DNA of 41,439 nt from Candidatus Halobonum tyrrellensis G22 (GTDB lineage Archaea > Halobacteriota > Halobacteria > Halobacteriales > Haloferacaceae), in assembly GCF_000495475.1 (NCBI RefSeq), contig NZ_ASGZ01000017.1, positions 1 to 41,439 of the forward strand, written 5' to 3'. A model generated the notes under the pieces. The model did no database searches. It saw nothing but the letters and a program-made list of their open reading frames with translations, and was not told the origin of the DNA. This document shows, in pieces, positions 1 through 41,439 of this stretch. The position numbers and the translations under genes were made by a program. Numbering within the stretch: the stretch's first letter is position 1; each line of letters begins with the position of its first letter.

Positions 1-250
1 GGGCGTCGGTGTCGAACGCCGCCTCGCGGTCGAGGAGGGCGGCGAACCCGCGGACGAGCTTGTAGTCGTCCGCCTCGCGTTCGAGTCGCTCCAGCGCGTC
101 GTCGAGGTCGCCGCGCCGCTCGCCGACGTGGCCCTGGTAGACGCCGAGCGTCCGCGCCGCGAGCCGCCGGGCGTCGTCGTCGCCCGCGACGAACCGCGGG
201 CGGTAGCCGCCGCCCCGCCGCGAGACGCGCAGGAGGTCCTTCCTGAGCAC
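1..250 (-). CDS. DUF790 / Bax1-family nuclease, partial (N-terminal part only)
   Basis: The minus-strand reading from a GTG at 250 opens with LRKDLLRVSRRGGGYRPRF and continues with a GVYQGHVGERRGDLDDAL segment and an LVRGFAALLDRE segment. This is the typical start of archaeal DUF790 proteins. Family members are known as Bax1, a structure-specific nuclease that binds the archaeal XPB helicase and acts with it in nucleotide excision repair. Only about 83 codons lie in the window; the gene runs off the left edge, so the nuclease core is not visible. The XPB gene lies about 1 kb upstream on the same strand, which strongly supports the call. The GTG start was chosen because the conserved N-terminus begins right there. 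Confidence 0.88.
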   Translation of the reverse strand, partial: MLRKDLLRVSRRGGGYRPRFVAGDDDARRLAARTLGVYQGHVGERRGDLDDALERLEREADDYKLVRGFAALLDREAAFDTDA

Positions 251-416
251 GCCGGGGAGTGGGGGGCCGGACGCAAAAGCGCTCCCGGTCCCAGCCCCGG
301 TCCCGGTCGGCGTCCGCGAACGACGGCGGCGAGACCGGACGGAACCCGACCCGGGCGCGCCGGCGGTCGCGCTCCGAATGGACAAGGCTCATGCCCGGGG
401 CGGCGGACGGGCGGGT

Positions 417-812
417 ATGCACCGTCGGGGACTGCTGGCGCGGCTCGCCCGACTCCTCGCGGCGGGCGGGCTGGCCGTCGGCGCGGGCTGTTCGGACGTG
501 CGGACCCCCTCGGGTCCGCGCACCCCGCCGCGGTCGGTCGAGCCGCCGGCCGACGGCGACCTCGTCGTCGCCGACTTCTCGGAACGGGAGGCCGACGACG
601 GCACGGTGGGCGTCCGGGTCGTCGTCGAGAACCGGACCGGCGAGGAGCGGTCGGGCACCGTCGTCGCCGAGGTGGAGGCGGGCGACGCCGAGACCACGGT
701 CCGCGAGGAGGTGACCGTCGACTCCAGCGACCGGGTCGAGGTGACGCTCCCGACCGACCTCGCCTACGAGGAGTTCGCGCGGAACGGCTCCATCGCCGTC
801 AGAATTGAGTGA
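417..812 (+). CDS. small predicted lipoprotein, probably Tat-exported
   Basis: 131 residues. The N-terminus starts MHRRGLLARLARLL, with a twin arginine, followed by an Ala/Gly/Leu hydrophobic stretch and a lipobox-like GLAVGAGC ending in Cys25. A Ser/Pro-rich linker follows, then about 90 residues of predicted beta-sandwich character (alternating Val with Glu/Asp, such as VGVRVVVENRTGEERSGTV), like many haloarchaeal surface lipoproteins. The ATG at 417 was preferred over the in-frame ATG at 378 because it places the arginine pair and lipobox at normal distances from the N-terminus. Function is unknown. It sits head-to-head with the Bax1 gene across about 166 bp. Confidence 0.75.
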   Translation: MHRRGLLARLARLLAAGGLAVGAGCSDVRTPSGPRTPPRSVEPPADGDLVVADFSEREADDGTVGVRVVVENRTGEERSGTVVAEVEAGDAETTVREEVTVDSSDRVEVTLPTDLAYEEFARNGSIAVRIE

Positions 813-836
813 GCCGCGGACCCGGCGGGGTCCGGC

Positions 837-1124
837 TCACGCCCGGCCGGCGTCGGCCGCCTCGTCGCGTGCGCTCCCCGCCCCGAACCGCCAGTCCGAC
901 CGGACGAACAGGATCAGCCCCCAGCAGGCCGTCCCGACGGCGGTACCGGCCGCGGTCGTCAACAGTCCCAACGAGAGGAACATCGCGGTCTGGACGACGA
1001 GGATGCTCGCGGTCATCGCGCTGGTCCGGAACGGCACGTTGGCGGCCGGGTCGCGGATAGTCGGCACCAGCGCGGCGTTGGCGATCAGGCTCCCACAGAG
1101 GATGACGAACTCTTGCCAAGGCAT
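837..1124 (-). CDS. small multi-pass membrane protein, unknown function
   Basis: 95 residues with about three hydrophobic segments (around residues 5-22, 37-55 and 58-76) and a short charged C-terminal tail. I recognise no catalytic motif. The ATG start is preceded by a TATA-like GTATAA (plus-strand reading) at 1156-1161, about 32-37 bp upstream, which supports expression as its own unit. It ends convergently with the lipoprotein gene, with a 24 bp gap, and lies between XPB and Bax1. Such small membrane proteins are common in haloarchaea. Confidence 0.7.
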   Translation of the reverse strand: MPWQEFVILCGSLIANAALVPTIRDPAANVPFRTSAMTASILVVQTAMFLSLGLLTTAAGTAVGTACWGLILFVRSDWRFGAGSARDEAADAGRA

Positions 1125-1155
1125 ATTTACTCAACCACGAGTCCTCTTTTCGAAC

Positions 1156-1161
1156 GTATAA
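1156..1161 (-). promoter_or_regulatory. TATA-like box of the 95-residue membrane protein gene
   Basis: Minus-strand TTATAC lies 32-37 bp before the ATG at 1124, in a short AT-richer patch of otherwise GC-rich DNA. The distance fits a haloarchaeal TATA box with a very short leader. Confidence 0.5.
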
Positions 1162-1273
1162 GACGCGCGTCCCGTTTATCGATACGGATAGGGAACGTGC
1201 GTCCTCGTGGGCTGAGACGGCTGGTATCGGCTACCTCGTCGACCGAACGATCGTGTAAGATGTCGGGAGTGAG

Positions 1274-2650
1274 TCAGCGCCGCCGGTCGGCGACGCGCTC
1301 CTCGGCCGTCTCGCTGGTCACGAGTTCGTAGAGGAGCGCGCGCTTGTCGCCGTCGCTCCCCGGCCGGAGCAGCCGACCCAGTCGCTGGGTGAACTCGCGT
1401 TCGGAGCCGCTGCCGGAGATGACGACGCCGACGCTCGCGTCGGGCACGTCGACGCCCTCGTCGAGGACGTTCGCCGAGACGACGCGGCTGTACTCCCCCG
1501 ACCGGAACTTCCGGAGTATCTCGCGGCGCTCCTCGGCGCCCGTCTCGTTGGTGATGGCGGGGATGAGAAAGCGCTCGGAGAGGCGGTACACCAGGTCGGT
1601 GTGGGCGGTGAACACGATGACCCGCTCGCCGCGGTGGCGTTCGAGCACACCCGCGAGTTCCTCGACTTTCGCGTCGGCGTTCATCATCACCTCCCGCGCG
1701 CGCTGTTTGGCCAACAGCGCCTCCCGCGCCCGCGGGTCGGTGCCGGAGCGTTTCACCAACTGCTGGTAGTCCGCCCCCGACTCGAACGTGATGCCCGCCT
1801 CGCGGACGTAGTCGACGAACGTGCCCTGCGCCGCCTCGTAGCGCTCGCGCTCCGCGTCGCTCAACTCCACTTCCACCCGCCGCACCTCGTACTCGGCGAG
1901 GTGGTCGCCCGCCAAGTCGTCGGCGGTCCGCTCGTACACCACCGGCCCGACCAACTCGGCGATCGTCTCGTGGGCGCCGTCGGGCCGTTCGAACGTCGCG
2001 GTCAGCCCGAGGCGGGCGGGCGCGGCGAACAGCCGCGCGGCGTCGCGGTAGCCCTCGCCGCCGAGGTGGTGGACCTCGTCGAACACCAGCAGGCCGAACT
2101 CGTCGCCGACGTCCTCCGCGCGGAGGTACGCCGAGTCGTACGTCGCCACGGTCAGACGTTCCGAGCGCTGCTCGCCGCCGCCGAACTGGCCCACGGGGAC
2201 GCCGAACTCCGAGTCGAGTTCCCGCCGCCACTGCTCTAAGAGGTCGACCGTCGGCACGACCACGAGCGTCGGCACGCCGAGTTCCGCTACCGCCGCGAGC
2301 GCGAGTACGGTCTTGCCGCTCCCGGTCGGCAGTTCCACGACGCCCCGGTCGCCGGCCGCCCGCCACGCGTCGAGCGCCGCCCGCTGGTAGTCGCGGAGGT
2401 CGTACCGGAGCGTCAGGTCGAGCGTCTCGGTCGGCCGGACCCGGTCGTCCACCGCGACGCCGTGCGCGTCGAGCGCCTCGCGCACCTCGCGGTAGCGGCC
2501 CGCGGGCGCGCGCCGCGTGCCCGTCCGGGCGTCCTCGGACACCCCCGGGAGATCCAGGTCCGCGAGCGCGTCCGCTCCGCCGTCCGGGTCGCCGTCGGCA
2601 CCCGGGTCGACGACGACCGCTCCGTCCGCGAACCGCAGCGTGACCGTCAC
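1274..2650 (-). CDS. DNA repair helicase XPB (Rad25-like, SF2)
   Basis: 458 residues. Superfamily 2 helicase motifs are visible in order: Q-motif region LRDYQRAALDAW (about 85-96), Walker A PTGSGKT (108-114), Walker B DEVHH (191-195), motif III LTATFER (216-222), then RecA domain 2 with VIVFTAHTD, VSANVLDEGVDVPD and motif VI QRLGRLLRPG. The DEVHH box and the overall length fit archaeal XPB, the ATPase that opens DNA at damage and loads the Bax1 nuclease. The first 80 residues would hold the damage-recognition domain. Its expected partner, DUF790/Bax1, lies downstream on the same strand at the left edge, separated by two small genes. Confidence 0.95.
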   Translation of the reverse strand: MTVTLRFADGAVVVDPGADGDPDGGADALADLDLPGVSEDARTGTRRAPAGRYREVREALDAHGVAVDDRVRPTETLDLTLRYDLRDYQRAALDAWRAAGDRGVVELPTGSGKTVLALAAVAELGVPTLVVVPTVDLLEQWRRELDSEFGVPVGQFGGGEQRSERLTVATYDSAYLRAEDVGDEFGLLVFDEVHHLGGEGYRDAARLFAAPARLGLTATFERPDGAHETIAELVGPVVYERTADDLAGDHLAEYEVRRVEVELSDAERERYEAAQGTFVDYVREAGITFESGADYQQLVKRSGTDPRAREALLAKQRAREVMMNADAKVEELAGVLERHRGERVIVFTAHTDLVYRLSERFLIPAITNETGAEERREILRKFRSGEYSRVVSANVLDEGVDVPDASVGVVISGSGSEREFTQRLGRLLRPGSDGDKRALLYELVTSETAEERVADRRR

Positions 2651-2821
2651 GCTCCCCAGTGGTCGGCTCGCGCGCTTAGTCCCTCCGACGCGCGGCGCGG
2701 GGACGACGGAGCGGGGACGAGGAGGGACGCCGCTCGGCGACCAACTGGCGGCCCGTCGTGCGCGACGGGTGCGGAGGGGGTGGCGGGCGTTGGATCGGCG
2801 GGCATCGGTTCGGCGGGCGCG

Positions 2822-3913
2822 TCAGCGCTCGCCCTCGGTGGCGAGGTGGCTCCGCATCAGCCACCCCATGTCCGCGTGGAGGTGGTCGATATCGACGGCG
2901 TCGACGGCGTCGAGCCGCGTCTCGAACCGCTCGTAGCGGCGCTCCCACTCGGCGGCGAGCGTCGCCTCCAGGTCCGACTCGTCGATGGCGCGGACGACGC
3001 GGTCGGCGACCGCCGGGTGTTCGCCGTCGAGTCGTTCGAGGTCGGTCTCGCCGACGACGCCCTGCCGGAGCGCCTCCGCGAACAGCACCGCGGTGTGGTC
3101 GCCCTCGTGGGCCTCCCGGCGCCACGTGATCAGCCAGTTACCCAGCCGCCAGAGGTACTGGGCTTCGAGGAGGACCGGCCTCACCGTCCGGTAGGTGCTC
3201 GCGCTCATCGACGGGACGTACAGCAGGTCCGCGCCGACCGTACCGAGGATGCCGATGGCGGCCGTCTCGTACTGCCAGATCTCCCGCGGGTTCATCAGCC
3301 CGTACGACCCGTTGGCGACGCGGGCGAAGTCCATCGCCTGAAAACACGACCGGAGGTCGAACAGGTACGGGTCGCGGAGGCGGTCGTAGTTGGGCGCGGT
3401 CTCGAGTCGCTCTTCGAGCGCGCGCCAGACCCGCATCGCGCTCCGGGCGTACGCCGCGTCGATGTCGTCACGGTCGGGGTCGGAGTCGGGGTTCCACCCC
3501 GGGTACGCGACCGACGCGAGGTGCCAGAACGTCGCGGCGTCGCCCCGCTGTTCCGCGAGGTCGTCGAGCAGCGTGATGTACACGCCCGCGAGGAACTTCG
3601 TCTCCTGTGCGGTCGCGCGCCGGTCGTCCGGTACGGCCGACAGCGTCAGCTGTTCGCCGAAGATCCGGTAGATCCACTTCCACGTGAACATCGGGCGGTC
3701 GCTGAGCACGTCGGTGTCGTCGACGAGCGTCGCGAGCGAGTCGGGGAGTTCGACCGACTCGACCGCCCGGCGGTGGGCGGCCGCCTCCTCCGGGTCGAGC
3801 GAGTCGAGCAGCGTCGAACCGCGGTCCCCGAACGGGACCGGGCGGAACGCCGGCGTCTCGATGGAGCGGGTCGGGTCGCGGTTCGTCTGGGTCGTCTCTG
3901 TGGTGTCGGCCAT
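2822..3913 (-). CDS. class I terpene synthase-like protein
   Basis: 363 residues, soluble, rich in Trp, Tyr and Arg and predicted largely helical. Two metal-binding signatures of class I terpene cyclases are present: an aspartate-rich DDLAE (D117, D118, E121) and, 142 residues later, NWLITWRRE (N259, T263, E267), which fits the N-x3-S/T-x3-E pattern (NSE triad). The spacing is close to that in bacterial sesquiterpene cyclases, and an RY pair (R326-Y327) lies further downstream, as expected. A pyrophosphate-sensor Arg is not clear; R210 is the nearest candidate. If active, it would ionise a prenyl diphosphate (GPP, FPP or GGPP) in the cytoplasm. No prenyltransferase or P450 gene is adjacent. 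The family assignment is my inference from motifs; function is unproven. Confidence 0.6.
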   Translation of the reverse strand: MADTTETTQTNRDPTRSIETPAFRPVPFGDRGSTLLDSLDPEEAAAHRRAVESVELPDSLATLVDDTDVLSDRPMFTWKWIYRIFGEQLTLSAVPDDRRATAQETKFLAGVYITLLDDLAEQRGDAATFWHLASVAYPGWNPDSDPDRDDIDAAYARSAMRVWRALEERLETAPNYDRLRDPYLFDLRSCFQAMDFARVANGSYGLMNPREIWQYETAAIGILGTVGADLLYVPSMSASTYRTVRPVLLEAQYLWRLGNWLITWRREAHEGDHTAVLFAEALRQGVVGETDLERLDGEHPAVADRVVRAIDESDLEATLAAEWERRYERFETRLDAVDAVDIDHLHADMGWLMRSHLATEGER

Positions 3914-4009
3914 GGGTCGTCTTGTGAGTCGTGTACCCGAACGGGCGGGTACGTCGCGTTCGTCTGCTGTCCCGTGAGAAACTCCGGTCCGGTCACGCGG
4001 CGGTGACCG

Positions 4010-4375
4010 TCACGACGACCGGACCCACTCGACCGCCTCGGTGCGGTCGTTGAACGCCTTCCGGGTGACCGACGAGTCGGTCTGGATGTTCGCGTTCGTC
4101 GCCATCGCGCCGAGGCCGACCGAGACGTACGCGAACCGGTCGAGACCCGCCTCCTCGATCAGTTCCGTCCACCCGCGCTTGATGTGCTCTTGCGTCTCCT
4201 TCCCGAGGGAGACCTCCCCCAGATCCGTGACGACCCCGCGGTACTCCGCGGTGGCGACCATGTCGAGAAACTCCTGTTCGGCACCCTGGATCTGCTCCGG
4301 GTCGCCGTCCCAGCCGTCGAGGTCGATAATCAGCACGTCGCCTTCCTCGCTGAAAGATACGATATCTCGGTCCAC
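4010..4375 (-). CDS. SpoIIAA/STAS-like domain protein
   Basis: 121 residues, GTG start. A beta-strand start (DVLIIDLDGW) is followed by an alternating alpha/beta pattern and a C-terminal KAFNDRTEAVEWV segment typical of SpoIIAA-like (STAS-related) domains, in which a displaced residue range often ends in a helix of the type aF.d..eA..Wl. Such domains bind small ligands or partner proteins; no conserved phosphorylatable Ser context is obvious to me. The GTG was chosen because a TATA-like box lies about 28 bp upstream and the nearby ATG is out of frame. The terpene-synthase-like gene follows on the same strand after 96 bp, so co-transcription is possible. Confidence 0.6.
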   Translation of the reverse strand: MDRDIVSFSEEGDVLIIDLDGWDGDPEQIQGAEQEFLDMVATAEYRGVVTDLGEVSLGKETQEHIKRGWTELIEEAGLDRFAYVSVGLGAMATNANIQTDSSVTRKAFNDRTEAVEWVRSS

Positions 4376-4400
4376 AACTCCATCCGCTCGATAAGTGAAT

Positions 4401-4408
4401 AATATACT
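4401..4408 (-). promoter_or_regulatory. TATA box of the SpoIIAA-like gene
   Basis: AT-rich segment AATATACT (plus-strand reading), seen as AGTATATT on the minus strand, centred about 29 bp before the GTG at 4375. It sits within a local AT-rich stretch (4391-4440). The distance fits a leaderless haloarchaeal transcript. Confidence 0.6.
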
Positions 4409-4633
4409 TCCGGGCTAGTTATCGTAATTAGTATTTAATGCGGAAGAACCATGATCGTTCGGCGTGTCCCCGGCGGGACGCCGCCCGGCGAACCGACCGC
4501 GCGGGCGGCCCGAACGCCACTCGTCCGTCCCCTCTACTCTTGACCGCGCGGCCGCCGTACCCGTCGGTCGCTCCCGCTCGCGGTCGGCTCCGCGGACGCA
4601 ACACCCACGTGACTGGCCGTCGAACCCCCCGGC

Positions 4634-4846
4634 GTGAGCGACGACCCCGACCGGACGGCCGACGAACCCGACCCGACCGCGCAGGACGAGGCGGTCGAGA
4701 ACTTCCTCGACGACGCCGAGACGGTGCTCTCGGAGTACTCGCAGGGGTACATGGACGCCGACGACGCGCTCTCGCGGCTCACGTCGGACATCGACGACCT
4801 CCGCGCGGAGTACGAGAACACGGGGGACGCCGACACCGAGGAGTGA
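4634..4846 (+). CDS. small acidic protein, unknown function
   Basis: 70 residues, GTG start, very acidic, with helical segments around 21-60 (AVENFLDDAETVLSEYSQGY) and disordered ends. It resembles the many short acidic haloarchaeal proteins of unknown role. The reading ends 126 bp before the aminotransferase start. The stretch before it (4376-4633) holds the divergent promoter of the SpoIIAA-like gene and no other gene that I can support. Confidence 0.6.
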   Translation: MSDDPDRTADEPDPTAQDEAVENFLDDAETVLSEYSQGYMDADDALSRLTSDIDDLRAEYENTGDADTEE

Positions 4847-4972
4847 GCGGCGGCCGCGCGGCCGACGCCGGCACCGACCCCGACGCGCGGGCGGTCGTCC
4901 GCCACCGCGGGACCGTCCCGGCCGGGAGTGGAAACGCCTATCGGGGTCCGTGCCGCCGGATCGCACGAGCAC

Positions 4973-6091
4973 ATGACCGACTTCTCCGAGCGGGTCGAGC
5001 GGGTCTCCATCAGCGGCATCCGCGAGGTGTTCGAGATGGCCGGCGACGACGCGATCAACCTCGGACTCGGCCAGCCCGACTTCCCGACGCCGGCGCACGC
5101 CCGGGAGGCGGCCGTCGACGCCATCCAGAGCGGCGAGGCCGACGCGTACACCTCGAACAAGGGGACGCGCCCCCTCCGGGAGGCGATCGCGGCCAAACAC
5201 GACCGAGACCAGGGTGTGACGGTCGACCCCGACGACGTCATCGCCACCGCGGGCGGGAGCGAGGCGCTCCACGTCGCGCTCGAAGCGCACGTCGACGCGG
5301 GCGAGGAGGTGCTGGTCCCCGACCCGGGGTTCGTCTCGTACGACGCGCTCACGAAACTCGCGGGCGGCGAACCGGTCCCGGTCCCCCTCCGGGAGGACCT
5401 CACGCTCGACCCCGCGGCCGTCGAAGAGCGGATCACCGACGACACCGCGGCGTTCGTCGTCAACTCGCCGTCGAACCCCACGGGGGCCGTCGCCTCGCCC
5501 GACGATATCGAGGCGTTCGCGCGGATCGCACGCGAACACGACGTGCTGTGCATCTCCGACGAGGTGTACGAGACCATCGTCTTCGAGGGGGAGCACCGCT
5601 CGCCGCTCGAACACGAACGCGAGAACGTCGTGGTCGTCAACGCCTGCTCGAAGGCGTACTCGATGACCGGGTGGCGGCTCGGGTGGGTGACGGGCGCGAC
5701 CGACCGCATCGAGCGCATGCTCCGCGTCCACCAGTACGCGCAGGCGTGCGCCTCGGCGCCCGCCCAGTACGCCGCCGAGGCCGCGCTGTCCGGCCCGCAG
5801 GACGTGGTCGGCGAGATGCGCGACTCGTTCGAGCGCCGGCGCGACATCGTCTTAGAGGGGTTGGCGGACGCCGGTCTCGACTGCCCCACCCCGCAGGGCG
5901 CCTTCTACGCGATGCCGGAGGTGCCCGAGGGGTTCGTCGACGCGTGTATCGACCGCGGCGTCGTGGTCGTCCCCGGCGACGCGTTCGGCGCGAACGGCGC
6001 GGGCTACGCCCGCATCTCGTACGCCACCGGCGAGGACGACCTCCGCGAGGCGCTCGATATCATGGCCGAGGCCGCCGAGGCGGTGCGGTGA
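4973..6091 (+). CDS. pyridoxal-phosphate aminotransferase, class I/II (aspartate aminotransferase-like)
   Basis: 372 residues. Fold type I PLP enzyme: N-terminal SISGIREVFEMAG, GLGQPDFPTP (31-40), SPSNPTG (165-171, with N168), D196 and Y199 in SDEVYE, the PLP-binding lysine K227 in NACSKAYSMTGWRLGW, and GYARISYA near the C-terminus, whose Arg binds the substrate carboxylate. Length and motifs match archaeal class I aspartate/aromatic aminotransferases; exact amino-donor specificity cannot be read. The internal ATG at 4973 was chosen over the GTG at 4928 because haloarchaeal homologues begin with this TDFSERVERVS-type sequence. The next gene starts 1 bp after its stop, so the two are probably co-translated. 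Confidence 0.92.
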   Translation: MTDFSERVERVSISGIREVFEMAGDDAINLGLGQPDFPTPAHAREAAVDAIQSGEADAYTSNKGTRPLREAIAAKHDRDQGVTVDPDDVIATAGGSEALHVALEAHVDAGEEVLVPDPGFVSYDALTKLAGGEPVPVPLREDLTLDPAAVEERITDDTAAFVVNSPSNPTGAVASPDDIEAFARIAREHDVLCISDEVYETIVFEGEHRSPLEHERENVVVVNACSKAYSMTGWRLGWVTGATDRIERMLRVHQYAQACASAPAQYAAEAALSGPQDVVGEMRDSFERRRDIVLEGLADAGLDCPTPQGAFYAMPEVPEGFVDACIDRGVVVVPGDAFGANGAGYARISYATGEDDLREALDIMAEAAEAVR

Positions 6092-6092
6092 C

Positions 6093-7238
6093 GTGACCGT
6101 GACGACGCCCGCGGACCTCCGGGAGGCCATCCCGGTCACGGACGAGGTGGCGTACTTCAACACGGGCGCGACCGGTCCCGCGCCCGACCGCACGCTCGAC
6201 GCCGCCGCGGCGTGGGAGCGCGAGCAGAACGTCGACCTCCTCGCGGAGACCGACCCCTACCCCGTGAGCTTCGACGAGTACGACGCCTGCCGCGAACGGG
6301 TCGCCGCCCACCTCGGGGTCGACGCCGACGACCTCGCGTTGACCGAGAGCACCGCCGACGGCGTGAGCGCGGTCGTCGCGGCGCTCGAACTCGGAGCCGG
6401 CGACGTCGCGGTCACCACCGACCTCGAACACCCCGCGGGCACGCTCCCGCTCGCCCGCCTCGAACGCCGGCACGGCGTCGAGGTCCGCGTCGTCGACACC
6501 GACCGCGGTCGGGTCGACACCGACGCGTTCGCCGCCGCCGTCGAGGGCGCGGACCTCGCGCTGTTCTCGTCGCTGTCGTGGACCTACGGCACCCGCCTCC
6601 CGGTCGCCGAGATGGTGGACATCGCCCACGACGCCGGCGCGTTCGCGCTCGTGGACGCGGTCCAGTCGCCCGGGCAGGGACCCGTCGACTTCGGGGCGTG
6701 GGGCGCCGACGCCGTGGCCGCCTCCGGCCACAAGTGGCTGCTCGGCCCGTGGGGTACCGGCATCCTCCACGTCGCCCCCGACGCCGCCGACCGCCTCCAC
6801 CCCGCACAGGTCACCTACCGGAGCGTCGCGGACCCCGCCGCCGACCCGTACGAACTCGCCGCGGGCGCCCGCCGGTTCGAGCGCGGCACCGCCTCGATCG
6901 GACCGTTCGTCGGCCTCCGCGAGTCGCTCGACCTCCTGGAGGGAGTGGGAATGACGACCGTTCGCGACCGTATCGAGACGCTCGCGGCACGACTGGTCGA
7001 CGCGCTCCCCGACGACCGCGTGCTCGGTCCCTCGGAGCCGGAGTCGGGACTGGTGCCGGTCGACGTCGCGGACCCCGAGGCGACCGTCGAGCGCCTCCGC
7101 GACCGCGGGCTGATGCTCCGGGACGTCCCCGACCCCGCGGCGGTCCGGGCGTCGGTCCACGCGTTCAACACCGAGACCGAGGTGGACCGGTTGGCCGAGG
7201 CGCTCGCCGCCGAACCGCGGCGCGACGACGGACCGTGA
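6093..7238 (+). CDS. class V aminotransferase (cysteine desulfurase-like fold)
   Basis: 381 residues, GTG start one base after the preceding stop. It opens with VAYFNTGATGPAP, a typical class V start, followed by TESTADGVSAVV (cofactor phosphate region), D188 and Q191 in LVDAVQ, and the PLP lysine K214 in SGHKWLLGPWGTG. There is no obvious SufS/IscS-type catalytic Cys loop near residues 320-340, so a desulfurase role is doubtful; related proteins act as kynureninase-like or isopenicillin-N-epimerase-like enzymes of unknown substrate. Gene pairing with the class I aminotransferase suggests amino-acid metabolism. Confidence 0.88.
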   Translation: MTVTTPADLREAIPVTDEVAYFNTGATGPAPDRTLDAAAAWEREQNVDLLAETDPYPVSFDEYDACRERVAAHLGVDADDLALTESTADGVSAVVAALELGAGDVAVTTDLEHPAGTLPLARLERRHGVEVRVVDTDRGRVDTDAFAAAVEGADLALFSSLSWTYGTRLPVAEMVDIAHDAGAFALVDAVQSPGQGPVDFGAWGADAVAASGHKWLLGPWGTGILHVAPDAADRLHPAQVTYRSVADPAADPYELAAGARRFERGTASIGPFVGLRESLDLLEGVGMTTVRDRIETLAARLVDALPDDRVLGPSEPESGLVPVDVADPEATVERLRDRGLMLRDVPDPAAVRASVHAFNTETEVDRLAEALAAEPRRDDGP

Positions 7239-7317
7239 GGTCGGCGCCGTTCGCGGCGTCGGCTCCCCGACCGCCGACGCGCTCGGACGCGGCCCGAGGC
7301 GGGTCGGGTCGCCCCGC

Positions 7318-7782
7318 TCACCCCTCGTCGGGCCGGACCTGGAGGCCGCGCACCTCGTCGGGTTCGAGCCGCCACCCTCGAAGCTCCTCGTAGCCCGCGG
7401 CGCGTTCGAACCCCGCGGTGAACCACGCGTTGTCGTCGAGCGTCTCGATCAGCGTCTCCCACTCCTCGCCGTCCCGGTCGACCGCCCGGAGGGTGCCGGT
7501 GACCGCGACGGACTCCCAGTCGAACCGCCCGCTCACGTCGGTCACGAGCAGGCGCGCGGGCTTCCCCTCGGCGGCGAACTCGAACTTCCGGTTGCTCGAC
7601 CCGGTCCGGATGAACGCGAGGTAGACGTTCTCGCCGTCGTAGCCGAACGAGAGGGGGAGGCTGTACGGCTCGTCGCCGTCGGCGAGCGAGACCACTCCCC
7701 ACCCGCTCGACTCCAAGACGGCGTCGACGTCGGCGTCGTCCATCGGCGTCCCGATCCACTGGCCGTACGTGTCCGTGGGCAT
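7318..7782 (-). CDS. pyridoxamine 5'-phosphate oxidase-like (flavin-nucleotide-binding) protein
   Basis: 154 residues, starting at the ATG at 7782. Split-barrel pattern: VLESSGWGVVSLADGDEPYSLPLSF, then NVYLAFIRTGSSNRKFEF, then ARLLVTDV and a VAVTGTLRAV strand. This is typical of the NimA/HugZ-like branch of the PNPOx superfamily in haloarchaea, which binds FMN or related flavins; substrate unknown. The internal ATG was preferred because the upstream extension to 7812 is not family-like. It is convergent with the class V aminotransferase, with a gap of about 80 bp. Confidence 0.82.
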   Translation of the reverse strand: MPTDTYGQWIGTPMDDADVDAVLESSGWGVVSLADGDEPYSLPLSFGYDGENVYLAFIRTGSSNRKFEFAAEGKPARLLVTDVSGRFDWESVAVTGTLRAVDRDGEEWETLIETLDDNAWFTAGFERAAGYEELRGWRLEPDEVRGLQVRPDEG

Positions 7783-7855
7783 ACGGGACAGTACACCTTC
7801 GACGGGCTTCAACGGGGCCGCTCTCTCCCACCGGGTGGGAACCGCCTCCGTCCGC

Positions 7856-9037
7856 TCAGTTCGCGGTGCTGACGACCTTGACCACGTCGCCCTCCTCCAG
7901 CTCCCGGTCCTCGCCGATCCGACGGTCCGCGCGGGCGTCGACCGCGTGGAGGTAGCCGTCGCCGATGTCGGAGTGGACCGCGTACGCCAGGTCGCGCGGC
8001 CCGCTCCCGTCGGGGAGGAGGAACGCGTCGGGGAGGACGTTGCCCTTGGCGTCGGTCCACCGGGTCTCGTTTTCGACCGGGAACGCGGTTATCATCCCGA
8101 GCAGGCCGTACACCGCCTCGTTCAGCGACGCCTGCACGCCCGTGCCGCCGAATTGCTCCATCACCTCGCGGACCGTCTCCAACCCCTGCTGTTGCGCCTG
8201 GCTCACGTCGCCCGTGATCCGGAAGTCGGGGTCGCCGGGGTCGTAGTCGACGACGCCCGCCTCCGCCGCCTTCCTGAGCGCGAGTTCGCCGTCCGCGGTC
8301 GCCGGCACGACGGGCTTGTCCGTCTCGCGGAGGCGCTCGACGTTCCCCTCGGGCGCGATGTCGGCCTTGTTCGCCACGAGCACGATGGGTTTCGTCCGCG
8401 CGCGTACGTCGCGCGCGAGCGCCTCGCGGGTCTCGTCGGTCCACGCCATCGGGTCGTCGGGGTACTCCAGTTCTCTGAGGCTGGCGGTCACCTCGTACTC
8501 GCTCGCGCCGAACCCCGTCAGGAGGTCCGCGAGCGCCTCGTCGATGTCGAAGTCGGGCGAGCGCGACTTGCGCTCGACCGACTCCCAGTTGCGGTCGACG
8601 ATGCCCGCGAGCCACTGGTCCATCTCCTCTTCGACGAAGTCGGCCTCCTCGACGGGGTCGTACTCGCCCACCTCGACCGGTTCCCCCTCGGCGTTGGTCG
8701 CGCCCGCGGCGTCGACCACCTGGAGGATCACGTCCGCGTTCGTCAGCGCGTCGAGGAACTGGTTGCCCAGCCCCCGCCCCTCGTGGGCGCCGGGGACGAG
8801 CCCCGCCACGTCGAGGAGTTCCACCGGGACGTACCGCTTGCCCGCCCGGCAGTTCTCGTCGTCACACCGCTCGTCGCGGTCGAGACACGGGCAGTCGGTC
8901 CGGACGTGGGTGACTCCCCGGTTGGGGTCGATGGTGGTGAACGGGTAGTTGCCCACGTCCACGTCCGCCATCGTCGCCGCCTTGTAGAAGGTAGATTTGC
9001 CCGCGTTCGGCTTGCCCGCGAGCGCGACCGATATCAT
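7856..9037 (-). CDS. YchF/OBG-type GTPase-ATPase with TGS domain
   Basis: 393 residues. G1 loop AGKPNAGKST (7-16), G3 in ELLDVAGLVPGAHEGRGLGNQFL, an archaeal Cys-containing insert (CPCLDRDERCDDENC) that may bind metal, a long helical insert, NKAD (G4), and a C-terminal TGS domain (about 310-393, including DLAYAVHSDIGDGYLHA). In the archaeal subfamily, as in bacterial YchF, G4 may favour ATP over GTP; here it reads NKAD, as in GTP-binding members, so nucleotide preference is uncertain. It is a ribosome-associated translation or stress factor. Start ATG at 9037. Confidence 0.95.
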   Translation of the reverse strand: MISVALAGKPNAGKSTFYKAATMADVDVGNYPFTTIDPNRGVTHVRTDCPCLDRDERCDDENCRAGKRYVPVELLDVAGLVPGAHEGRGLGNQFLDALTNADVILQVVDAAGATNAEGEPVEVGEYDPVEEADFVEEEMDQWLAGIVDRNWESVERKSRSPDFDIDEALADLLTGFGASEYEVTASLRELEYPDDPMAWTDETREALARDVRARTKPIVLVANKADIAPEGNVERLRETDKPVVPATADGELALRKAAEAGVVDYDPGDPDFRITGDVSQAQQQGLETVREVMEQFGGTGVQASLNEAVYGLLGMITAFPVENETRWTDAKGNVLPDAFLLPDGSGPRDLAYAVHSDIGDGYLHAVDARADRRIGEDRELEEGDVVKVVSTAN

Positions 9038-9127
9038 ACGCCTCCCTTCACGAGCGTCCGGAAAGCGCCTTTCGGTCCGCCGGGTCGGAACTGCGCGCTT
9101 TTCACGCTCGGCCGACTACTGCCTCGT

Positions 9128-9322
9128 ATGACCGCACTCGCGTTCGACGAGACCGGCGTAGACGTGGAGTACCAAGGCACCGAGTTCCGCCTGGAGAAGG
9201 ACCTGATCGAGGACGCCACCGGGAAGTCGTACGTGGACGTGACCGACCACGAGGTGTTACAGATCGTCGAGGAGGACCCCTCGCTGTCGGGCGAACCCCG
9301 GCGGGTCGGCGACGTACTGTAG
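9128..9322 (+). CDS. DUF5800-type small haloarchaeal protein
   Basis: 64 residues, beginning MTALAFDETGVDVEYQGTEF and containing KSYVDVTDHEVLQIVEED. I recognise it as the short conserved haloarchaeal protein type called DUF5800; function unknown. The start was set at the ATG at 9128, since the longer frame upstream is antisense to YchF and not real. It is divergent from YchF across 90 bp. Confidence 0.78.
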   Translation: MTALAFDETGVDVEYQGTEFRLEKDLIEDATGKSYVDVTDHEVLQIVEEDPSLSGEPRRVGDVL

Positions 9323-9356
9323 CCCCGACGCCCGCGCGTTCGCACCCCGACCCGAC

Positions 9357-9608
9357 TCAGCCGAGGCCGCGGTCGTCGGGCGCCTCCTCCAGCGTCTCCG
9401 CGCGTTCGACGAGGTGGTCGACCAGTCTGACCGCCGTCTCCTCGACCGTCGTCAGGTCGTCGTCGGCGCGTCCCTTCACCCGGACCGACACCTGGTAGAG
9501 CCCCAACTCGACTTCGGGGACCGTATCGGGTCCCGGCTCCTCCGCGTCGGCCGACCGCTCGGTCCCTTCGGCGTCGTCCGCGCCCCCGGCCTCGGCGTCG
9601 TCGGTCAT
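9357..9608 (-). CDS. small acidic haloarchaeal protein, unknown function
   Basis: 83 residues: an acidic disordered N-terminal half, then a compact part with beta strand ELGLYQVSVRVKGRA and a helix ETAVRLVDHLVERAETL. The internal ATG at 9608 was chosen; the upstream extension is basic and unlike a haloarchaeal protein. It is convergent with the DUF5800 gene, with a 34 bp gap. I cannot assign a function. Confidence 0.65.
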   Translation of the reverse strand: MTDDAEAGGADDAEGTERSADAEEPGPDTVPEVELGLYQVSVRVKGRADDDLTTVEETAVRLVDHLVERAETLEEAPDDRGLG

Positions 9609-9726
9609 TACCCTACGCGTACGGCCCGCCGGCAAAAGAATGACGCCTGCACACCGCCCGTCCGCCCTGTCGGGCTGTCGGCCCCGCGGTCGTCCCCGTC
9701 GCTTCCGTCGGGGGACCGCCGGCGCC

Positions 9727-11214
9727 CTACCGGTGGTCGCCGTCCGCGCCGCCCACGCCGTCGGCGCCGATCCGGCCGACCGTCGATTCGAGCCGTTCGA
9801 TCGCCGCGGCTATCTCGTCGACCAACTCGGCCTGCTCGCTGTTGGCCGCGACGGCCGTTTCGATCTCCCCGGCGACCTGCTGCGACCGGTCGGCGGCGCT
9901 GTCGACCATGCTCGACACCTCCTCGGTCCGGGCGGCCTGGTCGTCGGTCGCCTCCGCGATGTCCTCCATCCCCGCGGACGTCTCGCTCACCGACTCGACG
10001 ATCTCCCCTTGGTTGTCGACCACCTCGCGGACGGCGTCCGCGCTCGTCCGGATCTCGTCGGTCACCGCCTCGATGCTCTCGACCGTCTCGCTCGCGTCCT
10101 CGCGGGTCTCGTGGATGACCTCCTCGATCCGGTCGGACTCGTTGCCTACTTGCGTCGCGAGCGACTTCACCTCGTTCGCGACGACGGCGAACCCCTCGCC
10201 GGCCTCGCCCGCCCGCGCCGCCTCGATGTTGGCGTTGAGCGCGAGGATGTTCGTCCGGTCGGCTATCTCGTTGATGATCTCCACCATCTCGTCGACCTGT
10301 GAGATCTGCTCGGCGAGTTCGCGCGTCTGTTCTGCGGCGTCGTCGCCGCTGTCGGCGACCCGCTCCATCCGGTCGACCGCGCGCTCGCCCGCCTCCGTGC
10401 TCTCGGTCGCCAGCTCCCGCGCCGCCTCCGACCGCCGGTTGATCTCCTCGGCCGACGCCGCGATCTCCTCGACGGTCGCCGACAGCGACGACACCTCGCT
10501 CGACACCTCCTCCATGTTCTCCGCCTGCGTCGACGCCAGGTCGCCCGCCTCGTCGATCGCGTCGCCGATCAGTCGGGACGCCTCGGCCGCTTGGGTCGTG
10601 GTGTCGGCCACCTCCTCGGACATCTGCCGCTGGGCGTCGGCGATCGCCTCGCGCTGTTCGACCAGTCCCGTCACGTCCGCCGTGGTCTCGAAGCCGGCGA
10701 CGATCTCGCCTTCGGGGTTGCGGAGCGGCACGCCCGTCGAGCGGAGCCAGATGTCGCCGTTGGGTGAGGGGACACACCGGGGCTCCGACTCGCTGCGCGA
10801 CTCGCCCGCCCGCATGACGGTCTGGGCGAACGTCTCCATCCCCTCGGCGCCCTGCGCCGCCAGCACCTCGCCGACGTCGCGGCCCACCATCTCCGAGCGG
10901 CTCTGGTCGTTTATCTCGGTGATCCCCTCGTTGCAGTAGGCGATCCGGTCGGCGCTGTCGATGACCCACCCGGCGTCGGGGTGGTCCTCGAGCACCTGCT
11001 CGAACAGCCCGCGCCAGAAGTCGCGCTCGTAGCGGAGCCGCTCGGTCTCGTCGGCCGCGTCCGGCGCGGGGTCGAGGCCGCCCCGGCTCGCGCTCTCGAT
11101 CCGGTCCGGGCCGTCGCTCGCGCCGTCGACGGCGACGCCGCCGTCGGTTCGGCGGTCAGCCGTGTCGGCTCCCCGCTCCGCGGAGTCGCTCCCCCGCTCG
11201 GATGACTCGTCCAT
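9727..11214 (-). CDS. soluble methyl-accepting chemotaxis transducer with PAS domain (Htr-type)
   Basis: 495 residues with no transmembrane segment. An acidic leader (1-60) is followed by a PAS domain (about 62-185: DAGWVIDSADRIAYCNEGI, then VPLRNPEGEIVAGF), a long coiled-coil signalling region, and the hairpin tip IINEIADRTNILALNANIEA with AGEGFAVVANEVKSLA, the conserved CheA/CheW-binding part. It would sense a cytoplasmic cue (redox, light or ligand through PAS) and feed the archaellum-control system. No che genes are nearby, so it must act on a distant cluster. Several Glu/Gln-rich helix positions could be methylation sites. Confidence 0.93.
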   Translation of the reverse strand: MDESSERGSDSAERGADTADRRTDGGVAVDGASDGPDRIESASRGGLDPAPDAADETERLRYERDFWRGLFEQVLEDHPDAGWVIDSADRIAYCNEGITEINDQSRSEMVGRDVGEVLAAQGAEGMETFAQTVMRAGESRSESEPRCVPSPNGDIWLRSTGVPLRNPEGEIVAGFETTADVTGLVEQREAIADAQRQMSEEVADTTTQAAEASRLIGDAIDEAGDLASTQAENMEEVSSEVSSLSATVEEIAASAEEINRRSEAARELATESTEAGERAVDRMERVADSGDDAAEQTRELAEQISQVDEMVEIINEIADRTNILALNANIEAARAGEAGEGFAVVANEVKSLATQVGNESDRIEEVIHETREDASETVESIEAVTDEIRTSADAVREVVDNQGEIVESVSETSAGMEDIAEATDDQAARTEEVSSMVDSAADRSQQVAGEIETAVAANSEQAELVDEIAAAIERLESTVGRIGADGVGGADGDHR

Positions 11215-11323
11215 GTTCGTGGGAGGCCGATCTGGGTAGAAAGGTGTTGCTCCGAGGGTATCAGGACTGATTCCAACGTCGGGTCGTCGCTCGACCGTGG
11301 CGGGGCCGGACGCGGCGCGCGGG

Positions 11324-12103
11324 CTACGCCCCGCCCATCTCGACGTCCCCCGCCCGCCCGGCCGGGAACGTCTCGCGGTGGAGCCGTCGAGCCACCTCGT
11401 CGGCGAGCGTCCGGAGGTTGGCGGCGTCGTCGCGGTTGTACGACACCAGCGTGTCGAGCGCCGACTCGTCGCCCGCCTCGTACTCGTGCCAGAGCCGGAC
11501 CGCGTCGCGCCCGGAGATGTCCGGCCCGTCGCGGGCGACGCCCACCTCCCGCTCGATGGGTTTCAGCCCGCCCGTGAGGTCGAGTCGGCGGCAGGGGTAG
11601 ATCAGGTCGAGGTGGGGGGTGCTCACGTCGAGACCGAGGGCCGTCTCGAGGAACGGCACGTCGAAGCGGGCGCCGTTGAACGTCACGAGCATGTCGGCGG
11701 CGTCGAACTGCTCGGCCACCGCCTCGGCGGTGAGGTCCCGCCCGCGGACCAGCGTCTCCGTCTCCCCGTCGCGGTGGAAGGAGACGGTGGTCACCCGGTC
11801 GCGCTCCTGTGAGAGGCCCGTGGTCTCGATGTCGAAGAAGCACGCCCCCTCGCGGAAGTCCTCGTACAGCCGCCAGCGCTCGCCGCTCGGGAACGCGTCG
11901 TCGAAGTAGGCGGCGTCGCGGTCGTCGAGGCGTTCGGTCGCCTCGTCGATGAACGACTCGATGCGCCCGGCGGTGGTGGCGCCGACGCCCGGCGCGCGCT
12001 CCTGGCGGAACTCCTCCCACTCGCCGATGCCGTTCGCCCACATCCGCCGCTCGGTCCGTTCGCCGACGCCCCGTACCGGGATGAAGCTGTTCCGAATGTG
12101 CAC
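11324..12103 (-). CDS. DEDD-family 3'-5' exonuclease-like protein (RNase H fold)
   Basis: 259 residues, GTG start. The N-terminal about 70 residues are helical and resemble a helix-hairpin-helix region (GVGERTERRMWANGIGEWEEF). The RNase H-like domain then shows exo motif I FFDIETTG (D91, E93), motif II VTFNGARFDVPFLE, and motif III in SYNRDDAANL, giving the four acidic residues of a two-metal nuclease. It matches the YprB-like haloarchaeal family. Partners are unknown. It is divergent from the SRAP gene, which suggests a shared DNA-repair theme. Confidence 0.85.
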   Translation of the reverse strand: MHIRNSFIPVRGVGERTERRMWANGIGEWEEFRQERAPGVGATTAGRIESFIDEATERLDDRDAAYFDDAFPSGERWRLYEDFREGACFFDIETTGLSQERDRVTTVSFHRDGETETLVRGRDLTAEAVAEQFDAADMLVTFNGARFDVPFLETALGLDVSTPHLDLIYPCRRLDLTGGLKPIEREVGVARDGPDISGRDAVRLWHEYEAGDESALDTLVSYNRDDAANLRTLADEVARRLHRETFPAGRAGDVEMGGA

Positions 12104-12244
12104 TTGGTGTCTCCCCGGCGACCGCCCGCCCGACCGCCCGACGGGCCGGCCGCGTTCGTCCTCCCTCGGCGCGTCCCCGAGTTAAGCGTTCGGTCGCACA
12201 CCCGCAGACCGGCGGGCCGGTACACCGGTGGGCCGCGCGGGCGT

Positions 12245-12333
12245 GCCGGGCCGAGGGGGACTGTGCGGGGTCGTGCGGGACCGCCGGGCCGAGTGGACCG
12301 CCGCCGGGTCGGGGGAGTCCCGCCGGGCCGTAG
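12245..12333 (+). repeat. three spaced GCCGGGCCG-containing direct repeats
   Basis: GCCGGGCCGAG occurs at 12245-12255 and 12283-12293, and GCCGGGCCGTAG at 12322-12333, with start-to-start spacings of 38 and 39 bp. Flanking bases are also partly alike (GACCG upstream, GGG(G)AGTC downstream). They lie just before the SRAP promoter. Whether they are binding sites or simple GC-rich drift is unknown. Confidence 0.4.
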
Positions 12334-12354
12334 GGGAGTCATCGGGGCCGCGGT

Positions 12355-12361
12355 AGGGTTA
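12355..12361 (+). promoter_or_regulatory. TATA-like box of the SRAP gene
   Basis: AGGGTTA at 12355-12361 is about 27-33 bp before the ATG at 12388. It is the least GC-rich spot in the region, consistent with a short-leader transcript. Confidence 0.4.
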
Positions 12362-12387
12362 TGCGCGTCCCGGCCCGAGGGTGCGGT

Positions 12388-13098
12388 ATGTGCGGCCGAT
12401 ACTCGCTGTTCACCCCGGAGAGCGCGCTCGAGGAGCGCTTCGGTGCCGACGCGCCGGCCGACTACGAACCGCGCTACAACTGCGCGCCCGGGCAGGACCT
12501 CCCGGTCGTCGCCGGCGACGACCCCGACCGGATGCGCCGGATGACCTGGGGACTCACCCCCTCGTGGGCCGACGAGCCGATGGACCTCGTCAACGCCCGC
12601 GTCGAGACGGTCGCCGACAAGCGGTCGTTCGCCGACGCCTACGAGTCGCGCCGGTGTCTCGTCCCCGCGGACGGCTTCTACGAGTGGAGCGAGAGCCGGC
12701 CGGACGGGACCGCGGGCGACGACAAGCGGCCCTACCGCGTCGCGTTCGACGACGACCGCCCGTTCGCCATGGCGGGGCTGTACGAGCGGTGGACGCCGCC
12801 CGCCCGCCAGTCCGGTCTCGGCGAGTTCGGCGCCGGCGGCGAGGCGGGCGACACCGAGGCCGTCGAGTCGTTCACCGTACTCACCACGGAGCCGAACGCG
12901 GTCGTCTCGCCGCTCCACCACCGGATGGCGGTGGTGCTCCGCCCGGACGCGGAGAGCGACTGGCTCTCCGGCGAGTTGGGCGCGGAGGCGCTCCGCGACC
13001 CGTACGCCGACGACGCGTTCCGCGCGTACCCCGTCTCGACGCGGGTCAACTCGCCCGCAAACGACGACCCCTCGCTGGTCGAACCCGCCGACGCCTGA
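12388..13098 (+). CDS. SRAP/HMCES (YedK-like) DNA-protein-crosslink protein
   Basis: 236 residues. After Met removal the catalytic Cys2 (MCGRYSLF) becomes the N-terminus, which fixes the start at 12388 rather than the upstream in-frame ATG. Other active-site residues are seen: N69 in VNARVETV, E99 in DGFYEW, and H177 in LHHRMAVVL. Family members (YedK, HMCES) form a thiazolidine crosslink with abasic sites in single-stranded DNA and shield them at replication forks. A linker at about 138-158 (GEFGAGGEAGDTEA) is a loop insertion common in haloarchaea. Confidence 0.94.
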   Translation: MCGRYSLFTPESALEERFGADAPADYEPRYNCAPGQDLPVVAGDDPDRMRRMTWGLTPSWADEPMDLVNARVETVADKRSFADAYESRRCLVPADGFYEWSESRPDGTAGDDKRPYRVAFDDDRPFAMAGLYERWTPPARQSGLGEFGAGGEAGDTEAVESFTVLTTEPNAVVSPLHHRMAVVLRPDAESDWLSGELGAEALRDPYADDAFRAYPVSTRVNSPANDDPSLVEPADA

Positions 13099-13160
13099 CT
13101 CCGGTGACCGTCGCGGGGTCGCGACCGGGGTTTTTCCGGCCGCCGCGCCGACGCCCGGGT

Positions 13161-13367
13161 GTGTCCATCGGCCCCTCCGTCTGGGACGCGCTCGAACCGT
13201 TGCTCGTCGACGAGTACGACCACGCCGTCGTCTACGCCGACGTGGCGAGCGAGACGGTGCTCCACGAGGGCGCGGTCAGCGTCCGCCCGAACGGCTGGGT
13301 CGAACTGCCGACCGGCCGCCTGCTCTCGCCGGAGGCGGTCCACCACATCGACGCGCGGCCCGAGTAG
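13161..13367 (+). CDS. small protein, unknown function
   Basis: 68 residues from a GTG at 13161, alternating hydrophobic and acidic residues (DEYDHAVVYADVASETVLHEG, written here only in part: YDHAVVYADV), with a predicted alpha/beta fold. It starts 62 bp after the SRAP stop and ends 75 bp before the acetyltransferase. Composition is typical of haloarchaeal genes. The GTG is the best-placed start, since the frame upstream is antisense-like and Arg-rich. Confidence 0.6.
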   Translation: MSIGPSVWDALEPLLVDEYDHAVVYADVASETVLHEGAVSVRPNGWVELPTGRLLSPEAVHHIDARPE

Positions 13368-13442
13368 CGTTCACGCCGGTCCGCGGGCTCCAGTCGGTGC
13401 GACCCGGCGACTATTTGGGCCGTCACCGACGACCCGACGAGC

Positions 13443-14006
13443 ATGTCAGACCGGTCGGAACGGGAGCGGATGCTCGCGGGCGAGTCGTACGACCCGACGG
13501 ACCCCGAACTCGTCGCGGCGCGCGAACGCGCGCGACGGCTGATCCGCGAGTACAACGCGACGACGGTGGACGAACGCGACCGACGGCGCGAACTGCTCTC
13601 CGACCTGTTCGGGTCGCTCGGGGACGACCCGCTGGTCGAGCCGTCGTTCCGCTGCGACTACGGCTCGAACCTCCACGTCGGCGACGACTTCTACGCCAAC
13701 TTCGACTGCGTCGTCCTCGACGCCGGCCGGGTCCAGGTGGGCGACCGCTGTCAGTTCGCGCCGGGCGTCCACGTCTACACCGCCACCCACCCGCTCGACG
13801 CCGACGAACGTGCGGCGGGACCGGAGTACGCGGAGCCGGTGACCGTCGGCGACGACGTGTGGATCGGCGGCCGCGCGGTCGTCAACCCCGGCGTGACGAT
13901 CGGCGACGAGGCGGTGGTCGGGTCGGGGTCGGTCGTCACCCGCGACGTCCCCTCGGGCGTCGTGGTCGCGGGCAACCCCGCGACGGTGGTCAAAGAGGTC
14001 GACTGA
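13443..14006 (+). CDS. maltose/galactoside O-acetyltransferase-like (hexapeptide-repeat) protein
   Basis: 187 residues. The N-terminal helical cap ([19 protein letters not shown]) is that of the Maa/LacA/NodL family, and it is followed by left-handed beta-helix turns (hexapeptide repeats, about 75-185) with the catalytic histidine in YTATHPLDA and the acetyl-CoA-contacting [15 protein letters not shown] and VVAGNPA segments. It transfers acetyl from acetyl-CoA to a sugar hydroxyl; the natural acceptor in haloarchaea is not known. It stands alone here. Confidence 0.92.
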
Positions 14007-14154
14007 GGGCGAGCGGCGGGCAAGCGGCGACTGAGCCGCGGATGAGTGGCGGGTGAGCGGCCGCGAGCGACGGTGCGCGCCGGGTGTGCGGCGTGCGGTG
14101 TTCCCCGCACGCGACGGCGCAAGGCACAAACCCCGCCGCGGTGTGGGAGGTACA

Positions 14155-15957
14155 ATGGTCCTCGGTCTCGACGGCGTCCTCCTCTCCCCGGTCGGCCTCC
14201 TCGCGCTCCTGTCGCTCGTGCCGGTCGTCCTGCTGTACCTGGTCCGGCCGGACCCCCGCGAACTCGACCTGCCGACGATGCGGTTCTTACGCGAGGAGCG
14301 CGGCGAGGACGCCGCCAGCCCGCTGTTCGAGCGGCTGAGCCGGAACCTCCTGTTGCTCCTCCAACTCGCGGTGCTGGCGCTGCTCGCGGTGTCGCTCGCG
14401 ACGCCGTACGTGCCGGTGTCGGAGGCGTCGACAGTCGAGGAGACCGTCGTCGTCGTCGACGGGAGCGCGAGCATGGCGACCCAGGAGGGGGGCACCACCC
14501 GGTTTTCGCGCGCACTCGCAGCCGCGAGCGACGCGCCCACCTCCTCGACGTCGGTCGTGTTCGTCGGCCGCGCCGGGGAGGTGACGCTCCGCGACGGCAC
14601 GCCCGAACAGGCCCGCCGGACGCTCGACGGACTGGCCGTCACCGACGCCGCGGGCGACCTCCGCGACGGCATCGCGCAGGCCGCCGCCATCGCGGGCGAG
14701 AACGCCCGGGTCGTCGTGTTCAGCGACTTCGCCGACGACGGCGGCTGGGAGACCGCCGTCGAGTCCGCCCGCGCGCGCGGCCTGCTGGTCGACCTCCGGC
14801 AGTTCGCGGGCGGCGGCGCCGACAACGTCGGCATCGTCGACCGGCGGTTCGCGGGCGACGAGGTGACGCTGACCGTGAAGAACTACGGCGAGCGCGGCGT
14901 GGAGCGGACGCTCGCACTCGGTGACCAGCGCCGGACGCTGACGCTCGGCAGCGGCGACGTGACCACCGCGACGTTCGCCGTCCCCGCGGGCGGCGGCACC
15001 GCCGAGTTGACGCCGGGCGACTCGTTCCCCACGGACGACGCCGTCGCGCTTGCGGCCCCCGCCGAGGCGACCGTCGATGTGCTCCTGCTCACGAACGACC
15101 GGAGCCGCTACCTCTCGACGGCGCTGTCGGTGGTGCCCGCGGTCGACCTGACGGTCGAGTCGCCGCCCGCGAGCGTCGACGGCGCGTACGACGTGGTGGT
15201 GTACAGCGGCATCGAACAGGGGCGGCTGCTCCGCGGCAACGTCCAAGACGGTCTGGCGGCGCTCGAACGCGGCGGCGGCGTCGTCGTCCGAGCGCAGGAG
15301 TCGATGCCGAACCGCTACCCCGAACTCCTCCCCGTGGAGGTTGGCGACCCGGCCGACTCGGCGTCGGTCGGCTCGGTCGCGAGCGACGAACTCACCCGCG
15401 ACATCAACTTCCCGCCGCCCGAGCGCTACCTCACCGCCCGGCCGACCGAGGGGACGCGGACGCTCGTCGGCCTGGTCGACGGGTCGCCGCTGGTCGCGAC
15501 CGCCGAACGGGACGGCGGGCGCGTCCTCTACTACGGCTACCTCGAGGAGTCGTCGTTCGCGTACAACTACCAGTACCCCGTCTTCTGGAAGCGGGCGGTG
15601 TTCTACCTCGCGGACCGGGCGACGTTCGAGGAACTCAACCGGCCGACGGGCGAGACGCTCCGGTTCGACGCGCCGCGGACCGTGCGGACGCCCGCCGGCG
15701 AGGTGACCGCAGCGGCCGTCCCGATGGACGAGGCGGGCGCGTACGCCGTCGACGACCGGTGGTACGCCGCGTCGCTGTCGAGCGAGTCGGAGTCGGCCGT
15801 CGCCGCCGACCCGCTCGAATCGCGCGGCGACGGCGGCGTCGCCGCCCGCGAGGAGGAGCGGCGGGTGCCGGACCCGCTGACCGAGTGGGTGGCGCTCGCG
15901 GCGCTCGGCGTCTCGGTGGTCGAACTCGGGCTGCTCCGCCGGCGGGGTGACCTCTGA
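14155..15957 (+). CDS. BatA-type membrane VWA-domain protein
   Basis: 600 residues. An N-terminal BatA-type double-membrane unit (TM at about 12-30 and 63-83, joined by LVRPDPRELDLPTMRFL) leads into a VWA domain whose metal site DGSAS (D102-S106) matches DxSxS. Further domains of mostly beta character follow, with a C-terminal TM helix (about 575-595) and a basic tail. BatA/VWA proteins pair with MoxR AAA+ ATPases and are thought to help assemble or regulate envelope complexes. The start at 14155 was chosen because it begins the hydrophobic domain. Its stop overlaps the next ATG (TGATG). First gene of the six-gene cluster. Confidence 0.9.
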   Translation: MVLGLDGVLLSPVGLLALLSLVPVVLLYLVRPDPRELDLPTMRFLREERGEDAASPLFERLSRNLLLLLQLAVLALLAVSLATPYVPVSEASTVEETVVVVDGSASMATQEGGTTRFSRALAAASDAPTSSTSVVFVGRAGEVTLRDGTPEQARRTLDGLAVTDAAGDLRDGIAQAAAIAGENARVVVFSDFADDGGWETAVESARARGLLVDLRQFAGGGADNVGIVDRRFAGDEVTLTVKNYGERGVERTLALGDQRRTLTLGSGDVTTATFAVPAGGGTAELTPGDSFPTDDAVALAAPAEATVDVLLLTNDRSRYLSTALSVVPAVDLTVESPPASVDGAYDVVVYSGIEQGRLLRGNVQDGLAALERGGGVVVRAQESMPNRYPELLPVEVGDPADSASVGSVASDELTRDINFPPPERYLTARPTEGTRTLVGLVDGSPLVATAERDGGRVLYYGYLEESSFAYNYQYPVFWKRAVFYLADRATFEELNRPTGETLRFDAPRTVRTPAGEVTAAAVPMDEAGAYAVDDRWYAASLSSESESAVAADPLESRGDGGVAAREEERRVPDPLTEWVALAALGVSVVELGLLRRRGDL

Positions 15958-18434
15958 TGCCGGCGCCCCCGCTTTCGTCGCCGGCCGCGGCGCTCGCGTC
16001 CGCCCTCCGCCGACTCCCGCTCCCGCAGTTCGGCGGCTTCGACGGGCTGGGAGGGCTGGGCGGTCTCGCCGGCCCCCGGTCGGTCGTCGTCGACGGCGTG
16101 ACGGTCGGACTCTCGAGACCGCTCCTCCTGCTCGCGCTCCCGCTGGGCCTGCTCGCGGTCTGGGCGGTCGTCTACCGTAACGCCGACGGGACCGCCGGGC
16201 GCCGGAGCCGCCGACTGCTCGCGGTGTCGCGGGTGGTCGTCGTCTGCTGTCTCGTGGTCGCCGCCGCCGGCCCGTACACCGCCCAACGGATGGAGACGAC
16301 GGGCGACCCGAGCGTGACGATGCTCGTCGACGACTCCGACAGCATGGCGGTGCTTCCGGACGCGGCCGACGGGCTGGCCGAACGGGTCGAGGCGGAGGGC
16401 GTCCCCGTCACCCGCGCGACCATCGCGCAGGGGGCGCGGTCGCCGCTCGGCGACGGCGTCGCGGCCAACCTCCGCGAGAACGGCACCGTCGTGGTGGTGA
16501 GCGACGGCCGGGTCACCGACGGGCGGAGCCTCGCGGACGCGGGCGAACTCGCGGCCTCGCTGAACGCGACGGTCGCGTCGGTCGGCCTGGAGCCGACGCG
16601 GACCGAGCGGTACGTCACCCTCTCCGGGCCCTCGAAGACGAGCGCGGGCGTCGACAACGCCTTCCTCGCGCGGGTCGACGGGGTGGCGCTGTCGGGCGAC
16701 GCGCGGCTGGTGGTCGAGGTGGACGGCGAGACGGTCGTCGACCGGTCGCTCTCGGAGGGGAGCGGTCGCGTCGAGTTCTCCCACGCGTTCGCCGAGACGG
16801 GGAGCCACCGCGTCACCGCCCGCGTCGAGTCGGACGACGCGTTCGGCGACAACGACGCCTTCCACAGGACCGTCCGCGTGGTCGATCGGCCGCGCGTGCT
16901 GTACGTCTCGCGGCGCGACTACCCGTTCGGCCGCTACCTCGAGGACCTCTACGAGGTGGAACGCGCCGAGTCGGTGCCCGCGAACCTGAGCGACTCCGAC
17001 TACTACGCGGTCGTCGTCCAGGACGTCGCCGCCGACGACCTGGGGGACATCGACGCGCTCCAGGAGTTCGTCATCGACGGCGGCGGACTGCTCACCGTGG
17101 GCGGTCCCAACTCGTTCGAGCACGGCAACTACGAGTCGTCGTCGGTCGCCTCGATGCTCCCGGTGACGGTGGGCGAGAGCGTCGGCGGCAGCACCAACCT
17201 CGTGCTCGCCATCGACGTGTCGGGCAGCGCCGAGACGGGCATGCGCGTCCAGAAGGCGGTGTCGCTCGACGCGCTCGACCAGTTGGGCGACGACAACGCG
17301 GTCGGCGTCGTCGGCTTTAACCACGACGCCTACGCGGTGGCGGAGCTGGCGCCGCTGTCGGAGAACCGCGGGACGGTGGCCGACCGGATCCGCCGGCTCC
17401 GGTCGGGCGGCGGCACCGACATCGCCGCGGGCCTGCTGGGTGCAGAGGAGATGCTCGGCGACGAGCGCGGGTCGATCATCCTCGTCAGCGACGGCCGCGG
17501 GCCGGTCGGGCCGGCGACCGCGGCGGCCCAGCGGCTGGGTCAGCGCGGTATCCGCGTCGTCGCCGTCGGCACCGGCAACCCCAACGAGGAGACGCTCCGC
17601 CGGATCGCGGAGGCGTCGGGCGGGAGCTACTTCCGCGCGACCGACACCGACCGGCTCCGACTGCTGTTCGGCGGCTCCTCCCGGCAGTACGAGGGCGAGG
17701 GGCTGACCGTCGTCGACGAGAACTCGTTCGTCACCGCGGGCGTCGAACTCACGTCCGACCCGCCGCTGACCAACGACGTGTCGGTGCGGACCGGCGCGGA
17801 GTTCCTCGTCGCCTCGGGCGAGGGCCGGCCCGCGGTCGCCTCGTGGCGCTACGGGCTGGGCCGGGTCGCCACCATCACCGCCTACGACGAGTCGGGGACG
17901 CTCGACGGCCTGCTGAGTCCGCCCGACTCGCTGCTGTTGACGAAGTCGACCAACTACGTCATCGGCGACCCCGAGCGGAAGGCGACGGGCGTGGCGGAGG
18001 CGGCCGACACCCGCGTCGGCGAGCCGACGACCGTCACCTACCGGGGGTCGGAGCCGCCGGCGGCCGAGAACGTCTCGCTCCGACAGGTCGGCGAGGACAC
18101 CTACCGCGCGACGGTGACGCCGACGGAGGCGGGGTACGCCTCGGTGTTCGGCGCGACGTACGCCGCCAACTACCCCGCGGAGTACGCCGCGTTCGGCCGC
18201 GCGCCGGCGCTGACCGACCTGGTGCGCGCGACCGGCGGGGAGACGTTCGATACGGGGCAGGCCGCGGAGATAGCCGCCTTCGCCCGCGAGCAGTCGACGC
18301 GGGTGCGCGACGTCGAGCGGACGTGGGACTGGGCGTTCCTGCTCGCGGGACTGCTCGTCTACCTGTTTGAAGTGTGTGCGCGCAGAATCAGCGTCTACAC
18401 CGGACGCGCCTCCAACGACGGCGGGCTTCCCTGA
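15957..18434 (+). CDS. double-VWA membrane protein with GATase1-like domain
   Basis: 825 residues. TM helices at about 54-73 and 88-105, then a first VWA-like domain with metal motif DDSDS (D125, S127, S129), an extracellular-type beta domain (220-310), a GATase1-like Rossmann segment (about 313-402, with DYYAVVVQDV and GGGLLTVGGPNSF), a second VWA domain with DVSGS (D420, S422, S424), and a single TM helix near the C-terminus (WDWAFLLAGLLVYLFEV). The GATase-like Cys-His-Glu triad is not evident. It overlaps the preceding gene by one base, so the two are probably translated together. Large domain composites like this are typical of MoxR-linked batteries. Confidence 0.88.
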   Translation: MPAPPLSSPAAALASALRRLPLPQFGGFDGLGGLGGLAGPRSVVVDGVTVGLSRPLLLLALPLGLLAVWAVVYRNADGTAGRRSRRLLAVSRVVVVCCLVVAAAGPYTAQRMETTGDPSVTMLVDDSDSMAVLPDAADGLAERVEAEGVPVTRATIAQGARSPLGDGVAANLRENGTVVVVSDGRVTDGRSLADAGELAASLNATVASVGLEPTRTERYVTLSGPSKTSAGVDNAFLARVDGVALSGDARLVVEVDGETVVDRSLSEGSGRVEFSHAFAETGSHRVTARVESDDAFGDNDAFHRTVRVVDRPRVLYVSRRDYPFGRYLEDLYEVERAESVPANLSDSDYYAVVVQDVAADDLGDIDALQEFVIDGGGLLTVGGPNSFEHGNYESSSVASMLPVTVGESVGGSTNLVLAIDVSGSAETGMRVQKAVSLDALDQLGDDNAVGVVGFNHDAYAVAELAPLSENRGTVADRIRRLRSGGGTDIAAGLLGAEEMLGDERGSIILVSDGRGPVGPATAAAQRLGQRGIRVVAVGTGNPNEETLRRIAEASGGSYFRATDTDRLRLLFGGSSRQYEGEGLTVVDENSFVTAGVELTSDPPLTNDVSVRTGAEFLVASGEGRPAVASWRYGLGRVATITAYDESGTLDGLLSPPDSLLLTKSTNYVIGDPERKATGVAEAADTRVGEPTTVTYRGSEPPAAENVSLRQVGEDTYRATVTPTEAGYASVFGATYAANYPAEYAAFGRAPALTDLVRATGGETFDTGQAAEIAAFAREQSTRVRDVERTWDWAFLLAGLLVYLFEVCARRISVYTGRASNDGGLP

Positions 18435-18460
18435 CCCATGCAGACACGGAGTACCACCCA

Positions 18461-19096
18461 ATGAGCTACCTCGGTCGGTCCATCAACCTCGCGCTCGCCG
18501 CCCTCCTGGTCCTCTCGGTCGCGGGGACCGCCGGAGCGTCGCTGTTCTACCAGCACTCGGCGGACCAGCTCGAACGCCAGAACGAGCAACTCCGCGAGCG
18601 GAACGCGGAGCTGGAGACCGACCTCGAGGGCGCCCGCGAGGAGCTCTCGGCGGCCCGCTCGCGCGCGCAGGAGCTCAACGCCACCCTCGAGGACGCCGAG
18701 GGCGACGTCGGGCAGGTGTCCGACCGGCTGGAGAACACGGAGCGACAGCTCAGCGAGACGATCAACGAACTCGCGGAGACGCAGTCGCGGCTCGACACGA
18801 CCAGGGCGGAGCTGTCGGAGGCCGAGGCCGAACTGGAGACCGCCAGGGAGGACCTGGAGGCGGCCACCGACGAGGTGGACGAGTTGGAGACGCGCGTCGA
18901 CACCCTGACCGACCGGGTCGACGCCTTGGAGGCGGAGCGCGACGAACTCGCCGAGACGGTCGATCAGCAGGAGCGGCGGGTCGAACAGCTCGAAACCCGC
19001 GTGGACGAACTGGAGGCGACGGTCGACGACGTTCGTTCGGACCTCCGGAGCGTCTGTAACGCCATCGAGGGCGAGCGCCCGCCGGAGTGTCCCTGA
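18461..19096 (+). CDS. single-pass coiled-coil membrane protein
   Basis: 211 residues: a short cytoplasmic start (MSYLGRSI), one TM helix (about 9-28, ending GTAGASLFY), then a long heptad coiled coil (about 33-195) rich in Glu, Leu, Arg and Ala. Two cysteines (C199 and C210) close the C-terminus; they could form a disulfide outside the cell. It is probably a rod or spacer for the neighbouring VWA/MoxR proteins. Start at ATG 18461, 26 bp after the preceding stop. The stop overlaps the start of the next gene by one base. Confidence 0.8.
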   Translation: MSYLGRSINLALAALLVLSVAGTAGASLFYQHSADQLERQNEQLRERNAELETDLEGAREELSAARSRAQELNATLEDAEGDVGQVSDRLENTERQLSETINELAETQSRLDTTRAELSEAEAELETAREDLEAATDEVDELETRVDTLTDRVDALEAERDELAETVDQQERRVEQLETRVDELEATVDDVRSDLRSVCNAIEGERPPECP

Positions 19097-19995
19097 TGAG
19101 CGGGGAGCCGGAGTCGCCGGCCGCGCGCGACCGGGACGAGCCGGCCGGCGGCGACACGAACACGAACACGGACGCGGACGCGGCGCCCGCCGAGGACGTC
19201 GCGGGGGCGCTCCGGGAGATACGACGCGAGGCGTACAAGGTGGCGGCCGTCTACGGCGCCGTCGACGCCGCGCTCGTGGCGCTGCTCGTCACCCTCGCGG
19301 TTCGGCTGTTCGACCCCGCGTGGGCGACCGGCGCGGTGCCGGTTCCGGGCGCGCCGACCCGGCTGCCGCTCCCGATTCTCGCGGGTGTCGCCGCCGGGGT
19401 CGTCGCGGGCTGTACCGAGGTGGCGCTGCGGGCGCGCCGGCCGGTCGTCGAGCAGTTCGAGGCCGCGAACCCCGAGGTCCGCGAGATGCTCCGGACCGCC
19501 CGCGACGCGGTCGACGACGGCCGCGACTCGCGGATGGCGCGCGCGCTCTACCGCGACGTGCTCGCCCGCCTCCGCGAGACGTCGAGCGTCGGCCTCGTCG
19601 ACCTCCGGCGGCTGTCGGTGACGCTGTTCGTCGTCGTCGTGGTGAGCGTCGCGGGCATCCAGGCGGCGGTGGTCGACCTCTCGCTCGGCGGGGCCGACCC
19701 GGCGGCGCCCGGAACCGACGAGGCGCCCGACTACGAGGGGCTGCGCGACGGCGACGAACTCCTCGGCGACGCCGAGAACGTCTCGGCGGGCGACGACGAA
19801 CTGGAGGCGGAACTCGGCGGCGCCGGTGAGGGCGACGCCCCGCCCGGCGGCTCCGCCTCCGCGTACGACTCCGGCGGCCTGCCGAGCGGCGACGTGGAGG
19901 GCCAGCGGGCCGGCTTCGCCGCCGCCGAACGTATCGAGGACGCCGAACTGATCCGCGACTACACCCGACAACTCGCCAACGGGACCGACCAGTGA
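19096..19995 (+). CDS. multi-pass membrane protein, cluster component (unknown DUF)
   Basis: 299 residues: an acidic leader, a TM pair (about 50-68 and 93-112), a helical stretch, a third TM (about 176-197, LFVVVVVSVAGIQAAVV) and a long acidic tail (200-299) rich in Gly and Asp. No enzymatic motif is visible. Homologous haloarchaeal proteins accompany MoxR/VWA clusters, but I do not know its role. The ATG overlaps the preceding TGA, so translation is coupled. The gap to moxR is 58 bp. Confidence 0.75.
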   Translation: MSGEPESPAARDRDEPAGGDTNTNTDADAAPAEDVAGALREIRREAYKVAAVYGAVDAALVALLVTLAVRLFDPAWATGAVPVPGAPTRLPLPILAGVAAGVVAGCTEVALRARRPVVEQFEAANPEVREMLRTARDAVDDGRDSRMARALYRDVLARLRETSSVGLVDLRRLSVTLFVVVVVSVAGIQAAVVDLSLGGADPAAPGTDEAPDYEGLRDGDELLGDAENVSAGDDELEAELGGAGEGDAPPGGSASAYDSGGLPSGDVEGQRAGFAAAERIEDAELIRDYTRQLANGTDQ

Positions 19996-20053
19996 CACCG
20001 TCACTCGCCGTGCTCCCGACGGCGACGACCGACCCACACCGAACCCGAACCCG

Positions 20054-21025
20054 ATGAGCGACGACCCACGCGACCCACACGCCGACGGCGATATCGAACG
20101 GCTCCAGGAGCGACTCGGCCGCGTCCGCGAGGAGGTGGGAAAGCGGATCGTCGGCCAGGAGGCGGTGCTCGAACAGTTGCTCGTCTGCCTGCTGTGTGAC
20201 GGCAACGCGCTACTGGAGAGCAACCCGGGGCTGGGGAAGACGTCGATGATCCGCGCGCTCTCGGAGGCGATCGACCTCGACTTCTCGCGGATCCAGAACA
20301 CGCCCGACCTGATGCCCTCCGACATCACGGGCACGGAGATCATCCGCGAGTCGGGCGGCAGCCGCGAGTTCGTCTTCGAGCGGGGACCCGTCTTCGCGAA
20401 CGTCGTGCTCGCAGACGAGATCAACCGCGCGACGCCGAAGACGCAGGCCGCGCTACTGGAGGCGATGCAGGAGAAGCAGGTGACCGCCGCGGGCGAGACC
20501 CACGCCCTGCCGGACCCGTTTTTCGTGCTGGCGACGCAGAACCCGATCGACCAGGAGGGGACGTACCCGCTGCCGGAGGCGCAGACCGACCGCTTCCTCC
20601 TGAAGATCGTGCTCGACTACCCCAGCTACGACGACGAGCGGCGGATCGTCGACCTCTACACCGAGGGGACGGCCGTGCCGGCGGTCGAGCGGGTGGTCTC
20701 GCGCGAGCAGTTGCTGGCGATGCAGTCGCTCGTCCGGGAGGTCCCCATCGCCGACGACATCCGCGACCGGGCGATCGGGCTGGTCCGCGCGACGCGCGAC
20801 TCCCCGGACATCGAGTACGGCGCGAGTCCGCGCGCGAGCATGGCGCTCGTGCTCGCGGGGAAGGCGCGGGCGTTCCTCCGCGGCCGCTCGCACGTGAGCT
20901 GGGAGGACGTCGAGGCGCTGGCACCGCCGGTGCTCCGTCACCGGATCCTCGTCGACTTCCGCGCCGAACGCGAGGGAACCACCCCCGACGACGCCATCGC
21001 GGCGCTGTCGGCCGCGGGCGAGTGA
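20054..21025 (+). CDS. MoxR-family AAA+ ATPase
   Basis: 323 residues. Walker A NPGLGKT (57-63), Walker B LADE (119-122) followed by INRATPKTQAALLEAMQEK, and sensor 1 ATQNP (160-164) with the MoxR signature QEGTYPLPEAQTDRF. MoxR proteins form rings that act as chaperones for VWA-domain partners, coupling ATP hydrolysis to metal insertion or complex remodelling. Encoded within a VWA cluster, it is the likely motor of this module. The DUF58 gene follows after 3 bp. Confidence 0.95.
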   Translation: MSDDPRDPHADGDIERLQERLGRVREEVGKRIVGQEAVLEQLLVCLLCDGNALLESNPGLGKTSMIRALSEAIDLDFSRIQNTPDLMPSDITGTEIIRESGGSREFVFERGPVFANVVLADEINRATPKTQAALLEAMQEKQVTAAGETHALPDPFFVLATQNPIDQEGTYPLPEAQTDRFLLKIVLDYPSYDDERRIVDLYTEGTAVPAVERVVSREQLLAMQSLVREVPIADDIRDRAIGLVRATRDSPDIEYGASPRASMALVLAGKARAFLRGRSHVSWEDVEALAPPVLRHRILVDFRAEREGTTPDDAIAALSAAGE

Positions 21026-21028
21026 GCC

Positions 21029-21886
21029 GTGATCGACCCCGCGTTCCTCGACGAACTCGGCCGGTTCCGCTCGGCGATGAAGCGACAGAGCTCGTCGGTC
21101 TCGCAGGGCGACCAGCGCTCGAAGAGCGTCGGCGAGGGGCTGACGTTCAGCGACTACCGCCGGTACGTCCGCGGCGACGACACCCGGCTGATCGACTGGA
21201 AGCTGTACGCGCGGACGGGCGAGTACTTCATCAAGCAGTTCGAGACCGAGCGCAGTCTCACGGTCCACGTGCTCGTCGACGCCAGCGGGTCGATGGGGTA
21301 CGGCGACGGGGAGGCGAACAAGTTCGAGTACGCCGCCAAACTCGGGTTGGGGTTCGCCTACCTCACCGCCGAGGAGAACAACGACTTCCGCGTCTCGGTG
21401 TTCACCGACCGCGTGGAGCGACTCGACGCCGGGCGGTCGAACCGGGGGGAACTCCTCGCGCTCGTCGACCGGCTGAACGACCGCGAGCCGAGCGGCGAGG
21501 GCGACTTCGCGGGCGCGCTCGACGGCTACGGCGCCGACGTCCGGAGCCGGTCGCTCGTGGTGGTGTTGAGCGACTGTCTCGCCGACCCCGACGCTATCGA
21601 GACTGGCCTCGTGGGCGTCGGGCGGAGCGGCATCGTCGTCGGTACCGTGCTCTCGCCGCGGGAACTCCGTCCCGACCCGACCGGCGACACGCTGTTCCGC
21701 GACCCCGAGACGACCGAGACGCTCCGCACCTACTTCGGCGGCGCGCGCGCGGCGTCGTACCGCGAACGACTCGACGCGCACCTCTCGGCGGTCGAGGAGC
21801 GGTGTCGCCGCCTGCGCGCCGAGCACGCGCTCGTGAACTCCGGCGACGATTTCTTCGACTCGTTCGGCGAACTCTGGGTCGGCTGA
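21029..21886 (+). CDS. DUF58 VWA-like protein, MoxR partner
   Basis: 285 residues, GTG start. It has the DUF58 signature GLTFSDYRRYVRGDDTRLIDW and a VWA metal motif DASGS in VHVLVDASGSMG (D-x-S-x-S). DUF58 proteins routinely sit next to MoxR and are its presumed substrates. No transmembrane region is seen, so it would face the cytoplasm. It closes the cluster. Confidence 0.93.
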   Translation: MIDPAFLDELGRFRSAMKRQSSSVSQGDQRSKSVGEGLTFSDYRRYVRGDDTRLIDWKLYARTGEYFIKQFETERSLTVHVLVDASGSMGYGDGEANKFEYAAKLGLGFAYLTAEENNDFRVSVFTDRVERLDAGRSNRGELLALVDRLNDREPSGEGDFAGALDGYGADVRSRSLVVVLSDCLADPDAIETGLVGVGRSGIVVGTVLSPRELRPDPTGDTLFRDPETTETLRTYFGGARAASYRERLDAHLSAVEERCRRLRAEHALVNSGDDFFDSFGELWVG

Positions 21887-21896
21887 CGGCGGAGGG

Positions 21897-22028
21897 TCAC
21901 CTGCCGTCCACCGCCGACCGGACGCCGCCAACCACCGGCCGTCCGCCGAACGCGGCGAGCGCCGCTCCCGCGCCGGCGACGCCGCCGAGGAGGGCGGCGG
22001 CGCTCGCGGCCACGAGCCAGTCGCTCAC
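21897..22028 (-). CDS. possible 43-residue single-TM protein
   Basis: A minus-strand frame from a GTG at 22028 to a TGA at 21897-21899 encodes one Ala/Gly/Leu-rich hydrophobic segment (residues 5-27) and a short basic tail. It is convergent with the DUF58 gene and lies about 129 bp downstream of the methylglyoxal synthase gene on the same strand. Composition is compatible with a small membrane protein, but chance is possible. Confidence 0.35.
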   Translation of the reverse strand: MSDWLVAASAAALLGGVAGAGAALAAFGGRPVVGGVRSAVDGR

Positions 22029-22156
22029 GCCGGAACACGACGCGATCGGCTCCCCGCTCCGGGTCACCGCACACACCCGCGACGGGAAGGTGAACGACGG
22101 CCGGACCCCGACGAGTCACCGGCCCGGGTGCGGTCGGCAGTCGGCCCGTCGGCCGC

Positions 22157-22534
22157 TCACTCCTCGGCCCGAGCGAGACCGTCGAGGAGGAACTCCGCCG
22201 ACGACCGGGTGGTCGCGAGCGGCGTGTCGTGGACGTCGCAGATCCGCAACAGCGCGGAGATGTCGGGCTCGTGCGCCTGCGCGGCCAGCGGGTCGCGTAA
22301 GAACACGACCCCGTCGAGTCGGTCCTCGGCCACCTCCGCGCCGATCATCAGGTCACCCCCCAGCGGACCCGACTGCTTCCGCTCGACGGTCAAGCCCGTC
22401 TCCTCGATCACTCGCTTGCCCGTGGTGCCGGTGCCGACGAGTTCGAACGTCGACAGCAGGTCCTCGTACGCCCGCGCGAGGTCGATCATCTCGGGCTTCT
22501 CCTCGTCGTGGGCGATCAGCGCGACGCGCGTCAT
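22157..22534 (-). CDS. mgsA: methylglyoxal synthase
   Basis: 125 residues. Recognisable MgsA sequence: [16 protein letters not shown] at the start, [15 protein letters not shown], the phosphate/aspartate segment [15 protein letters not shown], and [14 protein letters not shown] with the second catalytic Asp region. The enzyme converts dihydroxyacetone phosphate into methylglyoxal and phosphate, an overflow bypass of glycolysis. The monomer is slightly shorter than the bacterial enzyme (about 150). No downstream glyoxalase gene is seen here. Confidence 0.93.
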
Positions 22535-22724
22535 ACGACCGCTTTCGTCCGGGGGAAGTTAGTGGGTCCGGTCGGTTCGGAGATGCGGCCCCTCGCATTC
22601 GATATAGCGAAATAAGATTTACACGTTGGCGGTCGATCGAACCCCAGCCGGCATTCGTATCTTCATACCGACACGTCTCGCCGTGAACGGGGGACCCGGA
22701 CGCGCCGGCGGGGGCCGTGTGGTG

Positions 22725-23591
22725 TCACCGCCAGTCGTCGGCCCACTGGGCCGCACGCCGGACGGGGCCGCTCGCGGCGAGTGCGACCCCGGCGCGCACC
22801 GCCCGGTCGCGCCACGCCCGCGGGAGGAGTTCCGCGGCGAGCACCCCCGGCGTCCCGAGCGGTCCGGCTTGGTACCGGGGGTCGGGCGCGTCGGCGGTCG
22901 CCGCTTCCACGATCACGCTCGCGACCGCCGCGGGGTCCGCGACCCCGGGCACGTCGTCCGCGAACACCCCGATCCGGTCGAGCACCCGGTAGACGTCGTC
23001 GTACGCCGCCGAGCGGTCCGTCGACGGGAGGTCGGCCAGCGCGCGGTCGTAGAAGTCGGTCGCGACGAGTCCGGGTTCGACCACCACCACGTCGACGCCG
23101 TGGCCGGCGACCTCCTGGCGGAGCGCGGCGCTCATCCCCGCGAGCGCGAACTTGGAGCCAGCGTACGCCCCGATGCCCGCCAGCGGGAGGCGGTCGTCGA
23201 CGCTGCCGACGTTGACGACGGTTCCCGTCCCCCGTTCGCGCATGTGGGGGAGGACCGCCCGCGCCAGCCGGTGGGGACCGAACACGTTGACGTCGAACTG
23301 GTCGCGGACCGCCTCGGTCGGCACGTCCTCGAGCGGGCCGAACTGGCCGTAGCCCGCGTTGTTGACCAGACAGTCGATCCGGCCCGCCTCCTCGAGTGTT
23401 CGGTCGACGACGCGGTCGACGTCGCCGTCGTCGGTCACGTCGAGTTTCGACACGGTCGCGGCCGCCGCGTCCGGGACCTCGTCGGGGTCGCGCGCGGTTG
23501 CGTGGACCCGCCACCCGGCGTCGAGGAACGCCCGCGCGGTCGCCCGTCCGATACCGCTCGAACAGCCGGTGATCAGCGCCGTTCGCGTCAC
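22725..23591 (-). CDS. short-chain dehydrogenase/reductase (SDR)
   Basis: 288 residues, GTG start at 23591, chosen because the Rossmann fold begins immediately. NAD(P)-binding TGCSSGIG (about 8-15), LDVTDDGDV, NNAGYGQFG, catalytic Ser in VNVGSVDD and YxxxK in YAGSKFALAGMS. An Arg (TARDP) after strand 2 hints at NADPH preference. Substrate unknown. The C-terminal region RDRAVRAGVALAASG is Ala/Arg-rich. The gap of 190 bp before methylglyoxal synthase (22535-22724) holds an AT-rich patch near 22600-22620 and no gene. Confidence 0.92.
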   Translation of the reverse strand: MTRTALITGCSSGIGRATARAFLDAGWRVHATARDPDEVPDAAAATVSKLDVTDDGDVDRVVDRTLEEAGRIDCLVNNAGYGQFGPLEDVPTEAVRDQFDVNVFGPHRLARAVLPHMRERGTGTVVNVGSVDDRLPLAGIGAYAGSKFALAGMSAALRQEVAGHGVDVVVVEPGLVATDFYDRALADLPSTDRSAAYDDVYRVLDRIGVFADDVPGVADPAAVASVIVEAATADAPDPRYQAGPLGTPGVLAAELLPRAWRDRAVRAGVALAASGPVRRAAQWADDWR

Positions 23592-23666
23592 GGGGGGGGT
23601 TCGGTCCCCGCGCCCGAAGAGGTGGCGGCCCCGTCCCGGCACGCGGGCCGGCGGCCCGTCCGCCCG

Positions 23667-24731
23667 TCACTCCAGCAGTCGGTAGACGCTCTCCTCGTAC
23701 GTCTCGCGGACGTTGTCGCCCCAGTTGTGGGTGTAGGTGTCGATGATGTCGTCGGCGACGTCGCCCCGGAGGTACTTCACGACGCCGCGCTCGCCGGTCC
23801 GGTCGCGGAGGTGGGTGGTGAAGAAGTGACGGAAGTAGTGGGGCGTGACGTTCTCGGCGGCGCCCGCGCCGGTCTCGTGCCAGCCGGCCTCGCGGGCGCG
23901 TTCGCGGACGACCCGCTGGACCTGCGCGGGGGTGAGTCGCTCGCCCCACCCCGAGGCGGTGCCGACGAACAGCGGGTCGGCGGGCGAGACGGCGTCCGGG
24001 CGGACGGCCAGCCACCGCAGCAGGACGCGTTCGAGTTCGTCGTCGACCGGGATCACCGTCGCGCGCTTGCGCTTGTTCGAGGCGGTCCGCTCCTCGCCGT
24101 TGTACCGCTCGCCCATCGACGGCTCCGGCGGGACGTACAGCGAGTCGGGCCGGCCGTCGAGTTGCGCGCGCCCGCCCAAGTCGTACGCCGCCACCGCCCG
24201 CGACAGCGCGAGGTCGCGCAGGTCGAGGTTGCAGAGTTCGCCCACCCGCATCCCCGTCTTGAGCAGCGTGACCACCAGCGCTCGCTCCAGCGGGTGGGTG
24301 ATTCCGGCGACGAACGCGGCCATGCGCGCGACGGATATCTCCCGGCGGGTCGGGTCGGGGTCGATCCGTTCGTCGAGTTCCTCCATCACGAGCGTCATCG
24401 GGTTGGCGTCGAACGCGCCGACCTGGGTCATGTACGCGTAAAAGCGGTGGAGGTAGGAGGCGTACGCCGCCACCGTCGAGTCGCCGATTGCGGGGTCGCC
24501 CCGGAGCGAGTGGACGAACGCCATGCAGTCGCGGTGGGAGGCGTCGCCCGGGGCGACCTGCCCGCCGGGGGCGTCGGTTCGGAGGAACGACGCGAACCGG
24601 TCGAGCACCCGGCGGTACTCCCGGCGGGTCCGCGGACTCTTGCCGTGAAACTCCATGTCCTGGACGAAGTAGCCCACCGGGTCCTCGGGGGAGTCCGGCC
24701 CGTCGGAACCGGCCGCGTCGGCGTCACTCAT
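23667..24731 (-). CDS. tyrosine recombinase (haloarchaeal XerC/D-like)
   Basis: 354 residues: an N-terminal SAM-like core-binding domain (about 18-115), then the catalytic domain with Arg I in LLKTGMRVGELCNL (R162), lysine region SNKRKRATVIP, box HYFRH (H298, R301) and the nucleophile Tyr in DTYTHNW (Y333). Where most Xer proteins have LGH, this one reads LRGD, as in a haloarchaeal subfamily. It could act in dimer resolution or in integration of an element. The ATG at 24731 overlaps the DUF5805 stop by 8 bases, so the two are co-expressed. Confidence 0.93.
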   Translation of the reverse strand: MSDADAAGSDGPDSPEDPVGYFVQDMEFHGKSPRTRREYRRVLDRFASFLRTDAPGGQVAPGDASHRDCMAFVHSLRGDPAIGDSTVAAYASYLHRFYAYMTQVGAFDANPMTLVMEELDERIDPDPTRREISVARMAAFVAGITHPLERALVVTLLKTGMRVGELCNLDLRDLALSRAVAAYDLGGRAQLDGRPDSLYVPPEPSMGERYNGEERTASNKRKRATVIPVDDELERVLLRWLAVRPDAVSPADPLFVGTASGWGERLTPAQVQRVVRERAREAGWHETGAGAAENVTPHYFRHFFTTHLRDRTGERGVVKYLRGDVADDIIDTYTHNWGDNVRETYEESVYRLLE

Positions 24732-25125
24732 CGGCCGCGACGTACCCCCCTTCGCGGCCGCTGTAGCGGACCCGGCCCGACGCCTGTAACTCGGCTACGG
24801 TGTCGTCGAGTCGGTCCTCGAAGTCGTCGGCGACGGCCCGGAGGAGCGCGTCCCACGACAGCGGCCCCTCGCGGCGGAGGATCCCGTGGACCCGGTCTTC
24901 GAGGCCGTCACCCCCGGGGGAAGTGGGGTCGGAACGGGTCTCCGCGGGGTCGGTCTCCTCGTCGCTCTCGTCGAGTCCCATCTCGTGGCGGCCCGCCTGG
25001 ACCATCGTCCGGACGAACTCCGCCTGGGACATTCCCATCGCCTCCGCCTCGGCGACCCACTCGGCCTTCTGGTAGGCGGGCAGGCTGACCCTGACCGCCA
25101 CGCGGTCGGTGTCCGGTTCGCTCAC
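24724..25125 (-). CDS. DUF5805 ribbon-helix-helix-like protein, recombinase partner
   Basis: 133 residues, GTG start. An N-terminal segment VAVRVSLPAYQKAEWVAEAEAMGMSQ (shown in part: VRVSLPAYQKAEW) leads to SQAEFVRTMVQAG, typical of DUF5805 with a ribbon-helix-helix-like fold. A winged-helix-like C-terminus (RVHGILRREGPLSWDALLRAV) may bind DNA. It is regularly found upstream of this recombinase type and may regulate or direct it. A minus-strand GATATT at 25161-25166 may be the promoter. GTG was chosen because it starts the conserved part. Confidence 0.85.
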   Translation of the reverse strand: MSEPDTDRVAVRVSLPAYQKAEWVAEAEAMGMSQAEFVRTMVQAGRHEMGLDESDEETDPAETRSDPTSPGGDGLEDRVHGILRREGPLSWDALLRAVADDFEDRLDDTVAELQASGRVRYSGREGGYVAADE

Positions 25126-25371
25126 GCACGTCCGGTCGGAGGCCGCCCACTTCAATCCCCAATATCCCGTCTTAACTCACTAAGATTGGATTCTCACACT
25201 CCACGAACCCGGCGCAGTCGGGCGATCGTTCGAGATCCTTGCAGGAAGTCCCCACGAGGAGTGATCCCCAATTTCGACTGGAGAAACTGACACCTCCGTC
25301 GCCGGCCGCGCCGCTCGGCGCGCCGCGGCGGGGTCTCCGGGTTTGATGGGCCGCGCCCTCCAGGTCGGCCC
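25126..25371. other. AT-richer non-coding island upstream of the DUF5805/recombinase pair
   Basis: About 246 bp with lower GC than its surroundings up to about 25290, then a Gly/Arg-type GC-rich tail. It contains the direct repeat ATCCCCAAT (25155-25163 and 25264-25272, 109 bp apart). No convincing gene; a 100-residue minus-strand frame exists but its first part is antisense to the RHH gene. It may hold an attachment site, a small element remnant or just the promoter. Confidence 0.4.
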
Positions 25372-25638
25372 ATGGACTCCGAGGAGGACGTGCCGACCGG
25401 AACGACCGGCGTCTGGATCGGCGAGGACGACGCCGAGATGGTCGCGGCGTTCGACGCGCGGTTCAAGTCGGGCCGGGGACGGTCGGCGGCGATCAAGGAG
25501 GCGATGCGGCTCTACCTCGACGTGTACGACGCGTTCGACGCCGCGGGCGTCGACCCCGACGGGTTCCCCTCCGACCGGGAGTTCCGCGCGTGGGTCCGGC
25601 AGGCGGTCGTCGACCACGCGCGCCGGGAGTCCGAGTAG
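25372..25638 (+). CDS. ribbon-helix-helix-like putative regulator
   Basis: 88 residues. A short beta strand (GVWIGEDDAEM) is followed by two helices with RSAAIKEAMRLYLDVYDAF, the pattern of RHH/CopG DNA-binding proteins, and a C-terminal helix (FRAWVRQAVVDHARR). It could be an autorepressor or regulate the divergent recombinase or the downstream pair of small ORFs. The ATG start is well placed. Confidence 0.65.
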   Translation: MDSEEDVPTGTTGVWIGEDDAEMVAAFDARFKSGRGRSAAIKEAMRLYLDVYDAFDAAGVDPDGFPSDREFRAWVRQAVVDHARRESE

Positions 25639-25758
25639 TCGGACCGGCGCCGTCGTCGGTCGCCCCGTCGCGACTGCACCCAGCGGCCGGCGGCGACCCG
25701 ACCGCAGTCCCGTGGTTCCGGTCGGCGCGGCCGGCGCTCGGAACCGCTGGCAGGCTCT

Positions 25759-25777
25759 CACGTGTGATTTCCACGTG
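25759..25777 (+). promoter_or_regulatory. pair of CACGTG palindromes upstream of TATA box
   Basis: CACGTG at 25759-25764 and 25772-25777, centres 13 bp apart, immediately upstream of the TATA-like box at 25783-25790. The placement suits an activator or operator site; the RHH protein encoded upstream is one possible binder. Binding is inference only. Confidence 0.4.
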
Positions 25778-25782
25778 CGTAC

Positions 25783-25790
25783 CTATAACT
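25783..25790 (+). promoter_or_regulatory. TATA-like box before the 41-residue ORF
   Basis: CTATAACT is an AT-rich box about 31-38 bp upstream of the ATG at 25821. It fits a haloarchaeal promoter with a short leader. An earlier ATG at 25808 opens an 8-codon frame only. Confidence 0.55.
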
Positions 25791-25820
25791 TACCATTAGT
25801 GGTGGGAATGACAACGAGTC

Positions 25821-25946
25821 ATGCGAGAAACTGACCCTGTTCGGTCCGGCGTCGCCGCCCCGCTCCGGGGGGAACGCGGGACCGTCGCGGCTGGTTCGCC
25901 CTCCGAACCCCCGCGCGGGACGGCGGTCCGCGGGAGTGATCGGTAG
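25821..25946 (+). CDS. possible 41-residue small protein, coupled to next gene
   Basis: An ATG-started frame beginning MRETDPVRSGV, Gly/Pro/Arg-rich, with no TM and no recognisable domain. Its TAG stop shares a base with the GTG start of the next gene (TAGTG), which suggests translational coupling, and a TATA-like box sits before it. Coding potential is uncertain because its composition is less acidic than usual. Confidence 0.4.
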   Translation: MRETDPVRSGVAAPLRGERGTVAAGSPSEPPRGTAVRGSDR

Positions 25947-26227
25947 TGGCGTACGAAGAGGTGATCGAGCGGTCGTCCGCCGGCGGGGGGCCGACGGCCG
26001 TCCGGATCCGGCGGCTCGAGTCGGTCGAGGAGATAGAGCCGTACCGGCTCCCGCCGGGCGCGGAGACGGCCGTCGACTGGGACCGACTCGTCGCCGACAA
26101 CCTCCTCCACCCGCCGGTGACCGTCGACGACGTGGGGGAGTCGTCGGTGACGGCCTACCGCGGCCTCCTGCGGGCGATCCTGCGGGAGGCGCTCGACGAA
26201 CGCACGCTGGAGACCGCGCTGGGATGA
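25946..26227 (+). CDS. small protein, unknown function
   Basis: 93 residues from a GTG. Mixed alpha/beta composition: VRIRRLESVEEIEPYRLP, VDWDRLVADNLLHPPV and a C-terminal helix GLLRAILREALDERTLE. No family recognised. It is convergent with the BtpA gene, with a 6 bp gap. Acidic composition supports it as real. Confidence 0.6.
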   Translation: MAYEEVIERSSAGGGPTAVRIRRLESVEEIEPYRLPPGAETAVDWDRLVADNLLHPPVTVDDVGESSVTAYRGLLRAILREALDERTLETALG

Positions 26228-26233
26228 GCCGGG

Positions 26234-27049
26234 CTACTCCCCCGCCGACCGGGCGGCCGCGACGAGTTCGCGGACCCGCTCCGCCGAGACGGGTTCCGCC
26301 ACGTCGCCGTCGGCTTTGAGCGCCGTCCCGACGACGACGCCGTCCGCGACATCGAGGAGGTCGCCGACCGTGTCGGCGGTGACGCCGCTCCCGACGAACA
26401 CGGGCGCGTCGAGCCCCGCCTCGTCGCGGCGTCGCACGACCGCTCGGAGGTCGCCCTCGTCGACGCCGCGTCCCGTGGCCGGGCCGCTGACGACGACGGC
26501 GTCCGCGAGGCCGCGTTCGACCGCATCGACCAGCGACTCGGCCGCGAACTCGGGGGTGGCGAGCGGCGCGGAGTGTTTCACGTCGTGGTCGGCGAGGATA
26601 CGCACGTCGGCGTCGAGTCGCTCGCGGAGGCGGAGCGTCTCGTGGGCGGTCCCCTCGACGACCCCTTGGTCGGTGAGGCGCGCGCCCGTGTGGACGTTGA
26701 CGCGGACGAACGCCGCCCCGCCGGCCGCGGCGACCGACAGCGCCGCCTCGGCGTCGTTGCGCAACACGTTCACGCCGACGGGAACGTCGACCGCCTCGCG
26801 AACCTCGCCGACGGCGCGCGTCATCGACGCGACCACGTGTTTCGGCACGTCGTCGGGGTAGAAGGGCGCATCGCCGAAGTTCTCGACCAACACCGCGTCC
26901 ACCCCACCCGCGTCGAGCGACGCCGCGTCCGCCCGCGCCCGGTCGAACAGTTCCGCGCGGGAGCCCTCGAACCGGGGGGCGCCCGGCAACGGCGGGAGGT
27001 GGACCATGCCGACGACCGGCGCGTCGGTGCCGAAGGTGGGTTCGAGCAC
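26234..27049 (-). CDS. BtpA/SgcQ-family TIM-barrel protein
   Basis: 271 residues, GTG start. It opens with APVVGMVHLPPLPGAPRF, then DAVLVENFGDAPFYPDDVP and VPVGVNVLRNDAEAALSVA, all typical of the BtpA family, and ends with GSGVTADTVGDLLDVADGVVVGTALK, a phosphate-binding-like barrel end. BtpA was first linked to photosystem I biogenesis in cyanobacteria; the archaeal role is unknown and probably metabolic. The GTG at 27049 was chosen because the conserved part begins there. Confidence 0.85.
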   Translation of the reverse strand: MLEPTFGTDAPVVGMVHLPPLPGAPRFEGSRAELFDRARADAASLDAGGVDAVLVENFGDAPFYPDDVPKHVVASMTRAVGEVREAVDVPVGVNVLRNDAEAALSVAAAGGAAFVRVNVHTGARLTDQGVVEGTAHETLRLRERLDADVRILADHDVKHSAPLATPEFAAESLVDAVERGLADAVVVSGPATGRGVDEGDLRAVVRRRDEAGLDAPVFVGSGVTADTVGDLLDVADGVVVGTALKADGDVAEPVSAERVRELVAAARSAGE

Positions 27050-27370
27050 GCCGGCAGTTCCGGGCGACGGACCGAATCTCTGCCGGTCGAGCGGTGACGC
27101 GCGATTTCGACCTCGGCGAACCGACGGAACTCGTGAACGAACTCGGTCGTGTACACTACATGTCGCTATATCCAAACAGGGAGCGGACCTCCTCACGCGG
27201 CGGGTAGTTCCTCGGTCACGCACGGGTTCGACACCGCGACCGCACGAGTCGCTCGCGCATCCGCCGGGAGGGGAAAATCGGGCCGTCGCGGTCGACGCTC
27301 CGCTATCGAGCGGGGAGACGAGCGGAGCGATGAAGAGGAGACGGAGACGAGAGAAGACGAACCGCGTTTG
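27050..27370. other. intergenic region, no gene supported
   Basis: 321 bp between BtpA start and GNAT end, both on the minus strand. It has a moderately AT-rich patch near 27145-27185 and no acidic reading frame. I see no RNA gene. A GGGTTCGA near 27225 resembles a tRNA T-arm but has no companion stems. Confidence 0.5.
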
Positions 27371-27940
27371 TCACTCCGCGAGTGCGAGCCGCATCTTCAG
27401 CGTCGGCGTCTCGGTGTCTTCGGCGACGAACCCCGTCTTCTCGTAGAGCGCGACCGCGGCGTGGTTATAGCGTTCGACCGTGAGCCAGACCCGCTCGACG
27501 CCCGCGGCGGGGGCGTACGCGAGCAGCGTCTCCAGCAACTGGGTGCCGATACCGGCGTCGTGGTACGACTGGTGGACGAAGATCGCGAGTTCGTGTCCTC
27601 CCTCGCCGTCGGGCACCAGCGCCGCGTGCCCGACCGTCCGGTCGCCGTGTCGCGCCGCTATGTGGACGCCCGGAAGGTCGGTCAGCCACTCGCGGACGTC
27701 CGCCGGGTCGACCGGCGGCAGCCCCTGTGCCCGGTGGCTCCGGTCGTAGTCGTCGTACATCGCCGCCAGCGCGTCCAACTCCTCCCCCGCGACCCGGTCG
27801 ACGACGTCGAGGTGGACCTCGCGGTCCGCCGCGTCGGTGAACGCCCACGACGGCGTCGGCTCCGACCGAACCCGGGTCGCCTCGGCCCCGGAACTGCCTG
27901 TTCGTTCATGTAGTCGATTGTTCGATGCTGATTCGCTCAT
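27371..27940 (-). CDS. GNAT-family N-acetyltransferase
   Basis: 189 residues. The acetyl-CoA loop is in ELAIFVHQSYHDAGIGTQLLETLL (motif A, with AGIGT) and motif B in VALYEKTGFVAEDTE. A 40-residue N-terminal leader precedes the fold; a shorter start is possible. Substrate cannot be told. A minus-strand TTATTAACC-like box at 27972-27979 lies about 32-39 bp upstream and may be the promoter. Confidence 0.9.
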   Translation of the reverse strand: MSESASNNRLHERTGSSGAEATRVRSEPTPSWAFTDAADREVHLDVVDRVAGEELDALAAMYDDYDRSHRAQGLPPVDPADVREWLTDLPGVHIAARHGDRTVGHAALVPDGEGGHELAIFVHQSYHDAGIGTQLLETLLAYAPAAGVERVWLTVERYNHAAVALYEKTGFVAEDTETPTLKMRLALAE

Positions 27941-28100
27941 CTATCTGGGTACGATATCGTCGTCCGTCCGGGTTAATAACGGTTCGCGCTAGTCAGGTGG
28001 TAAGTGTCCAGTCTATAAGGAATCTCGTGAACCGAGGGTGTGTGATAATATCCGTATTAGGTCGAATCCCGTTCGGGGTACGCTACCGAGGAGCGCGCCG

Positions 28101-29000
28101 TCACTCCGCGCGGATGGCCGTCTCCACGCCGCGGCCGAGCGCGCGTCCGAGCGCGTCGGTCGCGGCGGTCGTCTCCGCCTCGTTCTCCAGGAGGACGGTC
28201 TCGCTGGGGAACAGGTCCGCGCCCAGAACCAGCCCGTGTTCGCGGGCAGTCCCCCCGGTGACGGTGAGATAGACGCCCAGCCCCGTCTCGGCGATGGCGG
28301 CCTCCTCCTCGACGCCCTCCTCGGGGTAGACGAACTCGACGCCGTCGAGCGCGCCCGTGCCGAGCACCGCCTCGACCAGTCGCTCGTAGCGGGGGGAGAT
28401 ACACAGCGGCCCCTCGTAGCCGGCGACGAACTCGCGGTCGAGGTCCGCGCCCGCCGGCAGCGTCTCCGGGCGCGCCATCAGCGTGTGTCTGACCGTGTCG
28501 CCCAGCCCGGTGGTCACGCGCACGTCCGTGTCGCGCGGGTCGATCCGGGCGTTGACGTCCGCGAGGTCGGCGACGCCCTCGGGGTCGAGCGGAACGACCT
28601 CTTCGAGGACGAGGTCGGCCGAGTCGAACCCCAGCGCGAACTCGTGGGTGCGGAGCGCGCGGAACGGTTCCTCGCGGCCGACCAGCCGGACGTCCGTCCC
28701 GGCGACGTCGAGGCGTGCGCTGTCGAACACCACCCGCCGGGGGTGGCCCTTCCGGTCGTCGCGGACCAGCGTGTACTCCGGCCCGCCGCCCGCGGGGTCG
28801 CTGTAGTCGGCCAGCCGCTCGTAGACGCCGTCGTCGGCCGTCTGCCGGCCCTTCGTCACCGCCTTCTCGTAGCGAAGCGTCGACGCCACCGAGTCGGCGA
28901 GCGCCTCGGCGTCCGCGCCGGCGACCGCGGCGAACCGTTCGAGGGCCGCCTCCAGCGGTCGCCCCTTGCGCGGCACCGCGACCGACACCGTACCTGTCAT
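28101..29000 (-). CDS. HisG-like protein with degenerate PRPP loop (unknown function)
   Basis: 299 residues. It starts with SVAVPRKGRPLEAALERFA, like the RIAVPNKGRL-type start of ATP phosphoribosyltransferase (HisG), then has an extra insert (about 25-105), a GTDVRLVGREE segment similar to HisG's second strand-loop, and a second lobe with LCISPRYERLVEAVL, VEEEAAIAETGLG and TVTGGTAREHGL (loop at about 246-251). In HisG the last reads D-x-x-S/D-T-G-x-T-L; here the leading Asp is replaced, but TG-T is kept. No ACT domain follows. I infer a HisG-related periplasmic-binding-like fold with altered substrate use. The start at 29000 was chosen because the fold starts there. Confidence 0.55.
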   Translation of the reverse strand: MTGTVSVAVPRKGRPLEAALERFAAVAGADAEALADSVASTLRYEKAVTKGRQTADDGVYERLADYSDPAGGGPEYTLVRDDRKGHPRRVVFDSARLDVAGTDVRLVGREEPFRALRTHEFALGFDSADLVLEEVVPLDPEGVADLADVNARIDPRDTDVRVTTGLGDTVRHTLMARPETLPAGADLDREFVAGYEGPLCISPRYERLVEAVLGTGALDGVEFVYPEEGVEEEAAIAETGLGVYLTVTGGTAREHGLVLGADLFPSETVLLENEAETTAATDALGRALGRGVETAIRAE

Positions 29001-29058
29001 TACCGGTCGCACGGGGCCGGGCGTCAAAAGCGGCGCGTTTCTCGCCGATCTGCGGGTC

Positions 29059-30618
29059 TCACTCGGAGCCGCCGTCCGCGCCCTCCGCGTCGCCCGCACC
29101 GCCCGCACCGGCCGCGCCGAACGCCGACGACAGCCGGTCGCGGAACGCCTCGAACTCCTCCATCTCCTCGCGGACCGCCGCGAGTTCGTCGCGGAGGTCG
29201 CGCACCTCCTCGTCGACCAGCCCCGACAGCGACTCCACCTCGTCTTGGAGCGACGCCACGTCGTCGCGCACGTCCGCGACGGCGTCGTCCTCCTCGGCCA
29301 CCTCCGCGGCCAGGTCGTCGAGGTCGGCCCGGACCGACGCGACCGACGATTCGAGGTCGTCGGTCGCCGCAGAGAGGTCGTCGCCGACCCCCTCGACGTC
29401 CGCCCGAACGTCGTCGAGTCCGGCTTCGAGGTCGTCGCGCCGGTCGTCGGCCGCCGCCACGTCCGCCTCGACCGCCGCGAGCGTCTCCTTGAGGTCGTCG
29501 ACGTCGGCGCGCAAGCCGTCGGTCAGTTCCTCGGCGGTTCCGTTGTCGTCGAGGAACGTCTCCAGCGCGTCCGCGTACGCCGCCACGTCCGCGACGTCCG
29601 ACTGGAGCCGCGAGATGCGCGCGTCGACGCTCGTCGAGTGGTCGAGTTCCAGCGTCCGCCGGAGCGTCTCGCGGTCCTCCTTGTCGACCCCGCCGGCGCG
29701 GAGTTCGGCCGCGAGCGCCGCCGCCACCCCGCCGGCCGCGTCCGCGCCGCCGTCGTCGGTTCCGTCCGCCTGCGTGTCGTCGCCGTCCGCCCCGGCCGCG
29801 TCGCCCGTCCCCACGTCGGTCCGGTCGTCGTCGTCCTCGTCGTCCTCTTCGGACGCCGCGGCCGCGTCCGCCTCCTCGCCGGACCCGCCGTCGACGCCCG
29901 CGTCGCCGTCCGGTTCGTCCACCACCGGTTCGTCCGGCACCGCGGCGTCGGCCCCGCCGTCGTCGCTCGCCTCGTCACCGCTCCCGCCGTCGGCGCCGGC
30001 CTCGGTGTCGTCGATGGCGTCGACGGGGTCCACGACGCCGTGCTCCGCGGGCGCCGGGTCGTCGTCGCCGTCGGCGGACGCGTCGCTCGGGTCGAGGTCG
30101 GCCTCCGCCGCGCTCAGGTCCAGCCCGGGACCGCCGCTCGCGTGCGCCTCGCCGCCGGGGACCGCCTCGCGGTCGCCCGAGAGCACGTCCCGGACGACCT
30201 GCGAGGAGTCATCGCCGATGACGTCGGCGACGTTCCCCACGGGGTCGGCGTCCTCCTCGACCTCCTCGACCGTCGGCTCGCCGAGGAACGCGGCGCCGTC
30301 GTCGGGGTCGTCGGTCCGGACGCCGTAGACGGTCGTCACCTCCTCGCCGGGGTCGAGTCGGGCCCGGTACTCGACCCGGTGGTCCTGGTAGGCGGTCCAG
30401 CCGTCGTGGTCGTACTCCGGGTGGAAGCCGATGCGGTCCATCGGGAACTCCTCGGGGATCCGGTCGACCAGGCTGAACTCCGCGGGCGTCTCGCGCTCCG
30501 ACCGGAGGGTGAACCGGACGGCCGGGACGGGAAACTCGTCGGCGGTGTAGCGCTTCTCGACGCTGACGCCGTCCGCGTCGACGACCACCGCCGCGTCGGT
30601 GTCGCTCCCTTGACTCAT
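29059..30618 (-). CDS. acidic coiled-coil protein with N-terminal beta domain
   Basis: 519 residues. About 110 N-terminal residues form a probable beta domain (VSVEKRYTADEFPVPAVRF, VEYRARLDPGEEVTTVYGV). A very acidic Gly/Asp/Glu/Ala linker (about 120-315) follows, then a long coiled coil (about 340-490). It resembles haloarchaeal proteins of unknown function and could be a scaffold. No TM. The HisG-like gene follows after 58 bp on the same strand, so they may be co-transcribed. The ATG at 30618 was chosen because the upstream frame is Arg/Ser-rich. Confidence 0.75.
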   Translation of the reverse strand: MSQGSDTDAAVVVDADGVSVEKRYTADEFPVPAVRFTLRSERETPAEFSLVDRIPEEFPMDRIGFHPEYDHDGWTAYQDHRVEYRARLDPGEEVTTVYGVRTDDPDDGAAFLGEPTVEEVEEDADPVGNVADVIGDDSSQVVRDVLSGDREAVPGGEAHASGGPGLDLSAAEADLDPSDASADGDDDPAPAEHGVVDPVDAIDDTEAGADGGSGDEASDDGGADAAVPDEPVVDEPDGDAGVDGGSGEEADAAAASEEDDEDDDDRTDVGTGDAAGADGDDTQADGTDDGGADAAGGVAAALAAELRAGGVDKEDRETLRRTLELDHSTSVDARISRLQSDVADVAAYADALETFLDDNGTAEELTDGLRADVDDLKETLAAVEADVAAADDRRDDLEAGLDDVRADVEGVGDDLSAATDDLESSVASVRADLDDLAAEVAEEDDAVADVRDDVASLQDEVESLSGLVDEEVRDLRDELAAVREEMEEFEAFRDRLSSAFGAAGAGGAGDAEGADGGSE

Positions 30619-30743
30619 GACCGGTGGTCCGGACGACTGGTACAAAAACGCGCCGCGCCGATTATCGGCTCTGAGTCCACTCGCGCCGCGCGTCGACACG
30701 GAACCCTGGCCGGGTGTGACCGCCGGCGCAGCGGGCCGGCGGG

Positions 30744-31184
30744 CTACTCGGTGACGACGGTCACGGGGCAGTCCGCCCCGAGGAGGAGCCGTTGGGTGTC
30801 GTCGCCGAACAGCGCCTTCCCGGTGGGCGAGCGCTTCCGGCCGGCGACGAACAGGTGGTCGCAGCCGCGGCGGCCGGCCTCCGCGAGCGCCACCTCCGCG
30901 GGTTCGCCGACGGTGCCGGCGGTCTCGTAGGCGACGTCCAAGCCGGCGAGCGCCGCCCGCGCGACGTCGTCCGCGCGGCTCTCCGCGCCCTCGACCGCCT
31001 GGCCGACGCTGTACGTCGCGCCGCCCGCGGTCAGCAACTGTTCGCGCTGGTCGTCGTACTCTCCCTCGTCGGTCACGGCGAGGACGGTCAGGCTCGCGCC
31101 GACGCCCGCTGCGAGTTCCCCGGCTTCGCGGACGAGGCGCTCGGACGCGCCCGTCGACCCGACGACGGCTAGTGCGTGGTTCAT
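30744..31184 (-). CDS. universal stress protein (UspA family)
   Basis: 146 residues, single Usp domain. N-terminal HALAVVGSTGASERLV, and the ATP-binding GRKRSPTGKALFGDDTQRLL (G-2x-G-9x-type motif region) before the last strand CPVTVVTE. Haloarchaea carry many such proteins, probably with regulatory roles under stress. It is separated by 125 bp from the coiled-coil gene. Confidence 0.92.
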   Translation of the reverse strand: MNHALAVVGSTGASERLVREAGELAAGVGASLTVLAVTDEGEYDDQREQLLTAGGATYSVGQAVEGAESRADDVARAALAGLDVAYETAGTVGEPAEVALAEAGRRGCDHLFVAGRKRSPTGKALFGDDTQRLLLGADCPVTVVTE

Positions 31185-31236
31185 ACAGTACGGAGGTCGC
31201 GAAGCGCGAAAAACCCGCCGTTCCGGCTATCAGCGG

Positions 31237-32082
31237 TTAGAGCTCGGTCCGGTCGCCGATCTCGACCAGTTCCAGCCGCTCGGGGCGCTCGAAGCTCCGG
31301 ACGTGGTCGTGGAGCGCGGTCGGGTCGGCGGTCATCCCCTTCCACATGTCCCAGTGGGTGGGGAGGAGGCGGTCGGCCGACAGCGCGCTCGCGACCGACA
31401 CCGCCTCGTTCTCGTCGCAGTACCACCGCGTGAACTCGCGCGTCTCGCCCGTCTCCTTGTCGGGAAGCATCCCCTCGGAGCCGAACGCCACCACGGCGAC
31501 GTCGATGTCGTACTCCTCGCCGACCGCCTCGAACCCCTCGTGGGGCTTGGTGTCGCCGCCGTGGAAGAACGTCCCCGCGTCGTGTTGGAGCACGTACCCC
31601 ACCGGGTGGGTGGCGTCGCCGTCGTTCACCTCGACCACGTCGACGTCGAACTCGCCCACGGTCAGGGAGTCGCCCTCGCTCACCTCGGTCAACTGGCCGT
31701 CGTCGACGCCCCACTCGTCGGTCCACGCCTCCTCGTCCGTGACCGCCAGCGCGTCGTCGGGCGCGTAAAAGTCCGCGCCGGTGTCCGCGAGCACCGGCGC
31801 CTGCGAGGGGCCGTGGACGTGGTCGACGTGTTCGTGCGTGGCCAACAGCGCGTCGGCCGCCCGAACGTCGCCGGGCGCGAACGGCACCGGGACCATCCGC
31901 ACGGTGTGTGGGGGGTTTCCCGTGCCGAGATAGGGGTCGATCCACAGCGTCGTCCCGCCGCTGCCCTTGACCGCGAAGCCGTTACAGCCCAGATACCAGA
32001 GCGCGACGCCGTCCGGGTCGGCGTCGTCGACGGCGCGCGGCAGCCAGTCCCCCCAGTCGGAGGTGACGTCGCTCTCGTTCAT
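31237..32082 (-). CDS. UlaG-like metallo-beta-lactamase-fold hydrolase
   Basis: 281 residues. Metal site THEHVDHVHG (HxHxDH) after a strand, GGDTKPHEGF with the second Asp, and a further His in LPTHWDMWKG. It resembles UlaG and related MBL-fold lactonase/phosphodiesterase proteins; natural substrate unknown. Start at ATG 32082 chosen because the long N-terminal extension upstream is antisense-like. Divergent from the small ORF at 32186. Confidence 0.88.
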   Translation of the reverse strand: MNESDVTSDWGDWLPRAVDDADPDGVALWYLGCNGFAVKGSGGTTLWIDPYLGTGNPPHTVRMVPVPFAPGDVRAADALLATHEHVDHVHGPSQAPVLADTGADFYAPDDALAVTDEEAWTDEWGVDDGQLTEVSEGDSLTVGEFDVDVVEVNDGDATHPVGYVLQHDAGTFFHGGDTKPHEGFEAVGEEYDIDVAVVAFGSEGMLPDKETGETREFTRWYCDENEAVSVASALSADRLLPTHWDMWKGMTADPTALHDHVRSFERPERLELVEIGDRTEL

Positions 32083-32152
32083 ACCCGCCCGCTGTGTGAC
32101 CAGCGGCAAAGCGTTGTCCACTCGGGGCGGACTCGGTATCCCTGCCCGAAGG

Positions 32153-32159
32153 TATATAC
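32153..32159 (+). promoter_or_regulatory. TATA box of 35-residue ORF
   Basis: TATATAC is an excellent TATA box about 27-33 bp upstream of the ATG at 32186, giving a short leader. It is the strongest core promoter I saw in the window. Confidence 0.7.
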
Positions 32160-32185
32160 TTCTGGCCTGTGTGGTGTGAGACAGA

Positions 32186-32293
32186 ATGACAGAGCAGAGA
32201 TCTACCGCGAACTTCGCAGCCATGCGCCGCAGCGTCTCCGAGAGCGTCCCCACGTTCGACGCGAACGGCCTCTCCGGCCTCCGAGCCGAGTAG
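32186..32293 (+). CDS. 35-residue small protein
   Basis: ATG to TAG, 35 residues beginning MTEQRSTANFAAMRRSVSES and ending in acid; no TM or recognised motif. The support is a near-perfect TATA box 27-33 bp upstream. No neighbouring gene shares it: it is divergent from the UlaG-like gene and convergent with the ABC ATPase gene. It could be a regulatory peptide or the 5' part of a transcript with another purpose. Confidence 0.55.
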   Translation: MTEQRSTANFAAMRRSVSESVPTFDANGLSGLRAE

Positions 32294-32297
32294 CTAC

Positions 32298-32317
32298 GTA
32301 GTTCGTCCTCCAACTAC
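32298..32317 (+). terminator. weak hairpin followed by T-rich tract
   Basis: GTAGTT (32298-32303) pairs with AACTAC (32312-32317) across an 8-base loop, and a partial palindrome CTACGTAG overlaps at 32294-32301. ATATTCTTTC follows. It sits just after the stop of the 35-residue ORF, consistent with a terminator, though archaeal terminators mostly depend on the T tract. Confidence 0.35.
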
Positions 32318-32460
32318 ATAATATTCTTTCGGGATGGATCACGGTCGTTCACAGGGCGTGACCGCGGCCGTCGGTCGGACGATTGGGGAGCGGCGCGAGC
32401 CGTCGATCCACCAACGCCGGCGGGTCGCATAAACGCGAGCGTTGCCCTCGCCGGGTCGAC

Positions 32461-33813
32461 TCACCCGTCGTGGCGGTGACACGCCGCCGGGTGGCCGGCG
32501 TCCGTCGGGCGGAACGCCGGGTCGTCGCGCTCGCAGACCGACGAGAACGCGCCGGCGAGTCGCTCGCGCGCGGCGGCCGTCTCGCCCGCGGCGGCCTCGC
32601 CGACCGCCGCGGCCACCGTCTCCTCGGCCGCCTCGTCGCCGAGTTCCGCCGGGAGACCGTACTCCGCCCGGAGCGCCCCGCGGAGCGTGGACCCGCCGCC
32701 CGCGGTTCCTCCGTCCCCGCTCGCATCGCCGTCTTCGACCGCCGCCGTCGCGCCGCCCGCCCGGCCGCGGACACGCTCGGGGTCGACCGCACCGGCGTCG
32801 AGGGCGGCGCGGAAGTCGAGCACCGCGCGGTACTCCTCGCTCGTCAGGTCGGTGCCGTCGGGCGCGAGGACCGCCGGACAGCGGGGGTGGAACCGACAGC
32901 CGTCGGGCGGGTCCGCCGCGTCGGGAACGTCGCCCGACAGCGTCGCGCCCGAGCGGTCCACGCGGGGGTCGGGCGTCGGCACCGCGGCCGCGAGCGCCTC
33001 GGTGTACGGGTGCTGTGGCGCCCCGAGTACCGCCTCCGTCGCCCCGCGTTCGACCAACTGCCCCGCGTACATCACGGCCACGCGGTCGCACGCCGCGCGG
33101 ACGACGCTCACGTCGTGCGAGACGAGCAGCACCGACAGGTCGAACTCGCGGCCGAGGTCGGCCAGCAGCGCGAGTATCTCGGCTTGCACGCTCACGTCGA
33201 GCGCGGACACCGGTTCGTCGAGGACGACGAACTCGGGGTCGAGCGAGAGCGCGCGCGCCAGTCCGACCCGCTGTTTCTGCCCGCCCGACAGTTCGTGCGG
33301 GTAGCGGTCGAGCGTCTCGCGGGCCAGCCCGACCCGGTCGAACAGGTCGGCGACCGCCGCCCGCCGTCGCTCGCGGCCGACGCCGTGGACCGCCAGCGGT
33401 TCGCCCGCCGACTCGCCGACGGTCATCCGCGGGTCGAGGCTGTCGTTGGGGTCCTGAAACACCATCGCGGTCCGGCGGCGGAACCGCGCGAGTGCCTCGC
33501 CCGAGAGGTCGGTCACCTCCCGGCCGTCGAACCGCACCGACCCGCCGGTCGGCTCCTCCAGGCCGAGGACGCTCGCGGCGGCCGTCGACTTGCCGCAGCC
33601 CGACTCGCCGACGAGACCCAGCGTCTCCCCCCGGCCGACGGCGAAGTCGACGCCGTCGACCGCTCGGACCGCGCCGACCCGCCGCCGGAGGAACCCCTCC
33701 CTGACCGGGTAGTGTCGCTCCAACCCCTCCACCGCGAGCAGCGGGTCGTCCGGGCCGCCCGCGCCCCCCGGGGACGCGTCGTCCGGGGGCGCGCCGGCCG
33801 ACGGGTCGCTCAC
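32461..33813 (-). CDS. di/oligopeptide ABC transporter ATP-binding protein (DppF/OppF-like)
   Basis: 450 residues, GTG start overlapping the DppD stop by four bases. Walker A GESGCGKS (69-76), Q-loop in [11 protein letters not shown], signature LSGGQKQRV, Walker B VVLDEP, H-loop SHD. The C-terminal oligopeptide-transporter region starts with CRFHPRCP and ends CERDDPAFR and ACH, but an insert of about 115 residues (helical, acidic) separates them; this is a known haloarchaeal feature. Cysteines here resemble those that hold an iron-sulfur cluster in some DppD proteins. It drives import of peptides or similar solutes. Confidence 0.92.
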
Positions 33814-34979
33814 CGGTCGGCACCCCCGGTCGGGCCGGTGCGCCCGTCCCCCGTCCCGCCCGCGCCGCTCGCGCTCCCGCCCCGGCCGCCCGTCCCCTCC
33901 CCGCTTCCGTTCCCGTTCCCGTCGCCGTCTTCGCTCCCCTCGCCGTCCGTCGGGTCGTCGAGGACCGTCGGGTCGCGGTCGCCGTCGTAGAACACGCACG
34001 ACGCCTCGCCGCCGACGGTCGCGCCGTACAGCGGCGGCTGGTCGCCCGCCCGGCAGGCGCCGACCGCGTGCGGACAGCGGGGGTGGAACCGACAGCCGTC
34101 GGGGGGGTCCGCCGGGTCGGGCGGCTCCCCTCCGATGGGGTCCATCCCGCCGCCGCGGCCGGGGAGACAGCCCAACAGCGCGCGGGTGTACGGGTGGGCG
34201 GGCCGCTCGAACACGTCGTACACCGTCCCCCGCTCCATCACCCTCCCGCCGTACATCACGACCACGCGGTCGGCGATGCCCGCGACCACCCCGAGGTCGT
34301 GGGTGACGAACAGCACCGCCATCCCCCGCTCGGCTTGGAGGTCGGCGATCAGGTCGAGCAGTTGCGCCTGGGTCGTCACGTCGAGCGCGGTGGTCGGCTC
34401 GTCGGCGACCAGCAGGTCGGGGTCGTTCGCGAGCGCCATCGCCACGACGACCCGCTGTCGCATCCCGCCGGAGAACTCGTGGGGGTAGTCGTTCGCGCGC
34501 GCGGGCGCGTCGGGGAGTCCCACCCGGTCGAGCAGGTCGACCGCCCGCTCGCGCGCCGCCGCCTCCGAGAGGTCGCGGTGGTAGCCGAGCACCTCCTCCA
34601 ACTGCTCGCCCACGGTGTACACCGGGTCGAGCGCGCCCTGCGGGTTCTGGAACACGTACGACACCCGGTCGCCGCGCACCGCGCGCAACTCCGACTCGCT
34701 CGCCTCGGTGAGGTCGCGGCCGTCGAACACCACCTCGCCGCCGACTAGCTCGCCCGGCGGCGACTCGACCAGTCGGCCGACCGACTCGCAGGTGACCGTC
34801 TTGCCCGACCCGCTCTCGCCGACGAGACACAGCGTCTCGCCCGCGCGCACGTCGAAGCTCACGCCGTCGACCGCCCGGACGGTCCCCTCGGCGGTGTGAA
34901 AGTGGGTCCGCAGGTCGCGGACGGCCAGCAGGGGGTCGTCGCCGCTCCCGTCGGACCCCCCGGCCGCGCGGCGGCTCAC
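33810..34979 (-). CDS. di/oligopeptide ABC transporter ATP-binding protein (DppD-like)
   Basis: 389 residues, GTG start overlapping the permease stop. Walker A GESGSGKT (54-61), Q-loop YVFQNPQGALDP, signature FSGGMRQRV, Walker B LLVADEP, H-loop VTHD. C-terminal cysteine pattern CRFHPRCP, then GAC and ASC, as in DppD iron-sulfur-type domains. The last about 50 residues are a low-complexity Gly/Ser/Asp tail. Part of the minus-strand trio with DppC- and DppF-like genes. Confidence 0.92.
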   Translation of the reverse strand: MSRRAAGGSDGSGDDPLLAVRDLRTHFHTAEGTVRAVDGVSFDVRAGETLCLVGESGSGKTVTCESVGRLVESPPGELVGGEVVFDGRDLTEASESELRAVRGDRVSYVFQNPQGALDPVYTVGEQLEEVLGYHRDLSEAAARERAVDLLDRVGLPDAPARANDYPHEFSGGMRQRVVVAMALANDPDLLVADEPTTALDVTTQAQLLDLIADLQAERGMAVLFVTHDLGVVAGIADRVVVMYGGRVMERGTVYDVFERPAHPYTRALLGCLPGRGGGMDPIGGEPPDPADPPDGCRFHPRCPHAVGACRAGDQPPLYGATVGGEASCVFYDGDRDPTVLDDPTDGEGSEDGDGNGNGSGEGTGGRGGSASGAGGTGDGRTGPTGGADR

Positions 34980-36193
34980 CCGCCCACCTCCGTCCGCGGG
35001 TCGAGCACGTCCCGGAGGGCGTCGCCGAGCAGGTGGAGCGCGCCGACCGTCGCCACCAGCAGCACGCCCGCGAACAGCGCGGTCCACCAGTACAGCGGCG
35101 CGCGCGACAGCCCCATCGAGAGGGTCGTCCCCCACGACTGCGACAGCGGGCTGGAGAAGCCGAGGTAGGCGATGCCCGCCTCGACGACGACCAGCGTCGG
35201 CATCTTGTTCGTCACCGCGGTGACGACGGTACTGGAGACGTTGGGGACGAGGTGGCGTCTGATCGTCCGCGGGCCGCCGCTGCCGGCGTCGGCGGCGGCG
35301 CGGACGTACCCCGACCGCATCCGCTGGAGCGCCTCGCTCCGGACGATACGGGCGGTCGCCCCCCAGTCGAACAGCCCGAACGCCAACACGACGACCAGCA
35401 GGCTCCGGCCGGCGAACGTCTCCTGGGCGATGATGACGACGAACAGCGCCGGGACGACGAGTTGGACGTCGACGTACCGCATCAGGAGTTCGTCCACCCA
35501 GCCGCCGTAGTAGGCGGCGACCGTCCCGACGGCCACCGCGATGGGGACGATAACGGCGGCGGTCACGAGGGCGACTTCGAGCGCGACGCGTGCACCCTCG
35601 ACCAGCAGGTCCACCACGTCGCCGCCCGCGACGGTCGTCCCGAGCGGGAAGCGCCACGTACCGTGACACACGGGGTCGGCGCCGCCGGTCACCTCGCCGA
35701 GACAGTAGACGGTCTGCGACTCCCCGCCGACCGCTCCCGGCATCGGGACGGCGAAGCCCGGCGGGGGCTGTCCCGGCGGGACGCCGCCGCGGAGTCCCTC
35801 GGCGGAGCCGACGTCGAACCGGTCGACCGCGCCGGGACCGAACGTCCCCACGAGCGCGAACGCGAGCAGGTAGCCGAGGCTCGCCACCGCCGACGGCCGC
35901 TCGCGGAGCCGCCGCCAGTAGCGCCGCGTCGTCCGGGGGCGGCGCGCCAGCGGGACCACGAGATAACAGCCCGTCAGCACCAGCGAGACGTACAGGAGGT
36001 AGTCGATCGGCGTCGGTCGCCACCCCCAGAAGGGGACGATACCGCTCGGGACGGCGACCCGCTGGTAGACGAACGCCGCCGCGATGACGCCGACGGCGAC
36101 CACCGCACCCACCGTCCGCGGTGCCGGACGGAACCCGCGGCTCGCCCGACCGTCCACGTCGGCGGCGTCGACCGGTCCGGACACGTCGGTCAC
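34976..36193 (-). CDS. di/oligopeptide ABC transporter permease (DppC-like)
   Basis: 405 residues, GTG start. Hydrophobic segments near 30-50, 65-85, 105-120, then a long external loop (about 120-190) and a permease core with EAA-loop residues YVRAAADAGSGGPRTIRRH. The final helices end with a LGDALRDVLDPR tail typical of DppC. It overlaps the DppD start by four bases. It faces the divergent DppB-like permease across about 340 bp. Confidence 0.92.
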   Translation of the reverse strand: MTDVSGPVDAADVDGRASRGFRPAPRTVGAVVAVGVIAAAFVYQRVAVPSGIVPFWGWRPTPIDYLLYVSLVLTGCYLVVPLARRPRTTRRYWRRLRERPSAVASLGYLLAFALVGTFGPGAVDRFDVGSAEGLRGGVPPGQPPPGFAVPMPGAVGGESQTVYCLGEVTGGADPVCHGTWRFPLGTTVAGGDVVDLLVEGARVALEVALVTAAVIVPIAVAVGTVAAYYGGWVDELLMRYVDVQLVVPALFVVIIAQETFAGRSLLVVVLAFGLFDWGATARIVRSEALQRMRSGYVRAAADAGSGGPRTIRRHLVPNVSSTVVTAVTNKMPTLVVVEAGIAYLGFSSPLSQSWGTTLSMGLSRAPLYWWTALFAGVLLVATVGALHLLGDALRDVLDPRTEVGG

Positions 36194-36386
36194 CCCCGCG
36201 GCGACCGCGAACCGGTCGGTCGGGGGCGGGGCGGCGACGCGGGGAGGGCGCTCGCGGCGAGTGGGGATGTGTGACGAAGGCGCACGCCCCGGCCGACTCG
36301 CCAGCGAAACTAAAGCGGTACGGTGGCTGAAACCGCCGCTTCAGCGTCGCCAACGGTTATGTGATCCCGCGGGGCTACCCGAACAC
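36194..36386. other. divergent intergenic region between the two permease genes
   Basis: 193 bp with likely promoters for both sides. I see GC-rich sequence, an AAACTAAAG patch near 36306-36314 and AACGGTTATG near 36351-36360 that may be a core promoter for the plus strand. No gene. Confidence 0.45.
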
Positions 36387-36539
36387 GTGTCGACCCGGTC
36401 GTCGCCGTTCGACCCGTCGGGTCCGCCCCGCGAGTGGCGGCCGCCTCGGCTGGTGCGCCCCCCTCGTCACCCGCTCGCACCCGCCCCGCTGGCGCCGGTC
36501 GACCTCCGGCGACCGGACGCGGAGGTGTCCGAGGAGTGA
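36387..36539 (+). CDS. possible 50-residue ORF coupled to the DppB-like permease
   Basis: A GTG-started frame, Pro/Arg-rich, ending SEE with its TGA overlapping the permease GTG by four bases (GTGA). It is not hydrophobic. The overlap suggests translational coupling or a leader peptide; low complexity and basic composition argue for chance. A TTATG-like element lies about 30 bp upstream. Confidence 0.35.
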   Translation: MSTRSSPFDPSGPPREWRPPRLVRPPRHPLAPAPLAPVDLRRPDAEVSEE

Positions 36540-37492
36540 ACCGGCGGCGCTTCCTCGCCGGGCGGGTCGCGTGGTCGGTGTTCGTGGTGTGGCTGCTGTT
36601 GACCGCGACGTTCCTCGTCACCGCGGCCGCGCCGGACCCGAACGCCGCGCCGCTGATGTGGGGACTCTCACCCGACGAGGCGGAGGCGGTGCTCGAAGGC
36701 TACCGCGAGCAGATGCAGTACGACGAACCGCTGTTCGAGCGCTACCTCCACTGGATGACCGAGTACGCCACCCTCCGGTTCGGCGAGTCGTACGTGCGCG
36801 GGCGGTCGGTCGCGGCCGTCCTCTCGGACGCGCTGCCGGTCACGGCGGCGTACCTCCTCCCGTCGCTGCTGCTGTCGGTCGTACTCGGGGTCGCCGGCGG
36901 GGCGTACTCGACGGTCGCCGACCGCCTCCCCGCGCGGGTGATCCGTGCGGGCGTCCTCTCGGCGCTCGCGGTTCCGGTGTTCCTCCTCGGGGAGGCGCTC
37001 GTGCTCGTCGCCGTCGAGGCGTTCGAGGTGCCCCTCGTCTGGACCCCCGACGCCGGATTCTGGAGCGGGCAGAACCTGCTGGTGCTCGCGGCGGCGACGG
37101 CCGTCCTGACGGTGAACCTCGTCGGGGTGCAAGCGCGGTACGCCCGCGCGCTCACCGCGGAGTACGCCGCCGCCGACTTCGTGAAGACGTTCCGCGCGAA
37201 CGGCGCCGGACTGGTCGCCGTACTCAGACACGCGGTGCGGAACGCGTCGGTGCCGCTGGTGTCGCTGTTCCTCACCCGGGCGCTCACGGTGCTGTTCTTG
37301 AGCGTCTACCTGGTCGAGGCGGTGTTCGGACTCCCCGGGCTGGGGACGGTGACGCTGTCGGCGTTCGAGAGCCGCGACGTCGCGGTCATCCTCGCGACGA
37401 CGTTCCTCGCGGTGGTCGTCGGCGTCGTCGGCAACCTGCTACAGGACGTGGCGTACGCGTTCCTCGACCCGCGGGTCGAGGGCGACGACTGA
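36536..37492 (+). CDS. di/oligopeptide ABC transporter permease (DppB-like)
   Basis: 318 residues, GTG start. TM helix 1 at about 9-29 (VAWSVFVVWLLLTATFLV), an external loop holding LSPDEAEAVLEGYREQMQYDEPLFERYLHW, then five core helices with EAA-type YAAADFVKTFRANGAG. Typical DppB architecture. It lies divergent from the DppC/D/F genes, which is unusual since these usually form one operon. No peptide-binding lipoprotein gene is in sight. Confidence 0.9.
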   Translation: MNRRRFLAGRVAWSVFVVWLLLTATFLVTAAAPDPNAAPLMWGLSPDEAEAVLEGYREQMQYDEPLFERYLHWMTEYATLRFGESYVRGRSVAAVLSDALPVTAAYLLPSLLLSVVLGVAGGAYSTVADRLPARVIRAGVLSALAVPVFLLGEALVLVAVEAFEVPLVWTPDAGFWSGQNLLVLAAATAVLTVNLVGVQARYARALTAEYAAADFVKTFRANGAGLVAVLRHAVRNASVPLVSLFLTRALTVLFLSVYLVEAVFGLPGLGTVTLSAFESRDVAVILATTFLAVVVGVVGNLLQDVAYAFLDPRVEGDD

Positions 37493-37560
37493 CGGGCGCG
37501 AGCGGGTCGCCGTGGTCGGACCCCGCCCGGTTTCTTGTCCGCCCCGCCCGTCCGCCCGGC

Positions 37561-38010
37561 GTGCGCGTGAGCCTCATCGGCGGCGGGAGCGTCCCGCCCG
37601 AGACGGCGGCAACGGCGGAACGAGTCGGCCGACTCGCGGGCGAACGGGGACACACCCTCGTCTGTGGGGGGCTCGGCGGCGTGATGGAGGCGGCGTGCCG
37701 CGGCGCGCGCGACGCCGGCGGCGAGACGGTGGGCATCCTCCCGACCGCCGACCCCGCCGACGCCAACGAGTTCGTCACGACGCCCGTGGCGACGGGACTG
37801 GGGCACGCCCGGAACGCGCTGGTCCCGCTGAACGGCGACGCGGTGGTCGCCGTCGACGGCGGGCCGGGGACGCTGTCGGAACTCGGGTTCGCGCTCGTGT
37901 TCGACCGGCCCGTCGCGGGGCTGGACACGCACGCGGTCGACGGCGTCGAGGCGTGCGACTCGGCGGCGGAGGCGCTCGCGTACGTCGAGGACGTCGTCGG
38001 ACGACCCTGA
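37561..38010 (+). CDS. LOG-family / TIGR00725-type Rossmann protein
   Basis: 149 residues, GTG start. VSLIGGGSVPP and GGLGGVMEAACRGARDAGG then VGILP form the nucleotide-binding-like core; GGPGTLSELGFAL is the second LOG motif. Related proteins include cytokinin-riboside phosphoribohydrolases and molybdenum-cofactor-carrier-like proteins; exact activity unknown. Starts 68 bp after the DppB stop. Confidence 0.88.
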   Translation: MRVSLIGGGSVPPETAATAERVGRLAGERGHTLVCGGLGGVMEAACRGARDAGGETVGILPTADPADANEFVTTPVATGLGHARNALVPLNGDAVVAVDGGPGTLSELGFALVFDRPVAGLDTHAVDGVEACDSAAEALAYVEDVVGRP

Positions 38011-38014
38011 CGGC

Positions 38015-38174
38015 TCACTCCCCCCACGACCGGGTACGCGGTCGCGCCCGGCGACGGCGACGCCGAACGGGCCGACCGGCCGGGTGAGGAGCCCGCGGCG
38101 GACTGGGCGACGCCGACGAACGGGAGTGCGGCGAGCGCGCCGACTCCGCGGCCGAGCGTGCGAGCGGAGGGCAT
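38015..38174 (-). pseudogene. possible small secreted/membrane protein with frameshift
   Basis: A minus-strand frame from an ATG at 38174 starts with a signal-peptide-like segment (GVGALAALPFVGVAQSAAG). With one base fewer in the C6 run at 38020-38025 it would end at the stop at 38015-38017; as written it reads on over the LOG gene antisense. This may be a broken gene, a run-length error, or chance. Confidence 0.25.
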
Positions 38175-38267
38175 CGGCGAACGGGGGCGACGGCGGGGTG
38201 CGCGTCCTCTGGTCCGGCCGGGACGAGGGAGAGGGCCGCGTTAGGCGTCGAACGGCCGGCTACCGGC

Positions 38268-39305
38268 TCACCACGTGCCGTGGAACGTGTCGAACTCCAG
38301 GTCCTCGAGCGGCTTGTTGCCCACGGCGATCTCGTACTCGCCGGGGGTGAGCATCGGCTTGTGGAACCGCGGGCCGTCGTCGGTGGTGATCCGCGGACAG
38401 CCGGTGTTGACGAACGCGTCGAAGTCGAAGTTCCGCAGGCGGTCGGGCGTCACCTCGTCCATCGTGATCAGGTGGGCGTTGTCGTTGTTCTCGACGATCT
38501 CCTCGGCCTTCTCGAAGCGGCCCTGTCCGATCTTCGTACAGAAGATGACGCCGAACCGCTCGGCGTCCATCGCGCGGTGGACCGCGCCGTAGCGCTGTTT
38601 GAGGAACTTCTCGGTGTCCGCGAGCGTCACCACGTTGTTGACGGGGTCGGCGATGACGACGTCCTTCTCGGGGTGTTCCATCGCCAGCCCGAGCGGGTGG
38701 AACTTGCCGCCGCCGACGTACAGCACCTGGTCGGCGTCGATGTCCGCCGACGCGTAGTTACACCCCAGCACCTGCCCCTCGTGGGTGAGGCGGTCGTCGC
38801 CCCGGCGGGTGTGCACCTCGAAGCCGCGCTCCTCGAGCCAGTCGTACATGTCCTCGAAGAGGTTCATGTGCTGGGCCGTGGTGACCAGCCCGACGCCGGG
38901 GTTCTCCGCGGGGTCGTCGAGTTCGTCGAGCGCGTCCTCCATGATCGGGAACGGGTCGACGTTCGAGAACAGCGGGACGTAGATGATCTTGTCCGACTCC
39001 TTCATCGGCGAGTGGCCGAAGTGGACGAACACGTCACACCGGCGCATCAGGTAGGTGTCGAGGTCGCAGGCGCCGTAACACGGCTGCCCCGAGATGAGGT
39101 AGCGGACGCCGTCGGTCAGTTCCCGGAGGTCGTCGGCGACCGCGGGCGCGCGGCGCTTGAGCCCCTCGGGGAACTGCAGTCCCACCTTCTCGGCGTCGCG
39201 CTCCTCGACCGCCTCGACGATCCGCTCCAGTTCGTAGTCCCACTCGCGGTCGTGTTTGAGCGCCATCCCGGTGTTCGTGAGGTCCCCCTCGGTTCGCTGG
39301 CTCAT
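38268..39305 (-). CDS. dph2: diphthamide biosynthesis protein Dph2 (2-(3-amino-3-carboxypropyl)histidine synthase)
   Basis: 345 residues. VGLQFPEGLKRRA, the first cysteine region SGQPCYGACD (C76/C80), LGCNYAS (C182) and NTGCPRI (C303), matching the three cysteines that hold the 4Fe-4S cluster in archaeal Dph2. The enzyme uses SAM in a non-classical radical reaction to modify a histidine of elongation factor 2, the first step to diphthamide. Archaeal enzyme is a homodimer. The ATG at 39305 was chosen; the upstream frame is basic. Confidence 0.94.
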   Translation of the reverse strand: MSQRTEGDLTNTGMALKHDREWDYELERIVEAVEERDAEKVGLQFPEGLKRRAPAVADDLRELTDGVRYLISGQPCYGACDLDTYLMRRCDVFVHFGHSPMKESDKIIYVPLFSNVDPFPIMEDALDELDDPAENPGVGLVTTAQHMNLFEDMYDWLEERGFEVHTRRGDDRLTHEGQVLGCNYASADIDADQVLYVGGGKFHPLGLAMEHPEKDVVIADPVNNVVTLADTEKFLKQRYGAVHRAMDAERFGVIFCTKIGQGRFEKAEEIVENNDNAHLITMDEVTPDRLRNFDFDAFVNTGCPRITTDDGPRFHKPMLTPGEYEIAVGNKPLEDLEFDTFHGTW

Positions 39306-39399
39306 TGGACCTGCTAACGGACGGAGTGGGTTAAACGGCGCGCTCCGGCGGGGGTCGTCCGCGGCCACGCCGACCGACGCCTCACGGACCGGCGGCGGC

Positions 39400-40416
39400 T
39401 CAGATCCCGGGCACGAACCCGGTCACACCGGTCGCTTCGGTCGCCATCCACCCGACGAAGACGGCGTACAGCGCGAGTAAGCCGGCCGCCTCCGACCGGG
39501 TGAGTTCGAGGTGGGTCCGCGTGACCACCAGGAAGGCGAGCGTGGCGACGGTGAGGAACGCCAGCATCGGCACCGCCGTCCCGAAGTCCACCTCGACGTA
39601 CCCGGCGACGAGAACCGCCGCGGGCACCGCGACCAGCAGGTCGAACGTGTTGCTCCCGAGCACGTTCGCGAGGCTGGTGGTCCCGCGGCCCGCCTTCGCG
39701 GCGCGGACCGACACCGCGGCGTCGGGGAGGCTCGTCCCCGCGGCGACGACCGTCAGCCCCCAGACGGTCGAGGGGACGCCGAGGGCGGTTTCGAGCGACA
39801 GCGCCGCCTGCACCAGCGCCTCGACGCCCGCGACGATGACGACGAGCGACCCCGCGAGCAGCAGCCACTGCCGGCCGGCGTCGACCGGGCCGGGGTCGGG
39901 GGCGTCGTAGTCGGTGACGTCCTGGTGCTGGATGAACACGTAGACGCCGTACAGCGCCAGCGGGACCAACGCGAGCGGGCGGGTGAGCGTGGCCGTGAGG
40001 CCCCCGTCGGCCGAGCCGAGGTAGATGACGCCGAAGGAGAGGGTGATCAGGAAGACGGCGACCGCGAGCATGTAGAACTGCGTCTCCTTGTACACCACGT
40101 CGCGGTCCGCCTCCATCCCCCGGCCGCGGAGCGCGCTCCACCCGGGGATGACGAGGATGTTGAAGATGGCGGAGCCGACGATGGCGCCGACGCCGAGGTT
40201 GCCCGAGTCGTGGAGCGCCGCCGAGAGGACGGCCGTCGTCAGTTCGGGGAACGACGAGCCGACGGCCGCGATGACCGCGCCCTGGACGACCGGCGGGAAG
40301 CCGTAGTACGCGCCGAGTCGCTCGCTCGCCGTCTCCAGTCGGCCGCCCGCGACCCAGACGACGGCGCTGCCGACGGCCGCGAGCGCCACCGCGACGGGTA
40401 CCGACGCCGTTGCCAT
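39400..40416 (-). CDS. sodium/calcium exchanger-family membrane protein (CaCA)
   Basis: 338 residues, about ten hydrophobic helices. Two inverted alpha repeats: GSSFPELTTAVLSA with GSAIFNIL, and GTSLPDAAVSVRAA with GSNTFDLL, each with the acidic residue needed for cation binding (E57 region and D of GTSLPD). It probably exchanges Ca2+ for Na+ or H+. A cytoplasmic loop lies between the halves. Start ATG at 40416. Confidence 0.92.
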   Translation of the reverse strand: MATASVPVAVALAAVGSAVVWVAGGRLETASERLGAYYGFPPVVQGAVIAAVGSSFPELTTAVLSAALHDSGNLGVGAIVGSAIFNILVIPGWSALRGRGMEADRDVVYKETQFYMLAVAVFLITLSFGVIYLGSADGGLTATLTRPLALVPLALYGVYVFIQHQDVTDYDAPDPGPVDAGRQWLLLAGSLVVIVAGVEALVQAALSLETALGVPSTVWGLTVVAAGTSLPDAAVSVRAAKAGRGTTSLANVLGSNTFDLLVAVPAAVLVAGYVEVDFGTAVPMLAFLTVATLAFLVVTRTHLELTRSEAAGLLALYAVFVGWMATEATGVTGFVPGI

Positions 40417-40545
40417 TGCCCGGTCCGCGGGCGCCGACCACTATAAACTACCGCGGTCGGATCGCGCGGCCCGCGGTCGGGTCCCCCCGCACCCGAGGCG
40501 GCGGCCCGGTTCGGCCCGCCGGCTCACCCGTACCCGGACGGCCGC

Positions 40546-41172
40546 TCACGCGATGTCGCGGCTGGTGTCGATGGTGACCGACTCCTCCAGCCGGAGTTTG
40601 ACCGTCTCGTCGAGCGCGCGCCCGCCGCGGAACTTGGGGACCGCGAGGTGGTTCTCCACGTCGGTCCCGCTCACGCGGGTTTCGAGGTCCCACACCACGT
40701 CGGCGACGTGTTCGCTCATCGCCCGACAGGCGGGTTCGTGGTCGCCCTTCATCGCGTGGAGGAACGCGACGCTCCCGGTGTTGACCATCGCGGTCCCGAG
40801 TTCCGCGAGGAACCGCCGGTAGCGCCCCCGCTCGGCGTGCTCCAGCGGGTCGAGCACGTCGACCACCAGGTTCGCACCCTCCGGGAGCGTGCCCACCAAC
40901 TTGTTCGCGCGGTCGAGCGGCGCGTCGCCGCTCACGTCGCGGACCGTCGGGTCGCCGACGCGGGCGTTCGTCGCCGCGAGCGCGTCGGTCACGGACCCCT
41001 CCGAGCGGAGCGTCGTCAGGTACAGCGTCGGCCGCGCCGCCGTGAGTTCGTACAGCAGGAGTTCGGCCTGGCTCGCGGGGTCCGCCGAGAACAGCACCAC
41101 GCTCCCCGCCGGGATGCCGCCGCCGAGGCGGCGGTCGAGTACGTCGATCCCGGTCGCGAGCCTGTCGGCCAT
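40546..41172 (-). CDS. RecA/RAD55-like protein lacking a normal P-loop
   Basis: 208 residues. The start LATGIDVLDRRLGGGIPAGSVVLF matches KaiC/RAD55-type ATPases, but the following phosphate loop reads SADPASQAELLLYEL, without the GxxxxGK[ST] core. Later NLVVDVLDPLEH replaces Walker B. It therefore probably cannot bind ATP normally, and may act as a structural or regulatory partner. Its neighbour is a MinD/ParA-type gene. Distant paralogues are known in haloarchaea. Confidence 0.8.
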   Translation of the reverse strand: MADRLATGIDVLDRRLGGGIPAGSVVLFSADPASQAELLLYELTAARPTLYLTTLRSEGSVTDALAATNARVGDPTVRDVSGDAPLDRANKLVGTLPEGANLVVDVLDPLEHAERGRYRRFLAELGTAMVNTGSVAFLHAMKGDHEPACRAMSEHVADVVWDLETRVSGTDVENHLAVPKFRGGRALDETVKLRLEESVTIDTSRDIA

Positions 41173-41220
41173 ACGGTCGACCGACGGCGTGTGACGGCAT
41201 AACAGTTTCTCACGGGAGTA

Positions 41221-41439
41221 TTAGTTTCGAGACGTGGAGTGGGTCGCCGGCGCTCCCGCGTTCCGGCCGTCCGTGCGTCCTCGGCACCCGTCGTCCGTCG
41301 GGTCGCCCCCCGTCCCCTCGGCGAGTGCGGTCGCCGCCCGGTCGTACGCCCGGCGGGCGGGCGCGGCCGACAGCACCGGCTCGTCGACCGCCGGCACCCG
41401 CGCGAGCACCGGGCAGCCGAGGAACTCCGCGACGCCCGG
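41221..41439 (-). CDS. C-terminal part of a MinD/ParA-like ATPase (partial)
   Basis: The minus-strand frame entering at the right edge reads GVAEFLGCPVLARVPAVD, then LSAAPARRAYDRAATAL, then a disordered tail to a TAA at 41221-41223. The GCPVLARVP and ARRAYDRAA parts resemble the end of haloarchaeal MinD/ParA proteins, where the last strand and helix pack beside the nucleotide site. The motor domain is beyond the window, so the call is tentative. It precedes the RecA-fold gene on the same strand by about 48 bp and may be co-transcribed with it. Confidence 0.55.
   Translation of the reverse strand, partial: PGVAEFLGCPVLARVPAVDEPVLSAAPARRAYDRAATALAEGTGGDPTDDGCRGRTDGRNAGAPATHSTSRN

Follow-up and report, generated by a model that had tools for sequence, protein, structure and literature searches.

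What could a haloarchaeon do with a protein that carries both of the aspartate- and asparagine-based motifs of class I terpene synthases? To our knowledge, the class I terpene synthases on record come from bacteria, fungi, plants and protists, and archaeal membranes are themselves built from prenyl diphosphates. In open-licence papers we found no archaeal terpene synthase or cyclase, an absence that is no proof, and a broader literature search yielded only a report of 'terpene' clusters called by antiSMASH in haloarchaea (PMC8600319). For actinomycetes, hidden terpene synthases have been sought by structure-based mining (PMC11234867). The gene considered here lies in a window of 41,439 nucleotides (the whole stretch of DNA analysed, contig NZ_ASGZ01000017.1 of Candidatus Halobonum tyrrellensis G22), on the minus strand, with its ATG at position 3913 and its stop at 2822 (Table 1).

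Terpene synthase motifs and their conservation

The first-pass annotation, made from the DNA and its translation, had placed DDLAE at residues 117–121 and the NSE-type residues N259, T263 and E267 further along, with 142 residues between D117 and N259, and all of these lie in the ORF exactly where it put them. Taken by itself, such a pair is uncommon and without deciding power: among 228 other called genes of 280–450 aa from comparable loci, a single one has DDxx[DE] with Nxxx[ST]xxxE 110–180 residues further on. What decides is the conservation of the motifs in the family.

Table 1. Features of the synthase locus (window coordinates)
Feature	Coordinates	Strand	Remarks
Class I terpene synthase-like gene, 363 aa	2822..3913	-	ORF, family alignments, predicted fold, Pfam Terpene_syn_C_2 in relatives
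Codons of RY pair (residues 326-327)	2933..2938	-	R in 26/63, Y in 36/63 homologues; probably incidental
Codons of G271-D272, 3' of the NSE motif	3098..3103	-	D272 invariant, G in 56/63; alignment with 7e4n/7e4m
Codons of second metal motif, NSE type (NWLITWRRE, residues 259-267)	3113..3139	-	
Codon of R256, proposed diphosphate-sensor Arg on the NSE helix	3146..3148	-	Present in each of the 63 haloarchaeal homologues
Codons of first metal motif (DDLAE, residues 117-121)	3551..3565	-	
121-aa gene upstream of the synthase gene, 96-bp gap, probable operon partner	4010..4375	-	Counterpart in Halomicrobium katesii-type locus
AT-rich stretch (TTAAATAC, TATATTATTC) upstream of the 121-aa gene	4388..4440	-	Likely promoter of the gene pair, as read from the sequence

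Thirteen positions are invariant across 63 haloarchaeal homologues (R73, W78, W80, V94, D118, D229, R245, R256, N259, W260, W264, E267 and D272), and the remaining motif residues vary little: position 117 is Asp in 60 sequences and Asn in three, position 121 is Glu in 56 and Asp in seven, and position 263 is Thr in 62 and Ser in one, the latter being an allowed substitution in NSE motifs. Few positions in the family are as strongly conserved as these two motifs, which removes the possibility, raised by the first-pass annotation against its own reading, that their residues would prove unconserved. The residue that follows the NSE asparagine, where an optional Asp could stand, is Trp (W260), which counts against the terpene synthase reading. 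The RY pair that had been listed as a supporting feature is present in the query and loses that role through its scattered occurrence among homologues (Table 1); RY pairs are common in bacterial terpene synthases without defining the class.

R256, three residues before N259 in all 63 haloarchaeal homologues, is the likely diphosphate sensor as judged from the alignments, a helix-H type Arg on the NSE helix instead of the usual helix-G Arg; no conserved Arg was found in the helix-G region of the haloarchaeal family alignments. A divergent subfamily from one non-haloarchaeal family (L132–L135, L137, L138 and L140) keeps a DDSCD-like motif and NxxxTxxxE and has Met in place of R256, and its members possibly employ another diphosphate sensor.

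Predicted fold and affinity to class I diterpene synthases

The AlphaFold model built with 30 sequences had a pLDDT of 88.5 and a pTM of 0.86, and the one built with 76 sequences, after removal of the disordered N-terminus, reached 93.9 and 0.92 and displays an all-alpha isoprenoid-synthase fold. In Foldseek comparisons with the PDB, the first model retrieved class I terpene synthases interspersed with prenyl-diphosphate synthases, and with the second, two Streptomyces type I diterpene synthases came first, one of them hydropyrene synthase. The leading matches have E-values of 2e-4 to 6e-4 and TM-scores of about 0.5–0.6 (0.50–0.58), with large rmsd, so that the fold class is secure without close kinship to any single structure. 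For instance, hydropyrene synthase (PDB 8b4l/8b4m), itself a class I diterpene synthase, leads the structural matches of the second model, whereas it shares only 14–16% identity with the query (TM about 0.5–0.57) and is absent from the matches of the profile sequence search. A fold other than the alpha-helical terpenoid one, which the first-pass annotation had named as the outcome that would overturn it, was not obtained.

Single-sequence annotation tools were silent on the query: it had no match in Pfam or NCBIfam even at an E-value of 10, and nothing meaningful was retrieved from PDB sequences, so that the earlier motif reading went further than these tools. Its relatives match Pfam Terpene_syn_C_2 (PF19086), 21 of 30 family members within an E-value limit of 1 and 36 of 76 within one of 0.001 (best 2e-8); one paralogue in the source genome scores above the Pfam cut-off, and Terpene_synth_C is matched weakly by nine of the 30. 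The query family sits at the edge of the PF19086 model, and the PF19086-positive relatives may already carry automatic terpene synthase labels.

The profile search proposed by the first-pass annotation leads to Terpene_syn_C_2 and, among solved proteins, to a class I diterpene synthase. The best PDB matches of the family profile, at borderline E-values, were Sat1646 (0.14, then 0.01) and Stt4548 (0.58), and a larger-family profile returned Sat1646 and a plant terpenoid synthase as best matches. The alignment pairs RiGNWltTWErEl..GD of the family with RLSNDLASYERDI..GD. In a profile–profile comparison with the Sat1646 group (Sat1646, Stt4548 and two actinobacterial relatives), the two profiles were colinear from DDxxE to the GD motif over 156 columns at 16% identity, with a probability of 84.5% and an E-value of 7e-6, which is rough, as in any one-against-one comparison.

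Sat1646 and Stt4548 (PDB 7e4n and 7e4m) are class I diterpene synthases (isopimaradiene) in which the sensor Arg, Arg220 and Arg236, respectively, precedes the NSE Asn by three residues on helix H, whereas other bacterial enzymes use a helix-G Arg (PMC9814573). The archaeal family has in common with them the all-alpha class I fold, the first Asp motif, the NSE motif and the GD that follows it ('SGD' and 'AGD' in theirs), and archaeal R256 occupies the place of Arg220/Arg236. The latter agreement, which was not sought by the first-pass annotation, is independent support for the enzyme class. The archaeal proteins differ in having N-W where the two bacterial enzymes have N-D, in a longer N-terminus and in that no class II cyclase partner was found. 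Overall, the gene product is very probably a stand-alone single-domain (alpha) class I terpene synthase, representing a so far unnamed archaeal family; the family is new, and the kind of enzyme is an already known one. Of the original proposal of a 'terpene cyclase or relative', the kinship to class I terpene synthases stands on fold, motifs and profiles, and the cyclase part is what we infer.

Proposed activity and substrate

From the results obtained directly (homology, fold, conservation of catalytic residues, distribution and context), we infer metal binding, substrate, cyclisation and product. D117, D118 and E121 would hold two Mg2+ ions and N259, T263 and E267 a third; the metal motifs and R256 would jointly bind the diphosphate group of a prenyl diphosphate and cause it to leave. 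The resulting allylic cation would react in the helical pocket, and its quenching would yield a terpene, either a hydrocarbon or an alcohol. Most likely, the substrate is a prenyl diphosphate, with GGPP as the best guess and FPP or GFPP as alternatives: GGPP is abundant in archaea, the source genome carries two polyprenyl_synt genes, and no match to a class II cyclase (SQHop_cyclase_N, PF13249) was found in it. Cyclisation of GGPP has, in our judgement, about an even chance of being the actual reaction.

The motifs indicate ionisation and are silent on cyclisation, and the product is unreadable from sequence; the same class I chemistry could accordingly end in a linear terpene alcohol or alkene, or in prenyl transfer. 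We regard this outcome, which is a sub-case of the class I terpene synthase assignment and not additive with it, as unlikely, given that the nearest characterized profile relatives, Sat1646 and Stt4548, make ringed products, albeit starting from a substrate with two rings (PMC9814573).

A chain-elongating isoprenyl diphosphate synthase, possibly a degenerate one, would belong to the same fold superfamily and have the same type of first Asp-rich motif, and many such enzymes appear in the Foldseek list with scores nearly equal to those of the class I diterpene synthases. However, the second motif of the haloarchaeal members is of the NSE type, with no second DDxxD; polyprenyl_synt (PF00348) and SQS_PSY gave no matches among the family members tested (30 and 76); and the profile–profile comparison with haloarchaeal polyprenyl synthases yielded a probability of 3% over an unrelated stretch. 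Two polyprenyl synthases are, moreover, already at hand in the source genome. This makes chain elongation a very unlikely function, and the prenyl diphosphate synthase identity was rejected on the profile–profile comparison and the absent polyprenyl_synt matches.

Distribution and paralogues

In a single-sequence search, 54 of the 195 genomes from the source organism's order were found to carry homologues, and a profile search detected them in 87 of 292 Halobacteria genomes and found more in several other Halobacteriota families, whose carriers would, judging by their phylum, be methanogens or their kin. The distribution is patchy, and the family is multi-copy. Homologues with in-frame stop codons occur at two loci (L010 and L023), fitting a dispensable, patchily distributed gene. 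In RefSeq/GenBank plasmid records, haloarchaeal copies are labelled 'hypothetical protein'.

The source genome itself encodes two paralogues that are 29–32% identical to the query (L003, 1447–2427, and L004, 1492–2466). Both have NDLSD where the query has DDLAE and retain an intact NSE motif; a changed chemistry is possible for them, going by the substitution.

Among the genomes searched, that of Halomicrobium katesii encodes the closest relative, 71% identical to the query. The synthase and the 121-aa protein encoded upstream of it are both found in the H. katesii-type locus, where they are 71% and 62% identical, respectively, to their counterparts; the two genomes come from separate families. 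The presence of the pair in two families, taken with the tree, suggests that the two genes were moved together by lateral transfer. In the window, the two genes are separated by 96 bp of GC-rich DNA. The 121-aa protein has no relative in Pfam or the PDB, and its homologues were found in five other genomes of 117 searched, mostly away from a terpene synthase gene. Given this rarity and the location of most homologues on other contigs where the genes co-occur, the protein is no general partner of the synthase. Judging by its sequence (C-terminal F.D..EAVEW), it may adopt a small STAS/SpoIIAA-like fold. Elsewhere in the window, on the plus strand at 4973–7238, there are adjacent PLP-enzyme-like genes, the first predicted to be aspartate aminotransferase-like and the second class V-like.

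Genomic neighbourhoods

We surveyed the immediate neighbours of about 60 synthase gene copies. BAT/HTH_10 regulators account for 11 of 59 upstream neighbours, FilR1-like regulators for nine of 57 downstream neighbours and PAS proteins for 18 of 116 neighbours with both sides pooled; DUF7344 and HalOD1 proteins are also found directly beside synthase genes. Among 107 control genes five places away, there were two HTH_10 and two HalOD1 proteins. The corresponding enrichment of regulators has Fisher p-values of about 2e-4 to 1e-3, which are overstated through the kinship of the loci. No recurrent terpene-tailoring enzyme was seen beside these copies. In one genus (f4 g31; L083 and L086–L088), the synthase gene is found in constant order between a BAT-type regulator/HalOD1 gene and a 2-isopropylmalate/homocitrate synthase-like gene.

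The enrichment in BAT/PAS/GAF/HTH_10, FilR1-like and HalOD1 proteins would also suit a non-enzymatic sensor or regulator that binds prenyl diphosphates in a retained terpene synthase pocket, as would the occurrence of NDxxD as the first motif in three sequences. Nevertheless, nearly all members retain every Mg-binding position that ionisation requires, which binding alone would hardly demand, and biosynthetic genes ordinarily have adjoining regulators; a purely sensory role is therefore very unlikely. The least probable alternative is that the substrate is copalyl diphosphate supplied by a class II cyclase, as for the closest solved relatives Sat1646 and Stt4548 (PMC9814573), a plasmid-borne relative of which in Micromonospora adjoins a prenyltransferase/squalene-oxidase-repeat gene: in addition to the missing SQHop_cyclase_N match in the source genome, there are only weak ones in three of the 195 relatives' genomes, and the one neighbour of this kind, a 'squalene oxidase repeat' protein in Halobellus limi, lacks DxDD and matches sugar-enzyme models. 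The latter protein, annotated as 'prenyltransferase/squalene oxidase repeat' (L171, 7117–8274, minus strand), was for these reasons rejected as a class II cyclase and is probably misannotated.

Implications for archaeal terpene chemistry

Returning to the class I terpene synthase assignment, a family of 'hypothetical proteins' in which a class I fold goes with conservation of the residues for binding metal and diphosphate implies that archaea probably make terpenes that have so far escaped identification. More tentatively, and somewhat short of an even bet, we envisage an old, regulator-controlled family of terpene cyclases in Halobacteria and several other Halobacteriota families that would draw directly on lipid precursors (GGPP, perhaps C25 GFPP), with archaeal terpenoid products that might, under BAT-type control by light or oxygen, act as signals or volatiles. 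The presence of the family in about 30% of the sampled Halobacteria would make archaeal terpene chemistry testable in genetically tractable haloarchaea.
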